A stretch of 64,000 nucleotides of DNA, from positions 19,729,584 through 19,793,583 of the forward strand of contig ML664183.1 of assembly GCA_007570785.1 (NCBI GenBank), read 5' to 3'. The stretch's first letter is position 1. Every line of letters begins with the position of its first letter. Of this stretch, positions 1 through 64,000 are shown in pieces. The notes under the pieces are model-generated. The model was not told the DNA's origin. It saw only the letters and a program-made list of their open reading frames with translations, and did no database searches. Source of the DNA: Antilocapra americana. Taxonomy: Eukaryota > Chordata > Mammalia > Artiodactyla > Antilocapridae. A program made the position numbers and the translations under genes.

Positions 1-133
1 CAGATAGCATCACCAACTCAATGGACATAAGTTTGAGCAAACTTGGGAGGTGGTGAAGGACAGGGAATCCTGATGAGCTGTAATCCATGTGGTTACAAAG
101 AGTCAAACACATCTGAGCGACTGAGCAACAAGC
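1..133 (+). mobile_element. BovB LINE, 3' end fragment (plus)
   Basis: The sequence matches the BovB/Bov-A 3' tail read forwards: 'gatggacataagtttgagc', then 'ggtggtgaaggacagggaa', then the 'caaagagtcaaacacatctg' end and a short CAA-rich terminus. It is cut by the window start. Divergence is moderate. It abuts an oppositely oriented BovB piece. Confidence 0.8.
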
Positions 134-500
134 AACAGGTTTGTCACTGCTTTTCTTCCAAGGATCAAGTGTCTTTTAATTTCATGACTACAGAAGAAGT
201 AGATGTTTTTCTGGAATTCTCTATTTTTTTCTATTATCTGACGGATGTTGGCAATTTGATCTCTGATTCCTCTGCCTTTTCTAAATCCAGCTTGTACATC
301 TGGAAGTTCTCTGTTCACATACTGTTGAAGCCTGGCTTGGAGAATTTTGAGCACTACTTTTCTAACATGTGAAATGAGTGCAACCATGTAGTAGTTTGAA
401 CATTCTTTTTCATTGCCTTTCTTTGGGATTAGGAATGAAAACTGTCCTTTTCCAGTCTTATGGCCACTGCTGAGTTTTCTGGTTTGTTGGCATACTGAGT
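134..500 (-). mobile_element. BovB LINE fragment (minus), internally deleted
   Basis: This is RTE/BovB reverse-transcriptase-region sequence in minus orientation. Bases 134-187 match the part around 27620-27670 of the longer copy in this window. From about 188 it jumps to the part equivalent to about 28200, so roughly 540 bp are missing between. Reading on the minus strand gives RT fragments such as LPDVQAGFRKGRGIRDQIAN. It ends where mariner DNA begins at 501. Confidence 0.8.
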
Positions 501-1133
501 GTCATAATTTGTTTTAAAAACAGAAGGTTTTCATTGCATTTCCATAGAGAATCACATGTGGAAATATGGTCAAGGTTGTTTTTTTCACTTAACTTATGTG
601 GAACCCAAACATCAGTGATTAACATAACCAAATTGGTGCAAGCGATTTTTTAACACTTGATTTGGATATTCTGAGTATGTTGATTATCACCCCATGTGAT
701 ATAACACTGATTGTTCTCAGTTAATGTCTCAATTTGATAGCTATGAACTTCAACTGGTCTGCCTAACCATGGAGCATCATCCAGTGAGAAACTGCCAGCA
801 TGAAACTTCATAAACTATACTTTTGACACGTTCAATCAGTCACATTTTTGCCAACACTGCATAAATCTTTTCTTGTGTGTGTCAGTTTTACCTTGTCTTG
901 AAATACTAAAGCATAATATGCCATAATGTTGATTTTTCTTCCACCTTCAATATTAAAAGAGCTATGCAAAAAATCACCACATGTGATAAGTTTTTTTTTT
1001 AATGCACACTGATATGACAGCTGTCACAATACAGTCTAACAAAATTGTTTCAAATGAAGTTGAAGACAGCCAAGTGCTGCTACTATAGCCATCTTATGAA
1101 AAAAAAAGAAATGAAACTTTTGGCTAATTCAAT
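501..1133 (-). pseudogene. mariner (cecropia-type) transposon, 5' half with decayed transposase
   Basis: On the minus strand the sequence starts at about 1133 with a terminal-inverted-repeat relic (the reverse complement of 'aacttttggctaattcaata', close to the bovine mariner end TTGGCCAAAAAGTT). It runs through the 5' UTR into a transposase reading frame. Recognisable peptides are DDAPWLGRPVEV and YQIETLTENNQ (about 735-790), matching the cecropia-group transposase N-terminal region. The homologous frame continues with stops and frameshifts through 'gtttgggttccacataag' and 'gcaatgaaaacc' and stops at about 501. The catalytic DDD half and the second inverted repeat are absent, so it is immobile. 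Element identity is from recalled consensus and orientation is clear. Confidence 0.75.
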
Positions 1134-4100
1134 ATATCCGAATCTTTTCTCAGTAAATATAAATAGAACTGTCTCAACAATATACCACTGACTTCATATG
1201 TCTAGCATCTTTTGATATTTCAAAGATCTGGGTCCAATAAGTAAGATAATCGCTGAAGTAACTAACATGAGACTTTCAAATCATTTATTATTATTTCACA
1301 AATTCACAAATATTTATTAACCTTATATTTAATCCATAGATCATATCAATGAATATAAGGTTAATAAATATTTGTGAATATGGCAGGAAAAAGCACAGAA
1401 AACATCACTGCTCTCAGGTAGCTTACATTCTAGTGAAATGTATAGAAGGCAAATAGTTAATAGATGCATACATCAGAAAGTTTTAATAAGGACAATGAAG
1501 AAAAAGAAGGGATAGTAAGAATATAGAAAGACATGGGAGCTGAGTGTCATTTTAACTGAGGTGTTTTTACTGAGGTAATTATTGGATATACAGCAGACTC
1601 AAATTGGGAGAATGATATCAATAAGTATATTTTAGTTGTGATTCTTTCTTTTTGCTTGTCAGGAGCATCTGACATAAAACCTTACCACTTTTTATGGTGA
1701 CCTTTCTTCTCGGTCATTTATTAAATCCAATACAATGTTTTCTCTGTCATTGAATCTCTCTAATTTTGTTTTCTACATCTTCAAATGAGATAATGCCTCC
1801 TTAGCCTACCTTTCAGAGTAGTTAAGAAGATCAGATGAGAAGATGTATGGCAGATGGTTTTGAAATATTAAAAATACAGTAGACTCATAATGGATAACTA
1901 CTTCTTATAAATCAGCCTTTCCAGCTGACCCTAGGTTGTCTTTTATTTGATGTTTTAAGTGATAGCCAATGTGGGGCTGAGCATGCTTGTAATATTTTTA
2001 CTTTATCAGTTTAGATTCTAGATTTTGGTTAATACATTTCATCTCACATGCTTGCCTTGAGTATTGGCAATGGCTTTCTGTAGTTCTGCTGTGAACTAAT
2101 GTTCTCCCACCATGTAGCCCATAATCATAAACAATGCCTAAATACACTTGACTTGTCCACTGCTCCTCTTCTTCTAATAGATTATTTACAGTGGGATTGA
2201 GGGAAAATATTTCAGTGTTTCTGCCATGGCCAAAAAAAGGAAAGTCTGCTAATAGCCTGCTTAATCTTCTTTAGATCATAATTACCTGTCCAGAGGTGAT
2301 AGAAATTGTTGTCTCTGTTTCCTACTATCAGTCTAGCTGCTTCATTGCATCCTAAGTCAATCTTCTAATTCAGATTTTCCTGGCATCTCAGCAACTCCTT
2401 TACAGACCTCTTGCTTTCTCCTGGCAAGCCAGCTGACAAATGCCAGATGCTGCCTCTTGGCTTCCTTTGATTTGCCCTTCAAATATGTGGCCAGATATTT
2501 CCTCATGTGGCCATCTGATTCCATATTTTGTGCACTCTTCAAAGACATTAGTCTCAAACAGACTTTTTTTGGAGATAAGTCTATATAGAAATTCTAAATC
2601 TCACTGACTAGAGTGAAATATATGAATCCAATAATTAGAAACTTGAAAGTTGATTCAGATTACAGCTAAAATATCTAAAGTCTCTTTATGCCAGAAAAAT
2701 ATTTGCCAAATTTAAATCAGAAGATTGTAGTATTATTAGAATCTTAACAGTTCTCCTAATTGGGTGTGCAGTGGTCCCTTGAATGCAAGCCTGAATTTCA
2801 GTTTTTTAGGAAATATTTAAGACAGCCAGGGAAAGTCTGTCCTTCTAAGCAAATTTGAAGTAAGCTAATTTGTACCCATGCATTTTTTATTCAAATTTAT
2901 GGATTTGGAATTTATAATATCAAACAAAAACAGTAAAGTGGGAGCTAATAGTATGGAGAAGAGGAGGCAGGTGCCTCTATGGTGAGGGCCTCCTAGAGTC
3001 TGAATAATACAATCAGTTGTAGAGATCAAGTTCTACTTGAAATGCGGCTCTGAGTGGCCAGCCTGTCCAGGGCAAAGCTTTCACTTCAGATCATCTGTTT
3101 CAACGGGTTAACTTTATTTTCCTTTGACATTGCAACATCCTTCTCTCAAGCTATTGATATTTTTATAGTTATTTTATAATATTTTATATTAAAAGCTCCC
3201 ATAATTTATTCCTAGAGACAAATATTTATGCCTGTGTAAACGAGTTCTAACAGTCTTCTGTGCCTGCCTCTCCAAAAGATGGGGATGAAGACCTTGATAC
3301 TTATGAAAAGTTCAGCAGGTTTTATATATAGTTCTCAATTAAACTGTCCTTAATGCCTACTCTTTTCAGCTTTGCTGACTGAATTCAATAGATCTCAATT
3401 TAAATAGAAACTCCATGTTAATATGGCTTGAAAGATGAGATATGAAGCAATCGCTTTTGACATCTGGGGTACATTTGAAAATCTGAAAAAGCAGTCACTG
3501 AAACAAAAATAGTGAACAAAAAGTAGCAGTTTACCTGACTGGTATGGGATGGTATTTTAATAAAACAAAATTTAAGACCCCAAGTTAAAAGTCACAGCTG
3601 AAAAATGAAGTTGTGATTTGCAATTGAGATACGCCTCAGATGGGCAATTTTATGTATTTTCATTCAACTTAGATATCAAAGGGATACTTTATTTAACTTA
3701 ATGACAGGTGGTAGTTCTTTGAATATAGATGGATAGGTCAGCTAATTGAGAAAATATTATTTTTCTGTGAATATGCAAAAAGAAAATATCTTTGAAGACT
3801 GTTTTGAAATAAAATTGTTTTATTTTTAAAAAGAAAACCAAAACTGTATGTAAATAATAGTTGGTTAATTTCCTCTATCTAAGGTTTTATACTTTCTGAC
3901 TGTAGTTATTGTTAATTCCAAAGTTTAGTCTAGCAGTAGAAATAGAAGTAGCTACAAAAGCAATGAAGCTTGACTAAGAGTTCCTGCCTTCTACTTGTTC
4001 AAGCGATCTTTTATAGCTTCTTGATACTTCCTAGCTCAAAGGTTGTACTTGGGAAGTAAAGCCTTTGAGGTTAAAAAAAAAAAAAAACATTTTGTCAGAC

Positions 4101-4944
4101 TAATAGGAATGATTTTCTAAAGAGTTTATCCAAAGATTACAAAGTTAGGTGAGAGAGGGAATGTTTTCAAAATGAGAGAGAATCCTCACAAGGAAAAATT
4201 CCTCAGGGAGGCTGGTGGGTGGATATGAAAAGGAATATATCACATTTCTTAGTCACTAAGGGAAGTAAGAGGAAAATTGAAGTAATCTCTTATAATTCCT
4301 TCAGCTTCCATGATTTGATTAATAAGAACCTCAAGGAATTAATATTTAGAATAATAGTATAAAACACTATATTTTCCAAGTATTGTTAATGAATGATTCT
4401 TTGCTTTCTCCTCATTGCTTTATTCTTACATAGCTTTCTTTTTGGCAAGGTCATTTCTGAGTTTTTTAGTGGGTATAAAGAAACTTCTTGTGGAAAAGTA
4501 TTAAACCAATAGCAATATTAGAATAAGCTAACACAGGCATAAGAAGATGTCTCTTCTGAAAAATAAAATATCAACACTTTTAAAATTAACCTCAAAATAA
4601 AAACATTAAAATATATGTAAGCACATTTGCATCAATTAATGTTCAGTTTTACAAGCTCTGCAGTAAAGCAATTTTTTTAGAGAATCTTTTCTGCACTTCA
4701 GTTTTACATGCTAATACTTGGTCTTCTCTTTGTAGGCCTAATAATGAGATTATGAGAGATGTAGGGAATATCAAAGAAGATGAATATAATTACTTATGCT
4801 TGATTTGTATTAACTGGTAAAAATTAAATATAAGTGTTTTTGGACATCAATCAAGTCCTATGCTTTGGTAATAAAATATAAGATATATAGATATTGTTCA
4901 AAGGTATTAGCCACTTAGTTATGATTTTAAGTTTAAGGTTCAGT
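1134..4944. other. unique AT-rich DNA, no gene seen
   Basis: Apart from the hairpin at 1302-1379, only weak ancient-repeat resemblance is visible: a MIR-like stretch at about 1770-1880 and mammal-wide repeat-like text at about 1380-1560. A 66-codon minus ORF at 2357-2557 lacks clear splice sites or family resemblance. A 15-bp A run lies near 4073. Confidence 0.5.
1302..1379. repeat. perfect 28-bp inverted repeat (hairpin)
   Basis: Arms 1302-1329 and 1352-1379 are exact reverse complements (28 of 28 as read) with a 22-bp loop. The sequence is AT-rich. No flanking duplication or known MITE end was recognised. Confidence 0.85.
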
Positions 4945-5165
4945 CTATCAGGAAGAAGATGTATAGTGTAAGGAACTCGGTTCAATGCTCTGTCATGACC
5001 TAGAGGGCTGCGATGGGGCGTGGTGGGAGAGAGGCTCAAGAGGGAAAGGATGTATGTATACTTATGACTGTTTCATGTCTTTATACAGCAGAAATCAGCA
5101 CAACACTGTAAAGCAATTATTCTCCAATTAAAAATAAATTAAGAACAAACAAACAACAAACAAAA
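4945..5165 (+). mobile_element. L1 3' UTR fragment (plus)
   Basis: Text resembling the older ruminant L1 3' UTR: 'cagcagaaatcagcacaac', 'actgtaaagcaattattctcc', 'aattaaaaat', followed by an A-rich AAC-repeat tail to about 5165. It is heavily 5' truncated and the left boundary is approximate. Confidence 0.75.
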
Positions 5166-5839
5166 AACTTAGGATGCAATGACTACAGAGACTCATTGAA
5201 AACAAGTTGCTTGGCCCCGACTAGAAGTCTATGTGGAGTTTAAAGAAGGGGAAAATCTTGATTTGGAGTCATCTTTGGTAGCTCAATATATTGGTTTCAG
5301 CTTCTGTTTCACTCCTAGAGGGTAGGGAGAGTAGGGAGATCTTTCCTTTCTAGGGTTAAGTCTTCTCTTCCTCTCTTGCTTAAGATAGCAGAGCAATTTT
5401 TCATAATCCTGAAGAGTTTTGGGAAGGGAAGGCAAAGAAGGAAGTAGATAAGATGAGGAGATTTTAATAGGGAAATTATACACATCTATAGGTGTTCTAA
5501 ATTAATAGAGTCAGAATTGGAAGAATGAATAAAAACTAAATATTGTTTCATTTCCTTAAAGTGAATATATAATTGTAATCTAATGATTAAGCACCTTGAC
5601 TGATCCAAGTCGTATAGTCTTTTAGTCTTACTTTAGTGTCAAGGCTGTTTTCCACAGATGGCACATGTGACCTCAGTTGCTGCATTAATACTTAAAAATA
5701 ATTTTTTCCAAAATTTCTTCTTTTAAAAAACCTTTATTTAATAATACCAGTTTTTTAAACAGTGGGACAATTAGCTTTGGCCGAGATACTAAGAAAATAC
5801 TCACAACCTTGAGATCTGAATTTATAATCTTTTATTTAT
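5166..5839. other. unique DNA, no feature recognised
   Basis: No reading frame or repeat could be assigned. A purine/pyrimidine-biased patch lies at 5300-5480. Confidence 0.4.
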
Positions 5840-6632
5840 GTGGTCTTTTACAGGTGGCTTGGTGTCATTTAACAAATATTTTTCGAGCTCCTATCATGTG
5901 TTAGTTACTAGGCACTAAGAACACAATAGAGAATAGAGATGGAATGGTAAATAAGACTGATAGTTTCTGCTTTCATGGAGCATGTATGGGGTGGAAAAAT
6001 GGAAGAAGGGAAATAAATGAAAAGCCAACAAAGAAACCAGGTAATTTATGAGAAGTGTTATAGAAATAAAGAACTGGGGTGATGGGTCAAGATTGAGGTG
6101 AAGGGCACAGATAGATATTATATAGAGATATCTAGATAGAACAGAGCAGCCCTCTCTGTGGAGATGGATTTTAAGGTGAGACCTGAACAAGGAGAGTGGG
6201 CTTGCCATGGAAAGATCATTCCAGGCAGAGGCAACTGTAAGAAAAAAAACTGTGAAGCAAAAGTGAGATTGGCTTGTTTGAGAAATGTGAAATAGGCCAG
6301 AGTGGCTGTAGTGCAGTGACTGAATAGGCTTCCCTGGTAGCTCAGATGGCAAAGAATCTGCCTGCAATGCAGGAGACCTGGGTTCGATCCCTGGGTTGAA
6401 AAGATCCCATGAAGAAGGGAATGGCAACCCACTCCAGTATTCTTGCCTGGAGAATTCCGTGGACGGACCATGGGATCGCAAAGAATCAGACATGACTGAG
6501 TGATCTTCACTTTACTTCGTACAATAAAATTAAAGAGGCAATGATCTTGTAGTGCCTTGTAAATCAGAGTAAAACATTTTCATTATTTGATTCTATGAAC
6601 AAAGTATTAGAGGGTGTGTGTAGGAATGTATG
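5840..6632 (+). repeat. ancient mammal-wide repeat (family not named), split by a SINE
   Basis: Characteristic old-repeat text: 'ttaacaaatattt..gagctcctatcatgtg', 'ctttcatggagc', 'gatcattccaggcagagg', 'ggccagagtggctgtag', then after the SINE 'atcttgtagtgccttgtaaa'. The order matches a common ancient mammalian interspersed repeat whose family name I cannot give with certainty. Confidence 0.5.
6327..6519 (+). mobile_element. Bov-tA SINE (plus)
   Basis: It starts with the tRNA-Glu-like head 'ggcttccctggtagctcag', carries the B-box-like 'gggttcgatccctgggtt', then the BovB-derived body 'cccactccagtattcttgcc', and ends in the 'cagacatgactgag' tail and a TTCACTTT terminus. Full length. Confidence 0.93.
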
Positions 6633-6838
6633 CATGCTCAGTCACCTCAGTTGTATCTGACTCTTTGTGACCCCGTGGACTGTAGACCATCAGGCTTCTC
6701 TGTCCATGGGATTCTTAAGTCAAGAATATTGGAGTGGGTTGCCACGCCCTCCTCCAGGGGATCTTCCCGACCCAGGGATCAAACCTGTGTTTCCTGAACT
6801 GTAGGTGGATTCTTTACCCACTGAGACACCTTGGGAAG
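6633..6838 (-). mobile_element. Bov-tA SINE (minus)
   Basis: Reverse-complement order of the same family: BovB-like tail 'tctgactctttgtgacccc', body 'gaatattggagtgggttgcc', and tRNA head ending 'ccttgggaagc'. Full length, moderately diverged. Confidence 0.92.
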
Positions 6839-6949
6839 CAAGCAAAGGGCATCAATGTTTAAAAAAATTTCTATGGCTACAGCTTGAAGAATTAGTTGTG
6901 GATGGCAAGAGTAAAAACAGGAAGCCAAGCTGAAGATTCTGGAGGGAAA

Positions 6950-7160
6950 GTGAAGTGAAGTCGCTCAGTTGTGTCCAACTCTTGGCTACTCCATGGACTG
7001 TAGCATGCCAGGCTCCTCAATCCATGGGATTTTCCAGCAAAGAATACTGGAGTGCATTGCCATTTCCTTCTCCAGGGGATCTTCCCAACCCTGGGATTGA
7101 ACGCAGGTCTCCTGCTTTGCAGGCAGACTCTTCACTGTATGAGCCACTCAGGAATCCCTC
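6950..7160 (-). mobile_element. Bov-tA SINE (minus)
   Basis: 'cgctcagttgtgtccaactc', 'gaatactggagtgcattgcc' and a tRNA-derived head ending 'gagccactcaggaatccc'. Full length. Confidence 0.92.
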
Positions 7161-7439
7161 TTCAGGGAAAGATTGTGGCTATTCCCATTTTTGATGGAAG
7201 AAACTAGGGTAGAGAGATGCTCAGTGGGTTGTCCAAGCTCATACTTTTAGGGGATAGCCATGTGAGCCTTTTTCAATTTAGTCCTTTTCCCTTATATCCA
7301 AAATATAAAGACCTGGTCATCTTTGAGCCACTGAGTCTGGTGAAGGAGAACAGAAGTTTTGGTGGTAGAAAGTTCCATTCAGGTCCTGGCTCTGTCACCT
7401 ACAAGCTGAGAGAACCTGTGGAAGCCTCTAGGTACTCCA

Positions 7440-7534
7440 GCAGTTGGTGATGGACAGGGAGGCCTGGCGTGCTGCAGTTCATGGGGTTGCAAAGAGTCAG
7501 ACACAACTGAGTGACTGAACTGAACTGAACTAGG
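7440..7534 (+). mobile_element. BovB 3' terminal fragment (plus)
   Basis: 'gatggacagggaggcctggc', 'gtgctgcagttcatggggtt', 'cagacacaactgagtgactg' and a (AACTG)n-like terminus. This is the very 3' end of BovB or a Bov-A element sharing it. Confidence 0.85.
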
Positions 7535-9394
7535 TACTCAGTTTCTGTTTATTTGTGATGCCTTTTTCATAAGGTTCTTATCAAATGTGATATATAATTC
7601 TTATGAGAAATAAGATATAGATATGAAAAATACCTATATTTATTGGTAATGCAAATGAAAGAGCTGCAATTATTTAAAAGGCCTCTTTTAAAAATTAAAA
7701 TAGAAACGTTGAAAGGAGATTAAAGGTAAAGATTGATAGGAGCTTGTTTGCATTCCTATGTTTTAAAAATTGTGGAAGTTCAGTTTAAGTTGATCCAGAA
7801 TATACTGATTCTGCTGTCACTGGCTTGAAACCAATGAAGGGGTCAGTTGTTTTTAACCCAAACCCCTTCCCTGCTGACTCTGGGAAATGCATCTTTGAGA
7901 AGATTGGATATTCACCTAGAAGGATACACAAACCAAAATAGAGCTTAGAAGGAATAATATGGATTATTAGACAAGTGAGTTATGAGGGAAAGTAATATGA
8001 TAATTTTTCTTAGCATTTTTTAATGTGTCATTTATTCCACAGAAAGATGGCAACGTGTTTTATGGTCTACAGAGCTTATTTTCACCTAAAGTGAATATCC
8101 AAACTCACAAGGACTCATTTATTTGAGGTCACAGGACGTAGACAGTTCTTAGGGGGTTGGCATATGTGTAGAGAGAAAATCACACAAGCTATTAGGCATC
8201 ATGTTGGTCAAAACCCTCTTGATTTGGACTGAATGCTTTACTTCGCATCCAAGGTACATTTGTGCCATGTTGGCACAGTTAAATGCTGATGAGTTGGATT
8301 GGGGAAAGGAAGTTTGTTGTCTCACCAGTTGGCTCTGGGACATTTTGATGCTTAAAGAAATATTGATTCTGGAAGTTCCAAATGCTATCTGAGAGTGAAC
8401 TTGGAGAGGAGGTCTTAACTTCTTTGACAATTTAAATATATTGTCCTAAAAAATATATAAGCTCTTTGGAATCCAACACATTTTAAAATTCATTAAATTT
8501 TGACATGGAGGCAGAAAGCAGGCAGTGACTACGAATGGTTGCACTAATTATTTTGCACATATGGAAGCAAATCCATTACTTAATTCTTGGCTGTTCAACC
8601 TTATCTACATTATTTCTTCTCTTTGAACCTCAGTCTCTTAACCTAAATAGTGTGGGGAACTATCACATCTTCTCTGAGTTGCTATGATGTATAAATGCAG
8701 TTATTTTGATATATCTGTAAGAACTGGGTGTCTGAGACAGTAATCATTGACTCTATGTGAATTTCTGACTAAACCAGGAATAATGTGTTAATGGTGAGTA
8801 GTAAAAATGAAACCAAGTTTAAAAATACACTGTAATTCACTGTACCTTCTTGTCTCCAGCTCTACCACTTTTTTTTTCTTTTTTTGTCTTTAGGATTTCC
8901 ACTTATGAGTAGAGTTCAGGCAAGCCTGAAATGTGCTGTTGCTCAGAAGTGCTGTGTCTGGGAAAGAGACTTAATTTACTCAGCCTGTAGGAAACCCTCA
9001 GTAATGCAGTTACATGTTACAAAATTGATTATTTGAACCTGGTAGGAGGTAGGCATCTAGACAGTCCCCAGAACAGTCAGAAGGGATCAAAGGGATGAAA
9101 AGATCCAGTGGGAATGGAAGAAGCTTTTTATACCCACTATTAATGAAACTTCATAGAGTTCCACAATCCCTTATCCATAACTCCAAACGTATGAAAACTT
9201 CTGAAAAATGAAACTTTTTTTTAAATTGTGTTTGGCAGCACAATGTAACCTAAGACCTTTATATATTCCATTTAGTGTTAATGTTATTAAATTTTCCTAA
9301 AGAAATAATACTGTTTTAATTACTGTTGAATTTATAGTATATTCCTGATTATGATGCCTAAGGCTTTGTTCTTTCTCAGAAGTGCTTTAGTTAC
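7535..9394. other. unique DNA, no gene seen
   Basis: A MIR-like patch is visible at about 8615-8700 ('gaacctcagtctcttaacc'). Overlapping opposite-strand ORFs at 8149-8430 show no family resemblance and no convincing splice frame. Confidence 0.45.
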
Positions 9395-9883
9395 TCAGGA
9401 TTATTTGTGATTCAGTACAGTTTTGGGATTGATTTTCTATTTCTGTGGCAAATTCTTTTGGATTTTTGATATGGATTGCATTGAATATATAGATAGCTTT
9501 GAGTAGTATGCATATTTTAACAATATTAATTCTGCTGATCCATGAATATAGGATATCTTTCCATTTGTTTATGTCTAATTTTATTCCTTTAGCAGGCATT
9601 ATATTTTTTTGCTGTACATATCTTTCGCTTGGTTGGTTAAATGTGTTCCTCATTATTTCACTGTTTTTGATGTTATTGTGAATAGCATTGCTTTCTATAA
9701 TGTTTTTAGATGTTTCATTCCTAGTGTGCAGAAATGCAACTAGTTTCTATATGATTATTTTATATCTAGCAGCTTTACTAAATTTGTTGATTAGTTCTAA
9801 GTCTTTTTATTGAGTCTCTGAAATTTTCTCTATATAAAATCATATCATCCAAAAATAATGACAGTTTTATTTGGCAGTGATTT
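9395..9883 (-). mobile_element. old L1 ORF2 fragment (minus), inverted 5' part
   Basis: In minus orientation it reads as L1 ORF2 RT/post-RT sequence, with peptides such as [20 protein letters not shown] and IYIFNAI (9387-9653 frame). It is followed directly at 9884 by the C-terminal ORF2 and 3' UTR of a similarly old L1 in plus orientation. The pair therefore looks like one 5'-inverted insertion with internal loss. Confidence 0.8.
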
Positions 9884-10990
9884 TTTGGATATGCAACAAA
9901 AGTAAAAATCAACAAGTGGAACTACGTCAAACTTAAAAGTTTCTACACAGTAAAAGAAATAGCAAAATGAAAAAGCAGCCAACAGAATGTGAGAAAGGTT
10001 TTGCAAACCATGTATCAGATAAGAAGTTAACATCCAAAATAATTTTAAAAATTTGTACAACTCAATAACAATAAAAAAACTCCACAAATAATCTGATTGA
10101 AAAATGGACAGAGGATCTGAATAGACATTTTTCCAAAGAAGGCATCCAGTAGTCAACAGTTAAATAAAAAAGATATTAAACATCAATAATCATCAGATAA
10201 ATGAAAATCAAAAGCATGAGATATTAGCTCGTTACTATTAGAATGGCTATTGTCAAAAAGATAAGAAATAACAAGTGTTGGAAAAGATGTGGATAAAAGG
10301 GAATCTTTGTCCACCATTGATGGGAATGTAAATTGGTTCACCCGCTATGGGAAACAGTAATGAGTTTCCTCAAAAAGTTAAAAGTATAACCATCATATGA
10401 TCCAACTCCACTTTTGGGTATATACTCAAAGGATGTCGCAGAGATACATGCACTACCATACTTATAGCATTATTCATAGTAGCCAAGATAGAATGATTGA
10501 TTGATCTATCATTTATCTATCTATGTATTTATCTGTCTATCAAGTATTATTCATGAGAAAGAAGAAAAGCCTTCCACTTTTGACCACAGGGAGAAACCTT
10601 GAGGGCATTATGCTAAGTGAAATAAGTCACACAACTACTGTATGGTATCCAAACTCATAAAAACAGGGTAAAATGTTACTAGGGGCTAGAGGGTGGGGGA
10701 ATAGGAGAGATGTTATTTAAAGGCACAAATGTGCAACAAGTAGATAAATAAGTCCTAGAGATCTAATGCCCAGTATAGTTAATATAGGTAGCTGCGTATA
10801 TTACAGTCATCAAACCTGAAACTAGATCTCTATTATTCCCACCATAAAAACAAATTATAATGATGCAACATTATGGAAATGTTAGCTAATAATATATAAA
10901 TGTATCAAATCAACAGGTTGTACACCTCAGATTTATACAGTGTTATATGTTAGGTGTATATTTAATAAGATATAAGTTAAAAAACATGTA
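9884..10990 (+). mobile_element. old L1, ORF2 C-terminus and 3' UTR (plus)
   Basis: The start matches the ORF2 3' part ('caacaagtggaactacgtca', 'acttaaaagtttctacacag'). It passes through 'agatgtggataaaaggga' and 'gtgggaatgtaaattggttc'-like text to a 3' UTR with 'ctaggggctagagggtgggg' and 'caggttgtacacctcagat'. Many stops and indels. An internal microsatellite replaces part of the ORF2-to-UTR region. Confidence 0.85.
10487..10545. repeat. degenerate (GATT/CTAT)n microsatellite
   Basis: 'gattgattgatctatc' followed by 'tatctatctatgtatttat' lies inside the old L1, where the family normally has 'gataaagaagatgtggta'-like text. It is a local simple-repeat expansion. Confidence 0.8.
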
Positions 10991-11139
10991 ATATAAGAAA
11001 TAGAGTCCTATGGAAGCAAAATGAATTGCCTAAAGGAGTGTGACTGCTCTGCCCATCTGTCATGAGCTGACTGGCTTCTGAGTGGGATGCAAAGGTCTGT
11101 AGATACATTAACATTCAGCTCTTCCACAGTTGCCAAATT

Positions 11140-11352
11140 AACTCTAGCGATGCAAGTGAAGTGAGTGAAAGTGTTAGTGGTGTCCAGCTCTTTGCAACCC
11201 CATGGATTGTAGCCCACCTGCCTCCTTTGTCCTTGGAATTCTCCAGGCAGGAATACTGGAGTGGGGTTTTCCCAACCTAGGGTTTGAACCCAGGTAGCCT
11301 GCATTGCAGGCAGCTTCTTTACTATCTGAGCCACCAGGGAAGCCCAACTCTA
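11140..11352 (-). mobile_element. Bov-tA SINE (minus) with 7-bp TSD
   Basis: The SINE body is 11147-11345: tail 'gtccagctctttgcaacccc', then 'gaatactggagtgggg', then tRNA head ending 'gagccaccagggaagccc'. Flanks AACTCTA at 11140-11146 and 11346-11352 form the target duplication. Confidence 0.93.
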
Positions 11353-12595
11353 AAGTTACTAAAAAAAACTAAAATAATTCCAGTAGCTCACTGGACTATG
11401 CCATGGTGGGAAGTTTTAAAATAGAAAATAAGGTCTTATGTTATTAGCAAACTTTGTATTTTTTTTCAATCACAAAGAAAGAGAAAGTCTATTAGCTATC
11501 TCTATTCATACACAGGTGCCCTTAGTAAGATTTCAAATTCCGGATTTTTGCTTTTTGTTCTGCTGCTGGGTCTCTCAAAGGACTAAAATTTCACTATTAG
11601 AAAATTTGGCAGGCAACACCATAATGATAGACTTTCTTCCTCTCTCTTTCTGTTCTTAACTCAGTGCACCCAGCCTTCAAAAAACAAATTGAAAAGACAG
11701 TCTTTGAGAGAAGCAAGTTTCTGCACATAAAGATTTTCTTGTCATGAAAGTTATCCAAGGGTGATAAATTGCAGTAGTTTGCAGTTATGTTAATATCAAG
11801 AATCAGCCATTTAAATTGGTAGCTCTTTGTTGTGTTTCCCTTTCTAAATGAATAAATTATCAATTTAAAAATGTGTTTGACTTAAGAGGGTTATACTTCA
11901 ATATCTACTATACTGGTAAAATTAAATAGATTGCTATAAGATAACCTAATTTTGCCGGTTGTACTTATGTGCATCATGAACAGAAGTAATAGCTTGTTAT
12001 TTGGGGATTGAAGTCGATGAGGCACATATTTTATAATACATTACTACTGACAGATTGACTATAAAAAGCACATTATAGCATTAATATAATGTGCTTATTC
12101 ATTACCTCTTGGCATGAATGGAAAATTAATTTTGTTAACAGTTTTCTCAATAAGAAAAAAGTAAACTGCTTATACTATCATAGGAATTCTTAATTTTACT
12201 TTAATTGTCCTATAACTGTTTTATAAATATTCATCACAAAGATTCCCTTTTTGTACATGTAATATATATATTTGTCCAGATCAGGATGATGAATATAGTG
12301 ATTGATTGAGAACTAAAATCATCCTTTGAAATGCAACACCTTTAAAAAAATCTCTTCCACAGAGTATGTTTCAAACTCGATACCCTGTAGAACAAACATT
12401 TACTGGATGTACATTAGTAGAGCACGTCATTCACAGGTGCAGTTAAAGCTTGAATTTTTTAGTATTCCAGAGGAGAGATTGTGTCTTACCCATTGCACCC
12501 CTCCACTTATTCTTCCACTGACTTCTCCATATCCCCCTATGAAAACCTTTGCCATATTAAGTACTAAGATAAATAACTTACAATCACTTCATAAT
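11353..12595. other. unique DNA, no gene seen
   Basis: AT-rich and without recognised repeats. A short self-complementary stretch lies near 12068-12095 ('agcacattatagcattaata' followed by 'taatgtgctt'). Confidence 0.45.
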
Positions 12596-12944
12596 ACTTA
12601 GAGCAGTGGGCTTCCCCGATCACTCAGGTGCTAAAGAATTCACCTACAGTGCAGGAGACACCCCCAGTCCAATTCCTAGATCGGGGAGTTACGCTGGAGA
12701 AGGCATAGGCTACCCACTCCAGTATTCTTGGGCTTCCCTTGTGGTTCAGCTGGTAAAGAATCCTCCTGCAATGAGGGAGACCTGAGTTCGATTCTTGGGT
12801 TGGGAAGATCCTCTGCAGAAGCGAAAGGCTATCCACCAGTATTCTGGCCTGGAGAATTCCATGGACTACATAGCTGTCCAAGGGGCTGCAAAGAGTTGGA
12901 CACGACTTGAACGACTTTCACTTTCACTTTTCACTTAGAACAGT
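12596..12944 (+). mobile_element. dimeric Bov-tA SINE (plus) with 12-bp TSD
   Basis: Two tRNA-Glu heads follow each other: the first at about 12608, and a second 'gggcttcccttgtggttcag' at about 12729, immediately after 'cactccagtattctt'. The unit ends with 'gacacgacttgaacgacttt' and CACTTT repeats. TSD ACTTAG(A/G)..CAGT lies at 12596-12607 and 12933-12944 with one mismatch, showing that the dimer moved as one unit. Confidence 0.92.
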
Positions 12945-12948
12945 ATTT

Positions 12949-13450
12949 AGAACACTTATTTCATCTGTCTATTGTTTTTCTGTGTTTGAGCATTCTATGT
13001 AGCATTCTGTGTAGCATTCTCTCCTTGCACAGCGGTCATCCACTCCTGCAGGAGCCCTGCAAATTTGGTGTAGGTACAAGTATGAATAAAGGTAGTCTCC
13101 TCCCTTGGCCCTTCTGCTTTTAGTGTTTTATATTGCTAAATTAAAAATGAACGTTAGAAATTATGGGAAAATAGTAAACAAAATTTATTAAAATATTTAC
13201 TGATTCATTTTGTATATGAATATATTGTAAAGTAAATTTTTTCTTTCAAGGGCAAAACCCTTTATTGGTCATTAAAAATGAATGTACTTGGGTAGATAGA
13301 GAAATAATTTTGTATCTCTTTGTAATAGTGGTTTTCAGAAACAGTGGTTTTTAATTTGGGGCAACTTATTAAAATGCAGACAACCAAGATAGAGATGCAA
13401 GACATGAAGTGTGGAGTCCAAATATCTATAGCAATTGAGAAAATAAACAC
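12949..13450. other. unique DNA, no gene seen
   Basis: The AT-rich stretch includes a small tandem 'agcattctgtgtagcattct' at about 12990-13020. Nothing else recognised. Confidence 0.4.
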
Positions 13451-14496
13451 AAGTGATTCTTTTTTTTTTAATTAAACTTTTTTCTTTTTTATTAGTTTTG
13501 TCAAACAATGACATGATATCACCATGGGTTCACATAGGCTCCCCCTCCAGAACCCCCCTCCCTCCTCCCTCCCCCCGGGAAATCTCGTTGCACCAGTCCC
13601 AAGCATCAATCCTGGGCCGGCTATTGCTTAGACATATGATAATTAACATGTTTCAATGCCATTCTCCCATATCATCCCACCCTTTCCCTCATCCATAGAG
13701 GCCCTGAGTCTATTCTATACATCTGTGTTCCTTTTGCTGTCTCGCATGCTGGGTTCTCGTTACCGTCTTCCTAAATTCCATATATATGCATTAATATACT
13801 GTATTGTTGTTTTTGCTTCTGGCTTACTTCACTCTGGATAATGGGCTCCAGTTTCGTCCATCTGAGTAGAACTGATTCAAATGAATTTTTCCTTAATGCT
13901 GAGTAATATTCCATTGTGTATATGTACCACAGCTTTCTAATCCATTCATCAGTTGATGGGCATCTAGGTTGCTTCCATGTCCTGGCTATTGTAAACAATG
14001 CAGCAATGAACATTGGGGTACACATGTCTCTTTCAATTCTGGTTTCCTCGGTATATATGCCCAACAGTGGGATTGCTGGGTCATATGGCAGGACTATTTG
14101 CAGTTTTTTAAGGAACCTCCACACTGTTTTCCATAGAGGCTGTACTAGTTTGCAATCCCACCAACAGTGTAAGAGAGTTCCCTTTTCTCCACATCCTCTC
14201 CAGCATTTATTACTTGTGGATTTTTGGATTGCAGCCATTCTGAGTGGTGTAAAGTGATATCTCATTGTGGTTTTGATTTGCATTTCTCTGATAATGAGTG
14301 ATGTTGAGCATCTTTTCATGTGTTTGTTAGCCATTTTTATGTCTTCTTTGGAGAAACGTCTGTTAAGTTCTTTGGCCCACTTTTTGATTGGGTTGTTTAT
14401 TTTCCTAGAATGGAGCTGCAGGAGTTGCTTGTATATTTTTGAGATTAATTGTTTGTCCGTTGCTTCATTGGCTATTATTTTCTCCCAAGTGATTCT
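13451..14496 (-). mobile_element. L1 (bovine type), 5'-truncated, minus, with TSD
   Basis: TSD AAGTGATTCT at 13451-13460 and 14487-14496. The minus-strand L1 between them has a poly(A) tail (plus-strand T run at 13461), a 3' UTR with the diagnostic 'catgatatcaccatggg' and C-rich block, then the ORF2 C-terminus, truncated at about 14486. Insertion was by target-primed reverse transcription. Confidence 0.95.
13771..14334 (-). pseudogene. L1 ORF2p C-terminal fragment
   Basis: An open stretch of 187 codons ends at the natural L1 ORF2 stop (HIYGI then stop). It contains the C-terminal cysteine-rich motif as [18 protein letters not shown], so the last Cys spacing is kept while a Glu is changed to Asp relative to the other copies here. 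Only the ORF2 terminus is present. The endonuclease and RT were never copied because the insertion is 5' truncated, so there is no activity. Confidence 0.9.
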
Positions 14497-15708
14497 GATA
14501 TAGATGATTTTTGGAAATCTACTAGAGAAATGCCATACCTTTATTTTTATTACTTAACAGTGCTAATGTTTCCTTTCTTATTTTCTGGCTAAAAAACAGC
14601 TTTTTGTGTTTTTGTTAAATCTGATCATTTGATTCTTGGTTTTATTAGTCATACTTCATTTTTTAAAATCTTTTTGTCATCCAGTTTAGATCCTAATAGT
14701 TCTTGTGTTTACCTAAATTATGTGCAAAAAAGAAAATCTATACATACTTATAATAAATTGTACTAAATCTGCTTAAAGCCAAGATAGCAAATTTTATTAA
14801 GAAAAAAAAATTTAAAGTTTTAATCTACTTCTTGAAGCCAGGAGGAGGGAGATTCTGTCAATTATGTATTAAGTTAGAATTCCATATCCACAGTGCACAG
14901 GCAACATCAAAGTTCTGAGCTAAAATAATTTCTTATTAGCATTTAAGTAAGATTTTTATCTAATGGTGTCACAGTCAGAGGTAGAAACCAAAGGAGTTTA
15001 ATAAGCACCTTGTCATTGAAGGTCAGCTTCCTAACAGAGCCCTTAATTAGCATGTAGAAGACCTCAGAGCTGAGAAATCTCTTGCCAAGTCCTTTCTTTT
15101 TTGGCCAGTTCACTCATGTGAGTGATAGAGAGCATCAAACTTGTGGCTGAAACCTAATTCACATTTGTTTCCCATAGTATGTATGTATTTTCTGTGCTCA
15201 TAGGGTCTGTGCTGACTGAATTGTTTCTTGGGGGAATGGGCAAAAGAATAATAAACGTTTTCTGTAAAGTGAAGTAAATTTCAAATTTCATTAGGAATTT
15301 GGGTAAAAATTATAGGCATTTCATTTGGTTTTGGTTCAACTACAACAAACATATTGAGGATTGTAAATAACATGGCTACATTTTAGGATTATTTTGTGTC
15401 TTATTATAACTCATTATGATAAATGACAGAACTATCTCATGTAAAGGTCCTTCTTGATTGCTTAAAGTTGACTTTTATGCTTTCAGTGATATTTGGAGGG
15501 GTCTGAAGTCTGTCTAACCTTACTACTTCACAAGCCCATCCCTACTTCCTGTAATCCCATCATCTTTATAAAAGTTCTTTCCATTAAATGCACAGTTAAA
15601 TGAAGAATTGTCATGCTAGGACTGGGATAGAAGTGGGAAGTGGTCTACTATTTCACCATATAATGCCACATTATGGTGGTACGTTATTTCACCACATTGT
15701 CTAATGAA
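14497..15708. other. unique DNA, no gene seen
   Basis: AT-rich DNA without recognised repeats or coding-like frames. Confidence 0.4.
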
Positions 15709-15975
15709 TAGTCATTCAGTTCATGTGTGTGTCACTCAGTCATGTGTGTGTCACTCAGTCATGTCCAACTCTTTGCGACCCTATGGACTGTAGCCTATGA
15801 GGTTCCTCTGTCCATGGGATTCTCCAGGCATGAATACTGGAGTGGGTTGCCATGCCCTCCTCCAGAGGATCTTCCTGACCCAAAGACTGAACCCCTGTCT
15901 GGTGTGTTTCCTGCATTGGCAGGTGTTTTTTTTTTTTTTAACCACTAGCACCACCTGGGAAGCCTAGTCATTCAG
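15709..15975 (-). mobile_element. Bov-tA SINE (minus) with 11-bp TSD and internal T run
   Basis: TSD TAGTCATTCAG at 15709-15719 and 15965-15975. The SINE (15720-15964) has its BovB-like tail duplicated in tandem ('tcatgtgtgtgtcactcag' twice) and a 12-bp T run at about 15928-15939 interrupting the tRNA-derived head. Confidence 0.93.
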
Positions 15976-16616
15976 CATTCATAGATACCTAGCAATAGAA
16001 GGTCTTTTGTAGGCTTGCTAGTAACTGCCTGTTTAATATTAGATGACTCATGTGACTTTACTGGGATCCTTTCACAATGTATATACATACAAATATACAT
16101 ATACACATATGAGTTGAATTAGATGTTCATTGGGTTCTTTTATATCAGATAGTCAAGGGCTTATCTTCTTGATAGAGCTAATTTTGTAGTTTGATCCTGG
16201 GAGCAATTATTTGGTGTTATAATTTGATTAATTCAGTTCAAAACAGCAAACTTTAATGAAGAACTCACTCTGTGCAGAGCACAATAAATTCCTTATAGGT
16301 CATGTCAATGTTTTGTAAATGTTTCATCTTGTTGAGAGGATGGAGTGCTATTGTAAGATAAACAGCAGGGGTTGCTTTTGAAGAGTTAAAGAAAAAAGAA
16401 ATAAGAGGTCAAATGAGTTGACTTCTGAAGAGACCAGTCCTGGGCTGGCGAATGGGCAGGAGTGGTGAGGTAGGTGTTAGCTGTTTTCTCCATTTTATCT
16501 GTGTAAATATTGATGAGATTGGAAGAGTTTAAGTAGTTTGTGTAAGGTTCCGCAGTTGGCCTGTTGTATATTTATGTAAAAGTCTGAGATAGCTTGACCT
16601 CAAAGTTGTGTGCTTT
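15976..16616. other. unique DNA, no gene seen
   Basis: A short (TATACA)n-like patch lies at about 16080-16110. Otherwise no recognisable content. Confidence 0.4.
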
Positions 16617-17002
16617 AAAAGTGCTATTGTCTAGAGTGAATTAAGCCAGAAGGAAAAACAACAATACAGTATACTAACGCATATATATGGAATTTAGAAA
16701 GACAGCAACGAGAACCCAGCATGCGAGACAGCAAAAGGAATGCAGATGTATAGAACAGACTCGTGGACTCTGTGGATGAGGGTAAGGATGGGATGATATG
16801 GGAGAATGGCATTGAAACATGTTAATTATCATATGTCTAATCATCGCCAGCCCAGGATTGATGCTTGGGGCTGGTACATCGATATTTCCCGGGGGGAGGG
16901 AGGAGGGAGGGGAGTTCTGGAGGGGGAGCATATGTAAACCCATGGCGATATCATGTCATCGTATGGCAAAAATTAAAAAAAAAAAAAAAAGTGCTATTGT
17001 CT
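16617..17002 (+). mobile_element. L1 3' end (plus), very 5'-truncated, with 16-bp TSD
   Basis: TSD AAAAGTGCTATTGTCT at 16617-16632 and 16987-17002 brackets a 358-bp L1 (16633-16990). It holds the last codons of ORF2 (HIYGI, stop TAG at 16695-16697), the complete 3' UTR in forward orientation with the G-rich block at about 16887-16925, and an A tail. It is the only young plus-strand L1 in the window without an inversion. Confidence 0.95.
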
Positions 17003-17863
17003 GTATGCCCAAAATTTGAAGGCTATTTGAAAGCTGTACATTGTTCTGAAGATCTATGGGGCATGCATGGGGAGGCAGAACTCAGTTCTCTTTTATGGTC
17101 TTTCCCTCTCTACTTGATTTGGGTGGCTTTGTTGTAGAGAAGATGATCTGGGGGCTCCTATCCAGCAATTAATATGAAGAGGGCCCTCATTCTGCTTTGG
17201 ATCAAAGTTAGACTCTGTGAAAACATATGGAAAATTTTAAAAGAGTCTCTTTCTCCCTTTGCTTCCAGGTAAAAAGCTTGTCCAGGAAAGTGGAGGAAAT
17301 CATAGGGTAAATGTTCATAAATAAAACTCTTTGAAATAATTCTGATAATGAGTAGTCTTAGGTGCTCATTTTGTAAAGAGTTAAATTTGAGGGCTCAGTC
17401 AGACCTATTGTTTCTCCTTAGCAAATTTAATATTGTCTGTTCCTCTTTTATTATCCAGTTCACATTTTAGTTACTCAATAAAATCATATTCTCATTTCTT
17501 CATGCACTGATTTACTCATCAAATATATTTTGGGTACCGACTAAGTGCCAAAAATTTTCTATATATTGGGTTAAAAGAGTCAGAAAGAAAGGTCTTCATG
17601 CTCAAAGTTTCTTCTCTTTTAGTAAGCATTAACATTCTCCTCCACTAACATCTGGAAATATCCCATGTCTTTTCCTGTACCATCTGCACTCCAGATAGTC
17701 AGAGTGGTGATGTTCTCATGGTGATTATAATTTTTTTTCTTCTTGTTCATCCATTCTTCCAGATTTTAATACATTAGTTGCTGATTCCTTTGACATGAGT
17801 TATATGTTACCTTTCTCCTCTGACAAACTGCCACCATAAGAATATTTTTAAATTGTCACCTTT
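17003..17863. other. unique DNA with weak ancient-repeat traces
   Basis: About 17500-17620 resembles the start of the ancient repeat seen at 5840 ('actgatttactcatcaaat', 'gactaagtgcca'). No gene. Confidence 0.4.
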
Positions 17864-18007
17864 AATGTGATTATATCCCTGGAAATGGCAACCCACTCCA
17901 GTATTCTTGCCTGGAAAATTCCAGGGACAGAGAAACCTGGTGGGCTACAGTCCATGGGGTCACAAAGAATTGGACCCAACTGAGCATACACATACAATGT
18001 GATTATA
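17864..18007 (+). mobile_element. 5'-truncated Bov SINE (plus) with 12-bp TSD
   Basis: TSD AATGTGATTATA at 17864-17875 and 17996-18007. The insert lacks the tRNA head. It starts in the body ('ggaaatggcaacccactcc') and ends in 'aactgagcatacacatac'. Confidence 0.93.
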
Positions 18008-19062
18008 ATACGGAAATTTTAGTATTTGGTCATGGCCACAAAATAGAAAATGTGAAATCATACTTATGGAAGTTAAGATCTGGAGTGCAGATGGTACTGT
18101 GTATCTACAGGAGAGTGAACTCTGAAAAAGTTTTTAACAATGTGACTTAGTAAACATTGAAAACATTAGAAGCCTACCAAGCCTTGATTTCCCAATAGTA
18201 CCTTCAGGGGATTCATGAGGATCTTGTGGTGCAAGAAGCACATGTCCTTTCTGCTTGACTTCAACAGCTACCAGTAGTGCAATGCTGAAGCAGTCCAGAT
18301 TTAATCCTCAGAAGAGTTATAAGATAATAGCTGACATAAGCAATATGTAGTTTACAGTTTGAGTATTCAGCTTATGAACACACAATGTTATTGTCTGTTT
18401 CAGTGATGTGGAGTGCTGCTTAGCTGAATAATTTCTGTGGAAGAAAGGCTTCCATTGAGGCCTTTTAAAGACTAATTTATTAATTAGTCTCTATTTAAAG
18501 GCATTTATTTCTTGCATATTATTATTTATTTTGTAATTTTAAATACACATTACATTAGTCACAAAAGTGATAAGCAAATATTGATTGGATAATTATTCAG
18601 AATGATATTATTACTTCACATAGGAAACCATTGTGACTAAATCTGTTCCTGAAGTTTTGGGCATAAAAGATGTGGTCTCCAATCTACTGTAATTCAATAT
18701 AGAAGCTGATAATCTAATATGGAAATAAAGAGTCAGGAGGGAAGAAAGTAAAAAAGCAGGAAAAGAAGGAAGGGCAGACAATTGCAATGCAAAGTGAAAA
18801 TTGCCAAAATTCACACTGGTATGTGGCACTAAGGATGTCAAGAAGGGGCACTCAACCTTGAGTGATTGTGAGTGTGTGTGAGCATGTATATGAGATCATA
18901 TTAGAGGAGGTGATCTGATCTGAAGGGTAAGTAGGAATTAGCAATAGGAAGAAATAGGGAAGAGAACAATCCAGGGGAAGACAAGAGGCGGGGAAAAGAA
19001 ATGTTAGAAGAAAGTGCTGAGAGATGAAGCTGGGAAGTAAGAAGGGGATGTGCATGCAAGTG
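18008..19062. other. unique DNA, no gene seen
   Basis: Inverted TTAATTA-like text near 18470-18490. 18600-19050 is purine-rich. ORFs there are without family resemblance. Confidence 0.4.
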
Positions 19063-19190
19063 CGTGTGCTCAGTCGCTTCAGTTGTGTCTGACTGTGTGG
19101 ACCCTAAAGACTGTAGCCTGCCAAGGCTCCTCTTTCGATGTGGATTCTACAGGCAAAAGTACTGGAGTGGGTTGCCAAGCCCTGTTGTTA
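19063..19190 (-). mobile_element. Bov SINE fragment (minus), truncated
   Basis: 'gctcagtcgcttcagttgtg', 'actgtagcctgcc', 'aaagtactggagtgggttgc', ending at about 19190 next to BovB sequence. An L1 later inserted at this junction, duplicating 19177-19193. Confidence 0.85.
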
Positions 19191-19657
19191 TTTTTTTTTT
19201 ATTGTTTTTGCCATACATTGTCATGATATCACCATGGGTTTACATATGCTTCCCCTCCCGAACCCCCCTTCCCCCCCCCCCCCCCCCCCCCCCCCGGGAA
19301 ATCTCGCTGTACCAGCCCCGAGCATCAATCCTGGGCTGGCGATTGATTAGACACATGACAATTAACATGCTTCAATGCCCTTCTCCCATATCATCCCAAA
19401 GAAGATATAAAAATGGCTAACAAACACATGAAAAGATGCTCCACATCACTCATTATCAGAGAAATGCAAATCAAAACCACAATGAGGTACCACTTTACAC
19501 CAGTCAGAATGGCTGCCATCCAAAAGTCTACAAGCAATAAATGCTGGAGAGGATGTGGAGAAAAGGGAACCCTCTTACACTGTTGGTGGGAATGCAAACT
19601 AGTGCAGCCACTATGGAAAACAGTGTGGAGGTTCCTTAAAAAGCCCTGTTGTTATTT
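19177..19657 (-). mobile_element. twin-primed (5'-inverted) L1 with 17-bp TSD
   Basis: TSD AAGCCCTGTTGTTATTT at 19177-19193 and 19641-19657. Between them, 19194-19398 is the minus-strand L1 3' UTR with poly(A). 19396-19640 is ORF2 C-terminal sequence in plus orientation ([27 protein letters not shown]). The orientation switch has a CCA microhomology at 19396-19398, as expected from twin priming. Confidence 0.95.
19271..19295. repeat. poly(C) run of 25
   Basis: An uninterrupted C25 lies inside the L1 3' UTR, where sister copies carry CCCTCC repeats ending in a short C run before GGGAAATC. Confidence 0.95.
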
Positions 19658-20490
19658 AATGACTAAGTTGTGTCCGACTGTCTGTGACCTCATTGATTGC
19701 AGCATGCCAGGCTTATCTGTCCTTCACCATCTCTTGGAGTTTGTTCAAACTCATGTCCATTGAGTGGGTAATACCATCCAAATATCTCATCCTCTGTCAT
19801 CCCCTTCTCCTCCTATCCTCTATCTTTCCCAGCATTAGGGTCTTTTCGAATGAGGCAGCTCTTCACATCAGGTGACCAAATTAATGGAACTTCAGTTTCA
19901 GTATCAGTCCTTCCAATGAATATTCAGGGTTGATTTCAACCTTTAGGATTGACTGGTTTGATCTTCTTGCAGTCCAAGGGACTCTCAAGAGTCTTCTCCA
20001 GCACTACAATTTGAAAGCATCAGTTCTTCAGTTCTCAGCCTTCTTTATGGTCCAACTCTCACATATGTACATGACTGCTGGAAAAACCATAGCTTTGACT
20101 ACATGGACCAGCAAAGCAACGTCTCTGCTTCTTAACATACTGTCTAGATTTGTCATAACTTTTCTTCCAAGGAGCAAGCATCTTTTAATTTCATGGCTGC
20201 AGCCATTGTCCACAGTGATTTGGAGCCAAAGAAAACAAAATTTGTCATTCTTTTAATTTTTTCCCCATGTATTTGCCATAATGTGATGGGACCAGATGCT
20301 ATAATCTTAGTTTTTTGAATGTTGAGTTTTAAGCCAGGTTTTTCACTCTCTTTCACCTTGATGAAGAGGCTCTATAGTTCCTCTTTGTTTTCTGCCATTA
20401 CGGTAATATCATTTACATATCTGAGGATGCTGATATTTCTCTTGGCAATCTTGATTCCAGTTTTTAATTCATCCAGCCTGGCATTTGACA
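19658..20490 (-). mobile_element. BovB LINE (minus), 5'-truncated
   Basis: 3' end next to the L1 duplication ('gactaagttgtgtccgactg'), then the BovB coding region in minus orientation with frameshifts (peptides LKLNIQKTKIIASGPI and ALLVHVVKAMVFPAVMY). It is lost at about 20490. Confidence 0.88.
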
Positions 20491-21648
20491 TGCCCTAGGT
20501 GGTCACAAAAGACTTTTTGTGGCAACTGAGCAGTTTGAATTTTACCCAGAACATAATGGATTAACACTGAAGGGTTTTAATTAGTTTGTATACTTTAGAA
20601 AGCTCATTCTGGGAGTCATGGAGATGCTGAACTGAAGGGATTGTGGAGGGGGGTGGGCAGGCAGAGAACAGAGACCAGTTACAAAACTGCTGCAATGAGT
20701 GATACCACCGCCTGAGTTCAGGCACTCCTCACGCCTGCAGGATTGAAAAAGCATTCTGAGTATTAAGGAAGCAGAAGTGACAGGATTTGGGCTATACAGA
20801 AAATATGGATTTTAACATTAATACTCTAGAAGACTGAACCAAGTGTGATTTCTCAACTGTCAAAACAGTGCACATTCTCTACGTTCAAATTAATACTAAT
20901 CCAATTCATGTTTTTGAAGTAGAAAATCATCAGTGCTATATAACCAGGGCATCTTTACCTTTGAGAAATATTGAGAGCTGTTATGCAGATAACTTTCTGG
21001 GCTACAGTGTTTAATGTCACTTGAATCTTCACATACTATTAAATATTCAGAATAAAAAACCACTTGGCAGATATTTTTAAAGTGTGGATAGATTAAAATC
21101 CCCTGTTAAAGTAATTTACATTTCATGTGCTTTCTGATAAAATACAGAATGCAGTTTTTCTGTTTATCTCTTCTGGATAACATAGTTGTCCCAAAGTGCC
21201 AGGTATCTAATAATCTCCATTTTGTTGAGATGTGGAGAGCCTCCTAGGTATCAGAGTGGGTTCATTAGACAGAAAGTACTAGACTTTCACAGGCTGCTCC
21301 TTCTGAGGGGTTTCTGAGATGCTCTTCTTTTTACGAAGGGCAGACCTTGTTTGCTCTTTATTAAACTAACACTGGTAAGTCTTAGCCTCCATAGCACTGG
21401 GGAAACCAATTCTATATCTTACACAAGAATCCTCACAAAATAGTTTATTAATATCCAGTAAGTACATATTGAGTTTAATCCTACCCTTCTAATTATAGGG
21501 AAGTTGTACTCTACCCTTGGAGAATGGAAATTTGTGCTTTATTTATCATGGAGAGGACCACAAAAGAAAACACTGATTTCTTCTTCTTGAAGTCTTCAGC
21601 AGCTTTATTTGTTATTCACAAGTGTGCACAGAAAAACTGTCTTTTGAT
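20491..21648. other. unique DNA with an ancient-repeat fragment
   Basis: 20560-20720 resembles the later part of the same unnamed ancient repeat seen at 5840 ('aaagctcattctgggagtc', 'gagaccagttacaaaactgc'). No gene. Confidence 0.4.
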
Positions 21649-21802
21649 ATAATAAGAGGAATATTGGAGTAGGAAATGGCAACCCACTCCAGTATTTTTG
21701 CCTGGATTATCTCATGGACAGAGGAGCCTGGCAGGCTACAGTCCATAGGGTCAGGAAGAGTTGGACACGACTGAAGCAGCTTAGCATGCATAATAAGAGG
21801 AA
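21649..21802 (+). mobile_element. 5'-truncated Bov SINE (plus) with 13-bp TSD
   Basis: TSD ATAATAAGAGGAA at 21649-21661 and 21790-21802. The insert starts in the body ('ggaaatggcaacccactcc') and ends 'cacgactgaagcagcttagc'. Confidence 0.93.
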
Positions 21803-22008
21803 CATAGAAGACAGACTGTGTTATTTTGCCCACCTACCCCCTCATAGCAGACTGAGATAATTACCAAGTTTGATGTTGTATTTGTACAGGATAAATTAAC
21901 TGTTTCTGGTGAGATCCAGTGCAAGAGTCAGACTGACACTGTGGGAGAAGTTGAAGTAAGAAAAAGGCATGATTCTCTTACCAACCTGAAAACCGGTCAT
22001 TTTCTCAC

Positions 22009-22142
22009 CTTGTTCCTGATTCTGATCAATTGCTGATCCTGGAATTAGATTGAAGGAAGTAAATCGTACCGCATTTCCAGAAGTGAAAGATGTTGGGTGA
22101 AAAAGTAATTGTTCTGGTGTCAAATTAGATGAAGAAAACTGG
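22009..22142 (-). CDS. candidate internal coding exon of an unidentified host gene
   Basis: On the minus strand a 134-bp open segment is bracketed by good splice signals. Upstream is a TAACTAA-type branch-point-like sequence, a T-rich tract and TTTGTGCAG. Downstream is CAAG|GTGAGA. A second strong in-frame donor (GTTG|GTAAGA) lies 27 bp further on. Only one of three frames is open. It gives 44 whole codons, with a phase-2 acceptor and phase-1 donor, beginning QFSSSNLTPEQLLFHPTSF and ending GSAIDQNQEQ. Two CpGs within a few bases are unusual for this CpG-poor DNA. I do not recognise the protein, and no second exon of the same gene is visible. It could be chance: 44 open codons alone is weak, and the splice signals are what raise it. 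Confidence 0.35.
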
Positions 22143-25100
22143 CTGCACAAAGCCAAACAGGTTTAGTTACTGCAGTTTTTCAAAGCCTTTCAATTGCTTC
22201 TATAACAACCATGAAAATAAGAACCAACATATTTTGAGTCCCAATGTGTGTCAGTGCTTGTGTAGATGATTTATATGAGTATATCAATGACATGCAGAAC
22301 ACTGGAAAATAGATGGGAAAGATTGATAGTGCGATTTATGTTAGAATCAATATTCAGAATAATGTGAAATGTTGAGCTCTTGTAAACAGAATTAAATAGT
22401 TCTGCATGTAGTCTAAAAGATCAATAAAAACAAAAGCCACTCTAAATCATTTGACTAAGAAAAAGCAACATTTGTCAGCAACGCAAATGGTTTATGTTTC
22501 TTTTTCATTTTTGTTCATCAACTCAGTATGGGACAACAGTCTATTAAAAAATTAGATGCATAAAGAAAATTTAATAAAAAAAATTAGATGCAAATTTTCT
22601 TTTCTAATGGCCTTTTCATTTAATATATCCGAATAGATAGCAGAGCAATGCTATTCAGAACTTGGCCAGAACGTTGCACTATGGAGTATAATATATCAGG
22701 AAGCAAATGATGAAATATCTTTGTAGTGATCCCTAGCCTCTTTTAGGATTCCTTCTTTGAGAATTTATTAAAATCTATATCCCTTTTCCTTTACATAATT
22801 AACATTGTCACAAAATACTGCCTGTGAAATCATGAAGTTCACAGACTACAATTAAGACACCTTTAAATTAGGGTATCAGTTATAAGGCAGCCAGGGGAAG
22901 AAGGGTAAAGGAAATCATGCCAGTTAAAGAACATGTGAAAGAATTAGAAATGTTTAGATTGGAGAATAAAAGGTCTTAGGAGACCTAAGTAATGCGATAG
23001 ACATTACCAGTGCTTACCAATATCAAGTTTGCTTCTTCTGCTGGTACACGGAGGATTGCATTTTCATGGGATTATTACAGCCAGTGGGACACGACCAGAG
23101 AAAGGGTGTGTAGTGTTTCTGAGCTGTACCACCTCATTATTGCTGTGAAGTGCCTCAGTTCTCTTTTCCCTTCCTATTTACATCGAAGAGGCAACATATT
23201 CAAGGTAGTGAGGTTAATGTTGGGGAGTTTTTGACCTGCTTTGGTCTCTTAGTAACTATGCTAACTTATAATAACCATGCAGTGTGAAATTAGTCTTGGT
23301 TGAGCTAAGCAACTGGGATTTGGGGGTTAATTTGCTTTGGTAGCATAATTTATCTTATTCAGATGACTGCTTCTACTCTTTTTTCAAAGCAACCTTATTG
23401 TGGCATAATTGATATATAAAGAACTGCACATATTTAATGTGTACATTTTGATGAGATGGCCAAAAGGCATTTTTCCCTATAATTTTAATTGTAAAGGAGA
23501 TTTCAAGATACTAGAAAATAGACATTTGTCAGACTATTTCATTGTTTTAATTTATACCAAATTTGTCCCCAGCATCATATGCTCTTATTATGCTCACTGC
23601 ATGAGGGTGGCTGTCTTCCCCTAGCTAACCTATCCTAAGACCCAGAGCTGGCATGGCTCATTGGAAAGATTGATGACTTATTGTGGGGCCACTAACTACA
23701 TCTAGGCCTTTGGCAGCATTGGCCAGTCAGTCATTGCAGGACTGGTGGAAGTGGGAGACTCTGAAGCCTTGAATTGCTTCTCTCTGGGCAGACATTGTGC
23801 CCGTGTGGCCACAGCTAAGCCCAACTCCCATTCATCATTTGGTACACTGAAATTAAAAATAAAGCACACATGATGTCTAAACAAAGGGGCTCAAAAGCAT
23901 GACATTTTCAGACATTCTGCCTTCCTCTCCCTAGTTTTGTGTATGTAGTCTACACACAGAGATGGGGCACAGCATGCTAGTGCCTTGTTTAAAACCTATA
24001 GGTAATCATCTTAATTCTGGTTGCCATGAAAACACAAAACTGTTACTTGCTACCAGAAGATCTCATGCCTCATGAAGAGGATTTCCCATGATTTTCAACA
24101 ATAATGAGGAAGAACGTTCTAATGATTAGGCTTAATGAAAAATTAAAGGACTCAATTGTCTCCTCATAGGTAGAAATATTCAAGTAGCATTTATATGAAA
24201 GACAACAAGGCATCAAGTAGGGGATTGGACTCACTGACCTCTAAATGACAGTCAAAAACTAAGAACATGTGGTGGTTTTTGCCTAAATGTCTCTAGTTCC
24301 CTTTATTTCCTCAGACACTTTTTGTCATGAGCAATAAACCAGATGTGTTTTTATTAATGCATATAAATTATGAGCACTTTTTGAAAGCTTTATAAGATGT
24401 TACTTTTCAATATAGGCTACAAGTATAAAAACCCAAATTTTAAAGATAATAGCAACTTTTGCACATAACTAGTGTATGTAAAGTTAGAGTAGAATCAAAT
24501 CATTCAGGAAAGGGTTGGTAGCATGTGCTGAGCAGCCTTTATTGAGTGGTTAGTCTATGCCAGTTTAAGGATCTCTGTATTTAACAATTTGTATGTCCAG
24601 AACATGAGTCTATGTCTCTTAATATTCAGGAGAGTAATTACTCACCAATCACCTTAAGCATCAAGGAATAATTCCACAGCTTATCCCCTACTAATCTAGA
24701 GGAGTTGCCCCAGTCTTCTGCCTCTGACCATTTTGTGCCTTGTTTTATTTGTGTTTTAAAATAAATGTGAATTCATAGCCTGGAGAAAATGAATCTCACT
24801 CTATTGAATGACATTCCCAAGGAAATGAACTTAGCATTACTGGATATTAGTTGTTGTCATTGTTATGACTTTTAAGGTAACTAATTTTGCTTCAAGATCA
24901 AATATAAAACATGCATCATTGCTTCCCAAAACAGTTTATATCTTTGTTTCTGGTATGGTAAATACCTTTTGTGATGCCATACTGAATATCTTTAACTGGG
25001 CATGTAAATTAATGTGCTCAAGTAAGAAAAAAAAATCTCTTAATGAAGCTGCTTTATGTAAGTTTTCTGTCCTTTACATTTGGAAATAATTGCAAAGGAT

Positions 25101-25850
25101 TCAGGTTATTATTTACTGGTTGAAACAAGGTAATTCTTGAGAAGCAATTAAGATATATTCTGACAGTGGGTTTATTACTATTGTGGATAAAACATAAAAA
25201 GAGAATGTTAACATCAGAAAGGAATAGCAAATATAATATAATAGTCAAAGGCATAGAATGGTCCTTAAACAAAGTTAACTGGCATTTGCTTGGTGGATTA
25301 ACCATGAGCAAGTTTCTTAACCTTTCTCAGTGCAAGTTTTCTTACCTTTCTCAGTGCAAGTTTCCTTATCAGTAAAATAGTGATATTTGTACTTCTGATA
25401 TACTAATTATATGATTACATGAGGAAATACATAAATACAAAACATGTAACAGATTGTCTAGTGTATAGTAAGTCCTTGATAAATATTAGTCTACAGTTGT
25501 TATTGTTACTGATAACTCTTATTGGGCTTGAATGTTGTTGGTGTAGGCAAGGAATTAAGACTAGCACAGGGAAGAACTTCGATGGTGAAAATTATAGGAG
25601 ATTGTGCACCAACCACCCTGGCTTCTAGTCCTTGATTTTCTGCTAACAAAAGTGGTGGTCAGCAACTACTTATCTCTTTGAGTTAAAATTAAGATGCCTG
25701 TGTATATTATGCTATATTTCTTTAAACTGAGGAATCCCCAATTTTTTTGTTATAAATTTATTTCATTTTATGTGAGCCAGCATCATGAATGTCAGAGCAT
25801 TTCAGTGCACATATTTTATAACTTTTAAATGTTGAAAACTGCAGATCATG
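22143..25850. other. unique DNA with MIR relics
   Basis: MIR-like text at about 24520-24640 ('cctttattgagtggttagtc') and 25305-25500 ('cttaacctttctcagtgc', 'tccttatcagtaaaatagtg'). The second contains a 24-bp tandem duplication of 'tctcagtgcaagttttctta' text. A nearby duplication of 'attagatgca' lies at 22548-22590. No gene recognised. Confidence 0.45.
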
Positions 25851-26546
25851 GCAATCAAATTGTCCCATTTTTTATTTTTGTTTTTGTTTCCATTACTCTA
25901 AGAGATGGATCTAAAAATGATATTGCTATGATTTATAACAGTGTCCTACCTATGTTTTCCTCTAGGAGTTTTATAGCACCGGGTCTTATATTTAGGTCTT
26001 TAATCCATTTTGAGTTTATTCTTGTATATGGTGTTAAGTAGTGTTCTAATTCATTCTTTTACATGTAGCTGTCCAGTTTTCCCAGAAGTAGTTATTGAAG
26101 AGACTGTTCTCCATCATATATTCTTGCCTCTTTTGTCATAGATTAATTGACCATAGGTACGTGGGTTTGTTTCTAGACTGTCTATCTTGTTTCATTGATC
26201 TATATCTCTGTTTTTGTGCCAGTAACATACTGTTTGGATTACTGGAACTTCATGTAATGTAGTCTAAAGTCAGGCAGACTGATTTCTCTAGCTCTGTGTT
26301 TCTGTCGAAGGATTACTTTGACTATTTGAGGTGTTTTGTATTTCCATACAAATTTAAAAATTTTTTGATCTAGTTCCTTGAAAAATATCATTGGTAATTC
26401 AATACAGATTACATAGAATCTGTAGATTGTCTTGGATATTATTTTATTTTGACAGTATTGATTCTTCTAATCTAAGAACATGGTATATCTTTCCATGTGT
26501 TTGTGTCCTCTTTTATTTCTTTCATCATCTTCTTGTAGTTTTTGGA

Positions 26547-27114
26547 GTACAATGCCGAGGTTAATAGTAAGCCTCCTGTTGCTCTGGCTAAGCCATGAGA
26601 AAATCACCATGGGAAGAGAATAAAAGCAAAGTATAGAAATAAAGCATAACCCAAATAAAAGTACATCAGGTTGATCAGTTGGGGTTGTCACGCCGTGCTA
26701 AGCTAAGGAAAAACATAGTGTGGACCTTGGAATGCAAGGTCAGTGCAAGTTCAGAACACTGTTTGTGCACACATTAAGATGTTTTCCCAAGGCATATGCG
26801 GGTCTATGACCTCCAGCTAGGTGATAGCCCTTGTACAAGAAAATAACAAAGATAGTTTAAAGTAATCAATAAAATGGGAGACATGACCGGGGACACAGGA
26901 GGCTGATTTCATTGTAGCACAATAGATACTTTTTGCTTGCCAAGACACTAAATAAAAGTGATGTGGTTCTGAGAAACAGAGCTCTTGACCCAAGAGGTGT
27001 TGAGTAAACACCTTTAAAACTTTAAAACTTTAATTCTGTCTCTATTTTCTTTTTCCCAAACTGTGCTTTGACCACTTTCAATCCCTACTTGCTGTGTTGG
27101 TTGCAGCAGTACAC
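26547..27114 (+). mobile_element. solo LTR, class II (ERVK)-like, with 6-bp TSD
   Basis: A 556-bp block (26553-27108) begins TGCCGAGG and ends GTTGCAGCA (TG...CA). It is flanked by GTACAA (26547-26552) and GTACAC (27109-27114), a 6-bp duplication with one change, as for betaretrovirus-like elements. Two AATAAA signals lie at 26868-26873 and 26951-26956 in plus orientation. No internal retroviral sequence is attached, so it is a recombination-derived solo LTR sitting in an old L1. Confidence 0.8.
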
Positions 27115-27127
27115 ATCGTTCACATCC

Positions 27128-28325
27128 TTCACTTCAGTTCAGTCGCTCAGTCATGTCCAACTCTTTGCGACCCCATGGGCTGCAGCACACCAGGCCTCCT
27201 TGTCCATCACCGACTCTCAGAGTTTACTCAAACTCATGTCCACTGAGTCGGTGATGCTATCTAAACATCTCATCCTCTGTCATCCCTGTCTCCTCCCGCC
27301 TTCAATCTTTCCCAGCATTAGGATCTTTTCAAATGAGTCAGTTCTTCACATCAAGTGGACAAAGTATTAGAGTTTCAGCCTCAGCATCAGTCCTTCCAGT
27401 GAATATTCAGGACTGATTTCCTTTAGGATTGACTGCAGTCCAAGGGACTCTCAAGAATCTTCTCCACCACAGTTCAAAAGCATCAATTCTTTGGCACTCG
27501 GCTTTTTTCACAATCCAACTCTCATATCCATACATGACTACTGGAAAAACCATAGCCTTGACTAGATGGACCTTTGTTGGCAAAGTAATGTCTCTGCTTT
27601 TTAATATGCTGTCTAGGTTGGTCATAAATTTTCTTCCAAGGAGCAAGTGTTTCTTAAGTTCATGGCTATAGTCACCGTCTGTGTGATTTTGGAGCCCCCC
27701 CCCCAAATAAAGTTTGCCACTGTTTCTACTATTTCCCCATCTATTTGCCATGAACTGATGGGACTGGATGCCATGATCTTAATTTTCTGAATGTTGAGCT
27801 TTAACCCAACTTTTTCACTCTCCACTTTCACTTTCATCAAGAGGCTCTTTAGTTCTTCTTCACTTTCTGCCATAAGGGTGTCATCTGCATATCTGAGGTT
27901 ATTGATATTTCTCCCAGAAATCTTGATTCCAGCTTGTGCTTCATCTAGCCCAATGTTGCTCATGATATACTCTGCATATAAAATAAGTAAGCAGGGTGAC
28001 AATTTACAGCCTTGACATAATCCTTTCCCAATTTGGAACCAGTCTATTGTTCCATGTCCAGTTCTAACTGTTGCTTTATGATCTGCATACAGATTTCTCA
28101 AGAGGCAGGTCAGATGATCTGGTATTCCCATCTCTTTCAGAATTTTCCAAAGTTTATTGTGATCCCCACAGTCAAAGGCTTTGGCATAGTCAATAAAGCA
28201 GAAATAGATGTTTTTCTGGCACGCTCTTGCTTTTTTGATGATCCTGTGGATGTTGGCAATTTGATCTCTCATTCTTCTGACTTTTCTAAAACCAGATTGG
28301 ACATCTGGAAGTTCATGGTTCATTA
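27128..28325 (-). mobile_element. BovB LINE (minus), 5'-truncated
   Basis: The 3' end is at 27128-27190 ('cagttcagtcgctcagtcat'). It is followed on the minus strand by C-terminal coding DNA and the RT domain, and ends at about 28325 inside the RT-upstream region. It lies 14 bp beyond the solo LTR's duplicated flank, in the same old L1. No convincing TSD was found. Confidence 0.93.
27622..28323 (-). pseudogene. BovB (RTE) reverse-transcriptase fragment
   Basis: A 233-codon open frame reads through much of the RTE reverse transcriptase: GFRKVRRMRDQIANI near the N-terminus, FIDYAKAFDC (motif A with its Asp), a QGCKLSP segment where the family has QGC.LSP (motif B), and NLRYADD (motif C catalytic Asp pair), then LKLNIQKIKIM. 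Motif C is followed by TLMAES where family copies have TTLMAES, so one codon is lost. The frame then leaves the family sequence near a C10 run at about 27697. The remainder appears in another frame at 27407-27751. Without endonuclease, intact C-terminus or promoter it is dead. Confidence 0.9.
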
Positions 28326-28902
28326 GGTAGGTTTATTCCTAGGTATTTTTTTTTTTGATGTGATGGTGAGTGAGATTTTTTTCCTTAATTTTCGTTTTTG
28401 ATCTTTCATTATTAGCATATAGATGAAATGGATTTCCATGGATTAGTTTTGTATCCTGAAACTTTGAAACATAAAAATCGTCATGATCATCTCAGTAGAT
28501 GCAGAAAAAAACTTTTGATAAAATTCAACATTCATTTATAATAAAAACTCTCCAGAAAGTGAGCATAAAGGAAACTAATCTCAAAATAATATAGGCCATA
28601 TATGACAAACCCACAGCTATCATACTTATTGGTGAGAAACTGGAAGCATCTCCTCTAAGATCAAGAACAAAGCAAGGATGTACACTCACCACTTTTATTC
28701 CTCCTAGTTTTGGAAATCCTAGCAACACAATCAGAGAAGAAAAAGAAACAAAAGGTATCTATATTGGAAAAGGAGACATAAAACTGTAGTTGTTTATGAA
28801 TGACATGATACTACACCCAGACTATCCTAAAGACACTCCAGAAACCTACAGAGTGTATCAGTGAATTTGATAAAGTTGCAAGATGCAAAATTAATCCTCA
28901 GG

Positions 28903-29724
28903 GTCATTTTACTCAGCTGTGTTTATTATGGCAGCACTCCAGGAAGTTTGTCCTGAAACTTAGAGATTTGTATTGCACAACTATTTTTAAAGAGCAAGCT
29001 GCCGTATTTTCAACAGACGGTCTGTGTTGTTGGTGATCCTGTTGCTAATAAGCGTTTACTCAGTACCCACCTTGTCTAACTGGACATTTTATATAATATC
29101 TTTTTCTTGGTGCTGGGAAAGACTGAGATCCTCAAAAGTTATATAGCTTAGACAAAGTTTCAATAACCTTATCAGTTCAGCTTTCTACTATTAGGGTTTT
29201 TGACCCCAACGGTCCTCAAAAGCCAGCATACTGTATGGGCAAAGGGACAGATAAAAGACATGCTATATAACCTGAAGTATTGGTGCTATACTCTTTCAGC
29301 TTCTGGCTGACAAGAATGAAATCTGCAAGAGGTGAGAGAAGATATAAGAGTGGTTATCACCATGTGTCATGGATAGTTATCCCTTAGTTTATGCCCTGAC
29401 GTTAGATCTTATTTCTGTCCTTCTTGTTTTACACACTACTGGGCCTTAATCTCTTACTGAGCTCTTTGAGCAAAACACTGTCATTCATCAAAAAATCATC
29501 TTGGACTTATTTGAAATCTCTTTGGCCAGTCCCAGATCCAAGAATAGACAGATGAATCTTAAGAAATTAATACTTCAGATTAGGGCTTGAATTGTTGTTT
29601 TCCTAAGTTCAGCAATAAAAAATCCCCATGAATCACCATACAATGCAATTTGTTTGGAAAACAGTGACTTATCATCATCCTTCTTTTCCTAATTATTTTG
29701 TCCATAATTACTCCCATGGAGGGG
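28903..29724. other. unique DNA, no gene seen
   Basis: Nothing recognised. CpG-poor and without long frames. Confidence 0.4.
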
Positions 29725-29765
29725 GGGAATACCTATTCCATGTCAAGCACTAAGCTTACAAGTGT
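29725..29765 (+). repeat. MIR SINE, left part (interrupted)
   Basis: 'acctattccatgtcaagcac' and 'taagcttacaagtg' match the MIR start. The rest resumes at about 32950 after the nested insertions. Confidence 0.65.
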
Positions 29766-30068
29766 TTTTTTTTTTTTTTTTACTTTATTGTGTTGGTTTT
29801 GGCATACATTGACATGAATCTGTCATGGGTATACATATGTTCCCCTTCCAGAACCCCCCTCCCTCCTCCCTCCCGATTCCCTCTCCCTGGGTCATCCAGG
29901 TACACCAGCCCCGAGCATCAAACCTGGGCTGGCGATTGATTTCACATATGATAATTAACATGTTTCAATGCCATTCTCCCATATCATCCCACCCTTGCCC
30001 TCTTCCACAGAGTCCACGAGACTGTTCTATACATCTGCGTTTCTTTTGCTGTCTCACAGGCAGGGTTC

Positions 30069-30566
30069 TGAAAGGTTGTGGACGAGATCACAACAAAGAT
30101 GCCGGGAATCTTGGCCTCCGGAAGAGAATAATTCAATCCGGGGCCAGGGACGAGGCTTGATTGCTCAGAGCTTTTGTATAATAAAGTTTTATTAAAGTAT
30201 AAAGGAGATAGGGAAAGCTTCTGACATAGGCATCAGAAGGAGGTAGAAAGAATACCCATTTGCTAGCATTAGCACTGGAGTTATATACTCTCAAATTAGT
30301 TATTACAGTGAATAAAAAGAATGTCTAGAGGTTGTAAAGACCTCACCAGACCCATTCCCATGATTTACATTTTAAGATAACAGGATTAGCCAGAAGGTTT
30401 TTTCCAGACTGTCTCCAAGCAGGATACATTATTGTTATATAATCCTAAAGAATGTAGTAGAGAGAAAAATAAGTTTGTCCTTTCTACCCCCTTGAGAATT
30501 CCAGACTCCTCTCTCCTTGGGGACCCCTAGACTTCTTATCAACCTGCATAAGAGATGACTCTCTCA
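30069..30566 (-). mobile_element. ERV LTR, left copy (minus)
   Basis: 498 bp. On the minus strand it begins TGAGAGAGTC (U3 start, inner side) and ends ACCTTTCA (U5 end, outer side). A polyadenylation signal AATAAA in minus orientation is at 30188-30193. It differs from the right copy at about 15 positions by eye, with no length change. Confidence 0.93.
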
Positions 30567-30583
30567 TTCCCCCCTTTTCTTTT
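30567..30583 (-). promoter_or_regulatory. retroviral polypurine tract, left copy
   Basis: On the minus strand it reads AAAAGAAAAGGGGGGAA directly before the left LTR's TG. This is the RNase H-resistant plus-strand primer site that normally occurs once next to the 3' LTR. Confidence 0.88.
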
Positions 30584-30590
30584 AGGAGAA

Positions 30591-30683
30591 TTATGTTGCT
30601 TAGGGAAAAGGGGCGTTGTTTTCATTCCATAACTGCTTCCATGCTGACAAGGGGCGTCGTCCCTAGATTGAGGAGGCAACATG
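30591..30683. other. spacer between inverted arms
   Basis: 93 bp. A further short stem continues the palindrome (ATGTTGC at 30593-30599 with GCAACAT at 30676-30682, offset by one base). Inside it the two halves no longer pair well. The forward right half ('gacaaggggcgtcgtcccta') looks like ERV sequence upstream of a polypurine tract. Confidence 0.7.
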
Positions 30684-30690
30684 TTCTCCT

Positions 30691-30707
30691 AAAAGAAAAG
30701 GGGGGAA
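30691..30707 (+). promoter_or_regulatory. retroviral polypurine tract, right copy
   Basis: AAAAGAAAAGGGGGGAA immediately precedes the right LTR's TGAGAGAG. It is the exact mirror of the left tract. Confidence 0.88.
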
Positions 30708-31205
30708 TGAGAGAGTCATCTCTTATGCAGGTTGATAAGAAGTCTAGGGGTCCCCAAGGAGAGAGGAGTCTGGAATTCTCAAGGGGGAAGAAAGGACAAA
30801 CTTATTTTTCTCTCTACTACATTCTTTAGGGTTATATAACAATAATGTATCCTGCTTGGAGACAGTCTGGAAAAAACCTTCTGGCTAATCCTGTTATCTT
30901 AAAATGTAAATCATGGGAATGGGTCTGGTGAGGTTTTTACAACCTCCAGACATTCTTTTGATTCACTGTAATAACTAATTTGAGAGTATATATCTCCAGT
31001 GCTAATGCTAGCAAACGGGTATTCTTTCTACCCCTTTCTGATGCCTATGTCAGAAGCTTTCCCTATCTCCTTTATACTTTAATAAAACTTTATTATACAA
31101 AAGCTCTGAGCGATCAAGCCTCATCCCTGGCCCCGGATTGAATTCTTCTCTTCCGGAGGCCAAGATGCCTGGCGTCTTTGTTGTGATCTCGTCCACAACC
31201 TTTCA
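30708..31205 (+). mobile_element. ERV LTR, right copy (plus)
   Basis: 498 bp from TGAGAGAGTC to ACCTTTCA. The AATAAA signal is at 31081-31086. The U5-like end is relatively CpG-rich for the window. Transcription from this LTR would run rightward out of the element, antisense to the host L1. Confidence 0.93.
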
Positions 31206-31223
31206 GTTCTCGTTACCATCTTT

Positions 31224-31961
31224 CTAAATTCCATATATATGCATTAGTATACTGTATTTTTGTTTTTCCTTCTGGCTTACTTCACTCTGGATAATAGGCT
31301 CCAGTTCCGTCCACCTGAGTAGAACTGATTCAAATGAATTCTTTTTAACGGCTGAGTAATATTCCATTGGGTATATGTACCACAGCTTCCTTATCCATTC
31401 ATCTGCCAGTGGGCATCTAGGTTGCTTCCATGTCCTGGCTATTGTAAATAATGCGGCGATGAACATTGAGGTACACGTGGCTCTTTCAATTCTGGTTTCC
31501 TCGGTGTGTATGCCCAGCAGTGGGATTGCTGGGTCATATGGCAGTTCTATTTTCAGTTTTTTAAGGAATCTCCACACTGTTCTCCATAGTGGCTGTACTA
31601 GTTTGCATTCCCACCAACAGTGTAAGAGGGTTCCCTTTTCTCCACATCGTCTCCAGCATTTATTGCTTGTAGACTTTTGGATGGCAGCCATTCTGACTGG
31701 TGTAAAGTTGTACCTCATTGTGGTTTTGATTTGCATTTCTCTGGTAATGAGTGATGTTGAGCATCTTTTCATGTGTCTGTTAGCCATTTTTATGTCTTCT
31801 TTGGAGAAATGTCTGTTAAGTTCTTTGGCCCACTTTTTGATTGGGCCATTTATTTTTCTAGAATGGAGCTGCAGGAGTTGCTTGTATATTTTTGAGGTTA
31901 ATTGTTTGTCCGTTGCTTCGTTTGCTATTATTTTCTCCCATTCTGAAGGCTGCCTTTTCAC
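31224..31961 (-). pseudogene. L1 ORF2p C-terminal fragment (245 codons)
   Basis: An open frame ends at the natural stop (HIYGI). It contains the cysteine-rich C-terminal motif as [18 protein letters not shown]. Upstream homologous text continues to about 32185 in the same L1. RT and endonuclease are absent through 5' truncation, and the palindromic ERV separates the ORF from its own 3' UTR and tail. Confidence 0.9.
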
Positions 31962-32191
31962 CTTGCTTATAGTTTCCTTTGTTGTGCAGAAGCTTTTAAT
32001 TTTAATTAGGTCCCATTTGTTTATTCGTGCTTTTATTTCCGATATTCTGGGAGGTGGGTCATAGAGGATCCTGCTTTGGTTTATGTCATATGTTTTGCCT
32101 ATGTTTTCCTCTAGGAGTTTTATAGATTCTGGTCTTATGATTAGATCTTTGATCCATTTTGAGTTTATTTTTGTGTATGGTGTTAGAAAGT

Positions 32192-32940
32192 GGTTTTTTT
32201 TTTATTTTTTATTTTTTTTTTACTTTATTGTGTTGGTTTTCGCGTACATTGACATGAATCTGCCATGGGTATACATATGTTCCCCTTCCAGAACCCCCTT
32301 CCCTCCTCCCTCCCGATTCCCTCTCCCTGGGTCATCCAGGTACACCAGCCCCGAGCATCAAACCTGGGCTGGCGATTGATTTCACATATGATAATTAACA
32401 CTAATGAAAGAAATCAAAGAGGACACAAATAGATGGAGAAATGTACCGTGTTCATGGACTGGAAGAATCAATATAGTGAAAATGAGTATACTACCCAGAG
32501 CAATCTATAGATTCAGTGCAATTCCTATCAAGCTACCAGAGGTCTTTTTCAGAGAATTAGAACAAATAATCTCACAATTTGTATAGAAATACAAAAATCC
32601 TCGTATCGCTAAAGCAATCTTGAGAAAGAAGAATGGAATTGGAGGAATCAACCTACCTGACTTTAGGCTACACTACAAAGCCACAGTCATCAAGACAGTA
32701 TGGTACTGGCACAAAGACAGAAATATAGATCAATGGAACAAAATAGAAAGCCCAGAGATAAATCCACGCATCTATGGACACCATATCTTTGACAAAGGAG
32801 GCAAGAATATGCAATGGAGAAAAGACAATCTCTTTAACAAGTGGTGCTGGGAAAACTGGACAGCCACTTATAAAAGAATGAAACTAGAACACTTTCTAAC
32901 ACCATACACAAAAATAAACTCAAAATGGATCAAAGTTGTT
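32192..32940 (-). mobile_element. second L1, 5'-inverted, abutting the first
   Basis: 32192-32400: minus-strand poly(A) and 3' UTR of the 'catgaatctgccatgggtat' lineage, near-identical to 29766-29970. At 32400/32401 it switches to plus-strand ORF2 ('ctaatgaaagaaatcaaag') running to about 32935 ('actcaaaatggatcaaag'). A T-rich sequence follows (ttg + T13). Twin priming explains the switch. Confidence 0.9.
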
Positions 32941-33000
32941 TTTTTTTTTTTATTTAAAGTACCTTATCTTATTTTACCTTCTCAACAAACCAAGAGTTAG
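32404..33000 (+). pseudogene. inverted L1 ORF2 middle fragment
   Basis: Plus-strand frame [20 protein letters not shown], then [20 protein letters not shown], then a stop at about 32584, reopening as [20 protein letters not shown] and ending with [11 protein letters not shown] where the L1 is truncated. It corresponds to the segment C-terminal to the RT palm. One nonsense change and truncation at both ends. The last about 20 codons (from about 32938) are flanking DNA. Confidence 0.88.
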
Positions 33001-33088
33001 GTCCATTATCTCCATTTTTAGTGTTAAGGTCACACAACTGGGAAATGGTAGAGTCTCAGTGTTGTTCTCCTTAAATCCAGGCTTTTGA
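32950..33088 (+). repeat. MIR SINE, right part
   Basis: 'taccttatcttattttacc', 'ccattatctccattttta', 'aaggtcacacaactgggaaa' complete the MIR begun at 29725, so the L1/ERV stack was inserted into it. Confidence 0.75.
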
Positions 33089-34115
33089 ACAGAGAAGGAA
33101 AGCATTGATAAAACTAAGACAACCTGCTGAATAAGTGAAAATATTTGCAAATCATATGACTGATAACAGATTAATGTTCAACATATATCAATAGCTCATA
33201 TACCTTAAAGTCAAGAAAACAAACAACTGAATGAAAATTAGGCAGAAGAACTGAAAATACGTTTTTCCAAAGAGGAAATGCAGATGGCCAATAGACACAT
33301 GAAAAGATACTCAACATTGCTAATCATCAGGTAGATGCAAATCAGAACCACAAATATCATCTAACATCTGTTAAAATGATTATCATCAAAAAGCCACGTT
33401 GGCGAGGATGTGGAGAAAAGAGAAAACTTGTGTACACTGATGCTGGGAATCTAAATTGTGTAGCCACTGTGGAAAACATATGGAAGTTTCTCAAAAACTA
33501 AAAATAGAGCTACCATATGCCCCAGAAACTCTGCTCCTGCGTATATCTGGAAAAAGTAAAAACACTAATTCAAAGATAGCAAAAACACTAATTTGAAAAC
33601 ATACGTGCACCCCAATGTTCGTAGCAGCTTTATTTACAATTGCTAGGATATGGAAACAATCTAAGTGTCTGTAAAGAGATGGATGAATAAAGAAGGTGTC
33701 ACACACACACACAGGAATACTGCTCAGCCATAAAATGAACAAAATTTTGCCATTTGCAGGATTGTGGATGAACTTGGGGGGAATTATGCTAATCGAAATA
33801 AATCAGACAAACACAAATTTCTGTATGATACTGCTTACTTGCGGAATTAAAAAAAATTCACCAAACTAGTGAATAAAACAAAAAAAAGAAGCAAAATCAC
33901 AGAAAAAGAGAACAAACTGTTAATAGTAGTTACCAGTAGAAGGTGAAGGGGCCATATATAGGTGGGAGAGTAGAAGTACAAGCTATTGGGTGTAAGATAG
34001 GCTACAAGGATGTACAGTACAATGTGGGAAATATAGCCAATATTTTGTCATAACTGTAAATGGAATGTAACTTTTAAAAATTGTATAAAGATTATTTAAT
34101 GAAATAAACCTACAC
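33089..34115 (+). mobile_element. old L1, ORF2 C-terminus and 3' UTR (plus)
   Basis: 'gacaacctgctgaataagtg', 'atgtggagaaaagagaaaac', 'gccactgtggaaaacatatg', 'actgctcagccataaaatga', then 3' UTR 'agtagttaccagtagaaggt' and 'gggaaatatagccaatattt'. Many stops. A (CA) run lies at 33701-33714. Confidence 0.88.
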
Positions 34116-37100
34116 ACAGTCTCTGTTCCTCCTATTGTTCATACTTCCACCAAATTCAATTATATTGAAGTTTTATTCTTGCATTCCCATTGCAAGGCCT
34201 GAGTCTATGGGAGGAGGGCCTTGAAGGGAGGAAACTGACTGGATTTTATCAATAACTCATGATGATATTACCTCTGGGTTAATTCCTTATTAGAAGAACT
34301 TTGTAAGAAAGCTATTACAGTTCATGACTCTTTGAAGGTGTTTTCCTTAGATCAAAGTGGCCCTAAATAATTGTAATTGAATTGCTTTTCATTTTGCTTA
34401 GTATTATTAGGACAAACATGCAAATGATCTTGAAGCATTTTGGAAGGTGGTTCGAGACCTGCTGTTTGAACAAGCAACACATGAGAAACACTTAGTAGTA
34501 GAAAAATGTGTACATGTAATAGATTTTTTGTGGTATAATTAATTTTGATTATTAGATTAATAAATGTTTAAGAACATGTGTATTATTTGTGGGGTGAGAT
34601 TTTTGTTTGCAGAAGGTCTTGTGAGGATGTAAAAATTGCAAGATGTCACAGATTTTTTTAAAATGAAGTTTTAGTTTCAATTGAGTTTAAGTTGAAAAAA
34701 GAAGCCAATTAGGAATTCAGCTACTTGTGAATCTCTCCAGACTTGAGGTAAGTGTTATTTCTAAAACAAATAATCACTTCAGGTAACTGTTAAGCCTGTG
34801 ATCTTGGGAAAATCACAGGAGATAGTATGAAATAGGTGAAAGAGAAATGAACTAGGAGTCAGCACTTGCTCTGGCAGAACTGGGATTCAAACCAAAGTTT
34901 TCCTGTGCATGCACTTTCCATGTCACCTCACAGTTTCCTTATTTAACATAAAATCTTCTCCCTTCCATGGACCATCATAGATATTACATGTGATAGTCTG
35001 TGTACTTGTAATTGCTTGTACATAATTTACGTTATTTTTCAAGCATGACATTTTTACCAAAGAAACATAGTCTATTGCTCAGGATTCTGAGCTCCTCATT
35101 AGACTTTTTGAAAAGTTATTTAAACTTCTTGTGCTGTTTGGCCTTTATAAATGAATGGAAATAAAAGTACCTCATAAGTTTTGGGGTAGGATTAAATTAG
35201 ATATAGCACATAGAGCATTTAGTATAGCCCTTTGCATGTTTTCGGGACTCAATGTATGGTAGGTATTCAAAATACTATTATTATTATATAAACTAATTTA
35301 TTTGAACAAACATATACTTTGAATGATACCTTAAGGAATGTCTGAAATTTTCATGACCAGCCCTTTCATGTTATAGAGGAAGAAATTAAGGCTCTGAAAT
35401 TATAGCAAATCAAATTGAATGAGCTCAAAGATCTGTTTTTTTTTAATATATTTTACTTAGTTAAATTAGCTTGTCATAACTTGTTTACTTACGTTAAGCA
35501 TTATGTTTATGACTTAACTTTTTTTCTATTTATTGAAATAATGGGGTGATGGATATTCAGCATAGACAGGTTTGTTGAGCTGAACTGTGGTTTTTATCTT
35601 CTTTACACCTTTAAGATACCTTCCTTAGAATAAAAAAACCTGTTCATTTGTAGTGATCTTTAATAACTCAAAGTATTTTTTTATATACTGTCTGAAAACT
35701 GTAATTTTCTCCCCTTAAATATTTGAGTCTTAAACTTTCTTGGGGCTTAAAAATATTTAAGTCATTTTGCAATTACCCTTTCATGTCCCCCCTTCCATTC
35801 TGATTTGTAACAAAATGCACTGTGATGAAAAGGATTTTCAAAGCATTGCTATGCAGGAAAGTTTTTTGGGAATATGTTGTTAAGTGTCTACAACATTTAA
35901 TAAATGTTTTTAGTAACAAGGGTTGAAATAAGCAGAATTAAACAAGGATTTTTCTCTTTAGCACTTCTTTTAACTGATTAAGCTTTTAACTACACCATTC
36001 TCAGCTTTTTTTTTTTCTTTTAATTTGTAACTCATGCAAGTGTGATTTGTCAGTCATGTTTTCTGGAAGTTGTTCTTTATTAACTCCTAAAATATAATTC
36101 AGGAAGCAGTTGGGGATTAGATTGGAGAAGAAAAGTTAGACCACATTATAAGGAGAAAGAAAGTAAGGGTAAGAATTTTGTTCTGTGGGCAGTGAGGAAG
36201 GGCGGTGAAGAAACTTTGAAGATTTCTTAGAGGAAAGTGACTTCTTGTGGACTCTGGAAGATTAATTTGGCAAACATATCTACAATATATTAAAGCATAA
36301 ACTTAAGTTAGGAGTTCATTTTAATTGTGCTGGTAAGAAACAATGAGCATCTGAGTAATGATACCTGCATTAGAAATGGAGAGGAAAGGAGGATGAGAAA
36401 CATCACTTAGGGTGATTACATATACATGAAAAATATGGCAGAGACAGAATAAAGTTTACTTGGGTTAGGTTAAAATATAATGTGTAGCCTAGAGAAATAG
36501 AAAGAAATATTTAGAAGCAATTTAAATCACAAGAGGTTGATTTTTAATTTTAACTATTAAATGAATCTGCATCAACAGGTTCAGGTGAATCTTATTCCTG
36601 GATAACAGTAATAGACATGAAATTTCAAGGAAATACCAGAAAGACAGTCACCCTTTTCTATTAAAATTCCACTTTAGCTTTATTGGTAGGGTCCTGGGCA
36701 AGGGCAATAAGGGCTCCAATAAGGGATCTGTAGTGCTTGGTAGGGTCCCTCTGCCCTCTAAGAGGAAGCTCAGTAAGAGAGCCCCAGGCCTCTCAGCTGC
36801 TCTTGTTGAGTAAGAGTTTCTGCAACACAGAGCCTGGGTCTATATTGTAAACATTGTTGGTTCTGACTTTCCCAAGGAGAAACCACAATCCTACACTGGG
36901 AGTTAGAGGAAAACTATGTTCTTGGCTGCAACTTTAGGGGTAGAGTTTCTATTATGTCAAGCTGGAGAGATGGGGAGGGAGTGGATTGTGAATTAAACGT
37001 CACAGACTCTTGCAATTTCTACTGAATTTAGTGGATTTTCTTGGTTCATATGCCCTTAGGACAATTTACACTTACTTTAGTTGCATGCGTCATTTTAATA

Positions 37101-38310
37101 TTTTTTGGTAGTTATGACTGTTTCACTGAGAAGAGTCCAAAGCTTCTCACAATGTCATTCCAGAAGTTATCTCTTTAGCTGTCATTTATTGAGATGTTGA
37201 CAAGTGAAATGTGCTTAGAAAAAAAAGGAAAAAAAGTGAAATTTGATTGAGAATGGATCTGAAAATCAGGCCATATGAGCAATATTTAGGAGAACTAAAA
37301 TATGGAAGAGATTCCAAGAAGCAGGATCTTTACAGATTTAAAATGGTAAAGATAGCTTTAATTTGTGTGACGACACTGAGAAGAACTAAAAGTAATCCAC
37401 TGAGGCAGATTTCATTAAATTTTTGAATGAAGCTCAGTGAGTGAAAATTTTCAGGAAGATGCGTCAACAAAGCTGAGACCATCTTTTAAACGAATGCCAG
37501 AGGAGATGTCTGCAGTGATAGATGGTCAGGCAAGATGAATATAGAAATGTTTACATTGCACAAAAGCCAGTCAGAAACTTCTGTATTAATCAAAGTGTGA
37601 GATGTTGCTGGTGTGGAGGGGATAGTAGCAGACAGAATGGAGAGAAATGGGCTAGCACTTAGCGTTATGGTTCATGCATGGGGAAGGATGCAAGGATGTA
37701 TGAGATTAATGACATCCTGCTGTAGACTTAGAGTTTACTTGACTTTGAGTTAGAAATTTCATTCTTTTTCATGTGTAGTCTAATGGGCCATATTTATGAT
37801 TTAATGGAATATTTAGGCCCCCATAAATCTTACATCTTATCCTCATCTTTGGTTAGATGTAGAATTGTTTTATTAGATTTTGACTTCACATATTTCCAAC
37901 AGCATTCAAAAGTGTGGTCTTTTGCCTGACATATCTAACAACAAAGATAAAAATAAAATGCTTACTAGCACAAAAGTTTTTAAATATTTTGACTTTATAT
38001 CTACTATTCTCAAAAATGTTTGTTCTGTTTGTGAATCCTGCTCTTATAATTAAACTAATGCACTGTAGTTCAGCCAAGGATCTAAGAAGTTCTATTATAG
38101 GAATTTAAAATAGGCTGACCTTGATCTCTTTCACTATTGTTTTAGAAGGGAGGATAATAATGTTTTGGAGAGTAAGTTTGCATAATTATTTTCAGAAAAA
38201 TAGGAGAAAATACTTATTTTTCTATATGAAAATTAAATATTAATAGGTGGCAACCTTGAACTCTGTCTCATGCTGAAAGTAGTAGGTATAAATTAGATTG
38301 TAAAGCCTAT
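34116..38310. other. repeat-poor DNA, no gene seen
   Basis: MIR-like sequence at about 35090-35275 ('atttaaacttcttgtgctg', 'atttagtatagccctttgc') and a second patch at about 35370-35430. A GC-richer block at 36660-36960 and a smooth AT-rich block at 36990-37220 are unassigned. 37886-38108 has opposing short ORFs with no resemblance. Confidence 0.45.
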
Positions 38311-38311
38311 C

Positions 38312-38404
38312 AAGTATTATATATATATATATATATAAAAAACATATATATTATATATATATAATATATATATAATGTATATGTTATATATATGTTTTAT
38401 ATAT

Positions 38405-38460
<56 letters not shown>
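38312..38460. repeat. (TA)n / (TATATG)n microsatellite
   Basis: About 150 bp of alternating TA with short GTGTGTG interruptions. Self-complementary throughout. Confidence 0.97.
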
Positions 38461-38469
38461 CTTATTCAG

Positions 38470-38830
38470 GCTGTCTTTAGTAGCTGTGTTAGTCAAAATG
38501 GGCTACATGATGCCGTAGAATTAAACATCTTTAAAATCTTGGTAGTTTAATCCAATAAAAGGCTATTTCTCATTAATGCTGTATGTCCAACATTTCAGCA
38601 GGGGCTCCTTTCAACTGTTACCATCCAGTCTGACAGGGATTCTTAACTCTTCTTTCCATTCTCATCTAGCTGGAGGAAGAATTTGAATCTAGCACTGGTT
38701 TCTTCAGCTACTGTCTGGAATTGATATTTTTCTAACATTTTACAGGCCAAAAAAGGTCTTATGGCCATGTCTAACTTTGGAGATAGAATAGCATGAAGTG
38801 CTCAGAATGTATAGAACCAGACATGTTTAG
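38470..38830. repeat. ancient interspersed repeat-like sequence (family not named)
   Basis: 'aaaggctatttctcattaat', 'gtccaacatttcagcagggg' and 'tggccatgtctaactttgg' resemble an old mammalian repeat in degraded form. Confidence 0.35.
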
Positions 38831-39893
38831 CAAATAGAATTAGGGAAAACACATGCTGAATCTTGTCCCCAGGTTACTGTTGATAATCCTAAATATGTTT
38901 CATTAGTGTTGGAAACTAAAGAACATGTGCTAGTTTTTTTGAGAATTGAAGGATTAACATTAATATAATCTGAATATTATTTACATAGTAATGGAAATTC
39001 CTTTAACAACTCAAAATGCTGTCATATTATAGAGGTCACTTGGATCCAGTGACAAACCTGAGCTCCAAATAAAATGGCAGGAATACGGGATTATAACAAG
39101 CAGATTAGATGCACAGGACTTCTTCAGTAAGGAATGCACATATTCTTGAGTAGTCTGACTAGTAAAAGAATATGGGTAGATGCCTCAAATAGCTAAAAGA
39201 AGAGTTAAATTTGAGTTGGGCACTTGGAATAGGAAAACTGAGTAAAATCTGGAAAGGAAGAGATGCTTCTAGAGAAATCAAAATAAACAGACTGACCAGA
39301 GGTGCCAACTGGATAGTAGGAGGAAGAACCCAGACAAGAATATTGATCGGGATAGATGAGAAGGAAGCCAGTGGTTAAAATGTGGGTATTGTATTGTTTT
39401 GGAAGGAAATTATATAAACCACACTGTAGTTGCAGCTGACTTGACAGTAAATTACATAGCTTCTCATGGGTCAAAATACATCATTGAAAGGTTTCTGGCT
39501 TATATATGACTTTTAAAGAGGATATACAAAATTCAACCAAAGACATCAACTATGGGGCAGGATATTCTTTTAAGAGTTTAATCCATTAAAGATTAATTGA
39601 TGCCAAGAAAAGATGTGATTTTGTTTCTGGAATTCTTGAAATTTAATTTAGGAGGGAAAAGCATAAGTTTAGTGTTTATAAGGAACTTCTTTAGTTGGGC
39701 AAAGTTGGGAATTGAATGAATACATTTATCTCAGAGAAGTATCATAATTTTAGTATTAAATTTGAACACTTGAATTCTATTAGTTGAGAATGCTTTCTAT
39801 AAGACATATTATAGTTCATATTAATAATTAGAAATTTTTTCTTTTCTTTATTCTTTTTATCATATTCTTTTTAAAAGTGAATTAATAGCTGTT
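38831..39893. other. unique DNA, no gene seen
   Basis: An 89-codon minus ORF at 39205-39474 has no recognisable family or flanking splice frame. Otherwise nothing. Confidence 0.4.
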
Positions 39894-40139
39894 TTACATA
39901 TATTATAGACTTCCCTGGTGGCTCAGATGGTAAAGCATCTGCCCTACAATGTGGGAGACCAGGTTTCAGTCCCTGGATTGGGAAGATCTCCTGGAGAAGG
40001 AAATGGCAACCCACTCTAGTATTCTTGCCTGGAAAATCCCATGGATGGAGGAGGAACCTGGTAGGCTATATTTCATGGGGTCGCAAAGAGTTGGACACAA
40101 CTGAGTGACTTCACATACATACACATTACATATATTATA
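39894..40139 (+). mobile_element. Bov-tA SINE (plus) with 14-bp TSD
   Basis: TSD TTACATATATTATA at 39894-39907 and 40126-40139. Full-length SINE with tRNA head 'acttccctggtggctcagat', body 'aaatggcaacccactctag' and tail 'gacacaactgagtgacttca'. Confidence 0.95.
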
Positions 40140-42464
40140 TATATATCATATCATATAAAAGCATTGAGAATACAAAAATTGATTAACTTTCTATACTTAA
40201 ATTTGTATATTTACTAAGTTTAGCAATCTAGATATCTATTATTGATCTGCTGATGACACTAAGCTGATGGAAAAGCAAAATCCAATGAAAAGTTGAAACT
40301 ATTCCTTGTGAGTTAATAGCATGAGCTTTAATGTTTTATAACAATGGAAACAGCAAACCTTTAGAATTTTGCTTCCTTATGAGTTTAAGAAGTTTTTTTA
40401 ATAACTGTATCTTTAAACACATCATTACTCTGAAAGTCAATACTGTCTTATTTAAAAGATTAGCATATATTTCATTGCGTTTACTATTGGTTTTTAAGCT
40501 CAAAGCATTTTTAATGATACTTTGGCATTTTGTAATTTTTATGTTAAATCTGAATGTCCTAAATATGACCAGTTGATCTAATCTTAAATGTTAAATTATT
40601 TAGAAGACTTTTCTCCCAATAAGAATACAGCTTTTTTAAAAAAGTAATTTGCTCCATATCTATTTGTAGCACAAGTCCTTTAACTTCATTAATAATAAAT
40701 TAATATAGGAATAGGCAAAAAAATTAAATATGTTCCTATTTTGTTCTTAATAATATTTAGTTGAAACTTTATTAGGCCATTTTGAAGTATATTGAAAATA
40801 GTGCATTTGGATAGTGACATTTCAATATTATAGTTAAAATACCTTTTAAAAAAGACTGTATTTTACTAACACACTAGGTACTTTGTAAGTCATCATTTTA
40901 TATTCATAATATATAGATTTTAAATATTCATCCTTTGTTGGTTTCTAATTTATATAAAATTATTTTGTATTTTATGGAAATATATTAGGGCGCATAACAT
41001 ATGTGTGTTTTAATGAAATGCAATAAACCTAAACACCTATATTTAAGAGATTTTTTTTCCTCCAAAGTATAGCAGTATGTGAAATAATCTGCCTTTGTAC
41101 TATCAACCACAGATATTCCTTATTTAACTGTTGACACTGGAAGAGAAGATTATTCATAATCTAGAGACCACTCTGTGGGCTTCTTTGCTTCCTCAGTTTT
41201 CTCATGCTCAAATTTATACAGATTATTGAATGCCTCATTAACTTTTAAAAGAATCTACTCAGCAATGTTTGAAAATCATAGTCCTTCATGCACAAGAAGC
41301 CTCAATATTTTGAACATTACACAGTTATATTTTTTAGAGAAAATAATGCTATGGTAAAGAAGAGATGTAAATGCAGGGTCAAACAAAGGTTTTTTCTAGT
41401 TATTTTCTTTGAATAGGATCTTAATGTTTACAATTACTATAAACTAGCATTATTGTGTTGCCTACAACAGGGATTGGATTAGGAGAAAGAGAATATGAGG
41501 AAGGTGAGAGTAGACAAGGGTCCTGGGGAGTTAGGGACAAGGTGAAGACTTGGTGACAAGGTGAGATTTCTCCAAGTTTCATTAAACCTGAAGGTGATGA
41601 TTTTCCTCATCCTCTCTATTCCACTTTCCTTACTCTTTTATATTTGATATCATTTTTTTTCCAGGAAGCTTTTCTGACCTTAAGATTGTAAGGGGGACTT
41701 GATCATCTAAGTCCATAATTATCCTAATTGTACATAGTACATCTGTAAATTGGCTGTTTACCAACTGTTATGTCTTTTAGGACAGGAACTGTATTCTGTT
41801 AAGCATTTATTATTAGCACTTGGCACACTAATCAATGTATTCTTTATGTGTAATAAATAACTGTTGAAAAATGACCAATTAAAATTTATCCTGGGTGAAT
41901 GGAATGAGTTGTGTGCATTGGAATACGTTAGACATAAAAGAAGATAGGGAAAGTAATTATTTTAGGGTTAGAATTGTTGGGATAGAATTCCTTCCACTTT
42001 TCCATACTCATATTTTTGAGCAAATGAAAACATACTAGAATATTTAATTAGGAAATAGGATTTATGAATTCTGATCCTAGTTTTGCAAAAAGCTACCTTT
42101 GTGATGTTGGGCAAGTTTTCTAGCTACTCTAGCATTCATTTCTGTATTCATATAAAAAAGAAACTTAACTCCATAATTTAAAAGGTTCTTTGAGTAACAA
42201 AGTTATGTGACAATGTGAAAAATTCTGACATCAACAATGGAGCAGAGAAATTAGCTGGGTACAAGCTGGGTAAAGGATGGGTATTGTCTTGTTTTGTGAT
42301 ATTTCAGTAACCTCAGAAGCAGAAAACATTTAGGAGCTCTCTTGACCCTATGGACAAAGTGAGGAATATCTTTATTTCTAAATGATTTCTGGAGGTACAG
42401 GAATGAAAATTAAAGTGTATTTGTTCCTGATGCATAAACTTAGTGATATCAGAAAAGTTTAAAG
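40140..42464. other. repeat-poor AT-rich DNA with an L2-like relic
   Basis: 41590-41875 resembles the LINE2 3' end ('aggacaggaactgtattctg', 'agcacttggcacactaatc', 'aataaataactgttgaa'). The rest is AT-rich unique DNA without coding signals. Confidence 0.5.
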
Positions 42465-42666
42465 TGAAGTTGTTCAGTCATGTCCAACTCTTTGCGACCC
42501 CATGGACTGTAGCCTACCAGGCTCCTCCGTCCAGGGGATTTCCCAGGCAAGAATACTGGAGTGGGTTGCCCTAACCTTCTCCAGGAGATCTTCCCAACCC
42601 AGGGATTGAACCGGGGTCTCCTACATTGTAGGCAGACACTTTACCATCTAAGCCACCAGGGAAGTC
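42465..42666 (-). mobile_element. Bov-tA SINE (minus)
   Basis: 'gttcagtcatgtccaactct', 'gaatactggagtgggttgcc' and tRNA head ending 'ccaccagggaagtc'. Possible short duplication TCAGAAA on both sides. Confidence 0.93.
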
Positions 42667-43767
42667 AGAAAGAGGAAGTTCAAATATGCATTGCAGAGAT
42701 GCAGTGGTGTAGGAGTAACAATTTTGATATAGTTAATTCTTATTTCACTGAAGAATATTACTTAGGGTAAAGCAAGGCTTATCTAGTAATACAGCCACAT
42801 AAGGTGAATGACATTGTTGATGGAGCAGCTCTCTCCCCTCAGCAATTCAGGAACTCCATTTTCTTTTAAGTCATTGTTATTTCAGAGCATTGTAGTCAAA
42901 ACTACATGATCAAAACTGGATTACTTCCTTATCTGCTTTCCAGCAGGTAGGGAAGAAGGATGGATAGGTAGATGTGTATATGCAATAGAGGTAGCACAAA
43001 ATTTGTTCTTATCTTTTTTCTTCTTTTTGGTGAGAAATTAGTCAAATGGCTACACTTTGAATCAAGGGATACTCCTTGACTGTATTCCCAGGAAGTAAGA
43101 GGGAATAAATTTCAGCGGACCTTTAGAAGAATCTATCACTGGCTGACTATATTTTATGACTTTTTTTTAATCAAAAAAGAAATGGTCAAAAAAAAAAAAA
43201 AGAAATGGTCAAATGCATTCAATATGTATTTTATTACCTGATGAATCATTGAATGCTTTTAGTTCATCAACCACTGCAACAAAAATACGTATTTATTTGG
43301 TATATAGTCATGATATAGTATAAATGTAATATATGCTACATAATAAAATTATTTTGTAAAATCATATTTAACAGACTAGAAATGAGTTTACAATAAGATC
43401 TTAGTTTTAAAGAGCAGATTATGAAACAAAAATATAATGTTTGTAAGTAAATCTTATGTTTATACATCAGGAAAATATCAGGCTAATTACACATGAGTGT
43501 GTTAATAGTACTTTTGCCAATGCTTTCTTTTTGCTATCTATATTTTATAATTTTTCAGTGAACATGTATTCACTATGTAAATAGTGAAAATACCTAAAAT
43601 GTATATGTAAATAATAAATAGGATTCAGAAATGATCACAGGAGAAATTAAATTCAAGTTCATTCTACTTCGGTTATGGTTCAGCTAGAATTAGCAATTTC
43701 TTTGGTCAAAAGCTTCAGAAAAGCTTATGATATCCAAAGCAAATTTACCAAAGTTTATTGGAGTTGT
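42667..43767. other. unique DNA, no gene seen
   Basis: AT-rich. It contains the A-run/direct-repeat structure at 43173-43210, described separately. Confidence 0.4.
43173..43210. repeat. direct repeat bracketing a bare poly(A) run
   Basis: AAAAAAGAAATGGTC occurs at 43173-43187 and 43196-43210, separated only by A residues (A run 43188-43201). It resembles a target duplication around a tail-only retro-insertion, or replication slippage. Confidence 0.7.
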
Positions 43768-45125
43768 TGTTCATTGCTCAGTCATGTCCGAGTCTTTGCG
43801 ATCCCATGGACTGCAGCACACCAGGCTTCCCCGTCCTTCACCATCTCCTTGAGCTTGCTCAAACTCATGTGCATCAAGTCGGTGATGCTATCCAACCATA
43901 TTATCCTCTATCATCCCCTTCTCTTCCTGACCTCCATCTTGCCCAGAATCAGGGTCATTTTTAATGAGTCAGTTCTTCGCATCAGGTGGCCAATGTATTG
44001 GAACTTCAGCATCAGTGTTTCCAGCGAATATTTAGGATTAATTTCTTGCAGTCCAAGGGACTCTCAAGAGTCTTCTCCAACACCACAGTTCAAAAGCATC
44101 ATTTCTTCAATGCGCAGCTTTCTTTATAGTCCAACTCTCACTACTGGAAAAACCATAGCTTTGACTAGATAGACCTTTGTTGGCAAAGCAGTATCTCTGC
44201 TTTTCAATACACTGTCTAGATTTGTCATAGCTTTTCCTCAAAGGAGCAAGCATCTTTTAATTTCATGGCTGCAGTCACCACCTGCAGTGATTTTGGGGCC
44301 CAAGAAAATAAAGTCTGTTACTGTTTCCATTGTTTCCCCAACTATTTGCCATGAAGTGACGAGACCAGATGCCATGATCTTAGTTTTTTGAATGTTGAGT
44401 TTTAAGCCAGCTTTTTCACTCTCCTCTTTCACCATCATCAAGAGGCTCTTTAGTTCCTTTTCGCTTTCTACCATAAGGGTGGTGTCATCTGCATATCTGA
44501 GGTTATTGATATTTCTCCCAGTAATCTTGATTCCAGCTTGTGCTTCATCCAACCTGGAATTTTGCATGATGTACTCTACGTATAGGTTAAATAAGCAGGA
44601 TGAAAATATACAGCCTTGGGGTATCCTTTCTCAATTTGAAACCAGTCCATTGTTCAATGTCTGGTTCTAACTGTTGCTTCTTGACCTGCATACAGGTTAT
44701 TCAAGAAGCAGGTCAGGTGGTCTAGTATTCATATCTCTTTAAGAATTTACCAGTTTGTTGTGATCCCCACAGTGAAAGGCTTTGGCGTAGTCAACGAAGG
44801 AGAAGTATTCTGAAGTTCTCTTGCTTTTTCTATGATCTAGTGGATGCTGGCAGTTTGCTCTCTGGTTCCTCTGCCTTTTCTAAATCCAGCTTGAACATCT
44901 GGACATTCTTGGTTCATGTACTGTTCAAGCCTTACTTGGAAAATTTTGAGCATTACTTTGCTAGTGTGTGAGATGAGTGCAATTGTGTGATAGTTTGAGC
45001 ATTCTTTTGCATTTTCTCTCCTTTGGGATTGGAATCAAACTGACTTTTTCCAGTCCTGTGACCTCTGCTGAGTTTTCCAAATTTACTGGCATATTGAGTA
45101 CAACATTTTAACAGCATTACCTTTT
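43768..45125 (-). mobile_element. BovB LINE (minus), 5'-truncated, longest copy here
   Basis: 3' end at 43768 ('gttcattgctcagtcatgtc'), then the full C-terminal and RT coding region on the minus strand, extending past the RT N-terminus to 'ggcatattgagtacaac' at about 45100. Several frameshifts and small deletions. Confidence 0.93.
44238..44567 (-). pseudogene. BovB reverse-transcriptase motif-C fragment
   Basis: A 109-codon frame keeps NLRYADDTTLMVES (catalytic Asp pair of motif C), LKLNIQKTKIMASG and FIFLGPKITAGGDCSHEIK, the segment C-terminal to the RT palm in RTE elements. The frame is lost on both sides although homologous DNA continues. Compared with the copy at 27622-28323 it retains both Thr codons after ADD. 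Non-functional. Confidence 0.88.
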
Positions 45126-45654
45126 AGGATATGAATGTGGGGAAAAAAGATTTAAAACAGTTGTCGTGTAATCTGTTTCTCTCATAATTACTGAGATATT
45201 CCAGGAGGAATGGAAACAAGGCAGATAATTAGTATACTCTTTTTGTATATATGATAACTGGACCTCTAGGGCAATATACTAGTATTTACTAGGAGGTGAA
45301 TTCTTATCTATAAATTGCTTTGAGTGGGATGTCTGTGTTTTGCATTTCCTTTTGGTAAACAAACCTACAAAGTATAGATGTATGAACCATACCTCCCTGG
45401 AGAATGACACATAAGCTATACAACTCTTAGGGATATAAAATGCAGATGTTTTATAATTTTAACACTTCTTGTTTTGTAAGACAGCTCACAACCTAACTTA
45501 GAGACCTTATCTATGATTCTGGCCAGAAAGTATATGCTTAATGTAAGAAGGAAGCCCTGGGGAGCCAAGCAGATTGTAGTAGACCTCACTCTGTTTTTCC
45601 TGTACTTCTTGCTTCTTAAATTCTTATAATTATTAATAAAGTTTGATATTGAGT
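45126..45654. other. unique DNA, no gene seen
   Basis: No repeat or coding signal recognised. Confidence 0.4.
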
Positions 45655-45780
45655 TTATTAGTTTGCTGAGGCTTCTTTCCATACAACAATATCACAGACT
45701 GAGCAACAGAAATTTATTATCTGGCTTAAGCAACAGAAATTAATTATCTCACAGTTCTGGAGCCCCAAATGAAGTAGCTA
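45655..45780 (-). repeat. MaLR (MLT/MST-like) LTR fragment
   Basis: 'atatcacagactgagcaaca' and 'tctcacagttctggagcccc' are the reverse complement of a typical ERVL-MaLR LTR end. A 30-bp segment around 'caacagaaatttattatct' is tandemly duplicated. Confidence 0.55.
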
Positions 45781-45984
45781 GCTTTTAGGTAGAGGCAGTG
45801 TTACAAGCAATGATAAGATAATATAAGGCATACAAATAATTTTCAAACATTTGATTCACAAACAACATGGCAAGATCCAAACCTGAAAGCCTGCAGGAAC
45901 ATAGCCTAGAAAAAGAATAGAAAATTGATACTTCTGACCTCATGGTCAGTCTACAGCATACTTTCAGTGAGGGTGTTTGTTGAC

Positions 45985-46240
45985 TAGATGCCATAGCAAA
46001 ATGTAATACTGCAGACTGAGTTGCTTAAACAATAGAAATGTATTGTTTCACAGTTCCATAGGGTATAAATTACATGCTAAAGTGTTGATACTTTTGATTT
46101 CTCCTGAGATCGCTCTCCTTGGTGTGCAGATGGTTGCGTTCTCACTGCGGGTCCACATGACCTTTTTACTGCTCCTCTCTCTTTTCTTTTCTAATAAGAG
46201 CATCAGTCGTTTTGGATCTGATTCTGTCTGAGTTGAAAAT
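45985..46240 (-). repeat. MaLR (MLT/MST-like) LTR fragment
   Basis: 'gccatagcaaaatgtaatac', 'actgagttgcttaaacaata', 'tttctcctgagatcgctctc', 'cttggtgtgcagatggttgc' and 'ctaataagagcatcagtcg' follow the MaLR LTR order in reverse orientation. Confidence 0.6.
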
Positions 46241-47377
46241 TTAATCATTTATGTTAACTCATAAAAATGAATAATATTTGTGAACTATGATACTCTCAGT
46301 GATGTGAGCTATGATATTATTAAAACAGTGTGTGTTGTAACAAATTCACATAAAAAGTCTTATCACAAATCCTATGAAAGCATAAAGTGTAAAGTGAATG
46401 TCTGGAATGAGTGCAACATTTAAAAGTGAGTTTTAATTCCTTATATAAACGGTGTACTTGGTTAGATATTTTTATCCTCCATTTATTTATGTGTCTTGTT
46501 GAAGACTTGCTTATTTTTCCCCCAACCGTGTTATACAGGGTAGCAGATATTTAACCATTAGAAACTCAATTATAAGAGGATATCATAGACTTTCAATTAA
46601 GTAGGCAGATTTTTTTTTCTTTCTAGACCTAAAAAAAACAAGGTTAAAAAAAAGTTTGATATTAGAATCAGCATTGTTTCTTTTTTATACTAGTTTATTT
46701 GTGTATTTCTATATATACTATATGAAACAGTTAGAATTTCAGTCAAATATAATTGCAATAAACTAACATGCTCGCCCTTTCTCCTCCCCTTTAGAGGAAG
46801 CTCCTTCTCCAGTCTTTGGTCTAATCAAAAGGTTTTTCCTGCATTCAGTGTTTCCCGCTTACTGCTTGGCACACCCCTCCGGGCAGTGCTGCTCTTCCTT
46901 TCATCATGGGTCACTGTCTGGTGACAGTGATCTCTGTGCACCTATTTGCACACTATGCAAGTGCTTTTCTCCACTGGGGCCAAAGAGGTGAAGTGCAGGA
47001 TGCTTCCCTTTTCCTTGCTTCTTTATCTCCTAGTACCTACAAGGCTAACATCCAAGGTAGTGTTACAGAGGGGTGCAACAAATTTTGACTTATTTCATGG
47101 TAGAGGGCCAAAGTCAACTACTTGCCCTTGGTTTCTGGCTTTTGGTTGCTAAATAACTAATGTCTATTCTATGTAAATATCAACAAGTACAGAGCAAACA
47201 TAGTGTTTCAGTGATTTTGGAAGCATACCATATTTCCATACTACCATACCATACTGCCAATAGCGTACCATACTACCGTTGCCCAGTTTTGTGTTTAGAA
47301 TGCAGTTGCAGCAGGGTACATATTGCAGAATGACTCACTGTAGCAAAGAGAAAATGGACCACTTTCATCTTCTTTGG
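46241..47377. other. unique DNA, no gene seen
   Basis: Two overlapping plus ORFs at 46906-47152 occupy a locally GC-richer stretch but show no family resemblance. 47228-47280 has short 'accatactacc' repeats. Confidence 0.4.
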
Positions 47378-47697
47378 GCTTCCCTCATAGCTCAGTTGGT
47401 AAAGAATCTGCCTGCAATGCAAGAGACCCCAGTTCAATTCCTGGGTCGGGAAGATCTGTTGGAGAAAAGAGAGGCTTAGGCTATCCACTCCAGTATTCTT
47501 GGGCTTCCTTTGTGGCTCAGCTGGTAAAGAATCCTCCTGCAATGTGCGAGACCTGGGTTCGATCCCTGGGTTGCGCAGATCCCCTGGAGAAGGGAAAGAC
47601 TGCCCACTCCAGTATTCTGGTCTGGAGAATTCCATTAACTGTATAGTCCATGGGGTCTCAAAGAGTCAGACATGACTGAACGACTTTCACTTTCATT
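47378..47697 (+). mobile_element. dimeric Bov-tA SINE (plus)
   Basis: Two tRNA-Glu heads: at 47378 ('gggcttccctcatagctcag') and at 47500 ('gggcttcctttgtggctcag'), joined at 'cactccagtattctt'. Same architecture as 12608-12932. It ends 'catgactgaacgactttcac'. Confidence 0.93.
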
Positions 47698-47887
47698 TTG
47701 CAACTTCTTCAACTATGGAAAAATCTGCACAATATGCAAAAACAACTGGAAACACTTATACAAAATATTCAAATATCTAGAGTGGTGATTACATGTTTAA
47801 CAGATTTCTTGGGGAAAAAAAAGTTTGAATATAATGCCTTGCCAATACAATTACTGAAATAAAAATACAACAAATGATGTATTAATA

Positions 47888-48122
47888 CCAAAGTAGACTT
47901 ATGGTTGTTTAGTCGCTAAGTCATGTGTGACTCTTCTGTGACTCCAAGGCCTATAGCCCTCCAGGCTCCTCTGTCCATGGGATTTCCTAGGCAAGAATAC
48001 TAGAGTGGATTGCCATTTCCTTCTTCATGGAATCTTGCAGACCCAGGTATCAAACTTGCATCTCTTGCATTGGCAGGCAGATTCTTTACCCCTGAGCCAC
48101 TTGGGAAAGCCAAAGTACTCTT
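47888..48122 (-). mobile_element. Bov-tA SINE (minus), probable TSD
   Basis: SINE 47902-48109: 'agtcgctaagtcatgtgtga', 'gaatactagagtggattgcc', head 'gagccacttgggaaagc'. Flanks CCAAAGTA..CTTA at 47888-47901 and 48110-48122 match imperfectly. Confidence 0.9.
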
Positions 48123-48965
48123 ACTGACAACCAATGACTCCTTTAAAGAAAGAAATTTGTTCATCAGAAAAGATCAGACAAACATTCATCTGCTATGCTC
48201 AGGCATTTCTTATGTGAGATTGTGCCTTATGCTTGGGGGGAAAATGCTAATATTAATAGACATGCTATTAAATCTGAGATGCAGTTTGGAATTCGGAGGC
48301 AATTTTACTATCATGAAAGTCAAATGTATAGCTTCATTATGATATTTATAAATTAAAGATTTAAGGGTAGCTTCCTCAAGTGACTGTGTTATGCAGCCTA
48401 AATGCATTTAAAATGTCAGAAATAAAAATCAGAGTGAAGAGTAATATATCTACTTCTGTAAATAGCAAGTGTCTTCTCAAGTTGTATACAGAGTTTTAGT
48501 TTGTGGAATTACTTCAGGGAACAAAATTGCAGTATCACCATCAACCAACTCTTCATGTCTAAAGAAAAGTTGTCTCTTTTATTAGAGATAAAAGAAAACT
48601 TAAGAATTTGTGGCGGGATCACTCTTGATTTTAATCTATTAAGGTTTAGCTGAACCAAAATATATCTTACTTCTTCAATGGTTTAAATTACAGCTATCAT
48701 CTATTTAGCATTAAAAATATTCAGTGTAGTGTCTGTAGGAGGAATTAGCAAGAGATAGTGTTGATCATTATATTTTTCTGTAAAGTCAAAATAGTAACCA
48801 AAAAGTTCTCAACACTACCCTTTTAAAAAATCATAGAGCTGTAGGTCTACAATTTTGGAATGCATTTCAGCTTTTTAAATACATCTCAAATATTTATTAT
48901 ATGCTAGTGATATCCCAAGGCTTGGCTTGGGATAAATTGTTAATTTAGCACAGCTGTTTAGCATT
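48123..48965. other. unique DNA, no gene seen
   Basis: No recognised content. Confidence 0.4.
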
Positions 48966-49412
48966 GTTGTTGTTCAGTTGCCCAGTCGTGTCCAACTCTT
49001 TGTGACCTCATGGACTGCAGCATGCAAGACCTCCCTGACCCTTACCATCTCCCTAAGTTTGCCCAAGTTCATGTCCATTGCATTGGAGATGCCATCCAGC
49101 CATCTCATCCTCTGAAGCCCTCCTCTCCTGTTCTCAATGTTTCCCAGTCTCAGGGACTTTTCCAAAGAGCCATTCATTCACATCAGATGACCAGAATACT
49201 GGAGTTTCAGCTTCAGCATCAGTCCTTCTGAGTATTCATGATTGATTTCCCTAAAGATTGACTAGTTTGATTTCCTCGCTGTCCAAGGGACCCTCAGGAG
49301 TCTTCTCCAGCACCACAAGTCAAAGGCATCAATTCTTCAGTGCTCCACCCTCTTTACAGTCCAGTTCTCACAACTGTAAGTGACCACTGGGAATATCATA
49401 GCCTTTAGTATG
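48966..49412 (-). mobile_element. BovB LINE 3' fragment (minus), diverged
   Basis: 'gttcagttgcccagtcgtgt', 'gatgccatccagccatctca', 'ctcaggagtcttctccagca', ending near 'gggaatatcatagcctttag'. More diverged than the copies at 27 and 44 kb. It contains only the C-terminal tail region. Confidence 0.9.
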
Positions 49413-50685
49413 TAGTCAAAGGGTTTATTCATTCAACTTTCAATATGTGCATTTCTTTATTGAAGGCTCTGAGCAACTTATGAAGGAAATTACACTGGAA
49501 GAAGTTAAAGGTTAAAATTCTGCTTAAGTTGGTCTCTTCTTGGACCTCTGAGTATCTTCACTTCAAGTTGGCACGGGTTTTCTTAGAGGCCCTTTTATCA
49601 AGCCCTTCTGTCTAAAACTCACATCTTTTCCCATGATGAGAGAGCTTGTTTCCTGTTCTTCCACCGTCCCCCATGCCAACCTCCTCTGTGGATGACATCT
49701 TTACAAGAGACACCTAACACTAATGTTAATTGGGTCTTAGTTTCCAAGTATCTGGGAGGATTGGTGAGTGATGTAAGTGGGATCCTGTGCCACTCCCATG
49801 GGCCAGAGAAATACTTTTCTTTCAATTAAAGTTTCCTTTACAATGTTCCTTCCCATGGGAGCAGCAGCTTGCTGGTCATTTACTATTACATAATAAATAC
49901 TGACCTATTCAATAATTACCTTTTTTCCCAAGGACAAATATTAATATTTTAAGAGATTGCATACTTTTAGTTCATATTTAGAAATAATATTTCCTACATT
50001 AACAATGTCTCTACCCTGCCCTTGGAGTATATGGTCCCTCAGTGTTGCTCTGAGGGGCCTTTAATTTCTTATCTGCACTTTCCCATGGCCCACAGGAATC
50101 GTAAAAATGTACATTAGCCTTTAATGTCCACTTTTATTGGGACCAAGGGACAAACTCTCTATTCCATTCCACTCTTTGAAGTCAGAGCCTGCCTTTGATT
50201 TAAAGTAAATGAAAGACTTTGATTACCAACATGTCCTATAACTGACCCAGAAATAAATAAAGACCCGAATAGGTGCATTATTGTGCCCTGTAGTAGACAG
50301 ACATGTATGGGAAGAAAGGTTGGAATTAAAATAACAGTGATAATAACAAGAACAATAAAAACTCACGTTTCTAATTCTCAGTGCAGGTAATTTTATCCTA
50401 CCCCAGTTTCCAGAGGGTGATATAATTTTTCTGAAAGGGTCTCCAGAATGAGCTGAGGCTAGAGAATTCCTTCTTAGAACTAGGAAAAAATTCAACTCTG
50501 GGAACTACATTCATCTAGCAAGGGCTAAATTAACTATCCAAAATTATCTGGTGACAAAAAGGCCAGAACTGGCTTGAGGAAGAGACGAAGTAGAGAAAGG
50601 AAGGTATTTTTTGGTCTAGGGGAGAGAACAAGCAACTGAGCAGATTAGGAAGTTGTGCTATGGAAACTCAGAAGGCTGGGTGCTT
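49413..50685. other. unique DNA, no gene recognised
   Basis: A locally GC-richer stretch at about 49520-49850 could be an old LTR but no TG...CA ends with duplication could be fixed. A MIR-like segment is possible at about 50370-50470. Confidence 0.35.
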
Positions 50686-50916
50686 TGTCTTCTGAAAGTG
50701 AAACTGTTAATCACTCAGTCGTGTCCATCTCTTTGTGGCTCTATGGACTGTAGCCTGTCAGGCTCCTCTGTCTATGGGATTCTTCAGGCAAGAATACTGG
50801 AGTGGGTTGCCATTTTCTTCTCCATGAGATCTTCCCAACTTAGGGATTAAACCTGAATCTCCCACATTGCAGGCAGATTCTTTACCATCTCAGGCACCAT
50901 GAAAGCCCTGTCTTCT
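50686..50916 (-). mobile_element. Bov-tA SINE (minus) with 8-bp TSD
   Basis: TSD TGTCTTCT at 50686-50693 and 50909-50916. SINE 50694-50908 with tail 'actcagtcgtgtccatctct' and head ending 'ggcaccatgaaagccc'. Confidence 0.93.
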
Positions 50917-51224
50917 AATAAAGGATATTAATCATCTGGTGTTCCAGGAAGATCATGGCATGCAAGGACAGATGTCTTTTTGCTTATCAGTCATTCACTT
51001 ATTCAACAACTTTTTAGTGAGTTCTATGCTTTGGAAATATTTAAACCAGTGAGTAAAGTAGGCTAAGATTACTGTCTTCATGGAGCTAACTTTCTACAGT
51101 TTTTTAAAGAAAATAAAAAGTTAAAAAGAATATAGTTTAGAATACCAGAAGTGCTATGAAGAGAAGGCAGGGAAAGGAGAAAGAACCTGGTGGAAGGGAG
51201 GAAGAGAACCATTAGAAGGACATT

Positions 51225-51452
51225 AAAACAAGGCAGGCAAGTTGCTGTATAACACAGGGAACTCAATCTGGTGTTCTGTGACAACCTAGAGAGAGGGGAT
51301 GAAGAGATGGGTGGCAGGGAGGCTGAAGAGGAAGAGGATTATAATTACACTTATGGCTAATTCACACTGTTGTATGGCAGAAACCAATATAACATTGCAA
51401 AGCAATTATTCTATTAAAAATTTAAAAAAAAAGAATAAAAAACAAGACAGGC
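51225..51452 (+). mobile_element. L1 3' UTR insertion (plus) with TSD
   Basis: AAAACAAGGCAGGC (51225-51238) and AAAACAAGACAGGC (51439-51452) form a 14-bp duplication with one change. The insert is only L1 3' UTR ('acacagggaactcaatctgg', 'gcaaagcaattattct') with an A-rich tail. Confidence 0.9.
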
Positions 51453-52248
51453 GATATCCATGGGGGCTTGGAACATGCATACATGGATTATATACAGAGA
51501 GGCAGACAGATTCAGAATATGTACTTAAGAAATAACCAACAATAATACTTACTAATAACTTAGATGTGGATTATTTGAGAAAGAGAGGAATCAAGGATGT
51601 ATCCAAGTCTATAGCTTAAGTATTTGGGATTATGGAAATGCCTATTTATTAAGTTGATTAATTGGTTTTTATTTATAATTGATTAATGTATTGTCCCTTG
51701 ATTATTATGGGTCATTTTTTTCTTGCTTCTTTTCATACCTGGTATTTTTTTTTATTGGATCCCAGACATTATTAATTTACCTTTTTACATGCTGGATATT
51801 TTTGTTTTCTTATATGTATTCTTAAACTTGTTCTAGGTTGAAGGCAAGTTACTTCATCTTTTGAGTCTCGCTAGAATGAACCAGAAGAATATTTATTCGA
51901 GTGCTAACTATTCCCCACTAACTAGGAAAGAATCTTCTGCATATTCTAATTTCCTTTGAATTATGAACTTTACCAGTGGAAATAAGTACTGTGCCTGGCC
52001 ATCTTCTCCTACTGTATACCTTTCTTTCTAATCCTATGGCTGGTTTTTACCAACCTCTGGTAGTTTCCTTATACATATATTCTATTCAGTACTCAACTAA
52101 ATTCTCAAGGGAAATACTCTTTATACATTCAACATTCTCCCTCTTTCCAACTTCCTCTCTGGTATTTTGCTTTTGGAATTCTATCTGCTGTAATCTCAGC
52201 AACATCTCAATTTGAGTCTGCTTTTCTCTGCCTGGGTCCCTTCACCTC
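51453..52248. other. unique DNA, no gene seen
   Basis: About 51560-51620 continues the ancient-repeat-like text interrupted by the L1 insertion ('gagaaagagaggaatcaagg'). Otherwise unassigned. Confidence 0.4.
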
Positions 52249-52692
52249 TCTTTTGCTATATCTTTTTTTTAAAATTAATTAATTTATTTATTTATTTTAT
52301 TGTTTTTGCCATACATTGTCATGATATCACCATGGGTTTACATATGCTTCCCCTCCGGAACCTCCCTCCCTCCTCCCTCCCCCCCGGGAAATCTCGCTGC
52401 ATCAGTCCCGAGCATCAATCCTGGGCTGGCGATTGATTAGACACATGACAATTAACATGCTTCAATGCCCTTCTCCCATATCATCCCACCCTTACCCTCA
52501 TCCACAAAGTCCACGAGTCTATTCTATACATCTGCGTTCCTTTTGTTGTCTCGCATGTTGGGTTCTCGTTACCGTCTTTCTAAATTCCATATATATGCGT
52601 TAATATACTGTATTGTTGTTTTTGCTTCTGGCTTACTTCACTCTAGATAATGGGCTCCAGTTTCGTCCATCTGAGTAGAATTGCTTCAAATG

Positions 52693-52792
52693 NNNNNNNN
52701 NNNNNNNNNNNNNNNNNNNNNNNNNNNNNNNNNNNNNNNNNNNNNNNNNNNNNNNNNNNNNNNNNNNNNNNNNNNNNNNNNNNNNNNNNNNN
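52693..52792. other. assembly gap (100 N)
   Basis: Exactly 100 N, a conventional unknown-size gap. Colinear comparison with the L1 at 61428-61692 predicts about 265 bp of missing L1 sequence. Confidence 0.97.
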
Positions 52793-53508
52793 TTTGCATT
52801 CCCACCAACAGTGTAAGAGGGTTCCCTTTTCTCCACATCCTCTCCAGCATTTATTGCTTGTAGACTTTTGGATGGCAGCCATTCTGACTGGTGTAAAGTG
52901 GTACCTCATTGTGGTTTTGATTTGCATTTCTCTGATAATGAGTGATGTTGAGCATCTTTTCATGTGTTTGTTAGCCATTTTTATATCTTCTTTGGAGAAA
53001 TGTCTGTTAAGTTCTTTGGCCCACTTTTTAATTGGGTTGTTTATTTTTCTAGAATGGAGCTGCAGGAGTTGTTTGTATATTTTTGAGATTAATTGTTTGT
53101 CTGTTGCTTCATTGGCTATTAATTTCTCCCATTCTGAAGGCTGTCTTTTCACCTTGCTTATAGTTTCCTTTATTGTGCAAAAGCTTTTAATTTTAATTAG
53201 GTCCCATTTGTTTATTCGTGTTTTTATTTCCAATATTCTGGGAGGTGGGTCATGGAGTATCCTGCTTTGGATTATAGCCGAGAGTGTTTTGCCTATGTTA
53301 TCCTCTAGGAGTTTTATAGTTTCTGGTCTTATGCTTAGATCTTTGATCCATTTTGAGTTTATCTTTGTGTATGGTGTTAGAAAGTGATCTAGTTTCATTC
53401 TTTTACAAGTGGCTGTCCAGTTTTCCCAGCACCACTTGTTAAAGAGGTTGTCTTTTCTCCATTGTATATTCTTGCCTCCTTTGTCAAAGATAAGGTGTCC
53501 AGATGCGT
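52793..53508 (-). pseudogene. L1 ORF2p C-terminal fragment (interrupted by gap)
   Basis: Minus-strand open frame from about 53508 through [52 protein letters not shown] and MANKHMKRC to [18 protein letters not shown], where the N gap begins. After the gap only [15 protein letters not shown] remains before a stop (52643), so the last about 15 residues of ORF2 found at 61315 are lost by a substitution (ctctag in 'ctctagataatggg'). 5' truncation removes RT and endonuclease. Confidence 0.88.
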
Positions 53509-53602
53509 GGATACTCCATGACCCACCTCCCAGAATATTGGAAATAAAAACACGAATAAACAAATGGGACCTAATTAAAATTAAAATCTTTTGCTATATC
53601 TT

Positions 53603-54195
53603 AATACAGTAAACTAGAGCAATTATAAGTTTTATTTCATTATTTCTTGTTGCTTAGACCCCACTGTCATATGTCATATGTCAAGGATTCAAAAAATAAT
53701 ATTTCATATATTTTACCTATCTATTTGATTTCTTTTGGTAGGAGGGAAAAGGTAATCTCTGTTACTTTAAATTGTCTGGAAGTAATTGTTTGTCTATTTA
53801 CTACAGTCATTATAGCTTCAGTCTTACAATAACACAACCAGCCATAATCTTCCAGAAAATACTTTTTAGTTGAAAAAGATATTTGAAAACCACTGATTTA
53901 AAAATAGAATAAATAGAAATAGAAATATATATATCATTGAGATTGATATGATCTGAAAATCATTATGGTTAAAAAGTGAATGTGTTTGGAAAGGTTTGCA
54001 AATTTAGGTAAATAGAGAGTGTCATAAAAACTTTTATTTAGAGTGACTTACTTTAATCAGATTTTTCCCTCTAATATCCAATTTATATTATTTTGTCAAA
54101 TGGTGGATTTTTGAAAAAGAAAGAAGAGACATAAATTTGGGGCATGTGACATTTTAAGATAGGTCAAGTTTAGGGGGCCCTCAGTAAGAAATCAG
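53603..54195. other. unique DNA, no gene seen
   Basis: No recognised content. Confidence 0.4.
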
Positions 54196-54419
54196 AGGCT
54201 TCCCCATTTGACACAAAGGGTAAAGAATATGCCTGCCAATGCAGGAGACGCAAGAGTCCTAGGTTCAGTCCTGGGTGGGGAAAATCCCCTAGAGAAGGAA
54301 ATGGCAGCCCACTCCAATATTCTTGCCTGGAGAATCCCATGGACAGAAGAGCCCGGTGGTCTACAATCTATGGGGTCAAAAAGAGCTGGACATGACTGAA
54401 AGACTAACACACATGCAAC
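54196..54419 (+). mobile_element. Bov-tA SINE (plus)
   Basis: tRNA head 'ggcttccccatttgacac' (diverged), 'gaaatggcagcccactccaa', 'tggacatgactgaaagacta'. Full length. No clear TSD. Confidence 0.92.
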
Positions 54420-54634
54420 AAAAAATCTAATAGCCAATATTATGAGGAAATTTTATTTTGGGGGGTGGGGTGAGAGTGTGAGAGAAATGAGATAATAAAG
54501 TAAAGAGCATAAACATCCTCAAATCTTAAACTTTTGCTGTGATTTAATCAATTTCTCATCTATTTTACTTTTATAATACTGTTAGAGCTGGGTATAGGCC
54601 TAGATGTGTATTGCAACTACATAGTCTGTGTTTT

Positions 54635-55375
54635 TCAATCTATTGCGTCTCCAACTTGTTTTTTAACTCTTTCTTTGTACTGGGTATAGCTGATTAACAA
54701 TGCTGTGATAGTTTCAGGTGAACAGTGAAAAGACTCAACAATACATATACATGAATCCATTTTCTCCCAAACTGCCCTCCCAACCAGGCTTCTGAATGTC
54801 ACTGAGCAGAGTTCCATGTGCTATACACTAGGTCCTTGTTGGTTATCCATTTTAAATATAGCAGTGCGTACATGTCCTTCCCAAACTCCCTAACTATCCC
54901 TTCCCTCCATCCTTCCCCCTGGAAAGTGTAAGTAAGTCTGTGAGTCTGTTTGTTTTGTAAATTAGTTAATTTGTATCATTTATTTTTAGATCTCAGGGAT
55001 ATCATATGGTATTTCTCCTTCTCTCTCTGACTTACTTCACTTAGTATGACAATCTCTATGTCTGTTCATATTGCTACAAAAGGCATTATTTCTTTCTTTT
55101 TAATGGCTGAGTAATATTCCATTGTACATCTTTATCTGCTCCTCTTTTGATGGTCCTTTAGGTTATTTCCATGTCTTAGCTATTGTAAACAGTGCTACAA
55201 TGAACATTGGGATGCATGGATCCTTTTAGATCATGTTTCTCTGGATGTATGCCCATGAGTGGGATTACAGGGTCTATGATAGCTTTTTTTTAATGAAACC
55301 TCCATGCTGTTCTCAATAGTGGCTGTGTCAATTTACATCCCCACCAACAGTGTGGGAGGGTTCTCTTCCAACTTT
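54635..55375 (-). mobile_element. older L1 3' end (minus)
   Basis: 3' UTR in minus orientation ('gatagtttcaggtgaacagt', 'ctaggtccttgttggttatc', 'gtctgtgagtctgtttg'), then the ORF2 C-terminus ('ggctgagtaatattccattg', 'ccccaccaacagtgtgggag'). It is an older subfamily than the 13, 52 and 61 kb copies. Truncated at about 55375. Confidence 0.9.
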
Positions 55376-58206
55376 TATTCCTATGAAAAAATTAGCACTA
55401 TTTTGTGGATAGCAAAATGAATAGTTTACATCCAAATGCTAAAACTTTTTGTTGTAGAAAGTGGATCTTACTATTATCTAATTATTATAGAAAAGTCTTT
55501 GGTATTCTAACTCAAAATAAGATGCAACTAATTAATATATACTTGACTTTTGTTATTTCCCCTTAATATTTGCTAGACAGTGCCTTGAAAATGGGAATCC
55601 TGAATTTTGGAGACCGCATGATGCACTAGTAAATGTCAGAGGATGAGAAACTGAAAGAAAAAAAAAATTACATTCCCAAAACTAGAATGTACAATTTATA
55701 CCTCTGTGACTCATCCTCTGAAAAATAAAACTAATAGTTTCTTAATATAGCCAGTAAGCATGGTTAAGAATATCACTTATCATGGGAAAATGCTCTTTCT
55801 CATCTAAGAGATATGTTATGCTTCCCAAATCTGTAATTTTTTGTCCAATGTTCTAGTTTCTAGATTGATTATATCTGGATTGATTAGTTACTCTTGATGC
55901 ATTGACTGGGTTGGTTTGAGGTAATCCCTACTTTTCTGTTTATCTGAGGCATCTATATAATCTTTTATAAAGTCTGACATTTATATTACATGTTTATAAA
56001 ATATAATTTTGGCTTCTGAACATTGTACCTGGTTAGAATGTCAGAAAAGAAAGCAGCAGCAAACTATGTAAGGGGTAAAAGTTTAAGAAAACATATTTAG
56101 AGCTCAATCACATCCATCTAGACTAATAAATTTAAACTGGCTCATTGAAGCAGCAAATACATTTCATCTTTCCACCGAGCATCACCTTCACTGAATCACA
56201 TCAATATTTCCTTCCCATCTCTAAGGTCTGTTTCCTCCTCAGTGGATTCCAGATGACTCCAAAACACTAGAGGTGTATTTCTGGTTCCTTCCAATAATGA
56301 GAACCTTAAGTGTTAATTTGACAACACAAATTTTGCCAGTGACTGTACTTTAACTGTCAAAATAAGTCAAAGAGAAAGGAAAACGAGCTGATAAGATTTA
56401 AGTGCATGTCTGTTGCATGATGATGTTTAATATTAATAAAATGGAAGACAAGCAGTAGCTTGTATTCTGTTAAAAAAAGAGAAAATATGTTAGTTCTCAA
56501 TTTTATTAATTCCTTCATACATTAAAAATGAGACTAAATCCTAGATAGTTCAAATAAAATTACTTTTATCATTTGTGAGAAGATTTAAAGAAAAATTTTG
56601 CAGTGTTATATGATCTGTAGTTCAGATACATATGGCAACATGACATGATCCTTTAGCTGCATTGTTGTTCACAGTAAGACCTTTAAGATGAAAAGTAAAT
56701 CCCAGCATTAAGATAGTAATAGTTATTGTATACTGAGTATTTATTATGTGCCCATGCCAGGCACTCTGTGGCTATATATTTATTTATTCCTCATAATAAA
56801 TCCAGCAGTAGGTTTTAAGCATCATCCTTATCATGTAGCTGATAAAATTGATGCTTAAGGATAATATATTACATGCTCAAGGTCTCACACACTGTCAAAA
56901 ATTATTTGAAACTGGGAATTTTCTAACATCAAAACTTATGTTCTAACCCTATACAGGTACAATTTTTTTAAAAGGAATTTTGACAATTGATTTATTAGAA
57001 CACAAACAAATCATCTGAGAAAATTGATATTTTAGCAATAAAATAGGTAATATTCTATTATTGAAAATATCAAAAGAAATGGAAGTAAAGAGATGTAAAT
57101 AGGAAATTTGCAATTACTTTTCAGCCAATTCTGAATATATTTGGTTTCTGATCAAGTGGACTATACAAATACACTATATACCTCTCTATTCCCATTTATT
57201 TCTGCCTGTAATTCATTCCTGAGCTCATCCATTTCTTTTAGTGTCTTTCCAAATGCTGCCAGTATCAGCTAGATACTGTATGATATGATACTGAATGCCA
57301 GATATTGGTATGCTATTTGTTTTCTATTCTCTTTTCCTAAAAGGTCAAGTTCTCTAGCTTCAACCTGTGCTTACCAGTTCACCTATGGTGAAAATTTCCA
57401 TATTGCATTCTTCAATTGTAGTATTTTTTTTTCCTATCTTCCATCTAATTTCTTATCCAATGTTACATGTTTTAGTTTTTTTTTTTAATATATGATAGCA
57501 ATCCACTCCTATACCAGTTTCTTGATTAACACAATAAACATTTATTTCTTATTTATATTGGTTTTGTTTGGAGTGTAGCTCTGCTAAACGTGGTTACTTC
57601 AGGAAACTAGAATGATGATAATTACTTGGTTTTGTAGTTTCACTATGTGAAATATGAGGTCTCCTTTTCTTTTTTTTTAACCTTTACTAACACGTTGGCT
57701 CATAGTACCTTGGTTAGAACTAGTCATATGGTGATGTGTAAACTGTAAAAGGGCTGGAAAGTATAACCTTGTATGTTTCAGGAAGAAAAATAACCTGGAT
57801 ATTGACCAGCATGAGTAAAATCCACCCTTGAAACTAATATTTATTGAATTCCTAATTGTGCCAAGCTCACCTATGTAGATAATTATTAATAATTTCACTA
57901 AGGCTTATGTAGGTTTAATGTTTGCCTGTAAGTGACATGGCTAAATAGGACAGAGGCTAGGATTAGAATCCGGAGTGTAACTCAGTCTAGATGTATGCAT
58001 TTCCCTCTTACACATGAAGCATTTGTGTAATATTTATTGAATGAGTAAATATTATGTTATGCAGTCTCATTCAGTTTTCTTTTGAGAGACTACTATTATT
58101 TCAGAATTTATTTTTTGGTAAAACATTGCCAAAGAAATACATCATCCATCATATCCTTTCTCTAAAAAATGAACAGTTGAGGAGAGGTGCATTCTGTAAT
58201 TGGTTA
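55376..58206. other. unique DNA with MIR relics
   Basis: MIR-like at about 56725-56960 ('tatttattatgtgcccatgc', 'atgctcaaggtctcacacac') and 57830-58000 ('ctaatatttattgaattcct', 'ggctaggattagaatccgg'). No coding signal. Confidence 0.5.
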
Positions 58207-58292
58207 CTCACATCTATCTATCTATCATCTATCTAGCTACCCATCTAGCCACTCTATCTATTGTCTATCTAATATCTATCTATGTATCTATC
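58207..58292. repeat. (CTAT)n microsatellite, degenerate
   Basis: Interrupted tctatctatc-type repeats with 'agctacccatctagccac' insertions. Confidence 0.9.
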
Positions 58293-58947
58293 TTCCTCCT
58301 CTTCCCCCTCCTACTTCTTCATCATAACCATCATCCATTTTCTCATGCCTATGGCTTTAGAAAGAGGAATTTGCCTTCTGTTGAAAGTATGTCTATTTGT
58401 TTGTAGACTGGAAAAGTAGGTGTAGTGTACTACTCATTCTGTTTAATCAAAAGAAAGTAGGGATTTGGGGGCATTGTTGTTATACTTCATATCAGACTTT
58501 CAGTATCATTAGTGTGGTATTGCAGGAAAATGTAGTTTTCACAATATACGTATTAATGGAAAATTACAAAACTTTTTTGACTAAAAAATAGAAGAGGACA
58601 CTTTTTGTCTAATTAATTGAATATTTTGCACTAGCAAGACCATGGGTTATAAAAACATCTTCAGAAATCTTCCTCTTTCTTTGTGGAGTTTGAACATAAA
58701 TTTTTTATGTGGGAAAAATGTGATCTGAAAAATGAAATCCAGGTGATACTAGCACTTATGACCCTAAACAGGAATGACTTATGTCAAAGACCAGTTGTAT
58801 TTTATATCAAAGTCTGAAATATGAAATTATGAATTAAGATGGAATGTATTTTGCTTGAATTTGGAAACAGCATAGAGGATTATTATGTACCAGTGTGCAC
58901 AGTGCTGTAGTATGATTTCAATGCACACAAGATCTTAGTACCAGTAT
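58293..58947. other. unique DNA, no gene seen
   Basis: No recognised content. Confidence 0.4.
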
Positions 58948-59012
58948 AGAACCTGTGCTCCCCTCATGGGGAGTGTGGATTCTTAACCAATGGACTGCCA
59001 GGGAAGTCCCTA
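58948..59012 (-). mobile_element. CHR-type tRNA SINE fragment (minus)
   Basis: 'ggattcttaaccaatggact' and 'gccagggaagtccc' are the reverse complement of the older cetartiodactyl tRNA-Glu SINE head ('gggacttccctgg...gttaagaat'). Only the head is kept. Confidence 0.7.
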
Positions 59013-59329
59013 CCTGGCCTGAATTTTAAAAACTCCCAAATTTTATGCCATTGTGAGCAAACTCCATATATCTACAGCTTCAAAAATAAACAGTGAAATG
59101 CTTCTAAAGATGAGAAATTTCAGCTTAAAGAAGGTAAGGCAAGTTTCTGTGAAAATTAGTCTTAAAAGAATGCTTGGGAAGAAAAAAACAGCTGCTGTGA
59201 GCCTTCCAGGCTAGTAATACCTTCAGAGTTTCATAATTGTGGAATTAACTTGTTTTGAAGAGAGTCTTGATTATCAGGCATATTTATAACTTTTTTTTAA
59301 AGATATTTGTAATTTTGCACATTTTTCTT
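59013..59329. other. unique DNA, no gene seen
   Basis: No recognised content. Confidence 0.4.
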
Positions 59330-59670
59330 TTGAGATGAATTTGTTTTGCTGCTAATTTTGAAGCCCCACTGGTTCCTTTAAGTTTTTTAGACAGGTCACA
59401 GCAGACTGGCTGTCAATAAAAGAGCAATTTGTCTTTTAAACTTAACACACTGAACAGCTCCTTTGCTGCCACTGTCTATTGATTGCAGCCTGAAGAGTTT
59501 TGCCCTTTCTTTTCAGAAGCTTTAATTAAGGCCATTGCTTTGTGTCATTAACAAGGTTAAATTCTACTCTGTTCCTTTTGCATAACTCTCACTAACATTC
59601 AATACAAAAAGTTGCATTTTTTCTTCCTGATATTGCACCCCACAATTGTTAGGGAATTGCACATTTATAT
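59330..59670. promoter_or_regulatory. candidate conserved non-coding element
   Basis: A repeat-free block with developmental-enhancer-like composition. It has an overlapping TTTAATTAAGG homeodomain-type site (about 59519), SOX-like CCATTGCTTTGTG and CATTAACAAGG, CTGTCAATAAA and TCTATTGATTG (HOX/PBX-like). It shows none of the decay seen in neighbouring relics. Inferred from sequence character only. Confidence 0.25.
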
Positions 59671-59689
59671 AAACTGGAGTTTTTTTGTG

Positions 59690-59812
59690 CATGAGTGCTA
59701 GTTGCTTCCGTCATGTCCAAGTCTTTGAGACCCTATGGACTTGTAGCCTGTCAAGCTCCTCAGTTCATGGAATTCTCCAGGTAAGAATACCAGAGTGAGT
59801 TGCCATGCCCTC
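59690..59812 (-). mobile_element. Bov SINE fragment (minus)
   Basis: 'cttccgtcatgtccaagtct', 'atggacttgtagcctgtcaa' and 'gaataccagagtgagttgcc', ending at 'gccctct' without the tRNA head. Confidence 0.88.
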
Positions 59813-60367
59813 TGGGAAAGGATGTGGCAACTCACTATAGCTGAGTTTTCTTAGAAGATTGTTATAAAAATAGTTGTTATTTTTTCCATTAGTTTCAAAT
59901 TAAGTTGGATTTGAAAAGGACCATTTTGGTGTTGACATATATTTTATGGAAAGGCATGAGATCTTTTGATTTGTAAATGGGTCACAGTAAGTTAGGAAAC
60001 ACTATGGTAAGAGACAACCCCCAGATTTTAAGGACTTAAAGTAACAAAGGTTTGTTTCTTGCTTACATAGCATATATATCATAGACTACCTGGGTCTCTG
60101 CTTCATGTTCTTCTCACTCCAGGACAAAGGATAGTATAATAATTACCATCTGATACATTTCAAATTATGTTGGAGCCAAAGAAAATGTAGTATAAATATA
60201 CTATCGCTTAAGGCTTCTTTTTTGGTAGTGATGCAAGACGCTACTGTTCACGTTTTCATTGGCCAAAGAGAGTTGCATGGCTGTGTCAAAATTCAAGTGA
60301 ACAAAGAGAGTTTAATTCTGTTATATGCTCATGAGGAGAAAATAAAAATATTCATAATTAGTCCTAA
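59813..60367. other. unique DNA with possible ancient-repeat trace
   Basis: 60090-60300 weakly resembles the degraded repeat at 38470 ('tcattggccaaagagagttg', 'catggctgtgtcaaaattc'). No gene. Confidence 0.35.
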
Positions 60368-60942
60368 TGAGTGAAAGGAGAATCTAAGTTCTTGTTCGTG
60401 GAACCAAAGAATGAACTTCACAAACATGCAAACACTCATGGTGGTAAGGGAATAGGATTTATTAAAGAGAATGAAAGTATAAACCTCTCAACACAGACAC
60501 TGAAAAGGGGTAAAGAGGTCCCCAAAGGAGAGACTTACAGCAGTTTTTATATCCTTAATCTGTACATTTTTGATTGGCTCCTGTCCTTAAAATATGTTAT
60601 TTTTAGCCAACATTTTAAAGGTTAAGATGCTTAACATCTTCTGGTTTCTCTTGATTCTCAAATTAAGTTGCCATCCTTTTTCATGCCCCCTGGCCATTTT
60701 ACAAAGGACCAGATGTATGAGTTTAAAATTAATTATCACCTGTTGTTTCTCCCTTAGGCATATGGAACAGATGTTAATTACTGCCCTTCCCTGGATCTGA
60801 GTGCTGATAATTTGTCAGACACATTTGAGGAATTTGGGAGGAAAATACTATAGCCTTAGGTTAATGGAGTGAGATGCTAATGAAAACAAGACTGACGTCA
60901 CAGAGTCCTTCGCTGACTACATAACAATTTCTACTTCATGAG
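60368..60942 (-). mobile_element. solo LTR, class I-like (minus), with 4-bp TSD
   Basis: TGAG at 60368-60371 and 60939-60942 brackets a 567-bp block (60372-60938) with TG...CA ends. On the minus strand it starts TGAAGTAG and ends CTCCTTTCA. The AATAAA signal in minus orientation is at 60458-60463. A perfect TGACGTCA lies in the first 50 bp of U3 (60893-60900). The 4-bp duplication suggests a gammaretrovirus-like (class I) element. Confidence 0.72.
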
Positions 60943-61004
60943 TACCACAGAAATCATGCCTACATTTTGGTATTCACATTTTAAGAAATATCCCTTTTGA
61001 AGAA

Positions 61005-64000
61005 TTTTTTTTTCTTTCTTTTTTTTTTTTATTATTGTTTTTGCCATACATTGTCATGATATCACCATGGGTTTACATATGCTTCCCCTCCGGGTCCCCC
61101 CTCCCTCCTCCCTCCCCCCCGGGAAATCTCGCTGCACCAGTCCCGAGCATCAATCCTGGGCTGGCGATTGATTAGACACATGACAATTAACATGCTTCAA
61201 TGCCCTTCTCCCATATCATCCCACCCTTACCCTCATCCACAAAGTCCACAAGTCTATTCTATACATCTGCGTTCCTTTTGTTGTCTACCATGTTGGGTTC
61301 TCATTACTGTCTTTCTAAATTCCATATATATGTGTTAATATACTGTATTGTTGTTTTTGCTTCTGGCTTACTTCACTCTGGATAATGGGCTCCAGTTTCG
61401 TCCATCTGAGTAGAATTGCTTCAAATGAATTTTTTTTTAATGCTGAGTAATATTCCATTGTGTATATATACCACAGCTTTCTTATCCATTCGTCAGTTGA
61501 TGGGCATCTAGGTTGCTTCCATGTCCTGGCTATTGTAAACAATGCAGCGATGAACATTGGGGTGCACGTGGCTCTTTCAATTCTGGTTTCCTCGGTGTAT
61601 ATGCCCAGCAGTGGGATTGCTGGGTCATATGGCAGGTCTATTTGCAGCTTTTTAAGGAACCTCCACACTGTTTTCCATAGTGGCTGTACTAGTTTGCATT
61701 CCCACCAACAGTGTAAGAGGGTTCCCTTTTCTCCACATCCTCTCCAGCATTTATTGCTTGTAGACTTTTGGATGGCAGCCATTCTGACTGGTGTAAAGTG
61801 GTACCTCATTGTAGTTTTGATTTGCATTTCTCTGATAATGAGTGATGTTGAGCATCTTTTCATGTGTTTGTTAGCCATTTTTATATCTTCTTTGGAGAAA
61901 TGTCTGTTAAGTTCTTTGGCCCACTTTTTAATTGGGTTGTTTATTTTTCTAGAATGGAGCTGCAGGAGTTGTTTGTATATTTTTGAGATTAATTGTTTGT
62001 CTGTTGCTTCATTGGCTATTATTTTCTCCCATTCTGAAGGCTGTCTTTTCACCTTGCTTATAGTTTCCTTTGTTGTGCAAAAGCTTTTAATTTTAATTAG
62101 GTCCCATTTGTTTATTCGTGTTTTTATTTCCAATATTCTGGGAGGTGGGTCATGGAGTATCCCGCTTTGGATTATAGCAGAGAGTGTTTTGCCTATGTTA
62201 TCCTCTAGGAGTTTTATAGTTTCTGGTCTTATGCTTAGATCTTTAATCCATTTTGAGTTTATCTTTGTGTATGGTGTTAGAAAGTGATCTAGTTTCATTC
62301 TTTTACAAGTGGCTGTCCAGTTTTCCCAGCACCACTTGTTAAAGAGGTTGTCTTTTCTCCATTGTATATTCTTGCCTCCTTTGTCAAAGATAAGGTGTCC
62401 ATAGATGCGTGGATTTATCTCTGGGCTTTCTATTCTGTTCCATTGATCTATGTTTCTGTCTTTGTGCCAGTACCATACTGTCTTAATGACTGTGGATTTG
62501 TAGTATAGCCTAAAGTCAGGTAGGTTGATTCCGCCAGTTCCATTCTTCTTTCTCAAGATTGCTTTGGCTATACGAGGTTTTTTGTATTTCCATACAAATT
62601 GAGAAATTATTTGTTCTAATTCTTTGAAGAAGACCTCTGGTAGCTTGATAGGAATTGCATTGAATCTATAGATTGCTTTAGGTAGTATACTCATTTTCAC
62701 TATATTGATTCTTCCAATCCATGAGCACGGTACATTTCTCCATCTGTTTGTGTCCTCCTTGATTTCTTTCATCAGTGTTCTATAGTTTTCTATATACAAG
62801 TCTTTTGATTCTTTAGGTAGAAATACTCCTAAGTATTTTATTCTTTTTGTTTCGATGGTGAATGGGATTGTTTCCTTAATTTCTCTTTCTGATTTCTCAC
62901 TGTTAGTGTATAGGAATGCCAGGGATTTCTGTGTGTTGATTTTGTATCCTGAAACTTTGCTATATTCACTGATTAGCTCTAGTAATTTTCTCGTAGAGTC
63001 TTTAGGGTTTTCAATATAGAGGATCATGTCATCAGCAAACAGAGAGAGTTTTACTTCTTCTTTTCCAATCTGTATTCCTTTGATTTCTTTATCTGCTCTG
63101 ATTGCTGTGGCCAAAACTTCCAAAACTATGTTGAATAGTAGTGGTGAGAGTGGGCACCCTTGTCTTGTCCCTGATTTCAGGGGGAATGCTTCCAGTTTTT
63201 CACCATTGAGGATAATGTTTGCTGTGGGTTTGTCATATATAGCTTTTATTATGTTGAGGTATGTTCCTTCTATTCCTGCTTTTTGGAGGGTTTTTATCAT
63301 AAATGGATGTTGAATTTTGTCAAAGGCTTTCTCTGCATCTATTGAGATAATCATGTGATTTTTATTTTTTAATTTGTTAATGTGGTGTATTACATTGATC
63401 GATTTACGAATATTGAAGAATCCTTGCATCCCTGGGATAAAGCCTACTTGATCATGATGTATGATCTTTTTGATGTGTTGTTGGATTCTATTTGCTAGAA
63501 TTTTGTTGAGGATTTTTGCGTCTAAGTTCATCAGTGATATTGGCCTGTAGTTTTCTTTTTTTGTGGCATCTTTGCCAGGTTTTGGAATTAGGGTGATGGA
63601 GGCCTCATAGAATGAGTTTGGAAGTTTACCTTCGTCTGCAATTTTCTGGAAGAGTTTGAGTAGAATAGGTGTTAGCTCTTCTCTAAATTTTTGGTAGAAT
63701 TCAGCTGTGAAGCCATCTGGTCCTGGGCTTTTGTTTTTTGGAAGATTTCTGATTACGGTTTCAATTTCCGTGCTTGTGATGGGTCTATTAATATTATCTA
63801 TCTCTTCCTGGTTTAGTCTTGGAAAGTTGTACTTTTCTAGGAATTTGTCCATTTCATCCAAATTGTCCAGTTTATTTGCATATAGTTGCTGATAATAGTC
63901 TCTTATGATCCTTTGTATTTCTGTGTTTTCTGTTGTGATCTCTCCGTTTTCATTTCTAATTCTGTTGATTTGGTTCTTCTCCCTTTGTTTCTTGATGAGT
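61005..64000 (-). mobile_element. young L1 (minus), 3' half, continues past the window
   Basis: T-run (poly(A)) at 61005-61031 with a C interruption, 3' UTR with 'catgatatcaccatggg', C-rich block at about 61096-61120, then ORF2 open to the window edge. It is the least damaged LINE in the window. The right end and TSD are outside. Confidence 0.97.
61315..63999 (-). CDS. L1 ORF2 protein (reverse transcriptase/endonuclease), C-terminal part
   Basis: A continuous frame of about 894 codons (848 from the first internal Met at 63861, plus 46 more to the window edge) out of a usual length near 1,275. ORF2p nicks target DNA and reverse transcribes L1 and SINE RNA in cis and trans. Numbering from Met63861: fingers/palm include [11 protein letters not shown] (104-114), [12 protein letters not shown] with the motif A Asp175, [12 protein letters not shown] (231-242, motif B) and FADDMILY with catalytic Asp277-278. 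The C-terminal cysteine-rich motif [18 protein letters not shown] is at about 705-722. It ends HIYGI-stop. No stop or frameshift is visible. The endonuclease domain, ORF1 and 5' UTR lie beyond 64000, so competence cannot be judged. The true start is outside; Met63861 is internal. Confidence 0.92.

Follow-up and report, generated by a model that had tools for sequence, protein, structure and literature searches.

The window, i.e. the whole stretch of 64,000 nt from Antilocapra americana that was analysed, carries an insertion of 1137 bp (30069-31205), made up of an inverted LTR with its polypurine tract (PPT), a middle of 107 bp, and a second PPT and LTR running forwards (Table 1). Its inverted-repeat arms (30068-30590 and 30684-31206) are 523 nt long, 97 % complementary to each other and separated by 93 nt. 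Both LTRs measure 498 bp, align without gaps and differ at 15 of the 498 sites, and their U5 ends are outermost on both sides. The alignment of the arms bears out what a sequence-only reading of the locus had described, namely two inverted 498-bp LTRs, each with a PPT, whose U5 ends point outwards.

Table 1. Features of the inserted element and of the target site duplication (TSD) around it, as positions in the window
Feature	Position	Strand	Basis
TSD, left copy (GTTC)	30065..30068	.	flank matches overlap by exactly 4 bases in four uninterrupted host-repeat copies
Left LTR; U5 end outward at 30069, U3 start at 30566	30069..30566	-	inverted-repeat and LTR alignments
Left-arm polypurine tract (PPT)	30567..30583	-	identical tract immediately 5' of the 3' LTRs of proviruses
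S2 stem, the half next to the PPT of the natural inverted repeat in this family, extra A included	30582..30599	-	comparison with family 3' ends
Loop, i.e. the stretch of the proviral 3' internal region that separates S2 from S1	30600..30674	-	collinear with proviruses
S1 stem, i.e. the turn point; without the extra base of S2 (as in proviral S1), followed by the PPT-LTR of the other arm	30675..30692	-	alignment to proviruses
Right-arm polypurine tract	30691..30707	+	alignment to proviruses
Right LTR; U3 start at 30708, U5 end outward at 31205	30708..31205	+	inverted-repeat and LTR alignments
TSD, right copy (GTTC)	31206..31209	.	as for the left copy, four host-repeat copies

The host of the element is a dispersed repeat, taken for L1 in the sequence-only reading, of which four other copies in the window match both flanks. 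In these copies, the matches of the left and the right flank meet at 13753-13756, 16712-16715, 52562-52565 and 61297-61300, respectively, and overlap each time by exactly four bases, i.e. by the TSD, and all four copies are uninterrupted, thereby showing the empty site within the 64-kb window itself. The element has GTTC on both sides, i.e. the 4-bp TSD of its ERV family. Because of the single GTTC duplication and the 4-base overlaps of the flanks, the most plausible reading of the whole element is that a single linear molecule was inserted once, and the earlier claim that one duplication encloses the whole and restores the host text is confirmed by the four uninterrupted copies. Elsewhere in the window, 100 N (52693-52792, an assembly gap) lie directly 3' of a stretch matching the host repeat.

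The element belongs to a gammaretrovirus-like (class I) ERV family, represented in the same genome by the proviruses L009 to L012. When the left LTR was used as a query, the 39 other places among the best 40 of 2942 candidates scored were 96-97 % identical to it, and the window LTRs have the features that define the LTRs of the family (about 498 bp, TG...CA ends, >90 % identity). The genome contains 84 + 82 exact matches to the 15-nt U5 end of the window LTR, as against 7 + 5 for the control, in which the same pattern was read backwards. Solo LTRs are common in this family, with 15 of 34 LTRs having identical four bases on both sides. The primer-binding site (PBS) of the four proviruses reads TGGGGGCTCGTCCGGGAT in two of them, with one base different in the other two, and fits what we take to be tRNA-Pro as the primer. 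Pieces of the provirus L009 match the domains RVP, RVT_1 and RNase_H (protease, reverse transcriptase and RNase H), while a fourth piece had no protein-domain match.

With an ordinary class I provirus of this family, the window element shares the LTR, the 4-bp TSD, and the PPT and 3' internal region directly 5' of the LTR. In contrast to a standard provirus, i.e. direct LTRs with a PBS after the 5' LTR, its LTRs are inverted, gag-pol-env is missing and the two outer ends are both U5 instead of one U3 and one U5. No PBS was found in the element, the whole middle of which is accounted for without one. Likewise, the sizes of the LTR and the TSD are those of a solo LTR, i.e. a single LTR between TSDs, but the window element has two inverted LTRs together with PPT and internal sequence. 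The palindrome of a 2-LTR circle, which is the junction of LTR ends within a circle, is also formed by LTR ends, whereas in the window element the U5 ends are on the outside of an integrated linear element.

The proviruses L009 to L012 are collinear with the left arm, i.e. through the LTR, the PPT and then about 110 nt more, and the middle of the window element is the family's own 3' internal region 5' of the PPT. The comparison of the arms with proviruses of the same family, here from the same genome, had been suggested together with the sequence-only reading and explains the middle. The 93 bp given earlier for the spacer stand as the length between the arms, and this spacer is not foreign sequence.

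This internal region contains a natural inverted repeat of 18-19 nt, which is a property of the family, with one half (S1, TTAGGAGAATATGTTGCC) upstream and the other (S2, GGCAACATAATTCTCCTAA) adjoining the PPT. S1 and S2 are equal except for one extra A in S2, and S2 has one base different in two of the four proviruses. The window element matches the provirus along S2, the loop and S1, and at S1 it switches into the PPT-LTR in the opposite direction. At this right junction, the repeat has the length of S1, i.e. the extra A of S2 is absent, and one further base is unlike the four proviruses. A junction with the S1 version is the result expected if a minus-strand 3' end located in S1 anneals to the S2 half on minus-strand DNA and is then elongated. 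The earlier claim that the minus strand turned back just 5' of the PPT is therefore supported, with the turn point now located in the natural inverted repeat of the family.

With the spacer as a query, all 39 non-self places among the best 40 of 292 candidates stopped matching at base 148 of the 176 in the query, i.e. at the turn point, and 37 of them started at base 1, one at base 2 and one at base 13. In these 39 places, the second short match corresponds to the natural inverted repeat. S1 and S2 occur, with substitutions here and there, in 23 distinct aligned 3' ends (loci with at least 140 nt upstream and the G run, identical ones dropped, and the loci L043 and L047 included), and in L047 the S1 half also has the extra base. 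The minus-strand DNA of L009 folds through the repeat with a minimum free energy of -20.6 kcal/mol (z -4.13, none of 200 shuffles as good), and the repeat in L009 scores 16, compared with at most 12 in 2000 shuffles. A shorter DNA piece reached a z of only -1.49 (21 of 200 shuffles as good), and the RNA strand of the stretch folds no better than shuffles (z 0.06).

A second element with two U5 outer ends, L043 (C1562, near 4.411 Mb), is among the best 40 of the 292 candidate places for the spacer query. It consists of an inverted R-U5 piece of 181 nt, a jump with a 3-nt overlap and then PPT-LTR, with TTAC at both outer ends. Thus, two U5 ends with one TSD around the whole are found in the window element and in L043, in the latter as judged by the TSD only, while a turn point at the inverted repeat with the primer's version kept is found in the window element only. 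On L011 and L012, the landing point of the jump in L043 lies about 413 nt 5' of the LTR; L009 and L010 match L043 only from about 30 nt further in. Its arms share a base that is absent from all 57 of 57 other LTRs and differ at seven sites, six of which occur in 1 to 14 of these 57 copies. The inverted piece begins at LTR position 318, and the TATA is at 280 in the window LTR, i.e. 38 nt earlier, the TATA copy of L043 itself being altered. Since the inverted piece starts near the expected start of R, as inferred from the TATA spacing, strong-stop DNA may have primed L043. The overlap of just 3 nt further implies that a strong inverted repeat is not required. The window element and L043 have different turn points and different insertion sites, and given L043, our data suggest that U5-U5 insertion is not a one-off.

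Among the best 40 of the 292 spacer candidates (L033 to L072), which were compared with the window LTR with upstream room of at least 1.6 kb in 39 of them and of 290 nt in L058 (at a contig end), two are U5-U5 elements, i.e. the window element and L043, and one (L064, visible in full length in L074) is a direct-LTR provirus that contains an inverted U3/PPT piece; in four places with diverged or broken LTRs (L066, L070, L071 and L072) an inverted piece could escape. Exact-motif searches of the genome, which miss diverged copies, matched the window alone for the reverse complement of the PPT followed after a gap of 81-141 by the PPT without mismatches. Likewise, 56 exact PPT-LTR junctions at 55 loci contained one facing pair, i.e. 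the window, and no other symmetric case, and 44 exact 18-nt U5 ends contained one outward pair within 10 kb, again the window. For 100 of the 166 exact 15-nt U5 ends, the nearest minus-then-plus pair lies about 29.5 kb apart. A further 31 loci with an exact PPT (L076 to L106) were compared in the stretch 5' of the PPT only, where 30 had no match to the window LTR and the remaining one, L102, had short inverted U3 pieces; in about ten of the 31, the 3' ends stop matching the proviruses after some 40-470 nt.

The comparison of the arms bears on the number of templates involved. A T at alignment column 19 is present in both window arms and in none of the other LTRs (0/34 and 0/57). Because this exclusive base is common to both, the two arms probably derive from one source, as far as LTR comparison can tell. 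Of the 15 differences between the arms, nine are private to one arm when set against 34 other LTRs; against 57 distinct LTRs, six are private, four occur in one or two copies, and five occur in 6 to 14 copies or are unpolarised, the comparison LTRs having been picked out because they resemble the left arm or the spacer and therefore not being a random sample. Those five are all CpG sites by context. Recurrent CpG change may explain many of the arm differences, and some mixing of two sources is possible. The divergence of the arms (K2P 0.031) is within the range of the LTR pairs of the four proviruses (0.010, 0.014, 0.016 and 0.035), so that the two arms were probably alike when the element was inserted. 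A two-parent origin suggested by a 9-nt gap at the arm edge was dropped, since the comparison with proviruses shows that the palindrome ends there.

We consider it probable, with some confidence, that the window element arose when integrase inserted, in a single event, an aberrant linear cDNA of a class I ERV that had been formed by a turn-back of the minus strand at S1/S2 and extension through U5. The tRNA-primed minus strand would have copied U5 and R, jumped, and then copied U3, the PPT, S2, the loop and S1. The 3' end of this strand, in the complement of S1, would then have annealed to the complement of S2 in minus-strand DNA, i.e. in its own strand or in a sister strand from an identical co-packaged RNA, and would have been extended in the plus sense through the PPT, U3, R and U5. 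Once the second strand was completed, the result would be a linear duplex, both ends of which correspond to tRNA-primed minus-strand 5' ends and thus to U5 ends, and integrase would have joined both of them to the host repeat with a 4-bp duplication. Both ends would be U5 in the window element as well as in L043 because the plus-sense DNA was apparently made on a minus-strand template by a minus-strand 3' end.

The sequence-only reading had supposed that opening the hairpin gives a linear molecule with two U5 termini, which fails, as opening yields a duplex of one arm with a single U5 end. A snapped-back hairpin could instead be completed e.g. by PPT-primed displacement and a new minus strand from U5, or, alternatively, two minus strands could have primed on each other. 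We infer the timing during reverse transcription, the completion of the second strand, the use of two U5 ends by this integrase and the choice between intra- and intermolecular priming. Counting against the explanation, there are two clear cases only, and the second-strand step leaves no trace.

Intermolecular priming is a sub-case that overlaps with this explanation, in which two nascent minus strands from identical co-packaged RNAs prime each other by their 3' regions and no hairpin is formed. Both U5 ends would then arise directly, without the second copying of a snapped-back strand, and the inverted arm of L043 has about the length expected of strong-stop R-U5, as if this DNA had primed on a longer minus strand. 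However, the expected start of R is judged from the TATA spacing and the TATA of L043 is altered, arms from one source would need identical genomes, and in the window element a single strand carries both S1 and S2, which are separated by about 75 nt and fold onto each other. We therefore favour snap-back for the window element and regard intermolecular priming as possible, but as having somewhat less than an even chance.

Cellular end joining of two broken 3' pieces of ordinary linear cDNA, head to head and prior to integration, or alternatively autointegration, would also be expected to result in two U5 ends and one TSD, and the overlap of only 3 nt in L043 would suit end joining. On the other hand, the window junction lies in a pre-existing 18-19-nt inverted repeat with the version of one half kept, neither of which plain ligation predicts, and autointegration consumes viral ends, which makes this origin unlikely. 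That two solo LTRs were inserted separately, or that a provirus was rearranged once integrated, is highly improbable: solo LTRs are indeed common in the family and internal inversions occur in related copies (L074 and L102/L108/L109), but the single TSD around the whole, which the sequence-only reading had already held against two solo LTRs, comes with a clean empty site, and neither arm can be a solo LTR, as each contains a PPT and internal sequence; moreover, a rearranged provirus should retain one U3 end at a side, and the exclusive base is common to both arms. Inverted duplicates are a known type of assembly or library fold-back artefact, which can scarcely apply to arms that differ at 15 of 498 sites between flanks that are not inverted and an exact TSD, with L043 existing as a second case.

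Turn-back of the minus strand at a hairpin finds a parallel in HIV-1, for which passages of one report (PMC4668388) describe self-priming of minus-strand strong-stop DNA, i.e. likewise priming by the minus-strand 3' end on minus-strand DNA. According to these passages, the HIV-1 product is an aberrant cDNA, whereas the product in the window was integrated and inherited, and its turn is near the PPT and not in R (PMC4668388). For integration, parts of a study of integrases list U5-end oligonucleotides among the substrates, report a preference of the gammaretroviral Rev-A enzyme for concerted integration of two viral ends in vitro, and give TSD sizes of 5 bp for Rev-A and 4 bp for MLV (PMC3790719). 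By analogy with this in vitro substrate and concerted-integration work, the use of two U5 ends by integrase appears plausible.

The type of the ERV family is known. The U5-U5 architecture was not found described for an ERV in the titles and abstract openings of the open-access literature, a scope outside which most subscription journals lie, and this is weak evidence of novelty. On balance, we lean towards the view that retroviruses recurrently, at low frequency, make 'double-minus' U5-U5 linear cDNAs, by way of PPT-proximal hairpins or strong-stop DNA, and that integrase inserts them as well-formed units, i.e. an overlooked class of ERV beside the provirus and the solo LTR. LTR finders seek direct repeats and would therefore pass such elements by. 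Their signature, i.e. outward U5 ends, one TSD, and a PPT or R-U5 inside, allows a search in any genome, and such elements could measure the frequency and position of the turn-backs of reverse transcriptase. The window element looks like a relic of reverse transcription gone wrong, the product of which still became integrated and was passed on; if this is true, integration in the germ line is able to use two U5 ends, and the self-copying of minus strands, an aberrant product in its published description, can reach a complete duplex.

Strand turn-backs may also lie behind other copies in the genome, and L074, L102/L108/L109 and L047 suggest that they are not rare in this family, although none of these copies has two U5 ends. 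L074 (2608-6422, C972) is a direct-LTR provirus with internal deletions that contains about 78 nt of the PPT and the start of U3 in inverted orientation. At L102/L108/L109 (C2196, near 15.697 Mb), a U3-PPT-internal segment of about 1 kb is inverted between plus-orientation U3 and U3-R pieces, with a related but diverged LTR. L102 was considered as a U5-U5 element and rejected, as its left end starts like a plus-orientation U3, and it reads instead as a diverged copy whose inner segment is inverted. L047 (around 1538-1651, C3) is a provirus that has lost about 800 nt internally, with the deletion junction at S1, which carries the S2 version and so forms a perfect 20-nt inverted repeat with S2, as if a snap-back had begun and then been abandoned. 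In L098 (C1890), a truncated copy, 385 nt 5' of the PPT are 95 % identical, with no proviral match beyond them. Finally, L084 (1-130, C317) is a related older copy, broken on both sides, in which, through either a palindrome or a loop inversion, the S1-S2 loop is inverted beside the PPT.
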